A stretch of 64,000 bases of DNA from an uncultured Bacteroidota bacterium (GTDB lineage: Bacteria > Bacteroidota > Bacteroidia > NS11-12g > UBA9320). Positions 1-64,000 of the stretch are shown here, one piece after another; the first letter of the stretch is position 1; every line of letters begins with the position of its first letter. The stretch spans positions 164,776 through 228,775 of the forward strand of contig CAKZLB010000046.1 of NCBI GenBank assembly GCA_937124965.1, read 5' to 3'. The notes beneath the pieces were generated by a model. The model worked only from the letters and a program-made list of their open reading frames with translations. It made no database searches and was not told the DNA's origin. The position numbers were made by a program, and so were the translations under genes.

Positions 1-46
1 ATAATAAATTGGAATTCACTAATATTGCCGTAAGTCAACAAAAACA

Positions 47-595
47 ATGGTTAACAATATTTTAAAAATCGTTTTTTTCGTAATCGCCTGTATTCTAGGG
101 TATCTGTTGTACAACTCTATCGCAGGAGAGATACGATATCGAGCAGAAGTAGATGCCGTTGAGGCTCAAGTTATTGAAAAACTAGAGAAAATCAGAGAAG
201 CAGAATTAGCTTTTAAGGATGTTCGAGGAGAATTTACAGGAGATTTTGATACATTAATCCATTTCATCAATAATGGTAAGATGCAAATTACAGTTGAATA
301 CGGTGATAAAGATGATTCAACAAGTGTATATCGACAAGAAATCATTGAGGTTGGTATTAGAGATAGTTTGTTTAAAAACTTCAATGTTGACTCAATAGCA
401 TTTGTACCTCCAGCTGACACTGCAAAGTTTGAATTGCTTGCAAGTGAGGTGATACAAGGAAATGTAAAAGTTCCCGTTTTTCAGGTAAGAGACCCATACC
501 CATTTGACCGTCAGCGTGCAAACGACAATCACCCTAAAAAAGCGTTACAAGTAGGTTCGATTTCTGAAGCATCATATTCAGGTAACTGGAAATAA
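47..595 (+). CDS. Membrane-anchored hypothetical protein
   Basis: A 182-residue protein that I do not recognise as a named family. It opens with one hydrophobic segment (residues about 5-24), followed by a charged, probably coiled-coil stretch (about 30-60), so it is likely an inner-membrane-anchored protein with its bulk on one side of the membrane. The C-terminal third is polar, contains a run of Asp, Arg and Pro residues, and has no catalytic motif that I can see. It ends 7 bases before the next gene and probably forms an operon with the DUF3822-like gene, rsmD and coaD. Function is unknown. Confidence 0.7.
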   Translation: MVNNILKIVFFVIACILGYLLYNSIAGEIRYRAEVDAVEAQVIEKLEKIREAELAFKDVRGEFTGDFDTLIHFINNGKMQITVEYGDKDDSTSVYRQEIIEVGIRDSLFKNFNVDSIAFVPPADTAKFELLASEVIQGNVKVPVFQVRDPYPFDRQRANDNHPKKALQVGSISEASYSGNWK

Positions 596-602
596 TATTC
601 CG

Positions 603-1367
603 TTGACAACGATTTATTCGCATTCCATTCGTCATAAGCTTTTTATAGCACTTGGTTTCGACGAATTAGAATACGCAATAACTGATAATAATTTCAACAA
701 GCTTTCTTCAGGAAAGTATGCTACAACAGATTTCGAAATGTTTGAAAGTGTTTTAACGAACACAAAGGAACTGAACGAGATATACAATGGCACGACAGTT
801 ATTTTTTGCGGTAGTAATGCCTTATGCCACCCTTCTACTTTCATTAATACAGCCGAACGAAAGAAGTTATATTCTGCAAGTTATAGGTTAAAATCTTCCG
901 AAACTATTTGTAAAGGCAGCATCAGTGATGATATCACTATATCATATTCAGCTGATTCAAAAATACTCGACCTCGTAAAGCAGAAATTTCCAAACCTTGT
1001 TTACCAACATGACTTGGAAGTATTTGTAAAATACATTCTTAAAGAGATTAAACCCTCTGGAACGTCCATTTCGTTAAGTAATATGGGCGAGTACACATTG
1101 ATGGTTGTTAGCGATGCTCAAAAGCTTCTTCTAATGAATCAGTTCTACACGAAGGATCTACAGGATGTTTTCTACTTCACCATGTTAGCAATCGAACAAT
1201 TAGATTTGGACATAGAAAAACTTACACTGAACTGGATTCAAAACGACGACTTTGGAAAATGGGAAGACGTTAACCTATTATTTAAAGATTATATAAGGAC
1301 GGTACAAAACGTTCAAGTGCCTCAAACGTATCACTCTGCACTAACAATGGCAATTGCATGCGAATAG
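603..1367 (+). CDS. DUF3822-like family protein
   Basis: A 254-residue protein resembling the DUF3822 family, which in Bacteroidetes commonly lies just upstream of rsmD and coaD, as it does here. The fold looks ASKHA/actin-like (alternating short strands; YTLMVVSDAQKLLLMNQF in the middle), but that is inference. The start is TTG at 603, 7 bases after the preceding stop, and no better ATG lies close by. The 3' end overlaps the rsmD start by 10 bases, which suggests translational coupling. No biochemical role is known to me. Confidence 0.65.
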   Translation: MTTIYSHSIRHKLFIALGFDELEYAITDNNFNKLSSGKYATTDFEMFESVLTNTKELNEIYNGTTVIFCGSNALCHPSTFINTAERKKLYSASYRLKSSETICKGSISDDITISYSADSKILDLVKQKFPNLVYQHDLEVFVKYILKEIKPSGTSISLSNMGEYTLMVVSDAQKLLLMNQFYTKDLQDVFYFTMLAIEQLDLDIEKLTLNWIQNDDFGKWEDVNLLFKDYIRTVQNVQVPQTYHSALTMAIACE

Positions 1368-1906
1368 TTGCAGGGCAGTACAAAGGAATGATTATTCCCT
1401 TACCCAAGGGAGGAACAATACGCCCAACAACCGATCGTGCTAAAGAAGCTCTTTTTAGCATCCTCACCAGCCGGATTAACTTTGAGAACACAAGCGTTTG
1501 TGATTTGTTTAGTGGAAGTGGAAATATGGCTTTTGAGTTTGCATCAAGAGGAGTTGAATCAGTTATCGCCGTCGAAAAAAACCGTCGTGTACTAGATCAA
1601 GCAAAAACGTTTGCAATCAACAAAAACATTAACGAGGTGACGTTTATATCTTCCGACGCCTTTCGTTATTTAAATCAATCAGACAACCAATTTGATATAA
1701 TTTTTGCAGATCCTCCATACAACCTTAAAACTATATCTGAAATACCGAATATAGTTAAGAGAAATAATCTTTTAAAACCAGAGGGTCTCTTAATTATTGA
1801 ACATGAATCAAATTTATCATGGAACGATGAAGCTTTAATAGAATCACGGAACTATGGTCAATCTGTTTTTAGCATATTTCAATTTCCTGTATCTTTGGAA
1901 AAATGA
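1358..1906 (+). CDS. rsmD: 16S rRNA (guanine(966)-N(2))-methyltransferase RsmD
   Basis: This enzyme methylates N2 of G966 of 16S rRNA on the assembling 30S subunit, using S-adenosylmethionine. The 182-residue sequence has the family layout: N-terminal MRIVAGQYKG, the SAM-binding segment CDLFSGSGNMAFEFASRG (about residues 47-64) and the catalytic IIFADPPYNL motif (about 114-123). It starts inside the end of the upstream gene, and its stop overlaps the coaD start codon (ATGA). The rsmD-coaD pairing is common in bacteria and supports both calls. Confidence 0.93.
   Translation: MRIVAGQYKGMIIPLPKGGTIRPTTDRAKEALFSILTSRINFENTSVCDLFSGSGNMAFEFASRGVESVIAVEKNRRVLDQAKTFAINKNINEVTFISSDAFRYLNQSDNQFDIIFADPPYNLKTISEIPNIVKRNNLLKPEGLLIIEHESNLSWNDEALIESRNYGQSVFSIFQFPVSLEK
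1890..1897 (+). promoter_or_regulatory. Bacteroidetes -7 element for coaD (TATCTTTG)
   Basis: TATCTTTG matches the TAnnTTTG -7 consensus of the Bacteroidetes primary sigma factor and lies 5 bases before the coaD ATG, inside the 3' end of rsmD. This spacing would give coaD its own almost leaderless transcript in addition to any rsmD readthrough. No clear -33 TTTG is visible at the usual distance, so this is a sequence match only. Confidence 0.5.
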
Positions 1907-2373
1907 AGAGAGCATTGTTTCCGGGAACCTTTGATCCATTCACAAATGGCCATTTAGATATTGTCGAAAAAGGCTTAGATATTTTTGACGAAATAATAAT
2001 TGCCATTGGAACGAATGCGTTAAAAAAGACAATGTTCGACTTAGAGACCCGAAAAAAATGGATAAGAGATTGCTTCCCAAATAATCCCAGGGTTACTATT
2101 GTCGACTATCAAGGCTTAACGATAAATTACTGTGCAGACAACAATATAGGTTTTATTTTAAGAGGCCTACGCACATCTAACGATTTTGAGTACGAGAAAC
2201 AAATTGCCTTTGTAAACTCAGATTTAGCTCCTACAATTCAAAGTGTTTTCGTTCTTAGCGGACAAAAATATGGAGCAGTAAGTTCTACTGTAATTCGTGA
2301 TTTAATAAGACATCACGGCGATTTTTCTAAGTATGTGCCTAAAGCGGTAACAATCGATTTAGAACGTTCTTAA
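1903..2373 (+). CDS. coaD: Phosphopantetheine adenylyltransferase (CoaD)
   Basis: CoaD transfers AMP from ATP to 4'-phosphopantetheine to form dephospho-CoA, the penultimate step of coenzyme A synthesis in the cytoplasm. The 156-residue sequence has the nucleotidyltransferase signature near the start (PGTFDPFTNGHLDIV, containing the T/HxGH-type motif), LRGLRTSNDFEYEKQIA in the middle and the C-terminal SSTVIRDLIRHHGDFSKYVP segment typical of the family. Length is normal. It overlaps rsmD by 4 bases at the 5' end, and its 3' end overlaps the convergent NUDIX gene by 35 bases. Confidence 0.96.
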   Translation: MKRALFPGTFDPFTNGHLDIVEKGLDIFDEIIIAIGTNALKKTMFDLETRKKWIRDCFPNNPRVTIVDYQGLTINYCADNNIGFILRGLRTSNDFEYEKQIAFVNSDLAPTIQSVFVLSGQKYGAVSSTVIRDLIRHHGDFSKYVPKAVTIDLERS

Positions 2374-2941
2374 TATTTAAGTAGGTATCCAACGCAGATA
2401 AATCTAATTCATCTGGATTAACCCATTTAATTTCCTCAATATCCTCTTCAATTTGGGGTTTTGCGTTTTGCCATTTTTCTGAGATCATATGATACCAGTG
2501 AGTCTCTTTTAAAAGCCACTTTTTATCGAAATATATATGGTACGTCAAACCTATTTTCTTTTGAATGTCTATCCCAAACACATTGCACTCTTCCTCAACT
2601 TCTCTCACTGCTGCATGAATTATAGATTCACCCTTGTCAAGTTTACCTTTTGGTAAGTCCCAAAGTCCTTTCCGTTTCATCAATAATAAGTCACCAGAAG
2701 GGTTAAAAATTGCTCCGCCTGCCGCCTGAATTATTTTAAAACTGTCTTTAAAAATCTCAAAGGCATTTTCTTCTTTAAAATAAATAGTTTGTGTTGTTTT
2801 TTCATCGCGCAAGTAGCCTAATAGAGCTCTTAATAAGTCCTTACTAATTTTTCGAACAATTAAATCTGGCTCTAAATCGTGAGAATCTAGTTCAAAAACA
2901 AGATGGTGTCTCCGATAGAATATTTTATAATTTTGTCCCAT
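2339..2941 (-). CDS. NUDIX hydrolase
   Basis: A 200-residue NUDIX-family pyrophosphohydrolase of unknown substrate. The Nudix box runs from GKLDKGE to AAVREVEEECNV (roughly residues 125-147) and keeps the metal-binding REVEEE glutamates. The usual Gly near the end of the box (EExGU) is replaced by Asn (EECNV). An upstream Met at 2968 would add nine residues, but the ATG at 2941 (MGQNYKIFYRR) gives a more usual N-terminus and is preferred. That start shares two bases with the divergent pyrE ATG (CATG). The 3' end runs into coaD. Confidence 0.85.
   Translation of the reverse strand: MGQNYKIFYRRHHLVFELDSHDLEPDLIVRKISKDLLRALLGYLRDEKTTQTIYFKEENAFEIFKDSFKIIQAAGGAIFNPSGDLLLMKRKGLWDLPKGKLDKGESIIHAAVREVEEECNVFGIDIQKKIGLTYHIYFDKKWLLKETHWYHMISEKWQNAKPQIEEDIEEIKWVNPDELDLSALDTYLNIKNVLNRLLPL
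2928..2935 (+). promoter_or_regulatory. -7 element for pyrE (TAATTTTG), leaderless spacing
   Basis: TAATTTTG fits TAnnTTTG and is separated from the pyrE ATG by exactly 4 bases, so transcription should start at about the A of the start codon. It lies within the 5' end of the opposing NUDIX gene. The same 4-base spacing recurs at several other genes in this window. Confidence 0.6.
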
Positions 2942-3581
2942 GAATGCAGAGTCAAATACTTCCGTCAAATTAGCTGAATATTTATTAGAAATAAAAGCTG
3001 TAAAATTAAGTCCTAATAATCCTTTTAAATGGTCTAGCGGATGGAATTCTCCAATTTATTGTGACAATCGGGTAACTCTGTCTTATCCTGAAATACGAAA
3101 CTTTATAAAATTAGCATTGGCAAACCTTGTTACGTCAGAGTTCCCAAATGCAAACGCGCTTTGTGGAGTTGCTACTGCAGGAGTTGCAATAGGTGGATTA
3201 GTTGCGGATGAATTAGACATGCCTTACGCATATTGTAGACCTAAGCCTAAAGAACATGGAATGAAAAATCAACTTGAAGGAAGAATTGATAAAGAGAAAA
3301 AAATTGTTCTAGTCGAAGATTTAATTTCTACAGGTGGTAGTAGCCTAAAAGTGGTTGATTATTTAAGAAATGAAGGATATCAAATCGAGGGTATTGTTTC
3401 AATATTTACGTACGGATTTGACGCAGCTCAGCAAAATTTTGACAATGCAAACTGCAAAAATATTTCATTGGGAAGTTATCAAGACATGTTGCCCTTAGCT
3501 ATTGAGAAGGGCTACATTGAACAAGGTCAATTAAGCACATTAGAAGCCTGGAGAAAAGAGCCTGAAACTTGGAATGTATAA
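2940..3581 (+). CDS. pyrE: Orotate phosphoribosyltransferase (PyrE)
   Basis: PyrE converts orotate and PRPP to orotidine 5'-monophosphate in de novo pyrimidine synthesis. The 213-residue protein carries the type I phosphoribosyltransferase PRPP motif VLVEDLISTGGSSLK (about residues 121-135), the GVATAGVAIG segment and the KEHGMKNQLEG loop. Length is normal for the family. The ATG at 2940 is supported by a -7 promoter element ending 4 bases upstream. It is divergent from the NUDIX gene and appears to be transcribed alone. Confidence 0.95.
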   Translation: MNAESNTSVKLAEYLLEIKAVKLSPNNPFKWSSGWNSPIYCDNRVTLSYPEIRNFIKLALANLVTSEFPNANALCGVATAGVAIGGLVADELDMPYAYCRPKPKEHGMKNQLEGRIDKEKKIVLVEDLISTGGSSLKVVDYLRNEGYQIEGIVSIFTYGFDAAQQNFDNANCKNISLGSYQDMLPLAIEKGYIEQGQLSTLEAWRKEPETWNV

Positions 3582-3584
3582 AGT

Positions 3585-4322
3585 TTAGTTAAGGTTTCGT
3601 TGCTCTTTAATTTCTTCGTACGCTTGTTTCATCTTTTTAAACTTCTCTTCTGCTTTAGAAACATGTTCTGGACCTAAGCTCGCTACACGATCGGGATGAT
3701 ATTTACGGGCTAAACTTCTGTACGCTTTTTTTACCTCATCATCCGTTGCACTTTCAGGTATTTCCAAAATCACATATGGTGAAACTTTTGGTTCTTGAGA
3801 CGCAACCGCCATTGCAGAGTTAAATTCCGCTTGACTTAAACCAAGGCCTGAGGCTATTTGCTGTAAAACAATTCGTTCACGTTGATCTAGATGGTTATCA
3901 GAAACAGCTATTCCTACCAAATACGAAAACAGATATCTTCTATGAGCAATTGTCATTGAATACCGTATCTGAGAAACTACGGGTAAGACATCGATATCTT
4001 GTTTTAACAAATCGCGTAAAAGAATCATGTCACGCTTGGTCTGTTCAACTCCAAAATTTTGCTTAAAATACGCTTTTACGAAGTCAAGCTCACTTTTGAC
4101 AACTCTCTTGTCAGCTTTCATTATTGCAGCAGTTAAAACTAGTAAAGCAGCTTTAAAGTCGAATGTTGTAGTATTATACCTAGTCCGACGTTCTCCATCG
4201 GCAATTCGTTTTGGTTTATTATCAGAGCCCAACCAGCTACCTAAGGTAAAACCAATCAGCGCCCCGATAGGGCCACCAAATGCCCAACCTAGGCCTGCTC
4301 CTACCCATTTTTCAATTCCCAT
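3585..4322 (-). CDS. TerB/DnaJ-domain (DjlA-like) protein
   Basis: A 245-residue co-chaperone-like protein. A Gly-rich hydrophobic N-terminus (about residues 8-30, [18 protein letters not shown]) may insert into or associate with the membrane. Residues about 50-165 look like a TerB/tellurite-resistance helical domain, and the C-terminus is a J domain with the HPD tripeptide (ARKYHPDRV), which stimulates DnaK ATPase activity. The TerB-then-J order is that of DjlA-type proteins. A TACCTTTG promoter element ends 4 bases before the ATG. Its stop lies only 3 bases from the pyrE stop, so the two genes converge tail to tail. Confidence 0.85.
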
Positions 4323-4326
4323 AGCT

Positions 4327-4334
4327 CAAAGGTA
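4327..4334 (-). promoter_or_regulatory. -7 element (TACCTTTG), leaderless spacing
   Basis: On the minus strand TACCTTTG is followed by AGCT and then the ATG of the TerB/J-domain gene. This is a 4-base gap consistent with a leaderless transcript. Confidence 0.6.
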
Positions 4335-4391
4335 AAATTCTCAATTGGGATACATATTAGATTGCGATGTATCTTCTTAAAATCACGATAT

Positions 4392-4429
4392 AAAAAATCC
4401 CTCATAAACATAAAGTCAATGAGGGATTT
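4392..4429 (-). terminator. Rho-independent terminator of ahcY
   Basis: An 11-bp perfect inverted repeat, AAATCCCTCAT / ATGAGGGATTT (4395-4405 and 4419-4429), is followed on the minus strand by a U-run. It lies 20 bases after the ahcY stop. Confidence 0.8.
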
Positions 4430-4449
4430 AATTTATTTGTTAATTAATA

Positions 4450-5760
4450 TTAGTATCTATACATGTCAGACTTATAAGGTCCTTCTGGGTTCACACCGAT
4501 ATAAGAAGCTTGTTCTTCGCTAAGCTCTTCCAACTCAACTCCAATTTTTGCTAAATGCAATCTTGCTACTTTTTCGTCAAGGTGTTTTGGTAATGTATAA
4601 ACTTCGTTTTTGTAGTTTCCACTGTTCTCCCATAATTCCATTTGAGCCAAAGTTTGATTTGTAAAACTATTTGACATTACAAACGAAGGGTGTCCTGTTG
4701 CACAACCTAAATTCACTAAACGACCTTGAGCTAAAACAATAATTTCCTTTCCATTGACATTGTAAACGTCCACTTGCGGTTTTACTTCATATTTAGACCC
4801 ACCATGGTTTTTCTCTATCCAAGCCATGTCAATCTCATTATCAAAATGACCAATGTTACAAACTATAGTCTTGTCATTCATCATTGAGAAATGTGTTCCA
4901 GTAATAATATCTTTATTACCTGTAGCAGTAACAACAATATCCGCACGTGGGATAGCATTTTCCATTTTCTTAACTTCAAAACCATCCATTGCAGCTTGTA
5001 GAGCACAAATTGGATCTATTTCAGTAACAATTACCCGCGCTCCGGCACCTCTTAAAGATAGAGCTGTACCTTTTCCAACATCTCCATAACCTGCCACAAC
5101 AGCTACTTTTCCAGCCATCATGATATCAGTTGCTCTTCGAATAGCGTCTACTGCTGATTCTTTACAACCATATTTATTATCAAACTTTGATTTAGTTACA
5201 GAATCATTGATATTGATTGCTGGTACTGGTAAAGTTCCATTTTTTACTCGGTCATATAATCGAAGTACTCCAGTTGTTGTTTCTTCAGAAATTCCTTTAA
5301 TTTCTGGAACAAGCTCAGGAAATCGATCTAGAACCATGTTTGTTAAATCTCCGCCGTCATCAAGAATCATATTTAAAGGCTTTCCTCCTTCAAATGCAGT
5401 CAATGTTTGTTCAATACACCAATCAAACTCCTCTTCGTTCATACCTTTCCAAGCAAAAACAGGTACACCCGTTACTGCAATAGCCGCAGCTGCTTGGTCT
5501 TGTGTTGAAAAAATATTACATGACGACCATGTAACTTCAGCACCAAGTGCTGTTAACGTTTCTATCAAAACTGCAGTCTGAATTGTCATGTGCAAACAAC
5601 CAGCAATTCTTGCTCCTGCAAGTGGTTTAGAATCACCAAACTCTTCTCTTAGAGACATTAAGCCAGGCATTTCAGCTTCAGCTAAATTCATTTCTTTTCT
5701 TCCCCAATCTGCAAGATTGATGTCTTTTACTTTGTAATTTGTTGTTGTCAACGTTGTCAT
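4450..5760 (-). CDS. ahcY: Adenosylhomocysteinase (SAH hydrolase)
   Basis: AhcY hydrolyses S-adenosylhomocysteine to adenosine and homocysteine with a tightly bound NAD, relieving product inhibition of methyltransferases. The 436-residue sequence has the Rossmann NAD-binding segment [20 protein letters not shown] (about residues 224-243), the substrate-domain segments [16 protein letters not shown] and DDGGDLTN, and the family C-terminus PYKSDMYRY. It is a single-gene unit with its own promoter and terminator, divergent from the bacilliredoxin gene. Confidence 0.97.
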
Positions 5761-5781
5761 GTTTGTTGCTAAAATTTAGTG

Positions 5782-5789
5782 CAAAGGTA
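5782..5789 (-). promoter_or_regulatory. -7 element for ahcY (TACCTTTG)
   Basis: TACCTTTG on the minus strand matches TAnnTTTG and lies 21 bases upstream of the ahcY ATG, leaving a short 5' UTR of about 17 nt. Confidence 0.6.
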
Positions 5790-5846
5790 ATATAACTAGT
5801 ACAGGGATAAAAACAAAAGGTATAACGGTTTGTTTTAGCTAAGTAA

Positions 5847-5854
5847 TAAATTTG
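5847..5854 (+). promoter_or_regulatory. -7 element for the bacilliredoxin gene (TAAATTTG)
   Basis: TAAATTTG matches TAnnTTTG, 22 bases upstream of the ATG at 5877. Together with the opposite-strand element at 5782-5789 it makes the 116-bp gap a compact divergent promoter region. Confidence 0.55.
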
Positions 5855-5876
5855 CAAAAACTTAATAAATTAAGAT

Positions 5877-6290
5877 ATGTATCCAGAAGAATTAGTACGA
5901 CCAATGAGGTCTGAACTTACGGTTAACGGTTTTATAGAGTTAAAATCCGAGAATGATGTTGACCAAATAATGTTAAAAGCTCAAGGTACGACGTTAGTTG
6001 TAGTCAATTCAGTTTGTGGTTGTGCCGCCGGCACAGCTCGTCCAGGTGTTGTAAAGTCTCTATCAGGAGACAAAAAACCAGATAATTTATTTACAGTCTT
6101 CGCAGGTCAAGATAAAGAAGCAACGAATAAAGCACGTGCGAGCATGGCTCCGTTTCCACCGTCGTCTCCGTCGATTGCTTTATTTAAAGATGGTGAGCTT
6201 GTCCATATGGTTGAAAGACATCATATTGAAGGACGATCAGCAGATATGATTGCAGCTCATTTGCAATCTGCTTATCAGCAATTTTGTTAA
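5877..6290 (+). CDS. BrxA/BrxB-family bacilliredoxin (YphP/YqiW)
   Basis: A 137-residue thioredoxin-fold protein of the bacilliredoxin family, which removes bacillithiol from S-bacillithiolated proteins during oxidative stress. The diagnostic CxC-type site is visible as NSVCGCAAGTARPG (about residues 45-58). PFPPSSPSIALFKDG and the MVERHHIEG segment are typical of YphP/YqiW. Bacillithiol use by this organism is inferred from the family only; no bsh genes are in the window. The gene stands alone, with a strong terminator after it. Confidence 0.9.
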   Translation: MYPEELVRPMRSELTVNGFIELKSENDVDQIMLKAQGTTLVVVNSVCGCAAGTARPGVVKSLSGDKKPDNLFTVFAGQDKEATNKARASMAPFPPSSPSIALFKDGELVHMVERHHIEGRSADMIAAHLQSAYQQFC

Positions 6291-6312
6291 ATGCAAAATG
6301 TTCAAACAATAA

Positions 6313-6344
6313 AAAAGGCTTTGCAATCGCAAAGCCTTTTTTTT
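6313..6344. terminator. Bidirectional terminator between the bacilliredoxin gene and gldJ
   Basis: A 12-bp perfect stem, AAAAGGCTTTGC / GCAAAGCCTTTT, with a 4-base loop, is flanked by A-runs on the left and T-runs on the right. It can therefore terminate both convergent genes. Confidence 0.9.
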
Positions 6345-6362
6345 GTTTCTTTTAGAATTTTA

Positions 6363-7781
6363 TCAAGGTGCTCCAACTCTGTGCATTGCACATCGGAAAC
6401 CTAACGTTGATAAAGATTGCCTTTGGTCCAAAAATCTTCTAGTACCAGGAGACATCCAATAAGCTCTATCATTCCAAGAAGCTCCTTTAAAAACGTGTGC
6501 TTGATCATTGACTAGAGAAGATACTCCATATTCATACATTTGAGCATCACCATTGTAAACCTCTTCATCCAAGTATCCTTTATTATCGGCTTTTTGATAA
6601 TTTCTTCTTTCTTGAACATCAACAGTTTCAACGTCTTCATATACAATTCGTCCTAAACTGTCTTTGATATCTATCACACCCCATTGATCCAATTTCGGTT
6701 TTTTGAAGTCATTACCTCTGTATGTATTGAAATCTGAGTTGTCGTCTAACGAAAGGGCTCTATAAACATCCATTACCCACTCACTTACATTACCACTCAT
6801 ATTGTACAAACCATAATCGTTCGGCCAGTAAGCCTTCACTTCAGTGGTAATTAAAGCTCCATCATTTAACCAAGAAGCAATACCCCCCTGATCACCCTTT
6901 CCTCTTTTGAAGTTAGCTTGAATGTATCCACGATCTTTTTCTTTTCCACCTTTATGCCGAACAGTTAAACCATTCCAAGAGTAAATCTTTTTGTCGTTAA
7001 CATTTTCGTAGATCGACGAACCAACATTAGCTGTAGCAGCGTACTCCCACTCGGCTTCAGTCGGTAGCCTATAATCTGGTAAGAATATTCCATCTTCCAT
7101 TTTCACGTTACGAGTACCTTTCTTGATATTGATATCTTTTACTAAATGCTTGCCGTCCATACCTTGGTATTGACCGACTAAGTATGCTCCAGTGTTAAAG
7201 TTTTCTTCGTTCATTTGATTGATATCTGGCTCAAGGATTCCTTCTCGAATCAGTATCATTTCATTCACTCTGTCAGTTCTCCACTTAGCGAATTCAGTCG
7301 CTTGCAACCAATTTACTCCAACTACAGGATAGTTTTTGTACGCTGGGTGACGAAGATAGTACTCTACGTAAGGCTCGTTATAAGCTAATTTGTCTCTCCA
7401 ACAGTTGGTATCTGGTAGAGCAGTTTCATAAACTTCTGGTAAATCAGCGAAAACTCGCTTTAACCAATATAAGTACTCTAAATAGTGCAAGTTACTGATT
7501 TCAGTCTCATCCATATAAAATGAAGCCACAGTTACTTTTCGTTCAAAATTGTTGCGATCATACAAAACATCTTGCTCTGAAGACCCCATAGTGAACGCAC
7601 CACCTTTTACATATACCAAACCTGGTCCGGTCTCTTGACCAGCATAATCATAGGTCTCGAATCCTCCCCATTTGGCGTCATTATAATTCCATCCTGTGAT
7701 GGATGACTTTTCCTTTTTACATGAGGTTTGAAATATCATCAAACTACATGCAAATAAAAAAACTATCTTGTTTCGTTTCAT
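6363..7781 (-). CDS. gldJ: Gliding motility/T9SS lipoprotein GldJ
   Basis: A 472-residue lipoprotein (signal peptide with lipobox FQTSC, lipidated Cys21) containing an FGE/SUMF1-type sulfatase-modifying-factor domain across most of the chain (FTMGSSEQDVLYDRNNFE, then YRLPTEAEWEYAA, SWNGLTVRHKGG, GNVSEWVMDVYR and GFRCAMHR at the end). GldJ and GldK are related lipoproteins of the T9SS outer-membrane ring. The GWNYND opening and the neighbours (a porP/sprF-like gene, porU, porV) match the gldJ-porU-porV locus of flavobacteria, whereas gldK is followed by gldL-M-N, which are absent here. A GldK-type paralogue is the main alternative. It probably works in the periplasm/outer membrane to stabilise the secretion and gliding machinery. 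Confidence 0.88.
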   Translation of the reverse strand: MKRNKIVFLFACSLMIFQTSCKKEKSSITGWNYNDAKWGGFETYDYAGQETGPGLVYVKGGAFTMGSSEQDVLYDRNNFERKVTVASFYMDETEISNLHYLEYLYWLKRVFADLPEVYETALPDTNCWRDKLAYNEPYVEYYLRHPAYKNYPVVGVNWLQATEFAKWRTDRVNEMILIREGILEPDINQMNEENFNTGAYLVGQYQGMDGKHLVKDINIKKGTRNVKMEDGIFLPDYRLPTEAEWEYAATANVGSSIYENVNDKKIYSWNGLTVRHKGGKEKDRGYIQANFKRGKGDQGGIASWLNDGALITTEVKAYWPNDYGLYNMSGNVSEWVMDVYRALSLDDNSDFNTYRGNDFKKPKLDQWGVIDIKDSLGRIVYEDVETVDVQERRNYQKADNKGYLDEEVYNGDAQMYEYGVSSLVNDQAHVFKGASWNDRAYWMSPGTRRFLDQRQSLSTLGFRCAMHRVGAP

Positions 7782-7852
7782 ATTACTAGAAATATCGTCT
7801 TTCTACTAAACTGCAATTCTATCGAATTATTGTCTAAAAATCTATTCTTTGA

Positions 7853-8863
7853 TTAAAAATCAGGGCAATGCAATGGTTTGTGCTTAATCATTGGTCTTCT
7901 TGGGCACCATTCTATAGCAGTACTAATTTCGTGAGATCCTCTAGCTGCTGCTTTTTTCGAATCGACTGTTAAATCAAATGAATAACCAAATTTAAACTTG
8001 TCTTTTCTGAAACCAACAAGCACCATTAACGCATCAGAATTTCGAACCTCACCTAACGTTTGTCTGAACCATAAACCAGAAACTAATGGCCCTCTGTTTA
8101 AATAAAAACCAACATTTAACTGAGTAAATTGACCTTGTTTCATAAACAAAGCATTCGGACTGAATGTACTATTTGGGTTCTTTCTTTTGTCTAAAGGAAT
8201 TACTGATCCAATGTGAGCAGTAAATCTTCTTGGCAACTTTGCCTCAGGGTCTTCATAAAAAGACTGAACCGGTTCAATAATATTGTGAACTGCAATACCT
8301 CCATAGAAGTTTTGCGTATAAATTAACCAACCAGTACTGAAGTTAGGGGTCGTAATTTTAGGTGGCCCCGGTGGTTCTCCAGTAGGTAAAACAAAACCTC
8401 TTGTTGCTTCTATCTGATCCTCCCAACGCAACTTAGACCAATCTAGTCCACGTTGCATTACTTGGCCTTCTAAACCAAATCGCATAAACAACTTTCGTGT
8501 AACCACTAATTGGTAACTATATATTGCACTTAACTGAGTAGTTGTCAACAAACCTTCACCTGCTACATCTCTTACAGCCAATAAACCTAAACCACCATTG
8601 ATTTTGTCAAAATGTTGATCGTACGAAAAAGCTGTTGTAACAAATGTGCCTGGCAAACTTGGCCATTGATTACGATAATTAATAACGGCCCTTCCACCGC
8701 CTCCACCGCGTTGGCATTGACCTGTTCCAGCCATTGCTGGGTTGGTATAAACTGGTGTCGCATAAAACTGCGAAAACTCAGGGTCTTGACCAAACGCTGT
8801 ATCACCTCCAAAACCTACTAATAGTCCGGCGAGTAATACACTGAATAGAATTCTTTTTGTCAT
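7853..8863 (-). CDS. PorP/SprF-family type IX secretion membrane protein
   Basis: A 336-residue outer-membrane beta-barrel protein of the PorP/SprF family. PorP/SprF proteins help export or anchor T9SS cargo at the surface. The ATG at 8863 is preferred over an upstream in-frame Met at 8941 because it gives a clean signal peptide (MTKRILFSVLLAGLLVGFGG, cleavage near FGQ). Family features are DPEFSQFYATPVYTNPAMAG just after the signal, repeated amphipathic strands and a positively charged C-terminus. It lies directly upstream of gldJ on the same strand and is probably co-transcribed with it. Many Bacteroidetes carry several paralogues, so a specific partner cannot be assigned. Confidence 0.9.
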   Translation of the reverse strand: MTKRILFSVLLAGLLVGFGGDTAFGQDPEFSQFYATPVYTNPAMAGTGQCQRGGGGGRAVINYRNQWPSLPGTFVTTAFSYDQHFDKINGGLGLLAVRDVAGEGLLTTTQLSAIYSYQLVVTRKLFMRFGLEGQVMQRGLDWSKLRWEDQIEATRGFVLPTGEPPGPPKITTPNFSTGWLIYTQNFYGGIAVHNIIEPVQSFYEDPEAKLPRRFTAHIGSVIPLDKRKNPNSTFSPNALFMKQGQFTQLNVGFYLNRGPLVSGLWFRQTLGEVRNSDALMVLVGFRKDKFKFGYSFDLTVDSKKAAARGSHEISTAIEWCPRRPMIKHKPLHCPDF

Positions 8864-9147
8864 CTTGTTCTTATAAAAAATGTGCGTTAACTGTATGTTT
8901 TGCAAAAATTCTTGTAAAGTTAGCAACTTTAAGTAACTCAAGCAAAATAATATTTAATTTTAAACAACTATTTCCAATGTTTATTGTCTTTCAGCGTAAC
9001 TATGCCCATCACATTTCCTATGTGTAACTTTCAATAAAGAATTTGAAAGATAAACTAAAATATTACGTTTTTCCAACAATATTATATGGACTTTATTGTT
9101 AAACCTTTTAAACTTGTGTGTCGTAAGTTCAATTTAATATCCAACGA

Positions 9148-12100
9148 ATGAATATAAAAAATGCCCTTTTGGCTATCTCACTTATCAGTTGCCATTTGAT
9201 AACACACGCTCAAACAGGCTTCAACACTGTAAGGACTATCAATTGGGTCGATTCGTTGCATGATGATGACAAAAAACTTTCTTCCGTTGGTTTTTTTGAA
9301 GGTTGCTTCTTCAACGAGAATAATAATCAGCTCTTTCCAATGTATTTCGAAAGAATTCCTATTTCGAACCCGAACTCAAGAGTTCGACTAACCATATTAA
9401 GTTCTGAAAAAGCACCTTTCAACAATCAAAGCGACAATATAAAACGTACTATCTCGCTAAAGCAATTTGTTACCTATACTCAAGGAAAACCCATATTAAA
9501 TATTGAGTTTTCTCCTTTATTCTTGTCAAACAATCGAACAGTCGAACGACTAAAATCTTTTTCCTACAGCGTTTACACCGAAAATCAATCCAATCAACCT
9601 TCAAAACTTAAGAAAGCAACCACGTTTAAAACAACCAGTGTTTTGAATCAAGGCGATTGGTTTAGATTTTCTATTACTAATGATGGATTGTATAAAATAA
9701 CAGGAGCGCAACTGAAAGCATCAGGTGCAAATCTATCGGGTATCGGAGCTAAAACTATTAAAGTTTTCGGATTTCAAGGTGGACCTTTACCTGAAGACAT
9801 TCCTACTGAACGTCATGATGACTTAATTGAGCTACCTGTTGAATTAGTTGATGCAAACGGAAACAATCAATTTGATGATCAAGATTTTGTTCGGTTTTAT
9901 GCAGAAGGAGCAAATACGTATAATTTCACAAACAACCGCTTTGTGCACGAACAGAATGTTTACTCAACCAAGGCGTACATATATATCACATTTGGAGGGT
10001 CTAACGCGAAACAATTATCTAATTACCCATCTGGATCTGGAAGTTCCTTCGAGAAAGATCTAGACTTCTTTTACGATTTGATTCATCGAGAAAAAGAAGA
10101 GGTGAATTTGATTCAAAGCGGACGCCATTGGTACGGTGATGAATTCAGAGTAGAAAAGACGAAAGTATTCACTCACAATTTTTCAGATGTAAAAACGAGC
10201 CTTCCTGCCATCCTATCGCATCGTTTTGTTGGTAGATCTATAAAACAAAGCGCCTCATGTGTTTTGTCGGTTAACGGACAACCTTGGCACGATATGTTCA
10301 TCTCGAGTGTTCCAGGCGACTATGACGAAACATTTGGTCAAATTCTGGCTAAAAATGATTCGTTTAATTTAACCTCAAACACGGTTTCACTTAGATACCA
10401 ATATAATATTGGAGGTGAAGGCAACGGATGGATAGATTTTTACTCTTTATCGGTTCCTGTGAAACTGCAATTGACTGGAAACCAAAAGATTGTACGGTCT
10501 TCGGAAAGTCAGAAATATAACTCTACACAGTTTTCTTTTTCTGGATCGGATTATACTATTTGGAACGTAACCGATATCTCAACAAGCGGATTGCAACAGA
10601 CTTTTACAGATGGGAATTTCAGAAGGGCGATACTTTCAAACAATAAAACTCCTCAACAATTTGTACTGTTCAAACCTGGCTCAGAAGCCATTCCTGAATT
10701 TGACAGCAAGGTTGAAAATCAAAACCTTCATCAAGTGATTGACGTAGACTTTATTATCATCTCTCATTCTTCATTTCTTGCTGAATCAGAGAGATTAGCG
10801 TCACTTCATCGAAAAGAATACAACCAGAATGTGTTGGTTGTTGATTGCAAAAAGATATATCATGAGTTCTCTGGGGGTAGACAAGACCCAGTTGCTATTA
10901 GAGAGTTCATACGTATGCATTACTCAAGAGGTTTAAACAGTGGTACTCCTCTAGAAAATGTGCTACTGATGGGTGATGGAAGTTATGATTACCTTAATCG
11001 AATTGAAGGTAACACCAATTTTATACCGACATTTCAAAGTAGAAACACTACCAACCCTGTAAATTCTTATTCTTCGGACGACTTCTATGCAATTTTAGAT
11101 GATACCGAAGGATACTACGACATTAGTTTGTCGCCCGAAGATATTGATATAGGAGTCGGTCGAATACCATGTCGAAGTGTGGAGCAAGCAAAGACAATGG
11201 TTGATAAAATAATACGATATCATGATCCTGTGACGTTTGGAGACTGGCAAAATACCCTAACCTTTTTAGGAGATGATGAAGATGGTAGCAGACACTTGGA
11301 CGACTCGGAGACTATGACAAAGTACGTAAGAGACCAAGAACCTGTTTTTAACATTAACAAAATATATCTAGATGCCTATCAACAAGAAAGCTTTGGAAGT
11401 GGTGAGAAGTATCCAGATGTAAATGTCGCAGTAACGAAAGCCTTTGAAAAAGGCACTTTAGTATTCAATTACTTAGGGCATGGCGGAACGAGTGGAATGG
11501 CTCATGAAAGGGTTGTTACTAGAGATGAAATTCGGTCTTGGAATAATTTCAATCAGCTGCCACTAATGGTTACTGCCACGTGTGAGTTGAGTCGTTTTGA
11601 TGACCCAGCACAAGACTCTCCTGGAGAACTGATGCTCTTTAATCAAAATGGAGGCGCTATTGGATTAGTAACTACAATGCGTTTGGTTCAAATTTCATTA
11701 AACACAAATCTTAGTCGTCAGATTTGGAACGACAACCTTGTTAACTTGACTAATGGTCCTAAAGATCTTGGAACTTTCTTCAGAGACACCAAAAATGCTA
11801 CACAGCGAGATGTTAATCAACGAAATTTTTCATTGCTTGCAGATCCTGCAATGGAGTTAGCGATTCCTAAATATGAAGTTATTACAACTCACATCAACGA
11901 TTCAATTATCGGGTCTCAGTTGGTTGACTCATTAAAGGCTTTCGCTCAAATAAAGTTAAAAGGTGAGGTTCGAAAACCAGATAACACGTTAGCTTCTGAC
12001 TTTAACGGTTTTGTCTATCCAACGATATTTGACAAGTTTTTGAACTATCAATCCTTGGGTAACGATGAGACAAGTTACATCCGAACATATCAACTCCAAA

Positions 12101-12960
12101 ACAGCGTTTTATATCGAGGAAAAGTCTCTGTAACTAACGGCAAATTTTCATTTCAATTTGTAGTTCCAAAAGACATTTCATACAATTTCGGAGCTGGTAA
12201 AATATCTTATTTTGCAGACAACGGAGTAATTGACGCTCACGGTTATGACACCTCGATTATAGTTGGAGGATCAATCACCGATGTTGCTGATGACCAAATT
12301 GGGCCAAATGTGGAGTTGCTTTTGGACGATGAAAGTTGGGTCTTTGGCGGTACAACAAACTCGTCTCCTTTGTTAATAGCAAAGGTGTTTGATCAAAATG
12401 GGATTAACACAGTAGGTAATGGAATAGGAAGAGACATTACGGCAATAATTGATGCTGGTACAGAAGACGAACAAATAATTGTACTGAATGACTTCTACCA
12501 GTCAAAACTGGACTCCTACCAAGAAGGAGAAATACGGTATCAAATGGAGGGGATTAGCCCAGGGAAACACACACTAAAAGTTCGAGTTTGGGATGTTTAT
12601 AATAATGCATCGGAAGATGAAACTGAATTTATAGTTGCAAGCGATGAAAACCTTGCTCTGAATCATGTTCTCAATTTCCCCAACCCGTTCACGTCAAGTA
12701 CTGTTTTTCATTTCGACCATAACAAATCTGGAATGCAGATGGATGTGCTAATTCAGGTGGTCACAACAACAGGACGAATTGTTAAAACATTTCATTACTC
12801 ATCGACAACGGCCAGTAGTCACTTCGATCACATCACTTGGGACGGTAAGGACGAATTTGGAGATCAATTAGCAAGAGGTGTTTACCTGTATAAGCTCACT
12901 GTAAAAACAGAAGATGGTGACAAAGCGGACGTTACACAGAAATTGGTTATCTTAAAATAG
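9148..12960 (+). CDS. porU: Type IX secretion system sortase PorU
   Basis: PorU is the surface C25-family cysteine protease that removes the C-terminal sorting domain of T9SS cargo and attaches it to lipopolysaccharide. The 1270-residue sequence starts with a signal peptide (MNIKNALLAISLISCHLITH). The gingipain-type catalytic pair is visible as YLGHGG (His778) and TATCELS (Cys812). The C-terminal 90 residues (NFPNPFTSSTVFHF to GVYLYKLTVKTEDG) are a FlgD-like/T9SS-type end domain, as is usual in PorU. It is followed by porV, its membrane partner, after 65 bases. The length fits flavobacterial PorU. Confidence 0.95.
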   Translation: MNIKNALLAISLISCHLITHAQTGFNTVRTINWVDSLHDDDKKLSSVGFFEGCFFNENNNQLFPMYFERIPISNPNSRVRLTILSSEKAPFNNQSDNIKRTISLKQFVTYTQGKPILNIEFSPLFLSNNRTVERLKSFSYSVYTENQSNQPSKLKKATTFKTTSVLNQGDWFRFSITNDGLYKITGAQLKASGANLSGIGAKTIKVFGFQGGPLPEDIPTERHDDLIELPVELVDANGNNQFDDQDFVRFYAEGANTYNFTNNRFVHEQNVYSTKAYIYITFGGSNAKQLSNYPSGSGSSFEKDLDFFYDLIHREKEEVNLIQSGRHWYGDEFRVEKTKVFTHNFSDVKTSLPAILSHRFVGRSIKQSASCVLSVNGQPWHDMFISSVPGDYDETFGQILAKNDSFNLTSNTVSLRYQYNIGGEGNGWIDFYSLSVPVKLQLTGNQKIVRSSESQKYNSTQFSFSGSDYTIWNVTDISTSGLQQTFTDGNFRRAILSNNKTPQQFVLFKPGSEAIPEFDSKVENQNLHQVIDVDFIIISHSSFLAESERLASLHRKEYNQNVLVVDCKKIYHEFSGGRQDPVAIREFIRMHYSRGLNSGTPLENVLLMGDGSYDYLNRIEGNTNFIPTFQSRNTTNPVNSYSSDDFYAILDDTEGYYDISLSPEDIDIGVGRIPCRSVEQAKTMVDKIIRYHDPVTFGDWQNTLTFLGDDEDGSRHLDDSETMTKYVRDQEPVFNINKIYLDAYQQESFGSGEKYPDVNVAVTKAFEKGTLVFNYLGHGGTSGMAHERVVTRDEIRSWNNFNQLPLMVTATCELSRFDDPAQDSPGELMLFNQNGGAIGLVTTMRLVQISLNTNLSRQIWNDNLVNLTNGPKDLGTFFRDTKNATQRDVNQRNFSLLADPAMELAIPKYEVITTHINDSIIGSQLVDSLKAFAQIKLKGEVRKPDNTLASDFNGFVYPTIFDKFLNYQSLGNDETSYIRTYQLQNSVLYRGKVSVTNGKFSFQFVVPKDISYNFGAGKISYFADNGVIDAHGYDTSIIVGGSITDVADDQIGPNVELLLDDESWVFGGTTNSSPLLIAKVFDQNGINTVGNGIGRDITAIIDAGTEDEQIIVLNDFYQSKLDSYQEGEIRYQMEGISPGKHTLKVRVWDVYNNASEDETEFIVASDENLALNHVLNFPNPFTSSTVFHFDHNKSGMQMDVLIQVVTTTGRIVKTFHYSSTTASSHFDHITWDGKDEFGDQLARGVYLYKLTVKTEDGDKADVTQKLVILK

Positions 12961-12980
12961 ATGGTCTCAAAATAAAAATA

Positions 12981-12988
12981 TAAATTTG
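12981..12988 (+). promoter_or_regulatory. -7-like element upstream of porV (TAAATTTG)
   Basis: TAAATTTG fits TAnnTTTG, 37 bases before the porV start, in the short gap after porU. It could allow porV to be transcribed separately from porU. No -33 element is obvious. Confidence 0.4.
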
Positions 12989-13025
12989 CCTTTAGCGTTA
13001 TAATTTAACTAAAAACGTATTTATA

Positions 13026-14270
13026 GTGAAAGTAACAAGTAAAGTAAAATCGTATATCGTAGCAAGTGCACTGCTACTATCAAGTCACCTCGTCTTTGCT
13101 CAAGGTGGTTTACAAACTGAAGAAAATTTACTAGGTCAATTAAATACCATTACTACTGCGGTACCTTTTCTAACCATTACACCTGACGCTCGTGCAGCAG
13201 GTATGGGCGATATTGGAGTGGCAACATCACCAGACGCTAATGGCGCACATTGGAATCCAGGAAAAATGGCTTTTATTGAAGATGATGCCGGGTTATCTTT
13301 AGGTGCGGCTCCATGGTTAAAGAGATTAGTTCCTGATATTTGGTTTTACTATTTGTCTGGTTACGCTAAAGTAGGTGACAAAAAACGAAGTACTGTTGCT
13401 GCTTCTTTACGATACTTCTCTCTAGGTAATATTCAATTTACGGACGAGTTTGGCAACCCACAGGGAAGTGATGAACCGAAAGAGTTTGCTTTTGATCTTT
13501 CTTATTCTCTTCAACTTTCAAAGAAATTCTCCTTAGGGATTTCAACTAGGTATATTAATAGCCGTTTGGTTAGCACAAGAGCATCTAATCAAAATGTTCA
13601 ACCAGGTCAAGCTGTTGCAGGTGATATTGGTGCGTATTATAAAGATGAAATTGAAATTTCCGATCGAGATTGGAAATTTTCTTTGGGTGCGAGTATTACA
13701 AACATGGGGTCTAAAATTACGTACACGAACGACGCAAATAGAGATTTTATCCCTGTTAACTTAAGACTTGGAACTTTTTGGGAAACAGAAATTGATGAGC
13801 ATAACAAAATTGGTTTCGGTATTGACTTTAATAAATTAATGGTACCAACTCCACAACCGATTTACCTTAAAGGTGATAGCGGAAATGATACGTTAATTGA
13901 TAATACACGTCAAATTATCGGTTGGGAAACTTCCGATGCTCCTCCGATTTCAGGTATGTTCTCTTCGTTTGGAGATGCTCCAGGAGGATTTCAAGAAGAA
14001 ATGAATGAAGTAATTACAAACATTGGAATCGAATACTGGTACGAAGAGAGTTTTGCAATTCGTGCAGGTTATTTTAATGAAGCAGAAACCAAAGGTGGAA
14101 GAAAATACCTAACTCTTGGTGCAGGTATACACTACAACGTTTTTGGGTTAGACATTTCTTATTTAATGCCATTCAAAACTCAACATCCATTACAAAACAC
14201 AATACGATTTACCTTGCTATTTGATATGGATGCATTTACGAAACAAAATAGTGCACCTGCAACAAGGTAA
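13026..14270 (+). CDS. porV: T9SS outer-membrane protein PorV (LptO)
   Basis: PorV is a 14-stranded FadL-like barrel that shuttles secreted cargo from the SprA translocon to the PorU sortase. The 414-residue protein has a signal peptide (about residues 1-25, ending VFAQG) and the family hallmark FLTITPDARAAGMGDIGVAT (about 48-67) followed by SPDANGAHWNPGKMAF. The barrel strands then continue to an aromatic C-terminal region. The start codon is GTG at 13026; no ATG fits the signal peptide. Adjacency to porU supports the call. Confidence 0.95.
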   Translation: MKVTSKVKSYIVASALLLSSHLVFAQGGLQTEENLLGQLNTITTAVPFLTITPDARAAGMGDIGVATSPDANGAHWNPGKMAFIEDDAGLSLGAAPWLKRLVPDIWFYYLSGYAKVGDKKRSTVAASLRYFSLGNIQFTDEFGNPQGSDEPKEFAFDLSYSLQLSKKFSLGISTRYINSRLVSTRASNQNVQPGQAVAGDIGAYYKDEIEISDRDWKFSLGASITNMGSKITYTNDANRDFIPVNLRLGTFWETEIDEHNKIGFGIDFNKLMVPTPQPIYLKGDSGNDTLIDNTRQIIGWETSDAPPISGMFSSFGDAPGGFQEEMNEVITNIGIEYWYEESFAIRAGYFNEAETKGGRKYLTLGAGIHYNVFGLDISYLMPFKTQHPLQNTIRFTLLFDMDAFTKQNSAPATR

Positions 14271-14290
14271 GATTTTTTTCGGTAAGACAT

Positions 14291-14322
14291 AAAAAAAGGG
14301 CTTCAACAAGAAGCCCTTTTTT
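14291..14322. terminator. Bidirectional terminator between porV and lon
   Basis: A 12-bp stem, AAAAAGGGCTTC / GAAGCCCTTTTT, with a 5-base loop AACAA, has an A-run on the left and a T-run on the right between two convergent genes. Confidence 0.9.
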
Positions 14323-14341
14323 ATTATTGATCGTTTTGCTT

Positions 14342-16813
14342 TTATGAAGTTTCTGTCTTCAGTTCCCAATCTTTAGCGTCGTTAACCTTCTCTTTTGTTA
14401 ACGCCAAATCCAATACATCCAACATATTTCGTACATAGTGGAATGTTAGGTCTTTCACGTATAGTGGTGGAATGTCTTGAATATCTTTTCGATTTGACTC
14501 AGACATCACAATTTCCTTTATTCCCGCTCTTTTAGCAGCAAGGATTTTCTCTTTAATTCCTCCCACCGGCAAAACACGACCACTAAGTGTAATTTCACCA
14601 GTCATTGCCAAATGTGATTTCACCTTCCGTTGTGTTACCATGCTGGCTATTGAGGTAAGGATTGTTATACCAGCAGACGGTCCGTCTTTTGGAACAGCTC
14701 CCGCTGGAAAATGAACGTGAAAATCATATTGGTCAAACAGGTCATAATCAATATCTAAATAGTCGCTATTGGCTTTCAAGTAAGTTAACGCAGTTATTGC
14801 TGACTCCTTCATTACGTCGCCCAACTTACCTGTTAAGGTTAACTTCCCTTTTCCTTTGGTCATAGAGCTTTCTACAAATAAAATCTCCCCTCCAACAGAA
14901 GTCCATGCCAAACCAGTAACTACACCAGCGATATCATTATTTTCGTATTGTTCTTTTTCAATTCGTTGGTTGCCTAGTATTGTCGTTACGTCGCTTGCTG
15001 TAACCTTAGCAACAACTTCTTCATTCCAAACAATCTGTTTTGCTCTAAATCTTGCCAATGAAGCAATTTTTTTCTCCAAGCCTCTAACACCGCTTTCTCT
15101 CGTATACTCGTCGACAACCTTCGCAATGATTGAATCTGACACTTTAAACTGGTTTGCTTTAAGTCCATGCTCCTTGCGTTGTTTTGGAATGAGATACTTC
15201 TTAGCTATTTCTATTTTCTCCTCCAACGTATAACCATTGATTTCAATGATTTCCATTCTATCTAATAATGCAGGCTGTATTGTGTCGAGCCTATTGGCTG
15301 TTGCTACAAACATGATTTTTGATAAATCATAGTCTAGGTCAACATAATTGTCATGGAAAGAGTTGTTTTGCTCAGGATCTAATATTTCTAATAATGCAGA
15401 AGATGGATCACCTCTAAAGTCGTTTCCAATTTTATCGATTTCATCTAAAACAAAAATTGGGTTTGACGTTTGTGCCTTTTTTAGCGATTGAATAATTCGA
15501 CCTGGCATAGCCCCAATATATGTTTTACGATGTCCTCTTAATTCAGACTCATCGTGTAAACCTCCTAACGACATGCGGACATATTTTCTTCCAACTGCTT
15601 TTGCTATCGATTTACCCAAAGATGTTTTACCTACACCAGGAGGGCCATACAAACATAAGATCGGGCTTTTCATATCGCCTTTCAGTTTTAAAACCGCTAA
15701 GTACTCAAGAATTCTGTCTTTTACTTTCTCCAAACCAAAATGATCTTGGTCTAGCGTCTTCTTTGCTCGCTTTAAGTCAAACTTATCTTTAGTGTATTCA
15801 TTCCAGGGTAATTCCAACAGTAACTCAGCATAGTTCAAACTCACAGAATAATCTGGAGCTGCTGGATTTGTGCGTTGAAGTTTATCTAATTCTTTATTAA
15901 ACGCCTTGTTTACCTCTTCATTCCACTTTTTTGTTTTCCCTTTAGCTCTAAGCTTTTCAATTTCAAGATCTGGTGACTCTTGGCCTAACTCTTCTTGAAT
16001 AGCTCGTATTTGCTGATGAAGGAAGTATTCTCTTTGCTGTTTATCTAAGTCAACCTTAACCTTAGATTGTATTTGGGTTTTAAGTTCCAGCATCTGAAGC
16101 TCTTTCGTCAGATGTTCTAAAACCTGTTCTGCTTTAGTTGGTAAACTTTTTAATTCGAGAATTACTTGCTTTTCGGCCAAACCTACATTAAGGTTGGATG
16201 CTATAAAGTTGATTAAGAAATTCGGACTGTCTATATTTTTTAAAGCAAAGTTTGCTTCAGTAGGAATATTCGGAGACAACTCAACTATTTGTGTTGCCAA
16301 CTCTTTTACTGAGCTCATCAAGGCTTTAAAGTTCTTGTCTGACCGAAACTTAGACTCTGGCTCTGCAAGTACTTTTGCTTTAAAATAAGGTTCAGAAGCT
16401 GTGAATTCGTTTATCTTAAACTTTCGTTTGCCTTGAATGATTGCGGTGGTATTCCCATCAGGCATTCGAATCATTTTAACTATATGGGCAACTGTACCAA
16501 TTTGGTGCAAATCTTCAACGCTTGGGTCTTCAATTTTGGAGTCTTTTTGTGAAACCACCCCAATTGTTTTAGTGGTTTTGTACGCATCCTTTATTAATTT
16601 AATGGATTTGTCGCGACCTAGCGTAATCGGGAAAATGACTCCAGGAAATAATACCGTATTACGAAGTGGTAAAATTGGAAGCTCTTCGGGAAATTCCTCT
16701 TTATTCATTTCGTTTTCCTCATCTTGTGTCATTAAAGTCACAAAACCTGGATTGTCGATATCATCTTCGGAATCTACTTGTATAAAATCTTTTGTGTTAT
16801 TAAACATTGTCAA
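14342..16813 (-). CDS. lon: ATP-dependent protease Lon
   Basis: Lon is a cytoplasmic AAA+ serine protease that degrades misfolded and regulatory proteins. The 823 residues contain the N-terminal substrate-binding LON domain (PILPLRNTVLFPGVIFPI from about residue 45), a coiled coil, the AAA+ module with Walker A GPPGVGKT and Walker B FVLDEIDKIG, and the C-terminal protease domain with the Ser/Lys dyad in PKDGPSAGIT and GGIKEKILAAKRAG. The architecture is complete. It is transcribed alone; no TAnnTTTG element is evident upstream. Confidence 0.97.
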   Translation of the reverse strand: MTMFNNTKDFIQVDSEDDIDNPGFVTLMTQDEENEMNKEEFPEELPILPLRNTVLFPGVIFPITLGRDKSIKLIKDAYKTTKTIGVVSQKDSKIEDPSVEDLHQIGTVAHIVKMIRMPDGNTTAIIQGKRKFKINEFTASEPYFKAKVLAEPESKFRSDKNFKALMSSVKELATQIVELSPNIPTEANFALKNIDSPNFLINFIASNLNVGLAEKQVILELKSLPTKAEQVLEHLTKELQMLELKTQIQSKVKVDLDKQQREYFLHQQIRAIQEELGQESPDLEIEKLRAKGKTKKWNEEVNKAFNKELDKLQRTNPAAPDYSVSLNYAELLLELPWNEYTKDKFDLKRAKKTLDQDHFGLEKVKDRILEYLAVLKLKGDMKSPILCLYGPPGVGKTSLGKSIAKAVGRKYVRMSLGGLHDESELRGHRKTYIGAMPGRIIQSLKKAQTSNPIFVLDEIDKIGNDFRGDPSSALLEILDPEQNNSFHDNYVDLDYDLSKIMFVATANRLDTIQPALLDRMEIIEINGYTLEEKIEIAKKYLIPKQRKEHGLKANQFKVSDSIIAKVVDEYTRESGVRGLEKKIASLARFRAKQIVWNEEVVAKVTASDVTTILGNQRIEKEQYENNDIAGVVTGLAWTSVGGEILFVESSMTKGKGKLTLTGKLGDVMKESAITALTYLKANSDYLDIDYDLFDQYDFHVHFPAGAVPKDGPSAGITILTSIASMVTQRKVKSHLAMTGEITLSGRVLPVGGIKEKILAAKRAGIKEIVMSESNRKDIQDIPPLYVKDLTFHYVRNMLDVLDLALTKEKVNDAKDWELKTETS

Positions 16814-16871
16814 TGTGTCAGATAAATAAAATACCTCTAAGGTTCAATGAATTGACAATTGTCGTGCCAGC

Positions 16872-18722
16872 CTAACTAAACAGTTCCCCTTTTTTTGCAA
16901 GTCTTCTGAATAACTCAAAACTTAAAATTGAGACTATACCAAATTGTAACGCCTCAGTCCATTCTTGAAAAATGATTTTACCTGAGCAAAACAACACTGT
17001 ATAAACCATAATTATTCCACAGAACCACGACCCTAATAGATACAAAAGTTTTGAATTGTCAGTTTTCCCAAATGGCTTCCATGCCCCTCTGGGCTTGACT
17101 CTATCAAAAAACACTTGCAATTTCTTTTGATCTGTTGGTTTGGTTAAAAAAGTGACAATCAACCAAGTTATCGTCGTTACTCCAACGGATAGAAGAACAC
17201 CATATGAAAAATCAAAATACCAAATTGAATCTTTAATAGCTGTCAATTGATCTGGGGTGACAGTTTGTTCGAATTGAAATCGTTTGTATTGAATTATACC
17301 ATATACGACAAAAGGTGTAATTGTGGCAGTTATTTCCGACCAAACGTTAATCCTATGCCAATACCACCTCATTATTAAAACTAAACCCAATCCACTTCCA
17401 CATTGGAATATGAATTCCCAAACTCCTGTAATAGTTTTTATTTGAGTAGTAACGAACAAACCAACAGCCATAATTATGAAGGTCATTATACGACTCGTCT
17501 GGACTAACTTCTTATTTTCTGTTTCTTCATTTTCCTTTATAAACGATTCATCCAAAGAGTCTTGTTTCTCTGATATGCTGATTTTTTTCTTTCGAATAAA
17601 AGGAACGTATAAATCATTAACCAAATAGCTCGCACCCCAGTTTAACTGAGTTGAAATAGTACTCATATATGCTCCCAAAAACGCCACGAGCAACATCCCT
17701 TTTAACCCAGTGGGCAGATAATCTTTCATCGCCATAACATATCCAAGCTTTTGATCATCAGGTGATAAATCTGGATACAAAATCAACGCACACAATGCCA
17801 CAATAATCCATGGCCACGGGCGCAGACAAAAATGAGCGATCTGAAAAAACAGGGTGGCATATACCGAGTTCTTTTCATCTTTTGCTGCCATTATACGTTG
17901 TGCAACATAGCCTCCACCACCAGGTTCTGCACCTGGATACCAACTACTCCACCAAAGAACACCTACATATGTTAAAAAAGCAGTAATGGATAAAGCAAAA
18001 TGTTTCCCCACTTCTGCGCCTCCTACTTGAGGAAAAAATGCAAATGCAGACTTTGGTAGTTTTTCTTTTAGCCCTACTATTCCTCCAACTTCTTCTGCAT
18101 TTAAAACTAAAACAGCTAATATGATACAACCCACTATTGCGATAATAAATTGAAATGCATCAGTAACAGCAATACCCTTTAGGCCTGAAATAGAAGAGTA
18201 CGCAAAAACAAATACCATGGCTATTGCAGTTATTATATACAAGGTATTTCCATGCACATCAAAAAACACCTCCATTAAAGCCATAAATGCAATATTTACC
18301 CATGCAATGATCATCGCATTAATAAACATCCCGAGGTAAATAGATTTAAATCCTCGTAAAAAATGAGCCGCCTTACCACTATAACGAATACTAATAAACT
18401 CGACTTCCGTTAAAACCCCTGACCTTCGCCAAAGCCGCGTAAAGAAAACTGTTGTAAGAAGTCCACCAGCAAGACCATTCCACCAAAGCCAGTTCTTTGA
18501 AATTCCACCTTGAGCTACTAATTCTGTAACAGCCAAAGGAGTATCCGCCGCAAATGTCGTAGCAACCATACTCAAACCAGCTAAATACCAAGGCATGTTT
18601 CGGCCTCCAAGAAAAAAACCAGACAGTCCTGATTCTCCAAGTTTTTTATATCGAAAACTAATGCCTATTGAAAATGCAAAAAATGCGATAATTATTAACC
18701 AATCAATCCACCCTAAATCCAT
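16872..18722 (-). CDS. Sodium:solute symporter family protein
   Basis: A 616-residue integral membrane transporter of the SSS family, with about 13-15 hydrophobic segments. SSS signatures include FFLGGRNMPWYLAGLSMVAT and FAADTPLAVTELVAQGG near the N-terminus and a long central loop with the charged stretch KKKISISEKQDSLDE. The ATG at 18722 (MDLGWIDWLIII) is preferred over an upstream in-frame Met at 18755 because it starts immediately before the first membrane helix. The substrate cannot be inferred from sequence; sugars, amino acids and other organic solutes are all possible in this family. Confidence 0.88.
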   Translation of the reverse strand: MDLGWIDWLIIIAFFAFSIGISFRYKKLGESGLSGFFLGGRNMPWYLAGLSMVATTFAADTPLAVTELVAQGGISKNWLWWNGLAGGLLTTVFFTRLWRRSGVLTEVEFISIRYSGKAAHFLRGFKSIYLGMFINAMIIAWVNIAFMALMEVFFDVHGNTLYIITAIAMVFVFAYSSISGLKGIAVTDAFQFIIAIVGCIILAVLVLNAEEVGGIVGLKEKLPKSAFAFFPQVGGAEVGKHFALSITAFLTYVGVLWWSSWYPGAEPGGGGYVAQRIMAAKDEKNSVYATLFFQIAHFCLRPWPWIIVALCALILYPDLSPDDQKLGYVMAMKDYLPTGLKGMLLVAFLGAYMSTISTQLNWGASYLVNDLYVPFIRKKKISISEKQDSLDESFIKENEETENKKLVQTSRIMTFIIMAVGLFVTTQIKTITGVWEFIFQCGSGLGLVLIMRWYWHRINVWSEITATITPFVVYGIIQYKRFQFEQTVTPDQLTAIKDSIWYFDFSYGVLLSVGVTTITWLIVTFLTKPTDQKKLQVFFDRVKPRGAWKPFGKTDNSKLLYLLGSWFCGIIMVYTVLFCSGKIIFQEWTEALQFGIVSILSFELFRRLAKKGELFS

Positions 18723-18782
18723 TGAAACATGTAATAAATAAGTAAGTTTGAGCAATTACATAAATTTTTCTTTTCTGTAATG

Positions 18783-18790
18783 TATCTTTG
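18783..18790 (+). promoter_or_regulatory. -7 element for the 18815 lipoprotein gene (TATCTTTG)
   Basis: TATCTTTG matches TAnnTTTG 24 bases upstream of the ATG and is followed by an AT-rich leader of about 20 nt. Confidence 0.6.
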
Positions 18791-18814
18791 CGCAAAACTT
18801 ATAGACATTAAATA

Positions 18815-19711
18815 ATGAAAAACGTTAAATTCAAATTATTATTAGCTTTAGTTGCATTTGGTTCGGTGACATTTACTGCATGTAATCCAGATGAAACAGT
18901 TGAACCTACAAAACCTCAATTAAACTTCTTAGCTGGAGCAGGTTATGTATCTGGCGACGGGGATATCGTTGCAGGTTCAGACTTTACAGTTGGTTTAAGT
19001 GCTAGTCACGAAAGTAAAATTGAAACTTTAAAGGTAACGGTTAGTTACGATGGTGGAACAGAGGTAGCTCCATTAAACTGTACTCTTTGCGACACAACTT
19101 TTGGTGAAAAAACGTTCACAATTGATTTCACAAACACAGTTGAAAACAAACCTGGAACTGAAACTTGGAACTTTACTATCGCAGATAAAGATGGTAATTC
19201 TACAACGAAATCTATCACGTTAAATAGAACTTCAGCTCCGAAGGCTGTAAGAAAAATCGACATCACTTTAGGAAATCAAAAAGCTGCTAGTGTTGGTTCT
19301 ACATTAAACATGGAAGATATGTCAGTAAACTTACTTGCTGCAGCTAGAACTAATTCTGAAATGATGGATTTGATTTATGTTGTTGATGACAATGGATCTT
19401 CTTACTTAGGTGCTCCAAGTTCTGATGATGTTGATGCTTTACTTACAACTTCAGATTGGACAACTCGTAACAAAACTGAAATTAGAGTAACGAATATTAC
19501 TGTTGGACAATTTGGATCAATGACTGATTCTAAAGAATTACTTGCAGAATACAATAGCTCGGAAGCAACAACACAATATGCTGAAATCAAATCAGGAGAT
19601 ATTGTTTTTGTAAATCCAGTAAGTGCTAATGGTAAATTTGCATTAATTAAAATTAACTCAATTGGTCTTGACAACACAATGGCTGTTGAAGTTCTTGTTG
19701 AAGATCAATAA
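18815..19711 (+). CDS. Hypothetical lipoprotein
   Basis: A 298-residue secreted lipoprotein of unknown function. The signal peptide ends in the lipobox TFTAC, with lipidated Cys23, followed by NPDETVEPTKP. The mature protein is rich in Thr, Ser, Val and Asn, with two probable beta-sandwich (Ig-like) segments: about residues 35-125, including GTETWNFTIADKDGNSTTKS, and about 140-298. I recognise no catalytic motif. It has its own -7 promoter element and a strong terminator, so it is a single-gene unit. Surface or periplasmic binding is a guess from composition only. Confidence 0.8.
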   Translation: MKNVKFKLLLALVAFGSVTFTACNPDETVEPTKPQLNFLAGAGYVSGDGDIVAGSDFTVGLSASHESKIETLKVTVSYDGGTEVAPLNCTLCDTTFGEKTFTIDFTNTVENKPGTETWNFTIADKDGNSTTKSITLNRTSAPKAVRKIDITLGNQKAASVGSTLNMEDMSVNLLAAARTNSEMMDLIYVVDDNGSSYLGAPSSDDVDALLTTSDWTTRNKTEIRVTNITVGQFGSMTDSKELLAEYNSSEATTQYAEIKSGDIVFVNPVSANGKFALIKINSIGLDNTMAVEVLVEDQ

Positions 19712-19731
19712 ATAAAAATTTTATTTATAAG

Positions 19732-19761
19732 AAGGTCGATGAGCAATCATCGACCTTTTTT
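19732..19761 (+). terminator. Rho-independent terminator after the lipoprotein gene
   Basis: An 11-bp perfect stem, AAGGTCGATGA / TCATCGACCTT, is closed by a GCAA (GNRA) tetraloop and followed by a run of eight T. It ends only about 15 bases before the pfkA start. Confidence 0.92.
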
Positions 19762-19776
19762 TTGCTTATTTGTATC

Positions 19777-20760
19777 GTGAATAATAACATAAAACGAATA
19801 GGAGTTTTCACCTCTGGAGGTGATGCCCCAGGAATGAATGCTGGAATCAGAGCCGTTGTAAGAACAGCTACTTACCACGGAATCGAAGTCGTTGGGATTC
19901 GAAGAGGATACCAAGGGATGATTGACAATGATTTCATTGAGTTAAAAACACGGTCGGTTGCAAACATTATTCAATTAGGCGGAACAATGCTAAAAACCGC
20001 TAGGTGCGAAGAATTTAGGTCTGTAGAAGGAAGAACAAAAGCAGCTAATAATCTGCGGAAAAGAAAAATAGATGGCTTAGTTTGTATCGGTGGAAATGGT
20101 TCTTATACAGGAGCGATGAAACTGTATGAAGAACACCAAATACCCACTATGGGGATACCTGGAACCATTGACAATGATTTATTCGGCACTGACTTTACCA
20201 TTGGTTACGACACTGCTATCAACACGGCAGTTGACGCAATCGACAAGATTAGAGATACGGCCGGAAGTCATAACCGTGTGTTTATGGTTGAAGTGATGGG
20301 TCGTGATTCTGGTTTCATTGCAATGGCAGTGGGAATTTCTGGAGGTGCTGAAGCCATATTTATTCCCGAAGACACGAACGAAATGGAACTATTGCTTTCT
20401 CATTTCAAGAATGCTTCTAGACGGAATAAGTCATTCTCGATTGTTGTTGTTGCAGAGGGAGACCGACAAGGTGGTGCTTTAGCGATTCAAGAACAATTAG
20501 AAAAAGAGTTTCCAGACCTAGATGTGAGAACAACAATATTAGGGCACATTCAGAGAGGTGGAAGTCCAACAGCAAGAGATCGAGTTCTTGCAAGCCAGTT
20601 GGGCTACGAAGCCGTTGTAGGACTATTAAACGGAATAAATTCGAAAGCAGTTGGAATTGTTGCTGGAGAAGTCGTTCATACAGACTTTATAGAAGCCATT
20701 GGCAAATCGAAGAATATAGAACCAAGGCTCATTGAGATGGCAAAAATATTATCGCACTAA
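19777..20760 (+). CDS. pfkA: 6-phosphofructokinase
   Basis: PfkA phosphorylates fructose 6-phosphate to fructose 1,6-bisphosphate, the committed step of glycolysis. From the GTG at 19777 the protein has 327 residues and begins NNNIKRIGVFTSGGDAPGMN. The TTG at 19762 lies in the terminator U-run and is unlikely. Visible motifs are the PGTIDNDLFGTD catalytic segment, MGRDSGFIA and GHIQRGGSPTARDR. The ATP/Mg loop reads GGNGSYTGA, with Asn where the E. coli enzyme has Asp103 (GGDGS). The start codon comes shortly after TTATTTG, a weak -7 match. Its 3' end overlaps the convergent aminotransferase gene by 12 bases. Confidence 0.94.
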   Translation: MNNNIKRIGVFTSGGDAPGMNAGIRAVVRTATYHGIEVVGIRRGYQGMIDNDFIELKTRSVANIIQLGGTMLKTARCEEFRSVEGRTKAANNLRKRKIDGLVCIGGNGSYTGAMKLYEEHQIPTMGIPGTIDNDLFGTDFTIGYDTAINTAVDAIDKIRDTAGSHNRVFMVEVMGRDSGFIAMAVGISGGAEAIFIPEDTNEMELLLSHFKNASRRNKSFSIVVVAEGDRQGGALAIQEQLEKEFPDLDVRTTILGHIQRGGSPTARDRVLASQLGYEAVVGLLNGINSKAVGIVAGEVVHTDFIEAIGKSKNIEPRLIEMAKILSH

Positions 20761-21477
20761 AGAAATCGAGACTAATCCCTTTACCGCATTTGTTAAAACA
20801 ATGAAATCGGCAGACTCTAATGCTTTTAATGTAGTTGGTGTTTCTATTACGTCCACAAAGGATTTAAAATACGATGAATAAACGCCGTCAATTGGCCCTT
20901 CGGTTAATGGAATTCCATACCACTGATTGTCTTTAAGGTAAAAAACGTTTTGGCTTAAGCCTTCACATATTCGGCCATGCTCATTCAATAAAATGATATT
21001 TTGTAAATCTGAATTCCTTTTAGCAATCAAAGCAGCTTTAACGTAAAACAATGCTGATGTTGACTTAATACACGATAATGGTGTACAAGGTTTCTGCCAA
21101 GATTGTAAAACATACGTTGGTATTTTTTTTTGAGATTTTAAATTTCCCCACCAATTACCGTCGAGTAAAAAATTTGTGGTTGACAAGTCGCTAACTTTTC
21201 TAAAAGACACAGAGTAATCAATTTTATCAGATTCTGGCGTGTATAAGCCTCCATCATGTCTATAGAAATCAAGTCGAGCAACGTTTTCGTCCTCGCTCCT
21301 ATTTTTTAATATCAACTCGCTAAAGAATGAGTAGTCCCAGGAATTAGGCCATCGTAACTCCAAAAATTTCGCAGTTTTTTTAGCTCTGTGTAAATGATAC
21401 CTTAACAAAGGAATCATATTATCGACGATTCTGACAGTTTCGAAAAAACCATCCCCATATGCGAAACCTCTATTCAT
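20749..21477 (-). CDS. Class IV aminotransferase (PabC/IlvE-like)
   Basis: A 242-residue fold-type IV PLP enzyme. The family motif NRGFAYGDGFFETVR comes right at the start, SCIKSTSALFYVKAA includes the PLP-lysine region, and LLNEHGRICEGLSQNVFYLKD and TEGPIDGVYS follow. Whether it is 4-amino-4-deoxychorismate lyase or an amino-acid transaminase cannot be decided. The N-terminus lacks the roughly 15-25 residues that normally precede this motif, and no in-frame extension exists because a stop codon lies within nupC. The ATG at 21477 sits immediately after the nupC stop, indicating coupling. It may be a naturally short form. Confidence 0.82.
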   Translation of the reverse strand: MNRGFAYGDGFFETVRIVDNMIPLLRYHLHRAKKTAKFLELRWPNSWDYSFFSELILKNRSEDENVARLDFYRHDGGLYTPESDKIDYSVSFRKVSDLSTTNFLLDGNWWGNLKSQKKIPTYVLQSWQKPCTPLSCIKSTSALFYVKAALIAKRNSDLQNIILLNEHGRICEGLSQNVFYLKDNQWYGIPLTEGPIDGVYSSYFKSFVDVIETPTTLKALESADFIVLTNAVKGLVSISLVR

Positions 21478-21481
21478 CAAA

Positions 21482-22819
21482 TTATGAATAAAACATACCT
21501 GCTACTGCTGCCGTCATTAGGCATGCGAGTGTTCCTCCTAATAGTGCCCTCATACCCAAACGAGCCAGAGTTGGTCGTTGATTTGGTGCAATAGTTCCAA
21601 TTCCCCCAATTTGAATTCCAATGGATGCAAAATTTGAAAATCCACATAATGCATATGTCATAATCACCACCGTTCTATTATGATGAAAAAGATTTTTCCC
21701 ATTGAAATCACTCAATGAGATGTACGCAATAAACTCGTTAATCACCGTTTTCTCGCCTAATAATTGCCCTGCCAACAAGGTATCATTCCATGGAACTCCA
21801 ATTAACCACGCAACTGGTGAAAATAAATATCCAAGTATCATTTCGAGTTTAAAGACCTTGTATGTGCCCTCGCTAATTTCATTAACCCAGCTATTCAAAC
21901 CAGTGTATTGACCAATTACATCAGAAAGCACATAATTTATCATGGCAATAAAAGCTAGAAAAACCAGTATCATTCCTGCAACATTAACCGCTAGTTTAAT
22001 CCCTTCTGTTGTTCCATTTGATATTGCTTCAAGTGGACCTGAGCCAATTTTAGTTTTATCAATTTTTAGATCTTTTTCAACCTTTTGTGTTTCTGGTAAA
22101 AGAATTTTTGAAAAAACGATAGCAGCAGGTGCCGATAAAACCGATGCTGTCAACAAATGTTTAGCAAAAACTTGTTGAAGCTCTACACTGTCACCACCCA
22201 GCATACCTATAAACGCGGCAAAAACACCGCCTGCGATTGTAGCCATGCCACCAGTCATTAAGCAGAGAATTTCGGACTTCGTCATGTTTTTAATGTAAGG
22301 CTTTACAACCAAAGGAGCCTCAGTTTGTCCAACAAACACATTAGCTGCTGCAGCCAGGCTTTCTGCACCAGACATGCGCATTGTTTTGCTTAGCACCCAG
22401 GCAAACCCATAAACTATTTTCTGAAGTATGCCTAAATAATATAGCAATGAGGTTAACGCAGAAAAGAATACGATTGTAGGAAGCACCTTAAAAGCAAAAA
22501 CATATCCAATGGTGTGTTCAACTTTAACAAATTGACCATCAACGTTTTTTGTTGCGAATATCTCAGCCATATCCGGCCAAACACCAAAGATGAATTCTGC
22601 CCCTTTATCTGTGAACGACAATAATTTTGTAAATGATGCTGCAAAAAATTCAAAAACACGCTCAACTCCAGGGACTTTAAATATAAGAACCGCTAAAAGA
22701 AGTTGCAGCCCAACACCTGTTATTACTAAACGCCAGTTAATGGATCTTCGATTTCCTGAAAACACAAAGGCAATTGCAACCAGTGACAATAAGCCCAAAA
22801 GGCCCTTCATTATGTACAT
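21482..22819 (-). CDS. NupC-family nucleoside transporter
   Basis: A 445-residue concentrative nucleoside transporter (CNT family) that imports nucleosides with Na+ or H+. It has about ten hydrophobic segments, the SLAAAANVFVGQTEAPLVVKP motif region, GGMATIAGGVFAAFIGMLGG, and the C-terminal YALCGFSNFASIGIQIGGIG signature. The start is taken as the ATG at 22819 because a -7-like element, CACCTTTG, ends exactly 4 bases upstream; an in-frame TTG further upstream is inside that element. It is coupled to the downstream aminotransferase. Confidence 0.93.
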   Translation of the reverse strand: MYIMKGLLGLLSLVAIAFVFSGNRRSINWRLVITGVGLQLLLAVLIFKVPGVERVFEFFAASFTKLLSFTDKGAEFIFGVWPDMAEIFATKNVDGQFVKVEHTIGYVFAFKVLPTIVFFSALTSLLYYLGILQKIVYGFAWVLSKTMRMSGAESLAAAANVFVGQTEAPLVVKPYIKNMTKSEILCLMTGGMATIAGGVFAAFIGMLGGDSVELQQVFAKHLLTASVLSAPAAIVFSKILLPETQKVEKDLKIDKTKIGSGPLEAISNGTTEGIKLAVNVAGMILVFLAFIAMINYVLSDVIGQYTGLNSWVNEISEGTYKVFKLEMILGYLFSPVAWLIGVPWNDTLLAGQLLGEKTVINEFIAYISLSDFNGKNLFHHNRTVVIMTYALCGFSNFASIGIQIGGIGTIAPNQRPTLARLGMRALLGGTLACLMTAAVAGMFYS

Positions 22820-22823
22820 TGAG

Positions 22824-22831
22824 CAAAGGTG
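22824..22831 (-). promoter_or_regulatory. -7-like element for nupC (CACCTTTG), leaderless spacing
   Basis: CACCTTTG differs from TAnnTTTG only at the first base and is separated from the ATG by 4 bases (CTCA), the same spacing as at pyrE and other genes here. Confidence 0.45.
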
Positions 22832-22938
22832 CAAAAAAAGATTGATGGTTCCAATGTAATGAAAACACTTGATTCATCACTTATTGCAGAATTTATACAA
22901 ACCAATTAACGATTAATTGTTCAAGCACAACACAAATA

Positions 22939-22951
22939 GAGAATTTGTCTC
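22939..22951. promoter_or_regulatory. Upstream inverted repeat 1 (GAGA-N5-TCTC)
   Basis: GAGAATTTGTCTC is a GAGA-N5-TCTC inverted repeat ending 134 bp before the -24 GG of sigma-54 promoter 1. The first sRNA unit has otherwise diverged here from units 2 and 3, yet this element and the following 30 bp or so (TTTTGA, TCCC and TGG blocks) are kept. It is a candidate binding site for a sigma-54 enhancer-binding protein. Confidence 0.5.
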
Positions 22952-23083
22952 GTTTTGATTATTTTGTCCCTTTTTGGAACTTTTAGAGATTGCCACACGG
23001 GCTACATACTTAAAGTGAAATTTAACGTAAAACACTATTAAACAATCTATTACATCCCCCATTTACACGATTATCATTGTTTA

Positions 23084-23100
23084 TGGCACACCAATTGCAA
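23084..23100 (+). promoter_or_regulatory. Sigma-54 promoter 1 (-24/-12)
   Basis: TGGCAC-N5-TTGCAA is a full match to the RpoN consensus TGGCAC-N5-TTGCW. The invariant GG (23085-23086) and GC (23097-23098) are 10 bases apart. It predicts a transcript start near 23110, exactly where homology between the three sRNA units begins. Confidence 0.82.
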
Positions 23101-23109
23101 TTTATGTAT

Positions 23110-23310
23110 CGCTCATATGGAGTAACGAAATTTGATAAATACTATACTACATTACTTATTACTTACTACTTGAAAATTATTTAAAATTCTGTTTTTACTA
23201 TTTGTACTACTATTCCACTTCGCCCGTGAGGGTAAAGAAAAACTAACTCAAATTACTAATCCATGCTCCGAATGAGCTAGAAAGACCGCCCCAACTAGGC
23301 GGTCTTTTTT
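23110..23310 (+). ncRNA. Sigma-54-dependent tandem sRNA, copy 1
   Basis: A predicted small RNA of about 200 nt, bounded by sigma-54 promoter 1 and an intrinsic terminator. Its 5' end, GCTCATATGGAG (23111-23122), can pair with CTCCGAATGAGC (23266-23277) next to the terminator, forming a closing stem with one mismatch and one wobble. The interior is AU-rich and probably mostly unpaired; it includes TACTTATTACTTACTACTTG and a small hairpin CCC-GTGA-GGG (23223-23232) with a GNRA loop. There is no conserved ORF of useful length. It is the first of three tandem relatives and the most diverged upstream of its promoter. The target is unknown. Confidence 0.75.
23281..23310 (+). terminator. Terminator of sRNA copy 1
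   Basis: A 10-bp perfect stem, AAAGACCGCC / GGCGGTCTTT, with a 7-base loop CCAACTA, is followed by TTTTTT. Confidence 0.92.
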
Positions 23311-23460
23311 ATTGTCACAACTTTCAGTACAAAAATTAGCAGAAGAACACTCGCAAATAATTCAATACCCTACTCTTTATTTAACACCACAATATTTTCA
23401 ACCATCACTAGACTTATTTCCAAACCACATTCACTCAAATCTAAACAATAATTAAAATAC

Positions 23461-23473
23461 GAGAATAAGTCTC
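23461..23473. promoter_or_regulatory. Upstream inverted repeat 2 (GAGA-N5-TCTC)
   Basis: GAGAATAAGTCTC ends 133 bp before the -24 GG of sigma-54 promoter 2. It is the candidate enhancer-binding-protein site for unit 2. Confidence 0.5.
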
Positions 23474-23604
23474 ATTTTGAATACATATTCCCATAATGGT
23501 TCTATGTGGGGTTTTTTAATTGCTATAAAACCCGCTCGACAAAACAACCTAACAAATTATATATCAATACATTAACACACATACTAGTCAACAAACCAAC
23601 TTCC

Positions 23605-23621
23605 TGGCATATCGCTTGCAA
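23605..23621 (+). promoter_or_regulatory. Sigma-54 promoter 2 (-24/-12)
   Basis: TGGCAT-N5-TTGCAA has GG at 23606-23607 and GC at 23618-23619 with 10 bases between. It predicts a start near 23631. Confidence 0.8.
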
Positions 23622-23630
23622 TTAACATAT

Positions 23631-23826
23631 TGCTCTTAAGGAGTAACGAAATTTGATAAATACTACACTACTTATTACTTACTACTTGAAAATTATTTAA
23701 AATTCTGTTTTTACTATTTGTACTACTATTACACTTCACCCGTGAGGGTTAAGAAAAACTAACTCGAATTACTAATCAATGCTCCATATGAGCTCGAAAG
23801 ACCGCCCCAACTAGGCGGTCTTTTTT
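23631..23826 (+). ncRNA. Sigma-54-dependent tandem sRNA, copy 2
   Basis: A predicted RNA of about 196 nt, closely similar to copy 1 over its whole length. One 5-base deletion falls in the ACTAC repeat tract. The 5' GCTCTTAAGGAG (23632-23643) pairs with 3' CTCCATATGAGC (23782-23793) with two internal mismatches. That 3' element is also a perfect complement of the 5' element of copy 1, so the two RNAs could pair with each other. The CCC-GTGA-GGG hairpin (23739-23748) is kept. The terminator stem is identical to that of copy 1. Confidence 0.75.
23797..23826 (+). terminator. Terminator of sRNA copy 2
   Basis: The same stem as terminator 1, AAAGACCGCC / GGCGGTCTTT with a CCAACTA loop, is followed by TTTTTT. 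Confidence 0.92.
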
Positions 23827-23976
23827 ATTGTCACAACTTTACGTTCAAAATTTAGAAGAAGATTAGTCTCAAAAAATTCAACACCCCACACTTTATTTAA
23901 CACCACAATATTTTCAAACATCACTAGACTTATTTCCAAATCACATGCACTCAAATCTAAACAATAATTAAAATAC

Positions 23977-23989
23977 GAGAATAAGTCTC
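23977..23989. promoter_or_regulatory. Upstream inverted repeat 3 (GAGA-N5-TCTC)
   Basis: GAGAATAAGTCTC ends 133 bp before the -24 GG of sigma-54 promoter 3, the same placement as in units 1 and 2. Confidence 0.5.
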
Positions 23990-24120
23990 ATTTTGAACAC
24001 ATATTCCCATAATGGCTCTATATGGGATTTTTTAATTGCTATAAAACCCGTTCGACAAAACAACCTAACAAATTATATATCAATACATTAACACACATAC
24101 TAGTCAACAAACCAACTTCC

Positions 24121-24137
24121 TGGCACACCGCTTGCAA
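24121..24137 (+). promoter_or_regulatory. Sigma-54 promoter 3 (-24/-12)
   Basis: TGGCAC-N5-TTGCAA is a full consensus match. GG is at 24122-24123 and GC at 24134-24135 with 10 bases between. It predicts a start near 24147. Confidence 0.82.
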
Positions 24138-24146
24138 TTAACCTAT

Positions 24147-24327
24147 TGCTCTTAAGGAGTAACGAAATTTGATAAATACTATACTACACTACTTATTACT
24201 TACTACTTGAAAATTATTTGCACTACTGTTATTCTAGCCCTAAACGCTGAGTAACTACAATTAAATTACGTAACCATGCTCACGTTAAGAGCTAAAGAGG
24301 CCTCCTGAACAAGGGGGCCTTTTTTTG
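24147..24327 (+). ncRNA. Sigma-54-dependent tandem sRNA, copy 3
   Basis: A predicted RNA of about 181 nt. The first 75 or so nt match copies 1 and 2. It then lacks about 22 nt between two ATTT repeats, and its 3' half has diverged, losing the CCC-GTGA-GGG hairpin. The closing stem is kept by compensating change: 5' GCTCTTAA (24148-24155) pairs perfectly with 3' TTAAGAGC (24285-24292). The terminator also has a different sequence but the same form. The RNA ends just where the -33 element of the icmF promoter lies, so it is not a 5' leader of icmF. Confidence 0.72.
24298..24327 (+). terminator. Terminator of sRNA copy 3
   Basis: Stem AGGCCTCC / GGGGGCCT (one G-U pair) with a 7-base loop TGAACAA, followed by a T-run. 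It keeps the shape of terminators 1 and 2 with different bases. Confidence 0.9.
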
Positions 24328-24355
24328 TCATAGATTGTCGAAAAGAATATCTTTG
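24324..24355 (+). promoter_or_regulatory. Promoter of icmF (TTTG-N20-TATCTTTG)
   Basis: A -33-type TTTG (24324-24327) is followed after 20 bases by TATCTTTG (24348-24355), the best full match to the Bacteroidetes housekeeping promoter in the window. The -33 element overlaps the U-run of the sRNA 3 terminator. The 5' UTR is about 13 nt. Confidence 0.75.
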
Positions 24356-24372
24356 CCCAACTCATTATTCCT

Positions 24373-27300
24373 ATGATCGATCAGTCACCATATACTCCAA
24401 AAAATAAAGTCCGAATTGTTACAGCTGCCTCACTATTTGATGGCCACGATGCTGCGATAAACGTAATGCGCCGAATTATCCAGGCAACTGGATGTGAGGT
24501 AATTCATTTGGGACACGACCGAAGCGCTGAAGAAGTAGTAAACACAGCAATTCAAGAAGATGCCAACGCAATCGCAATGACCAGTTACCAAGGTGGACAC
24601 AATGAGTACTTTAAGTACATGCATGATCTGCTAAAAGAGAAAGGTGCTGGACACATAAAACTCTTTGGCGGCGGAGGTGGAACAATACTGCCGTCTGAAA
24701 TTGCAGATCTTCAAGAATATGGTATTACGCGTATTTATCATCCGGACGATGGCAGATCTATGGGTTTGCAAGGAATGATTAACGACTTGATAATGCAATC
24801 CGACTTCCCTACTGGGTTAAACCTAAATGGAGAAGTTGAAACCTTTAGAAAAGGCGATAAAATGTCTATTGCTAAAGTAATATCAGCCGCTGAAAATTTC
24901 CCTGAGGAAAACAAAGATCTTTTAACTTCGATTAAAAATGAAGCCAAGCAAATAAGCACACCTGTTCTAGGTATCACGGGAACTGGTGGAGCTGGAAAAA
25001 GTAGCCTGGTCGATGAATTGGTGAGACGATTCCTTACGGACTTTGAAGACAAAACGATAGCTATTATTTCAGTCGACCCAAGCAAACGTAAAACAGGAGG
25101 AGCTTTGTTGGGTGACCGAATACGAATGAACAGTATTCGTAACGACAGAGTATATATGCGCTCTCTTGCAACTCGTCAAGCTAATTTGGCTCTATCTGCT
25201 CATATTGATACTGCCAAGGATATTCTCAAGGTAGCTGGGTATGACCTAATCATTTTAGAAACTTCTGGAATTGGTCAAAGTGATACGGAAATAACCGACC
25301 ATAGTGACGTTAGTTTATACGTAATGACACCTGAATACGGTGCTGCAACTCAATTGGAAAAAATTGATATGTTAGACTTTGCGGATGTTATTGCGATAAA
25401 TAAATTTGACAAACGCGGCGCATTGGATGCATTACGTGATGTAAAAAAACAGTTCCAACGCAACCATAAGTTGTTTGATCAAGATCCAGAAACAATGCCT
25501 GTTTTCGGAACTATTGCCAGTCAATTCAACGACCCTGGCGTCAATTCTCTTTATGGGACACTTATAAAAACGATTAATGAAAAAGCAGGTTCCAGCTTTG
25601 ATACAGGATATGGTTTGGAACAAGACTTATCTGAGAAAATATACATCATTCCTCCAAAACGAGTTCGTTACTTATCTGAGATAGCTGATAATAACCGAAA
25701 TTACGATAAGTGGGCTCGGACACAATCAGCTATAGCTCAAAAGCTTTTCGGACTTCGAAAAACGATAGCAACGATAACAGAAATTGGCGCCAATGACGCT
25801 GATCGACTTATCAAAGATTTGGAAGAAACGTACTCAAAAGTTGCGTTAGATTTTGATCCAAAACTTCAAGTAGTTTTAGATGAATGGGACAGTGTAAAGG
25901 AGTCCTACGCAAATGACATTTACACTTATTTAGTTCGAAATAAGGAAATACGAGTTGAGACAAAGACAACTTCATTATCACATCAAAAAATAAGCAAAGT
26001 TTCCCTTCCGAAATTCGAGGCATGGGGTGATGTATTACAATGGAACTTGCAAGAAAATGTTCCTGGAAAATTCCCATATACCGCTGGAATTTACCCTTTT
26101 AAGCGCCAAGGAGAAGACCCAACGCGGATGTTTGCAGGAGAAGGTGGACCAGAACGTACCAACAAACGTTTTCATTACTTAAGCAGCAGTATGCCAGCAA
26201 AGCGATTAAGTACGGCATTTGACTCGGTAACTCTTTACGGAAATGACCCTGATTACCGTCCTGACATCTACGGAAAAATTGGTAATGCAGGTGTTAGCAT
26301 TTGTTGCTTGGATGATGCTAAAAAACTTTATTCTGGTTTTAACTTAGCACACCAAATGACTTCGGTTTCAATGACTATCAATGGTCCGGCACCAATGTTA
26401 TTAGGTTTTTTCATGAATGCCGCAATTGACCAACAATGTGAGTTGTACATTAAGGAAAATGGCCTTGAGGAAGAAACTAGGAAAAAAATCGATGCATACT
26501 TTGCCAATAAAGGAACAAAGCAACCTACTTATAACGGTGAACTACCAGAAGGAAATGATGGTTTAGGCCTTATGTTGCTTGGACTTACTGGCGACAAAGT
26601 GCTTCCAGAAGATGTTTATACCAAAATCAAATTTGACACTTTAAGTCAGGTTAGAGGTACTGTACAAGCAGATATATTAAAAGAAGACCAAGCACAAAAT
26701 ACTTGTATTTTTTCAACGGAGTTTGCGTTGAGATTAATGGGTGACGTGCAGGAGTATTTTATCCAAAACAAAGTTCGTAACTTTTATTCGGTTTCTATTT
26801 CAGGATACCATATTGCGGAAGCAGGAGCTAATCCAATTTCGCAACTTGCTTTTACACTAGCGAATGGGTTCACATATGTTGAGTATTATTTAAGTCGTGG
26901 AATGGACATCAATCATTTCGGTCCAAACTTATCGTTCTTTTTCTCAAATGGTATTGACCCAGAATACGCGGTAATTGGCAGAGTTGCACGAAGAATTTGG
27001 GCAAAAGCGATGAAATTAAAATATGGTGCTGATGAACGTAGTCAGATGCTAAAATACCATATTCAAACGAGTGGTAGAAGCTTGCATGCTCAAGAAATTG
27101 ACTTTAACGACATTCGCACAACGCTTCAAGCACTTTACGCCATTTACGATAATTGTAATAGTTTACATACAAATGCATACGATGAGGCAATTACTACTCC
27201 AACAGAAGAAAGTGTGAGGCGAGCGGTTGCTATCCAATTAATTATCAATAGAGAACTTGGGTTAGCTAAAAATGAAAATCCACTTCAAGGCTCATTCATC

Positions 27301-27753
27301 ATTGAAGAATTAACCGATTTAGTTGAGGAAGCAGTGTTGTTAGAATTTGATAAAATTACAGATCGTGGTGGTGTTTTAGGAGCCATGGAAACGATGTATC
27401 AACGTTCAAAAATTCAAGAAGAAAGTCTGTATTACGAAACCTTAAAACACACTGGAGAATTCCCAATTATTGGAGTTAACACTTTCTTAAGTAGCAAAGG
27501 CTCTCCGACGATACTTCCAAAAGAAGTGATCCGAGCCACCGAAGATGAAAAACAATTTCAAATTAATACATTGCAAGAACTTCACGCTAGAAATTCGGAT
27601 GAAACTGAAGCACAATTAGCTAAGGTTCAAGAAGTTGCGTTGACCAATGGTAATGTATTTGATGCGTTGATGGAAGCCTGTAAATTCTGTTCACTTGGGC
27701 AAATTACAGACGCTTTGTTTAATGTTGGCGGTCAGTATAGAAGGAATATGTAA
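24373..27753 (+). CDS. icmF: Fused isobutyryl-CoA mutase (IcmF)
   Basis: This cytoplasmic adenosylcobalamin-dependent enzyme interconverts isobutyryl-CoA and butyryl-CoA (carbon-skeleton rearrangement). The 1126 residues follow the IcmF order: B12-binding domain first ([13 protein letters not shown], with the cobalt-ligating DGHD-type His), then a MeaI-like G-protein chaperone (Walker [10 protein letters not shown], about residues 201-209; base-specificity NKFDK), then the mutase barrel. The segment [20 protein letters not shown] has Phe where methylmalonyl-CoA mutases have Tyr, which favours IcmF over MCM. Some IcmF proteins also act on other acyl-CoAs. It is transcribed alone. Confidence 0.92.
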
Positions 27754-27758
27754 GGAAG

Positions 27759-27845
27759 CTGTAGCAAGTCTAAGACTTGCTACAGTCAGACTTGCTACAG
27801 TCAGACTTGCTACAGTCAGACTTGCTACAGCCAGACTTGCTACAG
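27759..27845. repeat. 15-bp tandem repeat with inverted partner
   Basis: CTGTAGCAAGTC (27759-27770) is followed after TAA by five copies of its exact reverse complement GACTTGCTACAG. The last four copies form a 15-bp tandem array TCAGACTTGCTACAG at 27786-27845 (one T-to-C change). It lies between the convergent icmF and rtcB genes and can fold as a hairpin with any of the five copies. It has no T-run of a normal terminator on either strand. Confidence 0.92.
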
Positions 27846-27854
27846 TACATATTA

Positions 27855-29252
27855 TTAATCGTGTGCCATACGCACAATCTTTGGAGTAAAACTCCCTAAA
27901 ACCTGAACTAGGTCTTTTTGATGAGCCATAACTTCGTCAATATCCTTATAAGCCATTGGCGACTCGTCCAAACCTCCACCAATCAGTTCTACGCCAAACT
28001 CCTTAAGCTCCTTCATCATCGCACTTCGAGTAGTTGACTGCTTTGCTGCCCTCCTGCTCATAATTCTTCCAGCTCCATGAGACGCTGAGTTAATCGATTC
28101 TTGATTTCCCAAGCCTTTTACGATGTACCCATTTTTTGTCATCGACCCTGGAATTACACCAAGAATATCTTTACCCGCTGGGGTTGCTCCTTTTCTGTGA
28201 ACAATTGCTTCCCTTCCATCAGGCATCAACTCCTTCCACGCAAAATTGTGATGATTCTCAACCACATTTTTTGCTTGAATTTTGAGTGCTTTTGATATTC
28301 TGCGATGAATATCATGGTGACATGCAGAAGCATAATCGCCTGCTAAGTTCATAGCCATCCAATATTCTTGTCCATCTTGACTATTTAAATCCAGCCAAGC
28401 AAGATGTTGAACATTCTTAGGTAGGTGACTTTGAGACTTTGCCAGTTTGGTATAGTGCATCGCTATGTTTGCTCCTAACCCTCTAGACCCTGAATGCGAC
28501 AATAGCGCAGTGTACTCCCCCGCTTTTAATCCAAGTTCTACAGAATCCGTTTTTAAGGTTACCACACCAAACTCCACAAAGTGATTCCCTCCTCCTGACG
28601 AACCAAGTTGTTGATAGGCTGTCATTTGTAGTCGCTTTAGCATTTTGATTTCACCAAATAGTGGATCTTCTAACACCTCAGCTTCACCAGGACGATCGAA
28701 TCGTTCTTTGAGTCCGAATCGTGTATGGGTTTGAAGTATTGATTTCAACTCATCTCGACGTTGATAAATCATCTCTGGTCCATCTCGATAAATACTCAGA
28801 CACATTCTACATCCGATATCCATACCAACGCCATAAGGAATTACCGCATTATTTGTTGCTAATACGCCTCCAATTGGTAGGCCATAACCGTAGTGGGCAT
28901 CAGGCATAATTGCTCCGTCAACTGTGATTGGCAACTTCATGGCCGAATACATTTGATGTTTTGCTGGTTCAGAAATATTCTCTTCACCAAACACTCTAAA
29001 AGGTTTGCTTTTTTCAGCAAAATCGGATTCAGGTTCTCGACTAGGTTTAATTTCTTCGACCAATTTACCAAATACCTCATCTGTACGATAGGCTTCCAAA
29101 TCTTCGATCACAGCCCTCACCTTTTGAATCAATTCTTTGTTCGTTTTATGTTTATACGCTGTTTTTGAAATATGTAAAACCAAGCTTACTGCCTTTGGAG
29201 TTTTTATTCCAATTTTTCTAAGTTGATTTCCTTTTAATTTTATCTGTTTCAT
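27855..29252 (-). CDS. rtcB: RNA-splicing ligase RtcB
   Basis: RtcB joins RNA 2',3'-cyclic phosphate or 3'-phosphate ends to 5'-OH ends with Mn2+ and GTP, repairing cleaved tRNA and rRNA. The 465-residue sequence includes the metal-binding YGVGMDIGCRMC (with the Mn-ligand Cys), GSSGGGNHFVEFG, LSHSGSRGLGANIA, and the C-terminal SHGAGRIMSRRAAK with the GMP-accepting His. It is somewhat shorter at the N-terminus than E. coli RtcB. It is co-transcribed with an unknown gene 9 bases upstream, behind an unusual leader. Confidence 0.95.
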   Translation of the reverse strand: MKQIKLKGNQLRKIGIKTPKAVSLVLHISKTAYKHKTNKELIQKVRAVIEDLEAYRTDEVFGKLVEEIKPSREPESDFAEKSKPFRVFGEENISEPAKHQMYSAMKLPITVDGAIMPDAHYGYGLPIGGVLATNNAVIPYGVGMDIGCRMCLSIYRDGPEMIYQRRDELKSILQTHTRFGLKERFDRPGEAEVLEDPLFGEIKMLKRLQMTAYQQLGSSGGGNHFVEFGVVTLKTDSVELGLKAGEYTALLSHSGSRGLGANIAMHYTKLAKSQSHLPKNVQHLAWLDLNSQDGQEYWMAMNLAGDYASACHHDIHRRISKALKIQAKNVVENHHNFAWKELMPDGREAIVHRKGATPAGKDILGVIPGSMTKNGYIVKGLGNQESINSASHGAGRIMSRRAAKQSTTRSAMMKELKEFGVELIGGGLDESPMAYKDIDEVMAHQKDLVQVLGSFTPKIVRMAHD

Positions 29253-29261
29253 TTCACTTTA

Positions 29262-30206
29262 TTAAAATTTTAATTGAAACAAGTGCATTCCAGCCCCTTT
29301 TCGGACTAACTTTTTCAATGCATTGCACTTTTTAAATAAACCTGGAACTTCTTCCACTTTGTTAAACCCAAACTTCTTGGGCAATTTGCTATAAATAGAC
29401 TTCGGCGGTAGACTGTAATGTGGCATCATTTTGTAATGTTTGCTCGAACCAAACGAGTGGTACCAAACATTTGTCACTCCCAACTGATTTACCAAGAACC
29501 ACAATCCGGCTGAAAGAATTAACTCATCCCAGATGCGCTTGTACTGATTAAAAAACTCCACATAATGTCTTACTGCATGTGGTTTCTCGCAGGCTAAACA
29601 AGAGCAATTTGGGTCGAATGGTTTAGTGTTAAGTTTTACTTCATATTCAGAAACATCTTTAACCCAGTCTGATTGTACCTCTTCGATTAACGCTTCACCA
29701 TTGTCTAAATCAATATCCAATCGCAACCAACCGAGAGTATTTAACTTTTCATTTTCAGGATGATACGAGTTGCCAAAAAGGAAGCGATTTTCTTTACCAA
29801 TGTTTTGATAGAATTTCAAGTCATGCGATGAATCAAAATTCACTTGTAAGACTAGATTTAATTCTGGTCTGCTAACTTGATGGTAGTTTCCTTTTTTCCA
29901 ACGTTGATCCTCTCCCCACTCACCAATACTCAACCTCATAAATCGAGTATTTTCAACCCATACATGATCTTGTTTTTCTAAATCGATTTCTCCAGAACCA
30001 CAGGTTGATAGCCATCTTTTAACAATCGGTTTGTTAAGATATCTGTTAAATTTTGACTGCTTTAATTCAGCAATACTTACTTTTTCGGAGTATGAATGGC
30101 GGATTAAATCCAGAACATATTTGTCTTTAAAATATGGATAAATCATCTGTTCAGGTAAACAGCTTTTTATCCAATCAATTTCTTGTTGTGTCATTTTCTT
30201 TGTCAA
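29262..30206 (-). CDS. Hypothetical protein in the rtcB operon
   Basis: A 314-residue cytoplasmic protein that I do not recognise. It is rich in Trp, Tyr and Lys, has one compact Cys cluster (FDPNCSCLACEKPH, about residues 198-211) that could bind a metal, and has no signal peptide or membrane segment. It ends 9 bases before rtcB, so the two are almost certainly co-transcribed, which suggests a role in RNA repair or in the same stress response. A second Met at residue 5 is an alternative start. Confidence 0.75.
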   Translation of the reverse strand: MTKKMTQQEIDWIKSCLPEQMIYPYFKDKYVLDLIRHSYSEKVSIAELKQSKFNRYLNKPIVKRWLSTCGSGEIDLEKQDHVWVENTRFMRLSIGEWGEDQRWKKGNYHQVSRPELNLVLQVNFDSSHDLKFYQNIGKENRFLFGNSYHPENEKLNTLGWLRLDIDLDNGEALIEEVQSDWVKDVSEYEVKLNTKPFDPNCSCLACEKPHAVRHYVEFFNQYKRIWDELILSAGLWFLVNQLGVTNVWYHSFGSSKHYKMMPHYSLPPKSIYSKLPKKFGFNKVEEVPGLFKKCNALKKLVRKGAGMHLFQLKF

Positions 30207-30277
30207 ATGTGTCTGTCAACAGCATTTGAGCAAAGTCGACAGACGGTTAATTAATTTTTGTTTTATTCATTTTTTTT

Positions 30278-30311
30278 AAAAAAAAGCCCGGATTCTCAGA
30301 AGAAACCGGGC
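30278..30311 (-). terminator. Terminator/attenuator 2 in the rtcB leader
   Basis: Stem GCCCGG / CCGGGC, extended inward by TTCT/AGAA pairs (30286-30311), is followed on the minus strand by a run of eight U. It lies about 70 bases upstream of the first operon ORF, so readthrough from the upstream promoter would have to pass it. Confidence 0.85.
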
Positions 30312-30335
30312 GCTTATTTATTGTATAATAATCAC

Positions 30336-30416
30336 TTATGGTTCCTTATGAGAAAATAGTACCAACGGCACGGCATTGATTTGACAATTTTCTAAATATG
30401 TGAAACGTGTTTTCAT
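30336..30416 (-). CDS. Possible 26-residue leader peptide
   Basis: An ATG-initiated mini-ORF in the rtcB leader, too short for normal gene calling. Its 26 residues begin MKTRFTYLENCQINAVPL and end LFSHKEP. It sits between two intrinsic terminators, with its stop codon 25 bases before terminator 2. That position is typical of leader peptides whose translation controls termination. There is no run of a single amino acid that would point to classic amino-acid attenuation. It may also be a chance ORF. Confidence 0.35.
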   Translation of the reverse strand: MKTRFTYLENCQINAVPLVLFSHKEP

Positions 30417-30434
30417 TGTTTTAAAATTTTAAGC

Positions 30435-30466
30435 AAAAAAAATCCCGAGATCGAAGCTCGGGATTT
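30435..30466 (-). terminator. Terminator/attenuator 1 in the rtcB leader
   Basis: A 10-bp perfect stem, AAATCCCGAG / CTCGGGATTT (30440-30449 and 30457-30466), with a 7-base loop, is followed on the minus strand by a run of about eight U. Confidence 0.88.
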
Positions 30467-30485
30467 AAAATATTATTATTTCAGA

Positions 30486-30545
30486 TTATCTCCGAACCAA
30501 AAGCTTGGTGCTTGTTTTTGCGCTATGTAATTTTCTTATTTTCAA
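30486..30545 (-). CDS. Possible 19-residue leader peptide (TTG start)
   Basis: A TTG-initiated mini-ORF of 19 codons (MKIRKLHSAKTSTKLLVRR). It begins 5 bases after a TATATTTG promoter element and stops about 20 bases before terminator 1. It is basic, with Lys, Thr, Ser and Leu. The close promoter-start spacing matches leaderless genes elsewhere in the window, but coding is not proven. Confidence 0.25.
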   Translation of the reverse strand: MKIRKLHSAKTSTKLLVRR

Positions 30546-30550
30546 CGGTG

Positions 30551-30558
30551 CAAATATA
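30551..30558 (-). promoter_or_regulatory. -7 element of the rtcB leader transcript (TATATTTG)
   Basis: On the minus strand TATATTTG matches TAnnTTTG, with a TTG about 22 bases upstream as a possible -33. It would start a transcript near 30545 running through both terminators toward rtcB. Confidence 0.55.
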
Positions 30559-30799
30559 CGTTCCAATGATTCGAAAAAAACAAGCACAATTTTCATCGCC
30601 AATAAATTTCTATTTCCAAAGTAGTGGATCTTAAACACTGTAGAACGTTGTAATTACTGAAAAAATTCATCATTAAGAGAAAAAGTAATCTTCCCTAAAA
30701 AATGAGTTTTATGATAGTAATATGATTAAACTTGCAATCAAATGAGGCATTAATTTTTAAAAAAACAAAACCTAATACCTTCTATACTGTTTCGATATC
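30559..30799. other. AT-rich intergenic sequence
   Basis: With the leader elements to its left this makes up the 593-bp gap between the divergent rtcB operon and the alcohol dehydrogenase gene. I see no ORF, repeat or hairpin of note here. A promoter for the dehydrogenase must lie at its right end, but there is only a weak -7-like match (ACTGTTTCG). Confidence 0.5.
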
Positions 30800-31960
30800 A
30801 TGTTAAATTTTGAATTAAAAAATCCAGTTAAAATACTTTTTGGCAAAGGTGAAATTGCTAAAATCGCAAGTGAAATTCCTAAAAATGAAAAAGTGTTACT
30901 CCTGTATGGTGGTGGCAGCATCAAAAAAAATGGAATTTACAATCAGGTAGAAACTGCATTAAAAAATCACACATGGATTGAGTTTGGCGGAATTCCTGCA
31001 AATCCAGAATATGATATTTTACTGGAAGCATTAAATGTTATAAAATCAGAAAAAATAACCTACTTATTGGCGGTGGGAGGTGGTTCTGTTATCGACGGAA
31101 CCAAATTCTTATCGTCGGCTGCACTTTACGAAGGTGAAGAGCCATGGGACATTTTGGCAAATGGAATTAGAACTGAAGTTGGCATGCCATTCGGAACCGT
31201 TTTAACGTTGCCTGCAACTGGCAGTGAAATGAACAGCGGCGCAGTTGTGTCGAGAAAATCTATTGGAGAAAAATTGGGTATGGGTGGACCAGGATTATTC
31301 CCACAATTCTCAGTGTTGGATCCAACAGTGGTTGCAACAATTCCAAAACGACAGTTAGCCAATGGTGTTACAGATGCTTTTACCCACGTTATGGAACAAT
31401 ATATGACGTATCCAGTTGGCGCTGATTTACAAGATCGAATTGCAGAGAGTATTATGGTGAGTCTAATTGAAACCGCTCCTAAAATTATTGCGAATCCAAG
31501 TGACTACACAACTGCTGCAAACTTTATGTGGTGCTGTACCATGGCGTTGAATGGTTTAATACAAAAAGGTGTTCCTACGGATTGGGCGATTCATGCCATT
31601 GGACACGAATTAACGGCGCAATATGGTATTGATCATGCACGAACCTTAGCGGTCATTGCTCCAAGTCATTACCGCTACAACATCGAAACGAAAAAGGAAA
31701 AACTAGCACAGTATGCCCAGCGTGTTTGGAATATCACTGAAGGGACTATGGAACAAAAAGCCGAGGCCGCTATTAAGAAATCTGAAGAATTTTTCCAATC
31801 TATGGAAATTGGAACACGCTTGTCGGATTACACCTCACAATTTGAAGGAACGGCGAAACGAATCAAAACGAGCTTGATAAATCGTGGTTGGGTGGCCTTA
31901 GGAGAACATAAAAAAGTCACTCCTGACGACGTTGAGAAGATTGTTGAGATGAGCTATTGA
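30800..31960 (+). CDS. Iron-containing alcohol dehydrogenase (YqhD/BDH-like)
   Basis: A 386-residue group III (metal-dependent) alcohol or aldehyde dehydrogenase. It has the nucleotide-binding GGSIKKNG and AVGGGSVIDGTKF segments in the N-terminal Rossmann-like domain and the metal-ligand histidines in the C-terminal helical domain (DAFTHVMEQY, HAIGHELTAQYGIDHA). The GHELTA.YGIDHA form is that of YqhD and butanol dehydrogenases, which usually prefer NADPH and reduce short aldehydes; cofactor and substrate are family inference. It is transcribed alone. Confidence 0.93.
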   Translation: MLNFELKNPVKILFGKGEIAKIASEIPKNEKVLLLYGGGSIKKNGIYNQVETALKNHTWIEFGGIPANPEYDILLEALNVIKSEKITYLLAVGGGSVIDGTKFLSSAALYEGEEPWDILANGIRTEVGMPFGTVLTLPATGSEMNSGAVVSRKSIGEKLGMGGPGLFPQFSVLDPTVVATIPKRQLANGVTDAFTHVMEQYMTYPVGADLQDRIAESIMVSLIETAPKIIANPSDYTTAANFMWCCTMALNGLIQKGVPTDWAIHAIGHELTAQYGIDHARTLAVIAPSHYRYNIETKKEKLAQYAQRVWNITEGTMEQKAEAAIKKSEEFFQSMEIGTRLSDYTSQFEGTAKRIKTSLINRGWVALGEHKKVTPDDVEKIVEMSY

Positions 31961-32172
31961 ATTGATAATAATTAAAAATTGAGAATTGTTAGTTGAAAAT
32001 TTACAACTGCGTTTCACTTCCAAAGTCGAGATTTAAATACAGCCAACTTGTTATAAGAAGGTTTCTGTCTATAAGGTTTGCCTTAACCGATTTCATCTTT
32101 TGACATGACTAGCATTACTAAAAAAAGTTTAAGACACTATTCCATGCACTACATAAAATCACCACCACTTTT

Positions 32173-33222
32173 CTATTTCGGAATCACCTTGAAATAGGTA
32201 TACGTATATTCTTTAGGTGGCAATGGCATATTTTGAATCGCTCCTTTAGTTACAAAACCTTTTTTGTAAACACTTTCTTTGATTAAATGACCGGTTCCTT
32301 TATTTCTAAAATAGGTAGTTGAGGCAGGTGTGGCATCTCCGAATAATGGATAAGCAATTTTTAACACAATACGATTTTGATTATCGTATCGATTTTCCTC
32401 AATCAACTTATTAACCGTATTCCCAGAATCAATCGTGACTAACGTTTTGGTCCGAACATGCCAATTTACATCGTATTCGTTTTTTGCAAGCAACTGGATA
32501 TTAGTGCCTTCCATTCTAAAACAGCTCACTTCATACCCCATGTTAGACGTCTTCACATCAACGTAACTGGAACTAGAATCAGTTCCTTTTAACACTAATT
32601 CGTTATTCTCATACCAATAATAATACGGTTGTTTTTTTGCAGAATTAGAAACTGAACCTTTGTTTTTTGCAGCAACTAATTTCTCTGGATATTGCACTTT
32701 ATACCGAACCATACTTCTAATGGTTGTGTCATAGGCAATGGTGTAGTTCGGTTTTAAAAGTAAATGATTATCGACTAGAACACCGCCCGAACTGATCATT
32801 TCTGAGACTCTCCCTTGCTTATCGTACGTCAACTCTTCTTTAAACAAAATTGGATTATTTCCCAAGTTAAGCTTAGACATTCTGGAACTCATTTTACCAC
32901 TTAAATTGTAGGTATAAAAATATGCCAACCTAAATTGGTTTTCTTTACTCCCTGAGTTTGTATAATGTTTGACAGAATCAATCCGACCTATACTGTCAAA
33001 ATAATATGCAATCTTAAACGACGATTCTTGATAGTTGGAATTGCTGTTTTGACGTATCACATATCGAATATTGTTACGTTTAATATATTCCATCGTTGGT
33101 TCATCGAACTGTTGCCAATTAATGGTTAATGGGTCAGAAAAAATTTTAGGGAAGTCATAAGATGTTTGCGCTGACGCTGAAATCACTAAAACCATCAAAC
33201 CAACTACCAAACTAATCCTCAT
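32173..33222 (-). CDS. Secreted hypothetical protein
   Basis: A 349-residue exported protein with a signal peptide (MRISLVVGLMVLVISASAQ, residues 1-19) and no recognised domain. The mature part is beta-rich, with several stretches of the type YDSIGRIDSVKHY, TYDKQGRVSEMI and YDNQNRIVLKI. These resemble degenerate RHS/YD-like repeats and suggest an elongated beta fold. A TATCTTTG element ends 5 bases before the ATG, so the transcript is probably leaderless. Periplasmic or surface location is inferred. Confidence 0.72.
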   Translation of the reverse strand: MRISLVVGLMVLVISASAQTSYDFPKIFSDPLTINWQQFDEPTMEYIKRNNIRYVIRQNSNSNYQESSFKIAYYFDSIGRIDSVKHYTNSGSKENQFRLAYFYTYNLSGKMSSRMSKLNLGNNPILFKEELTYDKQGRVSEMISSGGVLVDNHLLLKPNYTIAYDTTIRSMVRYKVQYPEKLVAAKNKGSVSNSAKKQPYYYWYENNELVLKGTDSSSSYVDVKTSNMGYEVSCFRMEGTNIQLLAKNEYDVNWHVRTKTLVTIDSGNTVNKLIEENRYDNQNRIVLKIAYPLFGDATPASTTYFRNKGTGHLIKESVYKKGFVTKGAIQNMPLPPKEYTYTYFKVIPK

Positions 33223-33227
33223 TGGCT

Positions 33228-33235
33228 CAAAGATA
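33228..33235 (-). promoter_or_regulatory. -7 element (TATCTTTG) for the secreted protein gene
   Basis: TATCTTTG on the minus strand, 5 bases before the ATG at 33222; leaderless spacing. Confidence 0.6.
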
Positions 33236-33277
33236 ACGCGTTCGGTCGATTTCTTGATTCGGTATCAACACTTACAT

Positions 33278-33285
33278 TATTTTTG
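33278..33285 (+). promoter_or_regulatory. -7 element (TATTTTTG) for the bestrophin gene
   Basis: TATTTTTG ends 6 bases before the ATG at 33292. The in-frame TTG at 33283 is part of this element and is therefore not the start codon. Confidence 0.6.
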
Positions 33286-33291
33286 CCCTCC

Positions 33292-34176
33292 ATGATTAAA
33301 TACAATCCCAAAATTTGGTTTCGACATATCTTCAAATTTGCAAAAGGTGATACACTGCGTGTGCTTTTTCCAGAAATGGTCATTTTAGCGCTTTTTACAT
33401 ATGGTTTAACATACGTTGAGCTCACCTACCTTGAAGACCTTCACATATTCAAAGACGCCATTGCTGTATACTCGTTAATTGGATTTGTATTGTCTCTTTT
33501 GCTCGTTTTCAGAACCAATACAGCATACGACCGTTGGTGGGAAGGTCGCAAAAAGTGGGGTGAGATGGTGAATGATACGCGCAGCCTTGCAATGAAAATA
33601 TCTGTATCAAACGGAAGTAAACAAAACAAACTTTTTTTCAGACGAATGATTGCGGACTATGCCAGTGTTGTAAAATGGCACTTACGTCAAGAAGATGAAG
33701 ACTTGATCCATACTATGGATAATCCAACTTTTGAAGCGTTCAAAAAAGCATCTCACAAACCCAGTTTTATTGCAAAACAGATGTATGAAAGGCTTCGTGA
33801 GATGCGTCAGAAAAATGAAATCACCGAATATGAATACCTAACAATCGACACCAACTTAAATAACTTTTCAAACATTACAGGTGCTTGTGAGCGAATTCTC
33901 AACACCCCGATGCCGTTTTCCTACAGCATCTTTCTTAAAAAGTTTATTTTTATTTATGTAGTTACACTGCCGATTGGCTTTGTTTCTACGTTTCAATATG
34001 GCACCATCTTAATTTCCGTTTTCATTTTTTACGTTTTGGTTAGCATGGAACTATTAGCCGAAGAAATTGAAGACCCTTTTGGCACCGACGATAACGACTT
34101 ACCGTTAGACGATTTATGTGTGAAGATACGTGCGAATGTGGAAGATATTTTGGACGAAGGCAGAGGGCTGAAGTGA
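33292..34176 (+). CDS. Bestrophin-family ion channel protein
   Basis: A 294-residue membrane protein of the bacterial bestrophin (YneE-like) family, which forms pentameric ion channels in the inner membrane. Family features are two N-terminal hydrophobic segments (LALFTYGLTYVELTYL and YSLIGFVLSLLLVFRTNTAY), the conserved RTNTAYDRWWEGRKKWG motif (about residues 74-90), a central helical region, and C-terminal DPFGTDDNDLPLDDLC, which is the conserved acidic motif. The start is corrected to ATG 33292. Confidence 0.92.
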   Translation: MIKYNPKIWFRHIFKFAKGDTLRVLFPEMVILALFTYGLTYVELTYLEDLHIFKDAIAVYSLIGFVLSLLLVFRTNTAYDRWWEGRKKWGEMVNDTRSLAMKISVSNGSKQNKLFFRRMIADYASVVKWHLRQEDEDLIHTMDNPTFEAFKKASHKPSFIAKQMYERLREMRQKNEITEYEYLTIDTNLNNFSNITGACERILNTPMPFSYSIFLKKFIFIYVVTLPIGFVSTFQYGTILISVFIFYVLVSMELLAEEIEDPFGTDDNDLPLDDLCVKIRANVEDILDEGRGLK

Positions 34177-34436
34177 GAAGTTTGAAATATGAAGGTCGAA
34201 GTTCGTCTCTCGTTCGTATGAGGGGATAGACTAGCTGACAGCAAGAAGGTGTGATGGAGAAATTACCTAGCATGACGTCTTTCAGAGATTGCGACGATAG
34301 GAGCAAGCGAAGAAACTCAGAAGAACCTCAATGACTGAAACTTGATTAAATCTACATGATGCACTTGACTGTATATAATCTAAGAAGGTTGAAAAAGGAA
34401 TTGTGAATTCTCAATTGATAATTGTCAATTGACTTC
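34177..34436. repeat. Intergenic region with degenerate repeat-like sequence
   Basis: A 285-bp gap to the menB start. It is less AT-rich than other gaps here and contains GATGGAGAAATTACC, GCATGACGTC, GAGATTGCGACGA and CTCAATGACTG blocks. These look like eroded versions of the GTCATTGC / GCAATCTC-type interspersed repeats seen between Bacteroidetes genes. Near the end is AATTCTCAATTGATAATTG followed by TCAATTGAC, a palindrome-rich string. No ORF is supportable. The repeat assignment is from memory of similar spacers, not from a search. Confidence 0.35.
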
Positions 34437-34444
34437 TACATTTG
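34437..34444 (+). promoter_or_regulatory. -7 element for menB (TACATTTG)
   Basis: TACATTTG matches TAnnTTTG 17 bases upstream of the ATG at 34462. An in-frame TTG at 34429 lies upstream of this promoter and so cannot be the start of this transcript. Confidence 0.6.
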
Positions 34445-34461
34445 CCCAAACATTAATTCAC

Positions 34462-35301
34462 ATGAGTAAAAACTGGATTACAGTCAAAGAATATGAAGAC
34501 ATCACCTACAAAAAATCTGATGGTGTTGCCCGTATCGCATTTAATCGTCCAAATGTTCGGAATGCATTTAGGCCCAAAACAACCAGTGAATTACTTGATG
34601 CTTTTCACAACGCACAAGAAGATACGAGCATTGGAGTTGTCCTATTATCAGCAGAAGGTCCAAGCACTAAAGATGGCGTTTATTCATTTTGTAGTGGTGG
34701 AGATCAAAAAGCTCGAGGTCATCAAGGTTATGTTGGCGAAGACAATTACCATAGACTAAATATATTGGATGTACAAAGACTCATTCGTTTTATGCCAAAA
34801 GTTGTTATTGCCGTTGTTCCGGGTTGGGCTGTTGGAGGCGGGCACAGTTTACATGTGGTTTGCGATATGACGTTGGCAAGTAAAGAACATGCTATTTTTA
34901 AACAAACAGATGCAGACGTGACGAGCTTTGACGGTGGTTATGGTTCGGCATATTTAGCCAAAATGGTTGGACAGAAAAAAGCTCGTGAAATTTTCTTTTT
35001 AGGCAGAAACTACTCCGCTCAAGAAGCCTTCGAAATGGGTATGGTTAACGCGGTTGTTCCACACGAAGAGTTAGAGGACACTGCCTATCAATGGGCTCAA
35101 GAGATTCTTGAAAAATCACCCACGAGCATTAAAATGTTGAAATTTGCTATGAACCTAACAGACGACGGAATGGTGGGTCAACAGGTGTTTGCCGGCGAAG
35201 CAACCCGTCTTGCTTATATGACCGATGAAGCGAAAGAAGGACGTAACGCTTTTCTTGAAAAGCGAAAGCCTGATTTCGGTAAGGATAAATGGATACCGTA
35301 G
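34462..35301 (+). CDS. menB: 1,4-dihydroxy-2-naphthoyl-CoA synthase (MenB)
   Basis: MenB closes the second ring of the naphthoquinone in menaquinone synthesis (o-succinylbenzoyl-CoA to DHNA-CoA). The 279-residue crotonase-fold protein starts MSKNWITVKEYEDI and has RIAFNRPNVRNAFRPKT, FCSGGDQKARG (oxyanion hole), VPGWAVGGGHSLHVVCDMT and TDADVTSFDGGYGSAYLA, followed by the family C-terminal DFGKDKWIP-type ending. No other men genes are adjacent. Confidence 0.95.
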   Translation: MSKNWITVKEYEDITYKKSDGVARIAFNRPNVRNAFRPKTTSELLDAFHNAQEDTSIGVVLLSAEGPSTKDGVYSFCSGGDQKARGHQGYVGEDNYHRLNILDVQRLIRFMPKVVIAVVPGWAVGGGHSLHVVCDMTLASKEHAIFKQTDADVTSFDGGYGSAYLAKMVGQKKAREIFFLGRNYSAQEAFEMGMVNAVVPHEELEDTAYQWAQEILEKSPTSIKMLKFAMNLTDDGMVGQQVFAGEATRLAYMTDEAKEGRNAFLEKRKPDFGKDKWIP

Positions 35302-35389
35302 AAGGGGGAAGTTTGATTTCAGATTTATGATTTTTTGATTTTTGATTTGTCTATGCCTAATTATCCGGTTGTAAAACTATGACCACAGG

Positions 35390-35758
35390 TTAGTCTAAAT
35401 AATAGAAAGAAACTATCTCAGAAACATTGCCATCTGTGAAATGTATTTGCCTTAAGTGATAATGTGTAAATCTTGGGGAGTTTGAGTACTCATAGGAGAC
35501 TAAGCCAGAATCTCGTGAATATTTATTTAGAGGTTCACCTAGAATACGAATTACATCATTTTCCATCATTCCAATTTCAACCGACAAAAAGCCCTCATCT
35601 GAATATCCCGCTGCAAACTGGGTACTTGACGATCGAAAAAAACACTTCAGCATCACATCACCTAAACCTTCAACATTTCTTTTAGGATAGAAAACACCAA
35701 TTGAACAGATTACTGTCAGTAGCAAGACCACCTTTATACCCGTATCTTGTTTAATCAT
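35390..35758 (-). CDS. Small exported hypothetical protein
   Basis: A 122-residue protein with an N-terminal hydrophobic segment (GIKVVLLLTVICSIGVFY, about residues 8-25), which is a signal anchor or signal peptide. The C-terminal part (EIGMMENDVIRILGEPLNKY) resembles the SmpA/BamE-like fold that recurs in small lipoproteins, here without a lipobox. Its ATG overlaps the stop of the lipid-kinase gene (ATGA), so it is the last gene of that operon. Function is unknown. Confidence 0.65.
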   Translation of the reverse strand: MIKQDTGIKVVLLLTVICSIGVFYPKRNVEGLGDVMLKCFFRSSSTQFAAGYSDEGFLSVEIGMMENDVIRILGEPLNKYSRDSGLVSYEYSNSPRFTHYHLRQIHFTDGNVSEIVSFYYLD

Positions 35759-36633
35759 TTTGGCGCTAACAGTTTGACTCCATGTTTTTTAATTGATATG
35801 TTGGCCTCAGATATCTCATATTTCGGCTCACCATCTACATGATAAAATAAGCTTTTGGGTAATCCTATTCTTGCTTCTTTCGCTTGAATAATTTCAATAT
35901 GGGAATGGTTCTTTCGTAAATACAAACATATTAAAAACCAAGGCACTTGAATAAGTTTTGGTTTACGTACAAACACAAAATCCAACAAACCATCACTATA
36001 TGAAGCATTTGGAGAAACGTAGAAATTACTTCCCCATTGAGTTCCATTAGCAATACTCAGCATAAACGCGTTTTTCACGACAGTATGTCCATCGTAACTA
36101 AATGAGAATTGGAGATCACTAGTTTTACCAAAGTCACCTATTACAGCCTTAGCGTACGACCAAAAACCTCGTTTCTCAATTGCTGCAAAAGAATGAGAAA
36201 CTAATGCGTCAAAACCAATCCCTGCGACATTTATAAATACGTCATTGTTAATAAAACCAAAATCAATTTTTTGATCTACGTGCGTATTTAAACTCTGTAA
36301 AGCTTTAACAGTATTTCGAGAAATATTCAGCTCTCGAGCAAGTCCATTACCGCTCCCCATAGGCACCACGGCTAGACGGGTTTCTGAATTAACTAAATAA
36401 GATGCAATACTATTGATTGTCCCATCGCCCCCTACCGCAACAATAGCATATCCCTTTTCATTAATGAATGGCTGGACAACTGCTTTAAGACCTTCTACTT
36501 CTTCCCACCAATAAATAGAGTATGAAAATTTTTTTAAATCAAGATATCGGTCAATTTGTTTTGTGACATCTTCTTTTGATTTTCCACCCGAAATTGGGTT
36601 AATAACAAATAGTAAATTTTTAATGCTAGGCAT
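35755..36633 (-). CDS. Diacylglycerol/lipid kinase (YegS/DgkB family)
   Basis: A 292-residue lipid kinase with a DAGK catalytic domain: LLFVINPISGGKS at the start, AIVAVGGDGTINSIASYL (ATP-binding GGDGT) at about residues 58-75, and VPMGSGNGLARELN. It phosphorylates diacylglycerol or a related lipid in membrane turnover; the exact substrate is unknown. The start is taken as the ATG at 36633, which overlaps the DUF4159 stop (TGATG). An in-frame Met at 36729 would overlap that gene by 97 bases and gives no family N-terminus. Confidence 0.88.
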   Translation of the reverse strand: MPSIKNLLFVINPISGGKSKEDVTKQIDRYLDLKKFSYSIYWWEEVEGLKAVVQPFINEKGYAIVAVGGDGTINSIASYLVNSETRLAVVPMGSGNGLARELNISRNTVKALQSLNTHVDQKIDFGFINNDVFINVAGIGFDALVSHSFAAIEKRGFWSYAKAVIGDFGKTSDLQFSFSYDGHTVVKNAFMLSIANGTQWGSNFYVSPNASYSDGLLDFVFVRKPKLIQVPWFLICLYLRKNHSHIEIIQAKEARIGLPKSLFYHVDGEPKYEISEANISIKKHGVKLLAPK

Positions 36634-37292
36634 CAATTCGTTAAAGCGTACTGAATCAAATTTGCTCCCATTTTTAGTGCCTTGATCCGAGTTTCTTCTG
36701 AATCGTTGTAAACTCCAGCGTCTTCCCAACCATTCCCTAAATCACATTCAACATCGAAAAAACACACTAAGCGACCTTTATGAATAATGCCATAACCTCT
36801 AGCTGGCTTGCCATCATGTTCATGAATCTTTGGAAGTCCATTGGGGAAATCATATTTCTGTTTATAAATCGGATGCGTAAATGGCAATTCAACAAAATCT
36901 AACTCAGGAAAAACTTTTTTCATTTGTGGCCTAATGTATTTCTCCAAGCCGTAATTATCGTCAATATGCAAAAAGCCACCTGCTTCCAAATATTTACGAA
37001 GATTGTCAACTTCTTTATCCGAAAAAACAACATTCCCATGCCCAGTTAAGTATATAAATGGGTAATTGTAAAGGTCAGAGCTTGTTAATTCAACGACTTG
37101 ATCTTGAGGGTCGATATTGGTTTGTAATTGTTGGTTACAAAATTGGATTAGATTCGGTAATGCTGTTCGGTTTGCATACCAATCTCCACCTCCACTGTAT
37201 TTTACTTTTGCTATTTGAAACGAGTGCCTTTGAGTAAATGAACTACAAATACCAAAAACTAACATCCCAAAAATGAATAACTTCCCTTTCAT
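36633..37292 (-). CDS. DUF4159 domain-containing exported protein
   Basis: A 219-residue protein with a signal peptide (MKGKLFIFGMLVFGICSSFT) and a DUF4159 domain, a flavodoxin/ThuA-like fold with no proven activity. The family core FIYLTGHGNVVFSDKEVDNL, LEAGGFLHIDDNYG and FTHPIYKQKYDFPNGLPKI is clear. It lies in a tight run: rsmE ends immediately before it and the lipid kinase starts on its stop codon. Confidence 0.85.
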   Translation of the reverse strand: MKGKLFIFGMLVFGICSSFTQRHSFQIAKVKYSGGGDWYANRTALPNLIQFCNQQLQTNIDPQDQVVELTSSDLYNYPFIYLTGHGNVVFSDKEVDNLRKYLEAGGFLHIDDNYGLEKYIRPQMKKVFPELDFVELPFTHPIYKQKYDFPNGLPKIHEHDGKPARGYGIIHKGRLVCFFDVECDLGNGWEDAGVYNDSEETRIKALKMGANLIQYALTN

Positions 37293-38000
37293 CTATTTTG
37301 ATAATGTAACGTTAAAATGATTCAATAAAGTACATGCAACCACTGCTGCAGTTTCTGTTCTTAATCGAGACAAACCTAATGAAGTTGGTTGAAAATTGTA
37401 TTCGTTCGCCAAACTTATTTCATTTGTTGAGAAATCCCCCTCTGGGCCGATCATTATTGTAACTGAGCGAGCTGATTCTTCTCCAGTAAGCTCTTTCTTT
37501 TTTTCTTCGAAACAATGAGCGATTAATTTTAAATCAGACTTATCTTCTTTTACAAACTGACTGTAGGGTACCTCTGTAACAATTTCGGGCAACCATAAGT
37601 TTCCAGATTGCTTCATTGCTGAAACGGCCTTTTTATATAAACGTTTCTCGTTTAACCTACTTCGTTCTCCTTTTTCAGTTTTAATAAAAACAATCTTTGC
37701 CAGTCCAATTTCGATAAGTTTCTCAAGCATCCACTCCATCCGGTCTGAACTTTTGGTTGGACTTACAGCTATTGTTAATTTAAAACGATTTTCAATGGGT
37801 CCAGCAAGATGTCGTAAAATCGTTCCTTCAACATTTTTTTTATCATTGGTAATGGTAACATGATACTTCCCTCCAACACCATCAAAAACTACAATATCAT
37901 CACCAATAGATAAACGCATAACTTTCGTGCAGTGACGACTCTCCTCCTCGGATAACCGAATCGTTTCATCAGAAATATCAGTGCTATAAAAATGATGCAT
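37293..38000 (-). CDS. rsmE: 16S rRNA (uracil(1498)-N(3))-methyltransferase RsmE
   Basis: RsmE methylates U1498 of 16S rRNA in the assembled 30S subunit. The 235-residue SPOUT-fold protein has the N-terminal PUA-like part (LSEEESRHCTKVMRLSIGDDI) and the knot signature IGPEGDFSTNEISLANE, with LGLSRLRTETAAV near the C-terminus. It sits directly between the MFS transporter gene and the DUF4159 gene with no gaps. Confidence 0.95.
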   Translation of the reverse strand: MHHFYSTDISDETIRLSEEESRHCTKVMRLSIGDDIVVFDGVGGKYHVTITNDKKNVEGTILRHLAGPIENRFKLTIAVSPTKSSDRMEWMLEKLIEIGLAKIVFIKTEKGERSRLNEKRLYKKAVSAMKQSGNLWLPEIVTEVPYSQFVKEDKSDLKLIAHCFEEKKKELTGEESARSVTIMIGPEGDFSTNEISLANEYNFQPTSLGLSRLRTETAAVVACTLLNHFNVTLSK

Positions 38001-38001
38001 G

Positions 38002-39360
38002 TTATGCTGTTTTCAGACCTTCGTCCAACAAATCAGATGGTTTGGTTGGGCGAACAGACTTTACCCAAAACAAACTAATAAATCCAATAATAAAGATGGA
38101 ACCCAATATAATTACCGCATTTCGCATCCCACCTAAGTGACCGTTGGCAAAGCCAAACAAGAACGGTCCGATAATCAATCCTATCTTTTCTAAAACATCA
38201 TAAAAACTAAAATACGATGCATGATCTGTGGTTTCTGGGAGCATTTTGGAATAGGTAGACCTACTCATAGACTGTATCCCTCCCATTACAAAACCTACCC
38301 CTGCCGCTAATGCATAAAACTCTATGGGTTCGGTAATGAAGTATGCGGCAACACATAATAAGAACCAGAATACTACGGATAATTTTATTACCGCTATATT
38401 TCCTATCCGTTTAGATAAACGAGACATAATTAAAGCCCCAAGTACAGCAACTAATTGAATTAGGATAATACTGATGATTAACCCGGTTTTATCAGCTTCA
38501 CCAGTAGTCTCATCAATTGGCCAATTGATTTCTGTATCTGCAAAAACCACAGCCAAAAGCATAATAGTCTGTACACCCATATTGTAAATAAAGAATGAAA
38601 GCAGGAACCTTTTCAATTGAATCTGCTCAGAAAGTTCTGCCCACACCTTCTTTAATTCTCGATACCCTTTATAGATATAACCTTTTTCCTTTTCTCGATT
38701 CTTATCATATACGTTATTCGGTAACCGGAGATACGTAATTTGTGCAAAACCTGCCCACCATAACCCCACAGAAACGAAACCAATTCGCGGAATCATTTTG
38801 CTCAATTCTGGATCTTTAACCACTTGTAAAGCAACTATTATTGAGATAAGAAGGATGATACTACCAATGTAGCCTAACGAAAACCCTTTTGCGCTAATTC
38901 GATCGTGTTGATCTGGTGTTGCGATTTCGGGTAAATACGAATTGTAAAACACCAAACTTCCCCAGAAACCAATACTCGCAAAAAACGGCGACAACATACT
39001 AAGTTCTAAATGATTAACATCAAAGAAAAACATTGACATACATGAAGCAGCACCCAGATAGCAAAAGAATTGCATAAACCGCTTTTTGTTCCCTAAATAA
39101 TCGGCGATACCGCTTAACAACGGAACTAATAAAGAAACAATTACAAAGGATGCTGAGAAGACATATGAGTACAACTCAACGTTATTGAACTCTCTACCAA
39201 AAAATAAAACCGTATTGGCATCCAGCCCTTCTAAATGACTTGTTTGAGCTAAGAAAAATTTAGGAAAAACGACTGACGTAATTACAAGATTGTAGACGGA
39301 GTTTGCCCAATCGTAAAAAGTCCATCCATTAATTACTTTCGAATCGTTTTTTTGAATCAT
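38002..39360 (-). CDS. MFS transporter, UMF1-like
   Basis: A 452-residue major-facilitator protein with about 12 membrane helices, resembling the UMF1/Atg22-like group (WTFYDWANSVYNLVITSVVFP at the start; a long central loop from about 200 to 235; SMSRSTYSKMLPE as the second-half MFS loop motif). Members are thought to export small molecules such as amino acids, but the substrate here is unknown. It is the first gene of a tight operon with rsmE. Confidence 0.88.
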   Translation of the reverse strand: MIQKNDSKVINGWTFYDWANSVYNLVITSVVFPKFFLAQTSHLEGLDANTVLFFGREFNNVELYSYVFSASFVIVSLLVPLLSGIADYLGNKKRFMQFFCYLGAASCMSMFFFDVNHLELSMLSPFFASIGFWGSLVFYNSYLPEIATPDQHDRISAKGFSLGYIGSIILLISIIVALQVVKDPELSKMIPRIGFVSVGLWWAGFAQITYLRLPNNVYDKNREKEKGYIYKGYRELKKVWAELSEQIQLKRFLLSFFIYNMGVQTIMLLAVVFADTEINWPIDETTGEADKTGLIISIILIQLVAVLGALIMSRLSKRIGNIAVIKLSVVFWFLLCVAAYFITEPIEFYALAAGVGFVMGGIQSMSRSTYSKMLPETTDHASYFSFYDVLEKIGLIIGPFLFGFANGHLGGMRNAVIILGSIFIIGFISLFWVKSVRPTKPSDLLDEGLKTA

Positions 39361-39403
39361 TTCATGTCAAAGTACGACTTTGCACATGAACTAAGCAAGA
39401 ACT

Positions 39404-40639
39404 TTAAGCCGCTTTTAGTTGAAACTTATTCAGCTTAACCTTTGCGTCTTTCAGCGTAATTGTAATTTTAACTTTGGTATCATCTGAAGGAGAGTTGTAC
39501 ATGGCGTCAAGCAGTAACGCTTCACACATTGATCTTAACCCACGAGCCCCTAATTTATACTCCAATGCACGATCGACGATGTATTCCAACACCTCCTCTT
39601 TAAAATCAAGTGTTTTACCCTCCATTTCAAAAAGTCTTTTGTATTGCTTTACTAATGCATTTTTGGGCTTTGTCAAAATTTGCATTAGCGCATCTTTATC
39701 AAGAGACTCTAAGTTAGTAAGTACAGGCAATCGGCCTATAATTTCAGGTATCAAACCAAAGGTTCTGAGGTCAAATGGAGACAAATATTGCAATGTTTCA
39801 TCACGATCTGCCTTTGCCTTTTGCTCTTTTACAGTTTTAAAGCCAACTTTTGCAGAATCAACACGACGTTCAATAATCTTTTCGATTCCTTCGAACGCGC
39901 CACCACAAATAAATAATATGTTTCGTGTGTCAACGGCAATGTATTTTTGATCAGGATGTTTACGACCACCTTGAGGTGGAACATTCGTAATAGTTCCTTC
40001 TAATAGTTTCAAAAGTCCTTGTTGAACACCTTCTCCACTTACATCTCTCGTAATACTTGGGTTATCACTTTTTCTCGTGATTTTATCGATTTCATCGATA
40101 TACACAATACCTCTTTCAGCTGCTTCAACATTATATTCAGATGCTTGAAGTAGTCTTGTTATTATGCTTTCAACATCCTCGCCAACATATCCCGCTTCTG
40201 TTAATACGGTTGCATCTGCAATGCAAAATGGGACTTTTAATATCTTAGCTAATGTTTTGGCAATTAAGGTCTTACCTGTACCAGTTTGACCTACCATTAA
40301 AATATTGGACTTCTCAATATCTACATCGTCATCAGCAGAATGTTTGACGCTTGTCAGTCTCTTGTAGTGATTGTATACCGCAACTGAAAGAACTTTTTTC
40401 GCATCTGCCTGACCAATTACATATTGATCCAGATGTTCTTTTATTTCTTTAGGTTTAAGTAAATCAATTTTGAAAGAAGATGAAGCTGTTTTTGCTTTAT
40501 GTGAATCCTCTTCGCTTAAAATTCTATGACCTTGCTCAATGCATTCATTGCAAATATGTGCATCAATACCGGAGATTAGTAATCCTACATCTCCACTTTC
40601 TCGTCCACAAAAGGAACAATTTATTTCGTCTTTTTTCAC
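39404..40639 (-). CDS. clpX: ATP-dependent Clp protease ATP-binding subunit ClpX
   Basis: ClpX is the AAA+ unfoldase that feeds tagged proteins to ClpP. The 411-residue sequence has the N-terminal zinc-binding domain (C8, C11, C30, C33), Walker A GQTGTGKT, Walker [10 protein letters not shown], an IGF-type ClpP-contact loop read as [17 protein letters not shown] neighbourhood, and sensor motif GARGLRSM. It lies 5 bases downstream of clpP. Confidence 0.97.
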
Positions 40640-40644
40640 AGACG

Positions 40645-41334
40645 TTATTTCTTTTCTTTGTTTCGCAACAAAATATCGTCAACCATACCGTACGCTTTTG
40701 CTTCTTCGGAAGTCATCCAATAATCACGGTCTGAATCTGCAGAAACTTTTTTGAATGTTTGACCACTGTGATGTGCAATAATATCATAAAGCTCTTTTTT
40801 AAGCTTTTTGATTTCATTTACAGTAATCTCCATATCGGTTGCTTGACCTTGAGCACCTCCCAATGGCTGATGTATCATGGTTCTTGAATGCTTTAAAGCA
40901 GTTCGTTTGCCAGCAGTACCCGCACATAAAAGCACGGCGGCCATACTTGCAGCAATTCCCGTACAGATTGTTGCAACATCTGAATTGATAAACTGCATAG
41001 TATCGTATATACCTAAACCAGCATACACAGAACCTCCTGGGCTATTAATATAGATGTTAATGTCGCGGTTAGGGTCGGTAGAATCTAAAAACAGTAATTG
41101 TCCCATAACGATGTTCGCAACCTGATCATTGATAGGAACACCTAAAAAGATAATCCTGTCCATCATTAATCGCGAGAAAATATCCATTGAAGCAACGTTT
41201 AACTGTCGCTCTTCAATAATATTTGGCGTTAGTCCCACCGGTCTCATGCTACTTTCAATGTAATGATCAACATGCATGCTGTTCATTCCCATATGTTTTG
41301 TAGCGTATTGTCTAAATTCTTTTCCGAAATCCAT
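40645..41334 (-). CDS. clpP: ATP-dependent Clp protease proteolytic subunit ClpP
   Basis: ClpP is the tetradecameric serine protease chamber partnered by ClpX. The 229-residue sequence carries the Ser in [11 protein letters not shown], the His in [10 protein letters not shown], and the catalytic Asp in the following [15 protein letters not shown] region. The N-terminal 30 or so residues are longer than in E. coli, as is usual for propeptide-bearing forms. The order tig-clpP-clpX is conserved. Confidence 0.97.
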
Positions 41335-41410
41335 AGTTTAAATTTTTACCAAAACAACGTCTTTTTTCATTAAAACAACCAATGCTCTTATGAAAAAATA
41401 ATTAAATGAA

Positions 41411-41435
41411 ATGCTAATTTATAAAATTTCAGCAT
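41411..41435. promoter_or_regulatory. Intergenic hairpin between tig and clpP
   Basis: ATGCT-AATTT-ATA-AAATT-TC-AGCAT forms a 10-bp imperfect stem in the 123-bp gap between the tig stop and the clpP start. A looser T-rich tract follows on the minus strand. It may be a weak terminator or processing site that lets clpP-clpX levels differ from tig. Confidence 0.35.
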
Positions 41436-41457
41436 TCATCATGGGTAAACAAAACGA

Positions 41458-42840
41458 TTAGTGATTATGTTCAGCGTTATGCTTCTCAATCATTTTGTAG
41501 AACTCTTCTAACTTGATGCTTTTTTCTTTGATGGTCACAATTGACTTTACTTGTTCAGTAACCTTTTGCTCAATTGCGATATCTCCGATACGACGCATGT
41601 AGTTCTTATCCTCTTTGTTTTTCTCTTCGAAATACCGAATAGTTTCCAAGTCTGGATTGCTCATTCCATATTGTCTCAACTGTTGAGCAGTATACCCAAT
41701 GGAAATTTGATTAATATCTTCTTGAGTAACTTCAACTTTATATTGAGAAACTATTTTTTCTGTAATAAGCTGACGACGCAATTGGTTTGACTCTTTTGCA
41801 TACATTTCGTCAATATTTTCTGAATTATAGGTCTCTGGGTATGATTTTACCAACCAACGTTTCAAGAATTCATCAGGTAAATTAATTGAATCATGCTTGT
41901 CAAGAATCAAATGCGAGATGCTATGATCTAATTGATTCTCAGCCTCAGAATTATAGTATTGCTCAATATTTTCAGTAAGCTTCGCTTTAAACTCTTCTTC
42001 AGTAGTTACCGCGTCCTTGCCCAATACTTGGTCAAAAAGCTCTTGATTTACTTCTGCTTTTTCGAATCGTTTAACTTCAGTTATCGCTAAATTGAAATCT
42101 TTATTAAGATCTTTAATTCCTTCTGCTGGTAATTCAACTGTACTTGCTAATACTTTTTCGTTATCGTTAAAGAATTTAAAAATGTCAACTTTAACTACAT
42201 CACCAACCTTTTTTCCTATAAGTGACTTTTGAGTAGCTTTATCTTTTACCATCTCTAAAAGCACAGTCGTTTCTTTTTCAGAAACTCCTCCTTCCAATGG
42301 ATTACCGTCAGCATCTAGCTCGGTCAACATACCCTTTACAGTATCTTGATCATTTTCTGTTACGTCGATTTCCAACATCTTACCAAATCTTCTTTGGTTG
42401 TTGTCTACCTCTTTATCAACCTCATCTGCAGGAACAGCAATTTTGTATCGGGTTAACTTGTCTTTTTCTGAAATATTCAGTTCAAAACTTGGAGCTAATC
42501 CTAAGTCGAATTTAAAAATAAAGTTACTTGGATTTTCGAAATCCATTTCTTCTTGACCTTCGGCAGCAAGTGGTTGTCCAAGAATGTCAATTTTATTTTC
42601 TTCTAAATGCTTGAATAAGCTGTCGCTTGCAAGTTTGTTAATTTCATCAACCAACATAGGCGTACCTACCATTTTTTTAATGATTCCCATTGGAGCTTTT
42701 CCTGCTCTAAAACCTGGGATGTTAGCTTTTGCTCGATACTTCTTTAATTCTGCATCTACTTTTGGTTGATAATCCTCTGGATTTAACTCAATAGTAAGCA
42801 ACGCATTCAAAGCGTCTTTTTCTTCAAATGTTACGTTCAC
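41458..42840 (-). CDS. tig: Trigger factor
   Basis: Trigger factor is the ribosome-bound chaperone with peptidyl-prolyl isomerase activity. The 460-residue sequence has the ribosome-binding signature near the N-terminus (NIPGFRAGKAPMGIIKK, the GFRxGKxP loop), a degenerate FKBP-like middle domain and a long helical C-terminal chaperone domain ending in a His-rich tail (EKHNAEHNH). It precedes clpP and clpX as in many bacteria. Confidence 0.95.
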   Translation of the reverse strand: MNVTFEEKDALNALLTIELNPEDYQPKVDAELKKYRAKANIPGFRAGKAPMGIIKKMVGTPMLVDEINKLASDSLFKHLEENKIDILGQPLAAEGQEEMDFENPSNFIFKFDLGLAPSFELNISEKDKLTRYKIAVPADEVDKEVDNNQRRFGKMLEIDVTENDQDTVKGMLTELDADGNPLEGGVSEKETTVLLEMVKDKATQKSLIGKKVGDVVKVDIFKFFNDNEKVLASTVELPAEGIKDLNKDFNLAITEVKRFEKAEVNQELFDQVLGKDAVTTEEEFKAKLTENIEQYYNSEAENQLDHSISHLILDKHDSINLPDEFLKRWLVKSYPETYNSENIDEMYAKESNQLRRQLITEKIVSQYKVEVTQEDINQISIGYTAQQLRQYGMSNPDLETIRYFEEKNKEDKNYMRRIGDIAIEQKVTEQVKSIVTIKEKSIKLEEFYKMIEKHNAEHNH

Positions 42841-42883
42841 GTGATTATGAAATTGTTAAGTTGAATTGTGTTAAGAAAAAAAG

Positions 42884-42965
42884 TGCGGGTGAAAGGACTC
42901 GAACCTTCACGCGGTTAAGCACTAGATCCTAAGTCTAGCGTGTCTACCAATTTCACCACACCCGC
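42884..42965 (-). tRNA. tRNA-Leu (anticodon TAG)
   Basis: On the minus strand the 82-nt gene begins GCGGGTGTGG and closes with CACCCGCA. The anticodon stem-loop CTAGACTTAGGATCTAG carries TAG, reading CUA/CUN Leu codons. It has a class II variable arm and the TTCGAGTCC T-loop. The CCA end is not encoded. Confidence 0.95.
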
Positions 42966-42984
42966 ATCCTCGTTTTAAGGGTGG

Positions 42985-42992
42985 CAAAAGTA
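42985..42992 (-). promoter_or_regulatory. -7 element for tRNA-Leu (TACTTTTG)
   Basis: TACTTTTG on the minus strand, 19 bases upstream of the mature 5' end of the tRNA, fits TAnnTTTG. Confidence 0.5.
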
Positions 42993-43094
42993 AAATATAA
43001 TAATCGAATTACCACTTAACATTTATTTTTTTTTCGAAGGATTAATTTCAAGTCAATTTAACTGAAGTCATTCAAGCAGATTATACAGTAAACC

Positions 43095-45035
43095 TTACTT
43101 CAACACTTGCATCTTTTTCGTGACCTCACTGTCATTTGTTGATAAGGTATAGAAATAAACTCCTGACGTCAATGCTTGACCATCAATAGTCAATTTATGG
43201 TTTCCAGCTCCTTTAAAGCCCATGTTTTGAATAGAGACTACTTTTCCCATTGCGTCTGTAATCGTGCATGTCAAGTCACTCTCCGCTCTCAGATATATCA
43301 CAACCTCTGTTGCATCGCTAAATGGATTTGGCTGATTTTGACTAACTACAAAAACTTTAGACTCACGTATCACTGGTTTGGTTGACAGCGTATTTTGACC
43401 CAATACGCTATCCATCAAATCTTGAACAGGAATCGCTGCATACAATATTTTGTTTTCTACATTTGGGTGAAGGTTTCCTGATCCACTGTTAATTACATTC
43501 GTTCCAGGATGTTCATCCATCTGAAAGATGAAGTGCACAAAATCATCCGTACGCTTTGTCAAACAGGCATAAACCGCCTCTTGACTTCGCACTTGTGTTG
43601 CATTTTGTGAGGTCGCCCATGATGCTCCATTATCTTTTGAATACGAAATATGAACATCTCTGTAGTTTGCTAGATAATCATTAAAAGTAAACTCAACAGG
43701 TGCGTCCCACGTAACGTAGATGACATTATTCTTGTCGACTGACAAACTTGGATGGGTAGATATACTTGTTCCACCGTATCTAGCTGCGTAGGCTAATCCA
43801 TTTTGCGGGTTTCCATCTGCCCCCATGGAATTAGTCGTTTCTCCAGTGATGTCATATGGAGCTCCAGAAGTGGAAGGTTGGCCGTCCATGTCGATCGGAG
43901 AGCCACAGACTTTCCAGCTTGGCCAGTTTTCACTCCAATGATATAAATCATAAAAGCTACCTGAACTCGCTAAATCATCGGTTGTGTCGTCGTCACTATA
44001 ACTTAAGCGACCGGTTACAACATGTACATCCCCATTATTATCAATAAGAACGTCCAGTGCTCCGTCATTACTCGTATACGTTTCTGGAGCCGTTAAATGT
44101 CTTCCCCATTGAAAACGTGGGTACTGAAATGAATCAATAATACTGGTAGTCCATGTCGAACCAGAATCTGTAGATTTAATTAAAGTAACATCTCGAAAAC
44201 TACCACCTAAAACAATCGCAACAACAGAATCTCGAGTATCGATTGCATATACATCACCATCACCGTCAAAGTGGCGCGTTGAATCATAACCTGGTAAAAA
44301 TGTGAGTGGTGACCAAGTCTTCCCTCTATCATCTGACTGTGAAAACATAATTGGATTTACAATTCCATTTACCGTTACATCGCCAGTATTTTCTGGATAA
44401 AAACACGACAACGAAAACATTTTATCTCCGATATTAGCCGTTCTGTTCCAAATCAACTCTCCACTTGGGTGTTCCATAACTTTGGAATTATCTGAAACCC
44501 AATCACTTTTACCTTTTCCTGAATTCCGCGTAATAAGAAACCCGCCTGCGGCTGGATCATGCGAAACGATATACATTGAACCGTCTCCAAACATCCCTAT
44601 AGACGGCCAACCCGTTCTCAAATTAGACTCAACACGAGATGTTGGAGCACTTCCCCAATTTGTACCATCATGATAATTCACAACGGAGCCACGATCTGGC
44701 CAAGTTGTACTTGACGTTCCACTGTATGTCCAGGAAACAGAAACTGTACCGTCATCATGCAGTATTGCTCGTCGGCCTACACTTGCATTTGATTGTAAAT
44801 CATAATAGGTATTTCCAACTTCAACAAAATCATATACCTCTGATCTGTATTTTGCTTGCTTCCCTCCTACCTCATCAGTAACTCCATCTGGACTTACAAA
44901 AATTGGTTTATCCACGTGTACCGCTTTGGGGCTGAGTTGATTTGCGCTTTGAACATGAATTTTTGATGATTCATTTTGAGCAAAAAGTGTTAGTGAAGAA
45001 CTCACTAAAACACCTACTAACATTGATTTATTCAT
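43095..45035 (-). CDS. T9SS-secreted Asp-box (sialidase-like) protein, copy A
   Basis: A 646-residue secreted protein. The start is set at ATG 45035, which gives a signal peptide MNKSMLVGVLVSSSLTLFAQ; an in-frame Met at 45116 would add 27 unrelated residues. The central part carries several Asp boxes (SDDRGKTW, STDSGSTW, SKDNGASW), the mark of BNR/sialidase-type propellers, but catalytic sialidase residues cannot be confirmed. The last 80 residues (QPNPFSDATEVVIYL to KKMQVLK) are a type A T9SS sorting domain. It is a close paralogue of the next gene. Confidence 0.88.
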   Translation of the reverse strand: MNKSMLVGVLVSSSLTLFAQNESSKIHVQSANQLSPKAVHVDKPIFVSPDGVTDEVGGKQAKYRSEVYDFVEVGNTYYDLQSNASVGRRAILHDDGTVSVSWTYSGTSSTTWPDRGSVVNYHDGTNWGSAPTSRVESNLRTGWPSIGMFGDGSMYIVSHDPAAGGFLITRNSGKGKSDWVSDNSKVMEHPSGELIWNRTANIGDKMFSLSCFYPENTGDVTVNGIVNPIMFSQSDDRGKTWSPLTFLPGYDSTRHFDGDGDVYAIDTRDSVVAIVLGGSFRDVTLIKSTDSGSTWTTSIIDSFQYPRFQWGRHLTAPETYTSNDGALDVLIDNNGDVHVVTGRLSYSDDDTTDDLASSGSFYDLYHWSENWPSWKVCGSPIDMDGQPSTSGAPYDITGETTNSMGADGNPQNGLAYAARYGGTSISTHPSLSVDKNNVIYVTWDAPVEFTFNDYLANYRDVHISYSKDNGASWATSQNATQVRSQEAVYACLTKRTDDFVHFIFQMDEHPGTNVINSGSGNLHPNVENKILYAAIPVQDLMDSVLGQNTLSTKPVIRESKVFVVSQNQPNPFSDATEVVIYLRAESDLTCTITDAMGKVVSIQNMGFKGAGNHKLTIDGQALTSGVYFYTLSTNDSEVTKKMQVLK

Positions 45036-45144
45036 TTCTCTAATTCTTTGAAGCACGATAATACAAATAAACACTGACATTTTCATGACCGTAAAACATG
45101 TCTTGTGAAATTCCAAAGATGTGTAATAACTAAATGTAAACTAC

Positions 45145-45179
45145 ACAAAAAAAGGGCTTTGAAAATTCAAAGCCCTTTT
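45145..45179 (-). terminator. Terminator of the second Asp-box gene
   Basis: Stem AAAAGGGCTTTGAA / TTCAAAGCCCTTTT (45150-45163 and 45166-45179), with an A-run on the left that gives a U-run on the minus strand. It separates the two paralogous genes. Confidence 0.88.
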
Positions 45180-45196
45180 AAAACTATGGTTGAATC

Positions 45197-47143
45197 TTAC
45201 TTCAACACTTGCATCTTTTTAGTAACCTCGCTGTCTTTTGTAGACAAGGTATAAAAGTAAACTCCTGAAGTCAATGCTTGACCATCTATCGTTACTTTAT
45301 GATTTCCAGCTCCTTTAAAGCCCATATTTTGAACAGAAACAACTTTACCCATTGCGTCTGTCACTGTACATGTTAAATCACTTCCAGCTCTTAAATAAAT
45401 AACAACGTCTGTTGCTTCGCTAAATGGGTTTGGTTGGTTTTGACTAACCACAAAAACTTTAGCTTCCTTAGCAACTGGTTGTACATTCAATGTGTTTTGT
45501 CCTAAAACGCTGTCCATTAAATCTTGAACAGGAATCGCTGCGTACATAATCGAGTTCTCTACATTTGGATGCAAGTTACCAGAACCACTGTTTTGCAAGT
45601 TAGTTCCTGGGTGCTCGTCCATTTGGAAAATAAAGTGAACAAAATCATCTGTTCGTTTTGTCAAACAAGCAAACACTGCCTCTTGGCTTCTTACTTGAGT
45701 TGCGTTTTGAGTAGTTGCCCAAGTTGCCCCACCATCAGTAGAATAAGAAATATGTACATCACGGTAGTTTGCTAAGTAATCATTGAAGGTAAATTCAACT
45801 GGTGCATCCCAAGTAACAAAGATGTTGTTGTCTTTATCAACAGAAAGACTTGAATGTGTAGAAATACTTGTTCCTCCGTATCGTGCCGCATATGCTAAAC
45901 CGTTAGCTGGGTTACCATCTGTCCCCATGCTATTTGTGGTCTCAGCGGTAATATCATAAGCAGCTCCAGACGTGGCAGGTTGACCATCCATATCGATTGG
46001 CAAACCACAAACTCTCCAAGTTGGATTGTTTTCGCTCCAATGGTATAAACCAAAGAAACTTCCTGATCTCGCTAAATCATCTGTCGTGTCATCGTCCCAG
46101 TAGCTAACTCGTCCACCAGCAACATGAATAGTACCGTTGTTGTCGATTAAAACATCTACAGATCCGTCATTTGAAGTTACTTGATCCGCTTGTTGTACAA
46201 GGTAACGTCCAAACTCAAATCTTGGGAACGCAAACGAATCTATTATTGAAGTTGTCCAAGTTGAACCTGAATCAGTTGATTTAAATAAGGTTACGTCTTT
46301 ATACCTACCAGCAATTACAATTGCAACGATAGAGTCTCTTGTATCGATTGCATACGTATCTCCTCCACCATCAATGTATCTAGATGAATCGTATCCTGGA
46401 AGCAAGCTTGGTGTTGACCAAGTTTTCCCACCGTCTTCCGACATTGCATACAATGTTGGGTTTAGAATACCATCAACGTCTACATCTTCGTCATCAGCTT
46501 GAGCAGAAAAGTTTACTAATGTAAACATCTTGTTACCAAGGTTAGCTGTTCTGTTCCATATCAAATTCCCACCTGGGTGAGTTACAACTTTTCCCGCTTG
46601 AGAAGTCCAATCTGTTGATCCTTTTCCTGAGTTCCTTGTAATTTTTAGACCACCATCTGCGGCATCATGTGCAACTGTATAAATTGAACCATCTGGCAAC
46701 ATCCCTATTGAAGGCCAGCCAGTTCTCAAATCTTCAGTTCTTGCTGTAGGAGCACTTCCCCAGCTAGTTCCATCATAATAGTTCACCGCACTTCCTCGAT
46801 CTGGCCAAGTTGTACTTGAAGTACTACTGTAAGTCCATGCAACTGTGATTGTACCGTCATCGTGTAAAATCGCACGATTTCCAATTGATGCGTTCGTTTG
46901 AAGATCGTAATACGTGTTACCCACTTTTACGAAATCGTATACTTCTGATCGATACTTACTGTGACTTGATGATGCAGTGTTTGCTTCTTGAGCTGCCGCA
47001 TCTGGTCGCATCGCCTCTATTGCATTGAATTGACTCTTGTGAATCAATTGACTTGAACTAGCCTCATGCAGTTCATTACTTGTTTGACCGTTCACCACCA
47101 GTACAGTAGATAAAATGGCCGTTAAAAGTATTCCTCTTTTCAT
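45197..47143 (-). CDS. T9SS-secreted Asp-box (sialidase-like) protein, copy B
   Basis: A 648-residue tandem paralogue of copy A, very similar from about residue 65 to the end. The signal peptide is MKRGILLTAILSTVLVVNGQ. Asp boxes include SEDGGKTW, STDSGSTW and STDGGATW, and the C-terminus is the same type A sorting domain. The N-terminal 60 residues after the signal differ. It has its own promoter and terminator, so the two copies are separately transcribed and may be expressed under different conditions. Substrate or ligand is unknown. Confidence 0.88.
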   Translation of the reverse strand: MKRGILLTAILSTVLVVNGQTSNELHEASSSQLIHKSQFNAIEAMRPDAAAQEANTASSSHSKYRSEVYDFVKVGNTYYDLQTNASIGNRAILHDDGTITVAWTYSSTSSTTWPDRGSAVNYYDGTSWGSAPTARTEDLRTGWPSIGMLPDGSIYTVAHDAADGGLKITRNSGKGSTDWTSQAGKVVTHPGGNLIWNRTANLGNKMFTLVNFSAQADDEDVDVDGILNPTLYAMSEDGGKTWSTPSLLPGYDSSRYIDGGGDTYAIDTRDSIVAIVIAGRYKDVTLFKSTDSGSTWTTSIIDSFAFPRFEFGRYLVQQADQVTSNDGSVDVLIDNNGTIHVAGGRVSYWDDDTTDDLARSGSFFGLYHWSENNPTWRVCGLPIDMDGQPATSGAAYDITAETTNSMGTDGNPANGLAYAARYGGTSISTHSSLSVDKDNNIFVTWDAPVEFTFNDYLANYRDVHISYSTDGGATWATTQNATQVRSQEAVFACLTKRTDDFVHFIFQMDEHPGTNLQNSGSGNLHPNVENSIMYAAIPVQDLMDSVLGQNTLNVQPVAKEAKVFVVSQNQPNPFSEATDVVIYLRAGSDLTCTVTDAMGKVVSVQNMGFKGAGNHKVTIDGQALTSGVYFYTLSTKDSEVTKKMQVLK

Positions 47144-47184
47144 ACTAAAAAATTAATTCTCTATTAAATTTACTTTAGGTTCGA

Positions 47185-47192
47185 CAAATCTA
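47185..47192 (-). promoter_or_regulatory. -7 element (TAGATTTG) for Asp-box copy B
   Basis: TAGATTTG on the minus strand, about 41 bases upstream of the ATG at 47143, in the short gap after holA. Confidence 0.45.
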
Positions 47193-47196
47193 TTAA

Positions 47197-48204
47197 TTAC
47201 TTAATTAATCTAACTACCAATTCTGTCAAAAGTTCACTGTCTGTTGCTCTACCGCCTTTAATTCCTTTACTTTTAAGGTCAAACTCGTGTAAAACATCGA
47301 AAATACCGCTCATTTTTGGTGGAGGGTAGTTTTTAGCGGCGGTGATATATTCATTCACAAAATAGGGACTCATCCCAATTGCCTGTGCAATTTCGTTTTT
47401 GTTTGTGGTCTTTTGAAAATGAACCAAATGAACCTTTTTAAAATAATTATACAGGTTAATTAATACCAAAACAAATGGGTTGTCTTTTGGATTTTGTCCG
47501 AAATATTTCACTATTCTTATGCTCTGATTCAAGTTACGAGCTCCGATGCACTTCGTCAATTCGAAGGCATTGTATTCTTTGTCAATACCTCCACCTTTTG
47601 CTATATCATTTACTTCAATGGCAACTCTTTTCCCCAGATTTGCTTTCGCCTTATCCAACTCACTTGCAATTTTTTGCAAATCGCTTCCAAGTGTTTGAAC
47701 CAACAATCTAGCAGCCTCGGGTTGTATTGTTAACCCCATTGATGTAACATGCGCAGACAGCCACGAGTTTACATCTTTCTCATATAATTTATTTGACGTG
47801 AAAACTCCGTATTTTTTTAACTGCTTCCCGAGCTTAGTGGCTTTACTTACTTTCTTATTTTTATATAAAAAAACCAAAACAGTTGATTTTACCGGATTTT
47901 CCATGTACGATAAAATTCCATCAATCCCTTTCAAATATTGAGCCTCTCGCACAATGATAAGTTGGTATTCTGCCATCATCGGGAAACGTTTTGCAGCACT
48001 AATAATGTCAAGTACTTCGGTATCCCGTCCATAAACAACTTGATAGTTGAATGACTTCTCAGCCTCAGTTAGCACTGTGCTTTCCAGCTTTTTTGCAATT
48101 CTATCTATAAAATAAGATTCCTCACCTTCTAGAAAGTAAACTGGTCGGAACTGTCTATTTTTTATTTCCGTAAGTATCTTTTGAAAATCTGCTATACTTG
48201 CCAA
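47197..48204 (-). CDS. holA: DNA polymerase III subunit delta (HolA)
   Basis: HolA is the clamp-loader subunit that opens the beta clamp. The 335-residue sequence shows RPVYFLEGEESYFIDRIAKKL near the start, LIIVREAQYLKG and the C-terminal alpha-helical collar region (SELLTELVVRLIK). The apparent start is TTG at 48204. That TTG coincides with the end of a TAATTTTG promoter-like string, so the true start may instead be a nearby non-ATG codon, and the first few residues are uncertain. It is divergent from the HsdR-N-like gene with a 16-base gap. Confidence 0.9.
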   Translation of the reverse strand: MASIADFQKILTEIKNRQFRPVYFLEGEESYFIDRIAKKLESTVLTEAEKSFNYQVVYGRDTEVLDIISAAKRFPMMAEYQLIIVREAQYLKGIDGILSYMENPVKSTVLVFLYKNKKVSKATKLGKQLKKYGVFTSNKLYEKDVNSWLSAHVTSMGLTIQPEAARLLVQTLGSDLQKIASELDKAKANLGKRVAIEVNDIAKGGGIDKEYNAFELTKCIGARNLNQSIRIVKYFGQNPKDNPFVLVLINLYNYFKKVHLVHFQKTTNKNEIAQAIGMSPYFVNEYITAAKNYPPPKMSGIFDVLHEFDLKSKGIKGGRATDSELLTELVVRLIK

Positions 48205-48220
48205 AATTATCTTTTTACAG

Positions 48221-48664
48221 GTGCAATTTAATTGGGAAAATATTGGAATAAAGACACGTGTTGAAAAAAACGTGCTTTATTTTTTTGACCCTATCCGAAA
48301 GAGATATTTACAAACAACACCAGAAGAAGAGGTTCGACAGTGGATTATTCACTTTTTAATTCATCAAAAAAACTTTCCAATCAGCAACATCTCTGTTGAA
48401 AAACAGATTACGTATTTAAATCGGAAGAAACGTTTTGATATTCTAATCTATAAAAATGCTAAACCACTTTTTCTAATTGAATGCAAGGCTCCCACTGTAG
48501 CAGTCAACCAGGAAGTTTTAAACCAAATTTGCACCTACAACTTTGTCCTCTCTGTTCCTTACTTATTGGTAACCAATGGAGAAAGTCAGATTTGTTGTCG
48601 CATGAATTTAGAACAAAAAACGTATCAGTTTTTGACTACAATACCTGACTACAAAAGTCTCTAA
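48221..48664 (+). CDS. HsdR N-terminal-domain-like (PD-(D/E)XK) protein
   Basis: A 147-residue stand-alone protein similar to the N-terminal nuclease-like domain of type I restriction subunit R. The motif FDILIY...PLFLIECKAP (about residues 73-91) gives the D and ExK residues of a PD-(D/E)XK nuclease core. There is no helicase part, and no hsdM or hsdS nearby, so this is not a restriction system. Such single-domain proteins are common in Bacteroidetes next to holA; their role is unknown. Start GTG at 48221, 5 bases after TATCTTTT, a one-base variant of the -7 element. Confidence 0.85.
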   Translation: MQFNWENIGIKTRVEKNVLYFFDPIRKRYLQTTPEEEVRQWIIHFLIHQKNFPISNISVEKQITYLNRKKRFDILIYKNAKPLFLIECKAPTVAVNQEVLNQICTYNFVLSVPYLLVTNGESQICCRMNLEQKTYQFLTTIPDYKSL

Positions 48665-48672
48665 GTTTAGGT

Positions 48673-48680
48673 TATTTTTG
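48673..48680 (+). promoter_or_regulatory. -7 element for nhaD (TATTTTTG)
   Basis: TATTTTTG matches TAnnTTTG 16 bases upstream of the ATG. Confidence 0.55.
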
Positions 48681-48696
48681 CCGAAAATTTAACAAG

Positions 48697-50031
48697 ATGT
48701 CAATACTTATTATTGCCGTTTTCGTGCTAGGCTATATTGCAATAGCACTTGAACACAACATTAAAATCGACAAAGCTGCTACGGCGCTGGTAACCGGTAT
48801 GGTTTGTTGGGCTTTGTACGTTTTTTCGATAGACGGTCATGGTCATGAAATTCAACACATAATTGAACATGGGGTTGATGGCATTTCCTACAGAAATGGT
48901 TTAGTACACCATCTGTTTGACATTGGAAGTATCTTGTTCTTTTTGATGGGCGCAATGACTATTGTAGAGTTAGTTGATGCTCATGAAGGTTTTGCAGTGA
49001 TTACAGATCGAATAAAAACAACCAACGCAGTTAAACTGATTTGGATTATCTGTTTGTTAACTTTCTTTCTTTCTGCCATTTTAGATAACTTAACAACAAC
49101 CATTGTAATGGTTTCGCTTTTGCGTAAACTGATAAAAGATAAGCAAATGCGCTGGTTGTTCGTAGGAATGGTCGTTGTAGCAGCGAACTCTGGAGGAGCT
49201 TGGTCTCCAATTGGAGATGTGACCACAACAATGCTTTGGATTAAAGGTCAATTACCTGACGTTGGTTCAATGGTTGTCGACTTAATTATTCCAAGTTTAG
49301 TTGCGATCATCGTTCCATTAGGAATATTGAGTTTCACCCTTAAAGGAAAAAAATTAGAAAGACCAGTAAAGTCTGAAGGTGTTGAGCATTATATGAATCC
49401 TACAACTGAAAAAGAACGAGTTACCGTTTTGATTCTTGGAGTTTTAGGGCTGTTGTTTGTACCCGTTTTTAAGACGGTCACTCACCTCCCTCCTTTTATG
49501 GGCATGATGCTGAGTTTAGGTATTCTGTGGATTGTAACTGAGATTATTCACCGCGCCAAAAACAAAGAAGACAAACATGAGCTTTCTGTAATTGGCGTTC
49601 TTCAAAAAATTGACGTAGCAAGTGTGTTGTTTTTCCTTGGTATCCTTTTGGCAGTTTCTGCACTCCAAGAATTTGGTCACCTAAATGAAATGGCAACAAT
49701 GCTTGATGAAAAAATAGGAAATATATATGCTATTAACGTAGTGATTGGTTTCCTTTCTTCAATTGTTGACAACGTGCCATTGGTTGCGGCAGCTCAGGGT
49801 ATGTACGAAATTGCTCCCGACGGATTATTTGCTGCAAATGGTAAGTTTTGGCAGTTCTTAGCATACTGTGCTGGTGTTGGTGGAAGTTCATTAATTATTG
49901 GTTCAGCAGCGGGTGTTGCAGCAATGGGTCTAGAGAGAATTGACTTTGTTTGGTACCTAAAGAAAATTAGCTGGTTAGCTGTTGTTGGCTATTTAGCTGG
50001 TGCAGCTACTTACATTATAATTTACGCTTAA
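48697..50031 (+). CDS. nhaD: Sodium:proton antiporter NhaD
   Basis: A 444-residue inner-membrane antiporter of the NhaD/ion-transporter superfamily, exporting Na+ (and Li+) in exchange for H+. It has about 11-12 hydrophobic segments. Conserved polar motifs include SAILDNLTTTIVMVSLLRKL and NSGGAWSPIGDVTTTMLW in the first half and SSIVDNVPLVAAAQGMY in the second half. This fits a saline habitat. It is followed after 3 bases by a glycosyltransferase gene, probably in the same transcript. Confidence 0.93.
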   Translation: MSILIIAVFVLGYIAIALEHNIKIDKAATALVTGMVCWALYVFSIDGHGHEIQHIIEHGVDGISYRNGLVHHLFDIGSILFFLMGAMTIVELVDAHEGFAVITDRIKTTNAVKLIWIICLLTFFLSAILDNLTTTIVMVSLLRKLIKDKQMRWLFVGMVVVAANSGGAWSPIGDVTTTMLWIKGQLPDVGSMVVDLIIPSLVAIIVPLGILSFTLKGKKLERPVKSEGVEHYMNPTTEKERVTVLILGVLGLLFVPVFKTVTHLPPFMGMMLSLGILWIVTEIIHRAKNKEDKHELSVIGVLQKIDVASVLFFLGILLAVSALQEFGHLNEMATMLDEKIGNIYAINVVIGFLSSIVDNVPLVAAAQGMYEIAPDGLFAANGKFWQFLAYCAGVGGSSLIIGSAAGVAAMGLERIDFVWYLKKISWLAVVGYLAGAATYIIIYA

Positions 50032-50034
50032 GGT

Positions 50035-50781
50035 TTGATATCAAACAAAAAGATTGTAGTCGTCTTACCTGCATATAATGCAGCCAAAACCCTGGAAATG
50101 ACGTACAACGAAATTCCTTTTGACATCGTAGACGACGTTGTATTAGTCGATGACGCCAGCAAAGACGACACTGTTGAAACTGGGAAGAAATTAGGTATCA
50201 CACATATTGTAAAACACGAACAAAATCGTGGTTATGGCGGAAATCAAAAGTCCTGCTATGCTAAAGCGTTAGAGCTTGATGCGGATATAGTGGTTATGCT
50301 ACATCCAGACTATCAATACACCCCAAAGCTGATTAGAGCAATGGCAAGTATTATAGCAAATGGCGTCTATCCAGTAGTGTATGCTTCTCGGATTTTAGGC
50401 AATGGGGCACTAAAAGGAGGTATGCCTTTGTACAAATATGTTGCTAACAGAATCCTAACCTTAACTCAAAATATTTTAATGGGGCAAAAGCTTTCGGAAT
50501 ACCACACAGGTTATCGAGCTTTTTCAACGGAAATTTTCAAGACAATTGATATTGAGGCAAACTCAGACGATTTTGTTTTTGATAATGAGATGTCTGCTCA
50601 AATTTGTTTTGCTGGCTATGAAATCGGAGAAGTAACCTGTCCAACAAAATACTTTGAAGAAGCTTCGAGTATAAATTTTAAACGAAGTGTAACCTATGGT
50701 TTAGGTGTTTTGCGAGTAAGTGTTGTCTATCGATTACAGAAATGGGGCTTTCTCAAAAGTCCTATTTTTAAACTAAAATAA
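50035..50781 (+). CDS. Family 2 glycosyltransferase (DPM1-like)
   Basis: A 248-residue GT-A glycosyltransferase without membrane segments. Motifs: VVLPAYNAAKTLEMTYNEI, VVLVDDASKDDTVETGKKLG (nucleotide-sugar DD), VVMLHPDYQYTP (metal-binding region) and GYRAFSTEIFK. It resembles dolichyl-phosphate mannose synthase-like enzymes that load sugars onto lipid carriers; donor and acceptor are unknown. The start is TTG at 50035, 3 bases after the nhaD stop. It converges with the TPR gene. Confidence 0.88.
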   Translation: MISNKKIVVVLPAYNAAKTLEMTYNEIPFDIVDDVVLVDDASKDDTVETGKKLGITHIVKHEQNRGYGGNQKSCYAKALELDADIVVMLHPDYQYTPKLIRAMASIIANGVYPVVYASRILGNGALKGGMPLYKYVANRILTLTQNILMGQKLSEYHTGYRAFSTEIFKTIDIEANSDDFVFDNEMSAQICFAGYEIGEVTCPTKYFEEASSINFKRSVTYGLGVLRVSVVYRLQKWGFLKSPIFKLK

Positions 50782-50783
50782 CC

Positions 50784-51782
50784 TTAGTTACAGTATTTCT
50801 GTCGATGCTCCGCTCCCATAGATCCTGCGCGACTCATGCTTTTACACGCCTCAGTTTTTCGCTTACTATTAAACTCAGCTACGCCTTTATTGTAATATAC
50901 AAGTTCTGTGTCGTGTACGCCAGTTGCGAGTGAGTTTTGGAATGCCATGATTGCTTCATCGTACTTCTTCAATTCTAACAAGTTATACCCTAACTCAAAC
51001 CAAACTTCTGGTTGTTTCGCATCCAACTTAACTACTCTTTTAAAATCCTCAACGGCTGCCTGCGTAATACCATTCGAATTGTACAACATTCCACGACTTT
51101 TAAGTGCTTCAACGTTTGTTGGCTCGTTAAGAATAACAACATTTAAATCGTCTATCGCTTGATTTGATTGTCCAATTTGTGCAAACAACTGAGCTCTATA
51201 CAAATATGCTTCAGCAAATTCTGGCTTTTTCTCAATATATTTTGAAATGTCTGCAATGGCTCCAGCGGTATCGCCTAGAATTAGCTTCACTTCACTTCTA
51301 CTTATTAAACCGTCTTCATCAATTGGCTCCAATTCCGCCACTTTTTTATACTCCTCACGAGCTAAAGTCGTATTACCATTTTGCTGATAGAACTCCGCTC
51401 GGGCCAAATAACCTTGAGGATCTTTGGGTCTCATTGAAACGTATTTATTAAAATCTTGTATGGCCAAAGAATGATATCCTTTAGCAGAATAAACTACACC
51501 TCGATTAAAATATGCAAGCCCCATAGAAGAGTCAAGGTCAATGGCTTTGTTGAAATCTTTAACCGCCATGTCATAACTTAATAGCTCAGCATAAACACTA
51601 CCTCGACCATAATATGCGTCTACTAGGTTACTATTTATTTCTAGAGCTGCTGTGTAATCTTTAATTGCTCCAAGCGTATTCCCTTCTTTCATTTTTAGGT
51701 TGGCTGATTCCATCCACTGAGCAGGAGTTTGAGCAAAACAGACAATGGGAAAGATCAGAAATAGAAAGACTATTTTTTTCAT
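50784..51782 (-). CDS. Secreted TPR-repeat protein
   Basis: A 332-residue exported protein: signal peptide MKKIVFLFLIFPIVCFA, then about eight tetratricopeptide repeats spanning nearly the whole chain (for example NTLGAIKDYTAALEINSN, YDMAVKDFNKAIDLDSS, YDEAIMAFQNSLATG). TPRs mediate protein-protein contacts, so a scaffold role in the periplasm is likely but the partner is unknown. The C-terminus has two conserved Cys residues. A TACTTTTG element ends 6 bases before the ATG. Confidence 0.9.
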   Translation of the reverse strand: MKKIVFLFLIFPIVCFAQTPAQWMESANLKMKEGNTLGAIKDYTAALEINSNLVDAYYGRGSVYAELLSYDMAVKDFNKAIDLDSSMGLAYFNRGVVYSAKGYHSLAIQDFNKYVSMRPKDPQGYLARAEFYQQNGNTTLAREEYKKVAELEPIDEDGLISRSEVKLILGDTAGAIADISKYIEKKPEFAEAYLYRAQLFAQIGQSNQAIDDLNVVILNEPTNVEALKSRGMLYNSNGITQAAVEDFKRVVKLDAKQPEVWFELGYNLLELKKYDEAIMAFQNSLATGVHDTELVYYNKGVAEFNSKRKTEACKSMSRAGSMGAEHRQKYCN

Positions 51783-51788
51783 AATTTA

Positions 51789-51796
51789 CAAAAGTA
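51789..51796 (-). promoter_or_regulatory. -7 element (TACTTTTG) for the TPR gene
   Basis: TACTTTTG on the minus strand, 6 bases before the ATG at 51782. Confidence 0.5.
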
Positions 51797-51906
51797 GATT
51801 CTACCATTACCGTAATCAAACTTTATACCGAATCGTTATCCCACCTGCAGTTCTTCTGTACACTAATCGGTACGATAGAAAAAAGTACCTGAACCAAACT
51901 ATTTTG

Positions 51907-51914
51907 TACGTTTG
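51907..51914 (+). promoter_or_regulatory. -7 element (TACGTTTG), leaderless spacing
   Basis: TACGTTTG is separated by exactly 4 bases (AAAC) from the ATG of the queuosine-precursor transporter gene. Confidence 0.6.
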
Positions 51915-51918
51915 AAAC

Positions 51919-52671
51919 ATGGAATCAAAAAAGAGTAAACTCTTTATAATTTTAGGAGGCATATTTATCGCGAATGCTTTGCTTGCCGAACTCATTGGTG
52001 GGAAGATATTTTCCCTTGAAAAGAGTCTAGGTTTGTTGCCAGCCAACATTGTTTTGTTCGGTGATCAATACTCTTTTAACCTAACGGCTGGAGTATTGCT
52101 TTGGCCAGTAGTGTTTATATTGACTGATATTATAAATGAATACTTTGGCAAAAAAGGCGTGCGTTTCTTAAGTTATTTTGCCGTTGGCTTGATTTCGTAT
52201 GCCTTCCTTATGATTTATCTTGCTATAGGTTTGAAGCCAGCCGATTTCTATATAAACAGTCAACTTGCTTCAGGTATTCCCAATATGGATACTGCGTTTG
52301 CTAAAGTCTTTGGACAAGGTTTATGGATCATTGCGGGTTCTATCGTTGCGTTTTTAGTTGGACAAATTGCTGATGTTACGGTTTTTCAATGTATTAAAAA
52401 GAAAACTGGAGAAGGAAAACTATGGCTTCGAGCAACAGGTTCAACGCTTGTTTCTCAATTGATAGATTCTTTTATTGTCTTGTTTATTGCATTTCATTTA
52501 AGTGGCATTATGACCTTAAAAATGGTAATTGCTATTGGTATAGTAAATTACATCTATAAATTTTTGGTTGCAATTCTCTTAACTCCATTATTGTACGTCA
52601 TCCACAACTGGATTGACAATTTTTTGGGAAAGGATTTAGCACAAAATATGATTGCAGAAGCTAAAAATTAG
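51919..52671 (+). CDS. Queuosine precursor transporter (YhhQ/DUF165 family)
   Basis: A 250-residue inner-membrane protein with six to seven hydrophobic segments. The family (COG1738) imports queuine/preQ0/preQ1 for tRNA queuosine modification. Characteristic segments are ILTDIINEYFGKKGVRFL (about residues 69-86), DVTVFQCIKKKTGEGKLWLR and STLVSQLIDSFIVLFIAFHL. It is transcribed alone with a leaderless-type promoter and converges with the large T9SS cargo gene. Confidence 0.92.
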   Translation: MESKKSKLFIILGGIFIANALLAELIGGKIFSLEKSLGLLPANIVLFGDQYSFNLTAGVLLWPVVFILTDIINEYFGKKGVRFLSYFAVGLISYAFLMIYLAIGLKPADFYINSQLASGIPNMDTAFAKVFGQGLWIIAGSIVAFLVGQIADVTVFQCIKKKTGEGKLWLRATGSTLVSQLIDSFIVLFIAFHLSGIMTLKMVIAIGIVNYIYKFLVAILLTPLLYVIHNWIDNFLGKDLAQNMIAEAKN

Positions 52672-52675
52672 CCAT

Positions 52676-52706
52676 AAAAAAACCCGAGGATGCTTCCACC
52701 CCCGGG
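52676..52706 (-). terminator. Terminator of the large T9SS cargo gene
   Basis: A 7-bp stem, CCCGGGG / CCTCGGG in minus-strand RNA (one G-U pair), with an 11-base or so loop, is followed by UUUUUUU. Confidence 0.8.
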
Positions 52707-52727
52707 CCGATAATATTTCACCTTTGA

Positions 52728-55277
52728 TTAATTCTTTATCAAACGTTGACGAAGTATTTCATCGCCTCTTTGAATTTCAATTATATATAAACCTGCTACA
52801 ATATTCGACAAATCAATTGAGAATTCATCATTTGAGTTTGTAAACATTGTAACATATTGACCTTCCAATGTATAGATTTTAGCACGTGTCTGCAAAATAC
52901 TGTTCGACTCCCACCTGATAGTCAGTGTATTTCCTGCTGGACTTGGATAGACCTTAACCCCTGATTGTGTCAAGTCTTTAACAGAACTAAAGTCTGGAAT
53001 ATCGATATCTTGCGAAGAATTTGCAACACAATTATTGTTGTCAGTTACCATTAAAGACGCGTTTACCGTTTTGTTAGAACTTGCCTTATAATTATGGTCT
53101 GGAGTTTTTAAAACACTTGTAAACCCATCACCAAACTCCCAGAAATACTCTTTATAATTCTCATTTTCTGGCTTAAACGAATAATCGCTGCTTGAATTCG
53201 TATACGTAAACTTTGGATTAGGCGTAGGAACAACAACCAGGTAAATCTTTCCTGATGATGCCTTGCAAGCTCCTTTAGTCACCTCAACATACGCTGAGTC
53301 ACCATCGTTGAATTGGTTTTCGTAATAAAAACTATCTGTAAGACTTGCTCTTAAAACATCATTCACAAAGAAATTGTACTCATCGTTGCCACTTGTTGCC
53401 GTAAACTTGATTGAATCTCCTTCGCAAAACGCATTACTTGATTTATCCGTTCTGAACCTTAAATCCGTAATTTCATCGATATGCATTGGGAAAACAAACT
53501 TCTTTGGTGGACAACCAAGCAAGTTGCTATCAAGTATTTCTAGCGTATAGTTACCAATATTTTGTGGTGAAAATTTAAAGATAGTATCGGTAAACGCGCC
53601 ACCACTTTGGAAATTCAATGAGTAATTTTCATTTGCTAGCCCATTAACCTCAACCGTTACCTCGTCACCTTTACAGACGTTGGTATCAACTTGAATAGTT
53701 GCGTTGATTGGGCTGCAGTTTCCAGTTCGACAAACTTGTTTAGTTACTTCACTATAGAAACATGGAGACTTTGTGATAGCTCTAACTAGTATGTCGTAGT
53801 CGGTATCAGGATCTAAGCCTGATAAGGTGTGTGAGTTTCCGCTGGTTCCTGAAGTTGGTGTATTCCATGTCTTCCCGCCATCAACACTAACCTGGGCTCC
53901 TTTATGACTTGCAACTCCAGCCCAGTCAAATGTTACTGTAAATGGACCAGTATTAGTGCATAGTACTTTAGGTTTTTCGTTTTTGTCGATAACAATGTAA
54001 TCTACAGAATCGCTAAATTCACTTAAACATTGATCCTTGCTCCACGCTCTTACTTGAAAAACAGAACCGCTGTCTACATTAACTGCAAATGTTTCTTTGG
54101 TTGTTTTTCCAACTTGAGTTTGATTTTTATACCAAACAAAGCTATCGTAGGCCGCATTTGCCGTTAGTGTAATTAAATCATTGGCACAAATTGAATCATT
54201 TGTATTTGAACTTGAAATTGTTGGAGTAGCAACAAAATGGTTTTTCACAGTAATTATATTACTCACTCTAGAGCAGTTTCCAGATTTCGTGGTAACGAAA
54301 TACTCCCCTGGAGCTGAGACAAATATCTTATTCGTTGTGGCTCCTGTTGACCATTTGTATTCGTATTTAGGGTTAAACTGAGCAACTAACTCTGTTGAGT
54401 CTGATGGACAAATTGTTCTACTATTCGACCCAGAAATAAATGCAGTTGGAGATTGTTGCACGGTTATTACTTGAGTATCTCGTTGACTAACACCTACAGA
54501 ATTTTCAACTTCTAATATGGCGTACTTTGTTCCAAAACCAGAGAATGAGACGGTTGGATTTTGACTTGTCGACACGGAAGGAGTGCCTCCAGGAAATATC
54601 CATGAATATTTAGTCGGTTTATTGGTTCCAGACCCAGTAAGAGACACCGTTTCTCCAGCGCATACAACTGAATCTTTAGTACTTGCTGTGGCAACCGGTA
54701 TACCGTCAATATTAATGCTAAACACTTTTGCATAAACTTGGTCTCCGCCTGTTCCGCTATTGTTATTTGTTGCATTTACCGCAGCATAGAATTTAATAAT
54801 TCCAACATTAGTAGATGGAGCCTTCCATTCAAACTCCCACTCCGCAGTGTTGCTTGAACTAGCGGCAGATCCCGCGCTTGTATGTTCCATGTACTGGCGA
54901 GTTTTTCCTGAAACGCCTTTTGTTCTTTTTTGTGTTCTTGAATTTGTATTCTTAAAATCACCTGCCGGCGAATCCGTTGAATCATCAAGTGCTGTAAGGT
55001 TAAAACCAAATCGACTAATAGACGATTGTGTATACTTTAGTGTGAACGTATATGTAGAATCAGGCTCGTAGCCTGCCCCTTTCATTGTGCTCGTTAACGT
55101 TAAATCTGAAAGCGACCCACTCCCACCGTTTAAGGAAGTGCCACCGTGACAACTTGTACAGTTTCCTTCTCCGGGTGCATTGCTATATGCCCCACCAGGT
55201 CCTCCCCTATAGGTAAAAGATTTAAAAGAGATTAGAATAAAAGCCAACGTAAAAAAAACAGTAATTAATTTCTTCAT
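52728..55277 (-). CDS. Large T9SS-secreted protein with choice-of-anchor V and PKD-like domains
   Basis: An 849-residue secreted multidomain protein. Signal peptide (about residues 1-20). Then a choice-of-anchor V region with the fingerprint GGPGGAYSNAPGEGNCTSCHGG; the CTSCH sequence is a CxxCH heme-attachment motif. Then PKD-like domains (about 200-280 and 690-760; YKEYFWEFGDGF is the typical WEFGDG), other Ig/Fn3-like segments in between, and a type A T9SS sorting domain (VYPSPAGNTLTIRW to RQRLIKN) at the end. It probably sits at the cell surface in adhesion or extracellular binding. It has its own promoter and terminator. Confidence 0.88.
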   Translation of the reverse strand: MKKLITVFFTLAFILISFKSFTYRGGPGGAYSNAPGEGNCTSCHGGTSLNGGSGSLSDLTLTSTMKGAGYEPDSTYTFTLKYTQSSISRFGFNLTALDDSTDSPAGDFKNTNSRTQKRTKGVSGKTRQYMEHTSAGSAASSSNTAEWEFEWKAPSTNVGIIKFYAAVNATNNNSGTGGDQVYAKVFSINIDGIPVATASTKDSVVCAGETVSLTGSGTNKPTKYSWIFPGGTPSVSTSQNPTVSFSGFGTKYAILEVENSVGVSQRDTQVITVQQSPTAFISGSNSRTICPSDSTELVAQFNPKYEYKWSTGATTNKIFVSAPGEYFVTTKSGNCSRVSNIITVKNHFVATPTISSSNTNDSICANDLITLTANAAYDSFVWYKNQTQVGKTTKETFAVNVDSGSVFQVRAWSKDQCLSEFSDSVDYIVIDKNEKPKVLCTNTGPFTVTFDWAGVASHKGAQVSVDGGKTWNTPTSGTSGNSHTLSGLDPDTDYDILVRAITKSPCFYSEVTKQVCRTGNCSPINATIQVDTNVCKGDEVTVEVNGLANENYSLNFQSGGAFTDTIFKFSPQNIGNYTLEILDSNLLGCPPKKFVFPMHIDEITDLRFRTDKSSNAFCEGDSIKFTATSGNDEYNFFVNDVLRASLTDSFYYENQFNDGDSAYVEVTKGACKASSGKIYLVVVPTPNPKFTYTNSSSDYSFKPENENYKEYFWEFGDGFTSVLKTPDHNYKASSNKTVNASLMVTDNNNCVANSSQDIDIPDFSSVKDLTQSGVKVYPSPAGNTLTIRWESNSILQTRAKIYTLEGQYVTMFTNSNDEFSIDLSNIVAGLYIIEIQRGDEILRQRLIKN

Positions 55278-55293
55278 ATATTTATTTATATAG

Positions 55294-55301
55294 CAAAATT
55301 A
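55294..55301 (-). promoter_or_regulatory. -7 element (TAATTTTG) for the large T9SS cargo gene
   Basis: TAATTTTG on the minus strand, 16 bases before the ATG at 55277. Confidence 0.5.
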
Positions 55302-55358
55302 AGGCTATCTATTAGGAATAAAAGTCATGAGGAAAATATCGAAGTATATGACCAAAAA

Positions 55359-56888
55359 CTAACGTAATGCCTGCGCCATAATCTCGCTAAGTAAAGCGTT
55401 CTCCGCTTCTTCCGACGTTTTTATTCGGATAAAACTTCCACCTCCACTTGTACTCAAATTTTCCATAAAATCAATCGCTTTTTTATCTCGACCAAAGCCA
55501 ACAACGGTTGTTAATATGCCAGAATTTGCATTTTCAGAAGCCATAGAATACATATCCTTATCTGTAAAATTTGGAGAATTAAAAAGTCCATCCGTTGCTA
55601 AAATCAGTTGATTATTTCCTCCAGCTATAAAGTTACGTTTAGCATATTTATACGACATAGATAATCCTTCTGCACCATACGATCGACCTCCTGGCGTTAA
55701 AGCATCTATTACTGCATAGATTTCCTTTTTGCGATCACCGGTCATAGATTCTAGTCTAACTTCGGCTCGACGGGAATAAACGATAATCGTTACTCGATCT
55801 TCTTTCCGTAACGCAGCAACTGCTTTTTTCATGGAAACTTTGAGCATATCCATTTTTTCGTGCAGCATCATACTGGATGATTCATCAATTAGAAACACCA
55901 CGTTATTAGACGCATATTTTGATGGATTTAACTCGCCAGACTCCTGGAAATCTTCTTGAGGTTCATTCGAAATGACCTCAGGTATCGTGTCCGCGACTTC
56001 TGAAGTTAGTATTGGATCAACAGTTTCGTTAGAGTCTGTAGTTTCTTTAACAACCATAACATCTCTTTCGATTATTGTTTTTCCTTTAAACCTCTCATTC
56101 ATTTTCTCACGAAGCCGTTCAATCGCATCTTGATCTGACTCTTTAGGTTTTTCAATTTCTACGATTTTATCATCTTCATCGGTTTCAGGTATTTTTTCGA
56201 TGACGTCAAAATCATAGGGGCTTCGTTCCAATTCGACAACGATGGTTTGGGTGTTCTTATTAATGTAAACTAACTCTTGTTTCATTATGTAGCCAGGCTT
56301 ACTGACGTCGATTTGATACAGTCCGATGTCAACTTTTTTAAGCGGAATAGACATTTTGCGAGTCTTCTCAACAAAGAAGTTTTTGTTGGGTCCTAAAAGC
56401 AGAACATCCACACCGTTTATGATTTCTCCAGTTTCTTTATCTTTCACAATAATTTCTGCAATTTGAGAAGATGCTTCTTCTTTCTGTTCCTGCCCCATGT
56501 TAGGACATGCTGTATGTGCATCTGGATGAAAGCTTATTATTTTCCCTTTCATACTTAGGTATATTGGTTCGGACCAACCGCTAAGGTATAAGGGCTGATT
56601 CACTATAAAATTCCCTAAGTCTTCTGTATAAAAAATTGCCTCCAGCTTTACTGTTTCGCCAGGGTTAACATAACCTTCTGGTAGATTAACGTATAAATTT
56701 CGTTGATACGGGATAGGAAGAAACAATACCCGTTCATTACCGTTATTCGTAAATAAAATCTCTGCTTTAGGGTTGTTCCATAATTTTACTTTCCCGAAAT
56801 TATAAACGGACGGTGTAATTTGCTGAGCGCTTGCGCTTAGGTTAATAAACAAAATGCTTATCAATAGATATTTTAGAAATTTCAGCAC
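55359..56888 (-). CDS. Secreted VWA-domain protein
   Basis: A 509-residue exported protein. The signal peptide covers about residues 1-21 (start GTG at 56888). An N-terminal beta-sandwich (VYNFGKVKLWNNPKAEILF, residues about 28-115) resembles ASPM/Hydin or choice-of-anchor D modules. A carboxypeptidase-regulatory-like segment follows (IIVKDKETGEIINGVDVLL), then an acidic linker (about 230-320). A C-terminal von Willebrand A domain has the MIDAS motif DESSS in VVFLIDESSSMM, with TPGGRSYGAEG later. It probably binds a protein ligand through a metal ion in the periplasm or at the surface. There is no C-terminal sorting domain. Confidence 0.85.
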   Translation of the reverse strand: MLKFLKYLLISILFINLSASAQQITPSVYNFGKVKLWNNPKAEILFTNNGNERVLFLPIPYQRNLYVNLPEGYVNPGETVKLEAIFYTEDLGNFIVNQPLYLSGWSEPIYLSMKGKIISFHPDAHTACPNMGQEQKEEASSQIAEIIVKDKETGEIINGVDVLLLGPNKNFFVEKTRKMSIPLKKVDIGLYQIDVSKPGYIMKQELVYINKNTQTIVVELERSPYDFDVIEKIPETDEDDKIVEIEKPKESDQDAIERLREKMNERFKGKTIIERDVMVVKETTDSNETVDPILTSEVADTIPEVISNEPQEDFQESGELNPSKYASNNVVFLIDESSSMMLHEKMDMLKVSMKKAVAALRKEDRVTIIVYSRRAEVRLESMTGDRKKEIYAVIDALTPGGRSYGAEGLSMSYKYAKRNFIAGGNNQLILATDGLFNSPNFTDKDMYSMASENANSGILTTVVGFGRDKKAIDFMENLSTSGGGSFIRIKTSEEAENALLSEIMAQALR

Positions 56889-57043
56889 TAGATATACTTT
56901 TTAGTAACGTTAAAACCACACGCTATCTTATGACAAATTGTGATGTTCAAGAATGTTTTGGTTACTTCATAAACAATAAATCAAAAAAAAACCGTTGTTT
57001 TGGCAAGTATCCGATTATTTAAAATCAAAAACTAGTCCAGCAC

Positions 57044-57943
57044 TTGATCAATTGCTACAAAATTTTAGAAGTACCTAACTTTTCGGACGAAACTATCGTA
57101 CGAAAATCTTATTTGAAGCTAGCCAAACGTCACCATCCAGACGTTTCCATAGAAAAAGATGGTGAACGATTTAAGATAATATCCAAGGCGTATGACACTC
57201 TTTCAAACGACGCTACTAAAAGGTACCATGATCAGAAGTTGCGATATTATCTTCAACCGCCTACAACAACATATAATACTTCTACACAAACTCAACGTAC
57301 GCATAGACAATCTCAAACGAGACCGACTCCATCGCCTCAGGACTACAAAAAACGCAAGGAACGTGCTGCTAAAGTTCGGTTAAGAAGTGACATGTTGTTT
57401 TACCAAAAACAACAGAATCAACTTCCATATGAGATTAGAATAACCGGATGGGCCGCAATCGCACTTTTAGGTTGGCAACAAGTGTATCAACATTGGTTTG
57501 TGGATGAAGAATCGTATGATCATATTTTAGGATTTATTGGTGTTATTCTTTTTATCCTAAGTTCAATCATGTTGTACTCAAACACATACAAGATGTTGCG
57601 ATTTAAAACGTACTCTGGAAAACGGAAGTACAATTACAAAAAACAAAGCTTCAAAATTTGGATGATCGTTTTGTTGATTGGTGTTATTAGTATGCCAATT
57701 GTAAATAACTATAGAAAAACATACCATTTAGAAAACTATGGTGCACTTATCAGATTAGAGTACATGCCTGTTGCATATTCAGATGATCAAATCTTTGTAA
57801 TTTTCGACCCGTACAATTCGGGCAAACCTATCATCACTAAGGTGAGTTTTGGCCCCAATAGCGACATTGATAAAGAAAAACAGCGTGTACTTGTAAAGTA
57901 CTCTGTATCTGACCCACGAATTATGGTGGTCATGGACAAGTAA
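57044..57943 (+). CDS. J-domain membrane protein
   Basis: A 299-residue protein with an N-terminal J domain (NCYKILEVPNFSDETIVRKS, then KRHHPDVS with HPD, residues about 1-60), a polar Ser/Thr/Gln-rich linker (about 66-105), two hydrophobic segments close together (about 155-182) and a third (about 206-224), and a C-terminal soluble part. It probably recruits DnaK to the membrane. Start is TTG at 57044. A second J-domain protein lies at 3585-4322; the two are unrelated outside the J domain. Confidence 0.82.
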   Translation: MINCYKILEVPNFSDETIVRKSYLKLAKRHHPDVSIEKDGERFKIISKAYDTLSNDATKRYHDQKLRYYLQPPTTTYNTSTQTQRTHRQSQTRPTPSPQDYKKRKERAAKVRLRSDMLFYQKQQNQLPYEIRITGWAAIALLGWQQVYQHWFVDEESYDHILGFIGVILFILSSIMLYSNTYKMLRFKTYSGKRKYNYKKQSFKIWMIVLLIGVISMPIVNNYRKTYHLENYGALIRLEYMPVAYSDDQIFVIFDPYNSGKPIITKVSFGPNSDIDKEKQRVLVKYSVSDPRIMVVMDK

Positions 57944-57954
57944 CTTGAAATTCC

Positions 57955-58485
57955 TTAAGACTTTCCTGATCCTTTAAACTGTTGATCTTTGTCCTTAAAC
58001 AGTACATTAAACGTTGTGAGAGAACCATATGCTCGAGTAATATATTGTTGCAGTCCAACCTTCTCATCATCCGATAATGACTTGTGAGAATTAATGTTTT
58101 GCTCTAAAACTCGTAGTCGATCTCGTACCATCACAATTTTGTGAAAGAATGTGTCAATTGGAATCTCTTTAACCTGAAGATTCTCATCTTTGGGCTCTAA
58201 AACCAGAAGACCTCCCCGCCACTTATCGGCAATATCTACTATTTCTGATGTATCGGAATGCTTTGTGAGTATTCGATATAAAATGTCTTCTACTTCATCA
58301 AAACTAACCATGTTTGCACTCGACTCAATTGCTTCTACAACTTCGATATCAGTGTCTGTACGTTCAATTTCACGCAGCCCACCTTCAAAAAAACTAATTG
58401 AAAAAAATTCAACTCCGATTCGACAAATTATTCCTTGACCATAGGTCGCGTGTTTTATTCTTGTCCCAATTCCTAAATTATCCAT
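57955..58485 (-). CDS. Hypothetical cytoplasmic protein (GTRIKHATYGQG-type)
   Basis: A 176-residue protein. The N-terminal motif IGTRIKHATYGQGIICRI looks like a small SH3/Tudor-like barrel (also seen at the start of UvrD/PcrA C-terminal modules), followed by a helical part with no known motif. The ATG at 58485 is preferred over an in-frame Met at 58506, because a TAATTTTG promoter element lies between them. It converges closely with the J-domain gene and is divergent from the GHMP kinase gene. Function unknown. Confidence 0.75.
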   Translation of the reverse strand: MDNLGIGTRIKHATYGQGIICRIGVEFFSISFFEGGLREIERTDTDIEVVEAIESSANMVSFDEVEDILYRILTKHSDTSEIVDIADKWRGGLLVLEPKDENLQVKEIPIDTFFHKIVMVRDRLRVLEQNINSHKSLSDDEKVGLQQYITRAYGSLTTFNVLFKDKDQQFKGSGKS

Positions 58486-58503
58486 TTTAAATTGTTTAAA
58501 GCC

Positions 58504-58511
58504 CAAAATTA
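58504..58511 (-). promoter_or_regulatory. -7 element (TAATTTTG) for the 58485 gene
   Basis: TAATTTTG on the minus strand, 18 bases before the ATG at 58485. Confidence 0.5.
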
Positions 58512-58526
58512 ATAATTCAAGTCTTT

Positions 58527-58534
58527 TAAATTTG
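58527..58534 (+). promoter_or_regulatory. -7 element (TAAATTTG), leaderless spacing
   Basis: TAAATTTG is separated by exactly 4 bases (CTAG) from the ATG of the GYDIA-type kinase at 58539. Confidence 0.6.
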
Positions 58535-58538
58535 CTAG

Positions 58539-59435
58539 ATGAAGTACTATTCTTCCGGAAAATTATTACTTACGTCTGAATACATGGTTTTAGCTGGATC
58601 GTTGTGCCTGTCGCTTCCAACGAAACTGGGTCAGACGATGGAAGTAAACCAAAATGCTAAGAATACTATTTCATGGAAATCTTTCGACAACAAAGGTGAG
58701 TTATGGTTTAGTAATGAATTTAAAATTAGCGACCTTGAGCCAACTCAAAGCAAGAACCCTGGAGTTGAAATGCGTTTAACCAAATTACTCTCCTACATTA
58801 AGAAAAATGGGTCTATTGACTTTGACAACGTTGGTTATGCAATTGAAACTCACTTGCAGTTTGATCGAAACTGGGGTTTAGGGAGTAGTTCTACACTGGT
58901 GGCTAATCTCGCTAAATGGGCAGACGTTGACGGAATTGATTTACTTCATTCTGCTTTTCAAGGAAGTGGTTATGATGTGGCTACGGGCATTGAAAACGAA
59001 ACAATTCTTTACCAACTATTAGACAAACCAACCTGGCGAAGTACTGTGTTTAACCCATCATTTTCAGACGAGTTGTACTTTGTATACCTAGGTCGAAAGC
59101 AAAACTCCGAAGTTGAGGTCAATCGATTTAATAAAAACACAATTACCAAATCCCAAAAAAAAATATTTACGGATTTCACTAACTCGATATTGACGTGCAC
59201 AACGATTAATTCGTTTGAACAAGTACTAACTGAACATGAACAAGCACTATCGAATATTTTGCACAGACAAACTATTAAGGAGGAAAGATTTGAAGACTAC
59301 CCTCGCTCTATTAAATCACTTGGTGCCTGGGGTGGGGATTTTATTTTGGTCACAGGAGATGAGGAGTCTCAAACGTATTTTAAAAACAAAGGATATGATA
59401 CCATTGTTCCTTGGCACGAAATGATTCACGTTTAA
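58539..59435 (+). CDS. GYDIA-type GHMP kinase (candidate phosphomevalonate kinase)
   Basis: A 298-residue GHMP-superfamily kinase: N-terminal YYSSGKLLLTSEYMVLAG, the ATP loop NWGLGSSSTLVANLAKW (about residues 110-126) and the family tag GSGYDVATGIEN (GYDIA-like). The C-terminal domain keeps LGAWGGDFILVTG. It lies about 1.5 kb from mvaD and a mevalonate-kinase-like gene, so the three together would supply the three ATP steps from mevalonate to IPP. By elimination this one may be the phosphomevalonate kinase. That assignment is inference from neighbourhood. Confidence 0.8.
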   Translation: MKYYSSGKLLLTSEYMVLAGSLCLSLPTKLGQTMEVNQNAKNTISWKSFDNKGELWFSNEFKISDLEPTQSKNPGVEMRLTKLLSYIKKNGSIDFDNVGYAIETHLQFDRNWGLGSSSTLVANLAKWADVDGIDLLHSAFQGSGYDVATGIENETILYQLLDKPTWRSTVFNPSFSDELYFVYLGRKQNSEVEVNRFNKNTITKSQKKIFTDFTNSILTCTTINSFEQVLTEHEQALSNILHRQTIKEERFEDYPRSIKSLGAWGGDFILVTGDEESQTYFKNKGYDTIVPWHEMIHV

Positions 59436-60112
59436 ACTTCGTTGTGGTTGCGAATTGGATATAATGCTAGTCTAATTCCAAAAACTAGGTTGCCTAGAGT
59501 TCTCGTTCCGGTAAACAATGAAATGTTTTCAAATGCCTCGACATTCTGCCTAATCGCACTTTCTTCGTTATGTGTTAATGGGGTTATTTTCTGATAATCT
59601 TGCGTTATTCCAATTCCACAATAAAATTCTAAACCGACCAAATCCTTAATTAACATTTCACGTTCACCAATTACCGCGCTTACACTGTAAATCGAGTTCC
59701 GTTGAATAAATTTTTTGTTGTAGCGCAAACCAGTTGCGTTCAATTGGAACTGCAAATTATTTTCTTCTTGAAACTCACTTTTCCCAATGATTAGCCCAAG
59801 ATACATCGCATGTCGATTCCTAGAAACTAAGTAGTAATTTGATTGCAAGGTTATGTAGTTTCCGCTCACGGAAGTTTTGTTGGCGTCGTTAAAAAAGGAG
59901 TTGAAATATATTCCCGTTTTTATTTGACCTGATAGCACAGATGTAAATCGTTTTTCCACAGCTAAATCAAACGTATTGGCTTGTTTAAAAATTCTAATTG
60001 GATTGGGTGATACTTTAACTAACAATTCAGGAATTGAGTCTTGCCCCAAAACTTTTTGTGTTGATGCTTTTCCAACAATAAACAGGACTAAAATTAGTTT
60101 GACTTTTTTCAT
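59432..60112 (-). CDS. Exported hypothetical protein (outer-membrane barrel-like)
   Basis: A 226-residue protein with a signal peptide (MKKVKLILVLFIVGKAST) and alternating amphipathic strands (LSGQIKTGIYFNSFFNDANK, NLVFGIRLALYPIRNH), suggesting a small outer-membrane beta-barrel. It overlaps the 3' end of the GYDIA kinase gene by 4 bases on the opposite strand. It shares a general layout with the next minus-strand gene and may be its distant paralogue. Function unknown. Confidence 0.7.
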   Translation of the reverse strand: MKKVKLILVLFIVGKASTQKVLGQDSIPELLVKVSPNPIRIFKQANTFDLAVEKRFTSVLSGQIKTGIYFNSFFNDANKTSVSGNYITLQSNYYLVSRNRHAMYLGLIIGKSEFQEENNLQFQLNATGLRYNKKFIQRNSIYSVSAVIGEREMLIKDLVGLEFYCGIGITQDYQKITPLTHNEESAIRQNVEAFENISLFTGTRTLGNLVFGIRLALYPIRNHNEV

Positions 60113-60155
60113 TCGAATTACAGATGTAATACGTTTTTATTGACCGTTTAGTACA

Positions 60156-60818
60156 TTAACGTAACACCGCGTATGCAAGTCGAACATTAAAAAGTAAGTC
60201 TGAATGTATTTGAGGTTGAGTTCCACTCTCATTTTCGAACTCTGTAATCAAATTACGTTCTATGAGCATTAACTCGAATTCACTTAGTCCTTTTATATGA
60301 TTGTTATCGGAACGAAGTCCAACTCCAAAGAACATTTCCAGTTGAAATCTTCCAGAAGGAAACGAGCGATTTCCAGCCATTAAGAAATAACTATGGCTTG
60401 ATGTATAGATTTGGGCTGTTTTGGAGTACGCGTCATTTGATGTCGGGAAAGTTCCAGTTAATTCTTTTGAATGTTCACTATACCTATATCCAAACCCATA
60501 AAAGCTCACGCCTCTATTTTTTTTGGGATAATACCTCACTTGATTTAATGTGTAAACGTTTGTCCTCTGCGTTTTTCCTTTAAACCATTTTGACGTTTGA
60601 AAGATGCCGTAGTTAGAACTAACACTAATACGTTTTGCTATTTTCACCTCAACGCCTAAATCGATGACATTGAAAGGGTGAGTCAACTGCACATAGTCGC
60701 CACCTAAAGATAAAACAACTCGATGAGGAGCAAATGTATCAACGGCAGTGGTATCGATTTGACCCAACGTTTTTAATGATAAAAACACAAACCAACTTAA
60801 AAGTAGTAATCGAAACAT
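60156..60818 (-). CDS. Exported hypothetical protein (outer-membrane barrel-like)
   Basis: A 220-residue protein. The ATG at 60818 gives a normal signal peptide (MFRLLLLSWFVFLSLKTLGQ); an in-frame Met 16 residues upstream is disfavoured. The mature part has repeated short beta strands ending in aromatic residues, including VRYYPKKNRGVSFYGFGYRY and HSYFLMAGNRSF, typical of a small outer-membrane barrel. No family is recognised. It is divergent from mvaD and precedes the other barrel gene on the same strand. Confidence 0.7.
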   Translation of the reverse strand: MFRLLLLSWFVFLSLKTLGQIDTTAVDTFAPHRVVLSLGGDYVQLTHPFNVIDLGVEVKIAKRISVSSNYGIFQTSKWFKGKTQRTNVYTLNQVRYYPKKNRGVSFYGFGYRYSEHSKELTGTFPTSNDAYSKTAQIYTSSHSYFLMAGNRSFPSGRFQLEMFFGVGLRSDNNHIKGLSEFELMLIERNLITEFENESGTQPQIHSDLLFNVRLAYAVLR

Positions 60819-60888
60819 TGGATAAACTATAGTTTCGAAACGATTATTAAAACACAATAGTATCAAGCTTTGTTATCTTCGCAGCTTT

Positions 60889-61911
60889 ATGAAACAACGT
60901 GCAAAATGGCAAAGTCCAAGTAATATAGCCTTGGTAAAATATTGGGGTAAAAAAGGCTTTCAAATTCCTTCAAACGCCAGCATTAGCTTTACCCTATCTA
61001 ATTGTCATACAACTACTCAATTAGATTGGCAACGGGCCGAATCAACAAGCTTTGAAGTGTATTTGGATGGAAAACGCAACGAATCATTCGAACCAAAAAT
61101 TGAGACGTTTTTCAAGAACATTATTCCATTATTTCCTGACCTAGCTAACTATTCCTATACGATAGAAACAACGAACACCTTTCCTCATAGCAGTGGTATT
61201 GCAAGTTCGGCAAGTGGAATGAGCGCATTAGCCTTGTGTATTTGCAGTTTATTACAACAACTGGGTAAAATTGACACTGACTTTTATGAAACTGCTAGCA
61301 ACTTAGCACGAATAGGAAGTGGAAGTGCTAGTAGATCAGTCTATGGTGGTTTGGTAGAATGGGGGGAACACGAAGATTATGAAAAGAGTAGTGACCAATT
61401 TGCTATTCCTTTTAAAGGTTTCCATCCAGTTTTCAACACCTATCAAGATACTATATTACTAGTTCATGAAGGTCAAAAGTCGGTATCAAGTTCGGTAGGC
61501 CATGGATTATTAAATGATCACCCTTTTGGTACACAGCGTTTTGAGGTAGCAGAAAAAAATATGTCAAAAATTAAAGACATTTTGAGTTCAGGTGACTTAG
61601 ACAAACTCGTTGAACTAATTGAATCAGAAGCGCTTATGCTCCATGGTTTGATGATGACATCGACTCCATCATTCATCTTAATGCTGCCAAATACATTAGC
61701 AATTATTCAAAAAATTCAGACCTTCCGCAAACAAAACGATTGCCATATTGCTTTTACTTTAGACGCTGGTGCAAATGTTCATATGCTTTACCCAGAAAAG
61801 GATATTGACAAAGCCCAACAACTGATTGACACGGAACTGATAGGACTTTGTTCAAATGGTAAGTATATTTGCGACAAAGTTGGAAATGGTCCAATTGAAA
61901 TAGAATGTTAA
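60889..61911 (+). CDS. mvaD: Diphosphomevalonate decarboxylase (MvaD)
   Basis: MvaD uses ATP to convert mevalonate 5-diphosphate to isopentenyl diphosphate, the last step of the mevalonate pathway. The 340-residue sequence opens WQSPSNIALVKYWGKKGFQI (the conserved SNIALIKYWGK motif) and has the GHMP loop SSGIASSASGMSALAL (about residues 103-118), RIGSGSASRSVYGGLVEW and LDAGANVHMLYP. A -7 variant, TATCTTCG, ends 7 bases before the ATG. It overlaps the next gene by 7 bases. Confidence 0.95.
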   Translation: MKQRAKWQSPSNIALVKYWGKKGFQIPSNASISFTLSNCHTTTQLDWQRAESTSFEVYLDGKRNESFEPKIETFFKNIIPLFPDLANYSYTIETTNTFPHSSGIASSASGMSALALCICSLLQQLGKIDTDFYETASNLARIGSGSASRSVYGGLVEWGEHEDYEKSSDQFAIPFKGFHPVFNTYQDTILLVHEGQKSVSSSVGHGLLNDHPFGTQRFEVAEKNMSKIKDILSSGDLDKLVELIESEALMLHGLMMTSTPSFILMLPNTLAIIQKIQTFRKQNDCHIAFTLDAGANVHMLYPEKDIDKAQQLIDTELIGLCSNGKYICDKVGNGPIEIEC

Positions 61912-62846
61912 AAGAATCACTTTTCTACGCTAAGATTCTCCTTTTTGGGGAATATGGAATCATTCAAGACTCAATGGGTTTGTCTATTCCTTACAGTTCA
62001 TTTAAGGGAAGTTTAAAATTTAACCAAGATTTAAAAGGCGATTCGCTTATTTCCAATCAACATTTAGAAAAGTTCGGAAATTACATCAATGAGCTTTCTG
62101 ACTCTGGAGAATTACTTTTTTCTTTCGATTCTGCAAAGTTTTACTCAGACCTTTCAGACGGAATGAGTTTCGACTCAAGTATTCCACAAGGGTTTGGTGT
62201 TGGTAGTTCTGGTGCGTTGGTTGCTGCGATTTATGATCGATATTCGACCGACAAAATTGATTTCGACAAAAAGCCAAGTAGTAATCAAATTGCAAAATTA
62301 AAATCCATCTTCGGACAAATGGAAAGTTATTTCCATGGAAAAAGCTCTGGACTTGACCCATTAATTTGTTATTTAAACTTACCAGTTCTTATTAAGTCCA
62401 AAGAGAATATGGGAACCGTTGGATTGCCTTCTGCCAATGAGAATGGTAAAGGTGCAATCTTTCTTATAAACAGCGGACAGCCAGGTAAAACCGAACCGAT
62501 GATCAACATCTTTATGGAAAAGATGAAAAATGAAGGCTTCCGAAACATGTTGCGCAAAGAATTTAAGAAGTATAACGATGCGTGTATTCAGTCTTTCTTA
62601 AAACGAGACATTGCACCTTTGTTCTCCAATATAAAGGAACTATCTAGTCTTTTATTAAAGAACTTCTCTCCAATGATTCCAACTGTTTTCCATAACCTAT
62701 GGAAAGAAGGTATTGAATCAAATGCATACTACTTAAAGTTGTGTGGAAGCGGTGGAGGTGGATATTTCTTAGGTTTCACACAAGATATTGACGAAGCTCA
62801 AAAAAGACTGAAAGACTACCCTCTGGAAGTTGTATTCACATTCTAA
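61905..62846 (+). CDS. Mevalonate kinase-like GHMP kinase
   Basis: A 313-residue GHMP kinase: N-terminal AKILLFGEYGIIQDSMGLSI (the GKVILFGEH-type motif), the ATP loop PQGFGVGSSGALVAAIYDRY (about residues 87-106), ESYFHGKSSGLDPLICYLN with the catalytic Lys/Asp region, and the C-terminal LCGSGGGGYFLGFT glycine motif. The layout fits mevalonate kinase, phosphorylating mevalonate to mevalonate 5-phosphate. It overlaps mvaD and is followed after 2 bases by the UbiA gene, so the three are one operon. Confidence 0.88.
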   Translation: MLKESLFYAKILLFGEYGIIQDSMGLSIPYSSFKGSLKFNQDLKGDSLISNQHLEKFGNYINELSDSGELLFSFDSAKFYSDLSDGMSFDSSIPQGFGVGSSGALVAAIYDRYSTDKIDFDKKPSSNQIAKLKSIFGQMESYFHGKSSGLDPLICYLNLPVLIKSKENMGTVGLPSANENGKGAIFLINSGQPGKTEPMINIFMEKMKNEGFRNMLRKEFKKYNDACIQSFLKRDIAPLFSNIKELSSLLLKNFSPMIPTVFHNLWKEGIESNAYYLKLCGSGGGGYFLGFTQDIDEAQKRLKDYPLEVVFTF

Positions 62847-62848
62847 TT

Positions 62849-63730
62849 GTGGCTGTTGTAAGCCGTAAAGTTCGATATTTTCTATTCAAAGTTTTTGGTC
62901 TGCTTTCAATTGTGCGGTGGCCAAATGTTCTTTTTACAATCATTACTCAATACATCGCTGCTGTATACATTTTCGCACCGAACAAAAGGTACTGGGCAAT
63001 ACTCAAGGACTTTGAACTACACTTTATCGTTGCGTCTTCTGCATTCATAATCGCTGCTGGATTTATTATCAATAGTTTTTACGATTACGAAAAAGACTTA
63101 GTCAATAGACCACACAAAACACTATTTGATCGAGTTGTAAGTAAGGAGTTTTGTTTAAATACCTACTTCGTGCTAAACGGAATAGGGCTATTCTTCGCTG
63201 CTCTAGCATCATGGCGTGTATTGCTCTTTTTTAGTGTTTTTGCCTTTGGACTCTGGTTTTATTCTCATAAGTTACAGAAGCTACCAATCATACGAGAAGT
63301 TACAGCATCTATATTATCCGTTTTATCTGTTTTTAGTATCGTTTTGTATTATCAGCAGCTAAACTTAGTTATGGTTATCTATGGTAGTTTTTATATGTGC
63401 CTACTTCTCAATCGGGAGATTATAAAAAACTTACGAAACATTGAAGGTGATATTGTCGTAGGAAATAGTTCCATTTCTACGGTTTGGGGCAGCAAAACGA
63501 GTAAACACATTTTTGGAATTGTATCTGTGTTAATGGGATTACTCGCATATAGCTTTTATGTTATTTCGGATGGTAGTTACGTTGTAGAATTTGTAGTGAC
63601 TACATCAATTATTTTACTAGTGACATGGCTTTTATTAATAACCGCCAAAACACAACGTCAATATCAAATTGCTCATTCGCTTTACAAACTACAAATGGCC
63701 ATCAGTGTATTATACCTAATGATCTATTAA
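62849..63730 (+). CDS. UbiA-family prenyltransferase
   Basis: A 293-residue membrane prenyltransferase with about 8-9 helices. The first Asp-rich motif is clear (NSFYDYEKDLVNRP, about residues 77-90). The second site reads REIIKNLRNIEGDIVVG, with Asn/Arg/Asn at places that are usually Asp, keeping only the terminal GD. Related flavobacterial genes beside the mevalonate cluster are named geranylgeranylglycerol-phosphate geranylgeranyltransferase, but the acceptor is uncertain. Start GTG at 62849, 2 bases after the kinase stop. Its 3' end overlaps the next gene by 4 bases. Confidence 0.85.
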   Translation: MAVVSRKVRYFLFKVFGLLSIVRWPNVLFTIITQYIAAVYIFAPNKRYWAILKDFELHFIVASSAFIIAAGFIINSFYDYEKDLVNRPHKTLFDRVVSKEFCLNTYFVLNGIGLFFAALASWRVLLFFSVFAFGLWFYSHKLQKLPIIREVTASILSVLSVFSIVLYYQQLNLVMVIYGSFYMCLLLNREIIKNLRNIEGDIVVGNSSISTVWGSKTSKHIFGIVSVLMGLLAYSFYVISDGSYVVEFVVTTSIILLVTWLLLITAKTQRQYQIAHSLYKLQMAISVLYLMIY

Positions 63731-64000
63731 TCTATTTTTAAGATTTTCTTCTGATATACTAAGCCAAACTCGTCAGTAATCTCGATAATATAAACGCCTG
63801 AAGTATAGTTGTTCAGCGACACGTTGACTTCCGAGCGTACATGTGATGGCTCCAGTTGCTGCATTATAACTCCTTGAATATTTTGAACATTAACCCGTGC
63901 AATTCTTAAACTTGAACTACGTATGGTAACGTCATTTTGGGTTGGGTTTGGAAAAACTTTTAACTCAGAAACAAAGACATTACGGACACTGCCCCAGAGG
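63727..64000 (-). CDS. T9SS-secreted protein, 3' part (gene continues beyond window)
   Basis: Only the C-terminal 90 residues are in the window; the 5' end lies past 64000. The segment is a type A T9SS sorting domain: SELKVFPNPTQNDVTIRSSS, then a beta-rich stretch, NNYTSGVYIIEITDEFG and the basic tail QKKILKID. The frame is open to the window edge. The passenger domain cannot be seen. Confidence 0.88.
   Translation of the reverse strand, partial: LWGSVRNVFVSELKVFPNPTQNDVTIRSSSLRIARVNVQNIQGVIMQQLEPSHVRSEVNVSLNNYTSGVYIIEITDEFGLVYQKKILKID

Follow-up and report, generated by a model that had tools for sequence, protein, structure and literature searches.

Promoters of the sigma-54 type require an activator, and in Pseudomonas the sigma-54/CbrB-linked CrcZ and CrcY are two decoy RNAs in which short CA-rich motifs recur and which sequester the Hfq/Crc protein complex. 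The multi-copy sigma-54 RNAs of Vibrio are the Qrr small RNAs (sRNAs), for which QrrX serves as a sponge in Vibrio cholerae, being activated by a LysR-type protein, acting with Hfq and pairing with the base-pairing domain of its target sRNAs (PMC9732341). Caulobacter crescentus employs CrfA as a dedicated sponge that competes with mRNA targets, including that of a TonB-dependent receptor, for the conserved sRNAs SisA-D (PMC12559287). Within the phylum Bacteroidota, the FopS family of Bacteroides thetaiotaomicron comprises 14 sRNA copies that bind RbpB and act directly on susC-type mRNAs, their promoters being of the housekeeping sigmaABfr type (PMC11697453). A search of the open-access literature for Bacteroidota found neither a sigma-54 sRNA or RNA sponge nor post-transcriptional control of gliding or of type IX secretion system (T9SS) cargo, and neither small RNAs nor gliding genes came up in a term search of a cross-phylum survey of sigma-54 regulons (PMC12316311).

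The locus discussed here belongs to an uncultured Bacteroidota bacterium (GCA_937124965.1, contig CAKZLB010000046.1), whose genome is termed the home genome (G000), and lies in a window of 64,000 nt, the whole stretch of DNA that was analysed. Judged from its sequence, and with a probability of roughly 0.6, the locus would carry three copies of an activator-controlled sigma-54 sponge, or target-mimic, RNA that frees mRNAs from a partner RNA. The three non-coding units are arranged in tandem in the gap between a Na+-dependent nucleoside transporter gene of the nupC type, divergent from the array (21482..22834, minus strand), and a gene for an icmF-type fused acyl-CoA mutase (24373..27753, plus strand). 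Their spacing of 521 and 516 bp is the head-to-tail period given in a first-pass annotation of this DNA. Each unit consists of a conserved tandem upstream site, a promoter that matches exactly, roughly 180-200 nt of G-poor body sequence and an intrinsic terminator, all on the plus strand. The predicted sRNAs span 23110..23310 for unit 1, with the start placed by its spacing from the -12 element, 23631..23826 for unit 2 and 24147..24326 for unit 3, the 3' half of which is shorter and diverged. The terminators (23283-23310, 23799-23826 and 24297-24326) are GC-rich hairpins followed by T-runs, in line with the intrinsic terminators of that annotation. Unit 1, with a further hairpin at 23223-23232, folds 6.3 SD better than shuffled sequences, and the unit bodies, rich in ACUAC and ACUUAC, are left open by the predicted folding.

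The promoters had been described as of the TGGCA[C/T]-N5-TTGCAA type, and TGGCAY-N5-TTGCA indeed recurs exactly in all three units with the GG-N10-GC arrangement of a -24/-12 element (TGGCACACCAATTGCA at 23084..23099, TGGCATATCGCTTGCA at 23605..23620 and TGGCACACCGCTTGCA at 24121..24136, plus strand). These are the only exact matches in the 64-kb window. Across the 4.09-Mb genome there are five, against 0 for the reversed control, and the two that lie outside the array comprise one before a gldL-like gene and another that looks like chance. Approximately 100-137 bp before the -24 element lies a pair of activator-type sites, 19 bp separating GTCTCNTTTTGA from a TTCCCATNNTGG-like site; the pair is present in every unit and in the units of relatives. 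In unit 1 the pair occupies 22947..22980, with GTCTCGTTTTGA followed at 19 bp by GTCCCTTTTTGGAAC, and the equivalent pairs are found at 23469..23499 and 23985..24015, likewise on the plus strand. Homology among the copies does begin at the predicted starts, as first claimed, but it also reaches upstream to these paired sites, which would fit an NtrC-type activator. The home genome encodes RpoN with all three domains as well as six full activator ATPases.

The ORF list of the window contains no frame of at least 50 aa across the units, and the copies differ by indels of 5 and 14 nt, by which a conserved reading frame or peptide is excluded. The units of relatives likewise carry frame-breaking indels, and a conserved ORF, which the first-pass annotation had named as counting against it, does not emerge among these homologues; a coding reading was thus discarded. 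An Rfam search assigned the units to no family at gathering score, nor did the permissive list hold a convincing match, and the Qrr model was absent even from that list. Taken together, the promoters, paired upstream sites, terminators, genus-wide synteny and lack of coding capacity make it very probable that the units are sRNA genes of the sigma-54 type, in agreement with the tandem array first proposed. The likeness to FopS extends to multi-copy sRNAs in the same phylum with surface-protein mRNAs as targets, whereas the -24/-12 promoters of the array units set them apart from the housekeeping type of that family (PMC11697453).

Units were found in all four further genomes of the genus that were searched (five with the home genome), in the same nupC/icmF gap and always retaining TGGCAC-N5-TTG. 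G001, G002 and G004 hold two units each and G003 has two on separate contigs that appear to adjoin, giving a copy number of three in the home genome and two in the others. The covariance model suggested at the outset recovered every same-genus unit along with single units before icmF in G009 and G007, which represent other genera of the same family; a third such genus (G005) has a sigma-54-type RNA gene before icmF with little sequence similarity to the units. Applied under stricter filters to 108 genomes of the order, the model gave matches confined to the home family. A BLAST-type match in G010 (L008) was dismissed when inspection showed no unit there. What is kept across units is the promoter, the upstream sites, the open G-poor ACUAC/ACUUAC body and the terminator, while the remainder drifts. 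The low-complexity repeats of 5-7 nt and their indels suggest slippage, and could be taken for the product of a non-functional repeat expansion; since diverged units, also from different genera, have kept promoter, upstream sites and terminators although their spacers changed, this is the least probable of the readings considered.

Synteny with icmF across the family, together with a distance of only 47 bp from the end of unit 3 to the icmF start codon, would also suit units that act in cis as leaders or attenuators of icmF. Such a role is highly improbable because a promoter of housekeeping type, TTTG-N20-TATCTTTG, follows the last terminator (24324..24355, plus strand); we take it to be the likely icmF promoter by its resemblance to the consensus, and its -7 element is kept in relatives. 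Against a cis role stand further the strong terminator in every unit, the position of units 1 and 2 away from icmF, and the absence of any unit at 80 icmF loci of the wider Bacteroidota.

A second RNA gene in the home genome, that of the partner RNA, was traced from two non-coding 10-mer matches in G001 and G009 that lie on the opposite strand of the gene. It is located on contig C16 at about 218,125-218,238 (L183, 2295-2408), and the RNA also corresponds to the reverse complement of L313 and L344. Its roughly 110 nt are predicted to fold into a 5' stem and a terminator hairpin separated by an open middle. It was observed in three genomes; of 114 nt compared, 109 agree between the home copy and that of G001, and 104 between the home copy and that of G009, from another genus. 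The gene is preceded at the right distance by TGGCAY-N5-TCG and by upstream sites similar to those of the array, its -12 element (TCGC/TCGA) differing from the TTGC of the units. Comparison of the partner RNA with Rfam returned no family, and a search of viral contigs for its pattern returned none. Less than 1 kb from its gene, a response-regulator gene carries a sigma-54-like site and an upstream site (G000:C16:217330-217442, minus strand; L183, L073).

The array core is complementary to GGUUAAUAAUUUUCAUCAUAAGUAGUAGUUUAGUAUUUUAUC, the open middle of the partner RNA, with the order of the blocks kept and an unpaired insert in the middle. The complementary blocks fall at 23134-23161, 23170-23181 and 23251-23268 in unit 1, at 23655-23677, 23686-23697 and 23767-23784 in unit 2, and at 24171-24198, 24207-24218 and 24264-24281 in unit 3 (plus strand). 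Local alignment of the window units with the reverse complement of the partner scored 43; of 2000 shuffles, none reached this value for two of the units and one did for the other. Fourteen array-type RNAs share with the partner 136 complementary 8-mers versus 2 on the same strand, counts that are not independent given the relatedness of these RNAs. Extended complementarity over the pairing region of another sRNA, as is typical of a sponge, is therefore present in the genus; it is weak in G009 and G007, where it is short, repeated and not colinear and the alignment is not significant. In G001, G002 and G004, the TGAAAATTATT block is missing from the a units; these contain ATTATTAACCA, whose complement lies elsewhere in the partner.

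Complementarity alone is silent on which of the two RNAs is the sponge, and Qrr RNAs are themselves multi-copy and sigma-54 driven. The array might then silence mRNAs directly through ACUACUU seeds with the partner RNA as its sponge, a possibility that we consider quite unlikely: among four genomes no antisense target of the array core at translation starts is conserved, same-sense matches are, and the partner RNA is the more conserved of the two. Same-sense copies of the core occur in mRNA leaders; one example is ACTACTTATTACTTACTACTTGATGAAATGG, located in G001 where a T9SS adhesin gene starts, and G002 and the home genome have diverged forms of it. In a 0.86-Mb sample, about one-fifth of the home genome with simple ORF calls, five of the eight tandem ACUAC motifs outside the array are situated at sense translation starts against an expected fraction of 3.9% (binomial 5e-6; Fisher 0.009 versus a complemented control motif, 4/31), values that apply to a motif defined after the first examples had been seen. 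This same-sense placement, which a sponge would mimic, thus differs from the control motif at p ~0.01. Of the five genes concerned, two encode type A T9SS proteins, one of which contains an SdrD-like domain. The products of the others are a PKD protein of 1613 aa bearing a T9SS signal of type B, a PAS histidine kinase and a small protein whose start resembles a signal peptide. A related 10-mer in G009 lies at translation starts in 4/18 cases versus 3/50 in two RNA-free genomes (Fisher 0.07, borderline), and single ACTACTT motifs show no enrichment in leaders.

When 420 leaders were ranked by predicted binding to the partner RNA, that of the adhesin came first, with the PKD protein in third place and the kinase in sixth; simple alignment of the partner with 432 leaders gave no better result than controls. 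Units 2 and 3 are predicted to bind the partner at about the strength of the top-ranked leader (-20 kcal/mol); for unit 1 cofolding gains only -11.5 kcal/mol owing to its self-folding, and duplex energy by itself is weak evidence where AT-rich sequence inflates the scores. As separate observations, the promoter region of the T9SS adhesin gene carries TTCCCATTTGTGGAA, and directly before this gene lies an activator gene without an obvious C-terminal helix-turn-helix (L029, L285, ~11,000-14,900). The window itself contains two paralogous genes in tandem (43095-45116 and 45197-47143, minus strand) for large secreted proteins whose C-terminal ends are T9SS-like.

The same leader motifs bear on the main rival explanation, that of a protein decoy in the manner of CrcZ/CrcY, whereby the ACUAC repeats would titrate an RNA-binding protein that otherwise occupies ACUAC leaders. 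It accounts for the same-sense motif at translation starts and for the persistence of motif repeats in an open, G-poor body where other sequence is unalignable, but leaves unexplained both the two blocks, TGAAAAUUAUU and ATTAACCATG, that lie beyond the ACUAC repeats and the in-order match of the blocks to the partner RNA, and is accordingly judged unlikely, if less so than the other alternatives. The Pseudomonas decoys also differ in that theirs is a CA-rich motif and a protein target, whereas here the motif is ACUAC and an RNA partner is indicated. The sponge reading draws its direction from three features, namely leaders in the sense of the array, a partner that is more conserved, and an array that varies in copy and repeat number. 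The analogy to Qrr drawn in the first-pass annotation consequently needs to be reversed: with the sense of the mRNA leaders and complementarity to a conserved partner, the array resembles the sponge QrrX and not the regulator Qrr.

The promoter and upstream sites of the array recur elsewhere in the genome. A short gldL paralogue (TIGR03513), followed by a gldM-like frame (G000:C36:167266; L042, L278), is accompanied in seven genomes (G000-G003, G009, G007 and G011) by a TTCCCATAATGGGAA-like palindrome and a -24/-12 site, and the home genome has a separate, longer gldL elsewhere. The site pair and promoter spacing of the array also precede a multi-copy secreted-protein gene, with at least four such promoter copies at contig ends (G000:C22:5712, C39:201, C67:235209 and C76:250; L089-L092); where readable, the promoter precedes a secreted protein starting MKRKLFAVAALGVAFAFNTNAQ. 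Another secreted-protein gene (L061) has a similar arrangement. These shared sites and promoters place the array in a predicted sigma-54 regulon that includes a gene of the T9SS/gliding motor type. Sigma-54-like sites of the form TGGCAC-N5-TTG were also noted 40-60 bp before lon and dnaK (window 16853-16869, minus strand; L179), there without paired upstream sites, and possibly represent a different sigma-54 branch for chaperones and proteases.

From these features we infer transcription, sigma-54 dependence, RNA-RNA binding and the direction of regulation, and a sponge mechanism may be outlined. An enhancer-binding protein on the paired TCCCATTTTGA-type sites, presumably reading TTCCCATNATGGGAA, would fire sigma-54 polymerase, and each unit would be transcribed up to its own terminator into an RNA of about 180-200 nt. 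The body of this RNA, open and rich in ACUAC, would pair with the open middle of the partner RNA, presumably through GAUAAAUACUA, ACUAC and UGAAAAUUAUU. The partner RNA probably blocks translation of mRNAs with ACUACUACUU at their start codons, which encode a sensor kinase and surface proteins exported by the T9SS; with this motif copied in triplicate genes, the array would titrate the partner and release those mRNAs, with the gldL paralogue switched on concurrently from a like promoter and upstream site. The full circuit, in which one activator drives the GldL-type motor gene, the conserved sRNA and the sponge array and so times translation of T9SS surface proteins, is a tentative extension of the sponge reading for which we would put the odds at slightly under even.

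Such an array has parallels with both described sponges. As with QrrX and Qrr, a sponge would pair with the base-pairing domain of an sRNA in a sigma-54 circuit that includes multi-copy RNAs; here, in contrast to Vibrio, it would be the sponge that forms the multi-copy array, promoters of the sigma-54 type and a common upstream site are found on both sides, and the sequences are unrelated (PMC9732341). The resemblance to CrfA would lie in a dedicated sponge competing with mRNA targets for a conserved sRNA, although CrfA is one sponge against four sRNAs and the present genomes, so far as seen, would pit several sponges against one. Sigma-54 control and tandem copies are features of this locus that the CrfA system, as described, does not include (PMC12559287).

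An RNA control circuit of this kind appears, from the open-access literature, to be without description in this phylum. If the sponge reading is true, no earlier RNA sponge array would to our knowledge precede this one in the phylum, and the sponge and its sRNA would have an enhancer site in common. The partner RNA, near-identical across genera, outside Rfam and equipped with its own promoter-like element and terminator, merits study in its own right. With predicted transcription starts, a partner RNA, target leaders and a co-regulated motor gene at hand, the locus makes the switching of a surface-protein programme in these bacteria directly testable.
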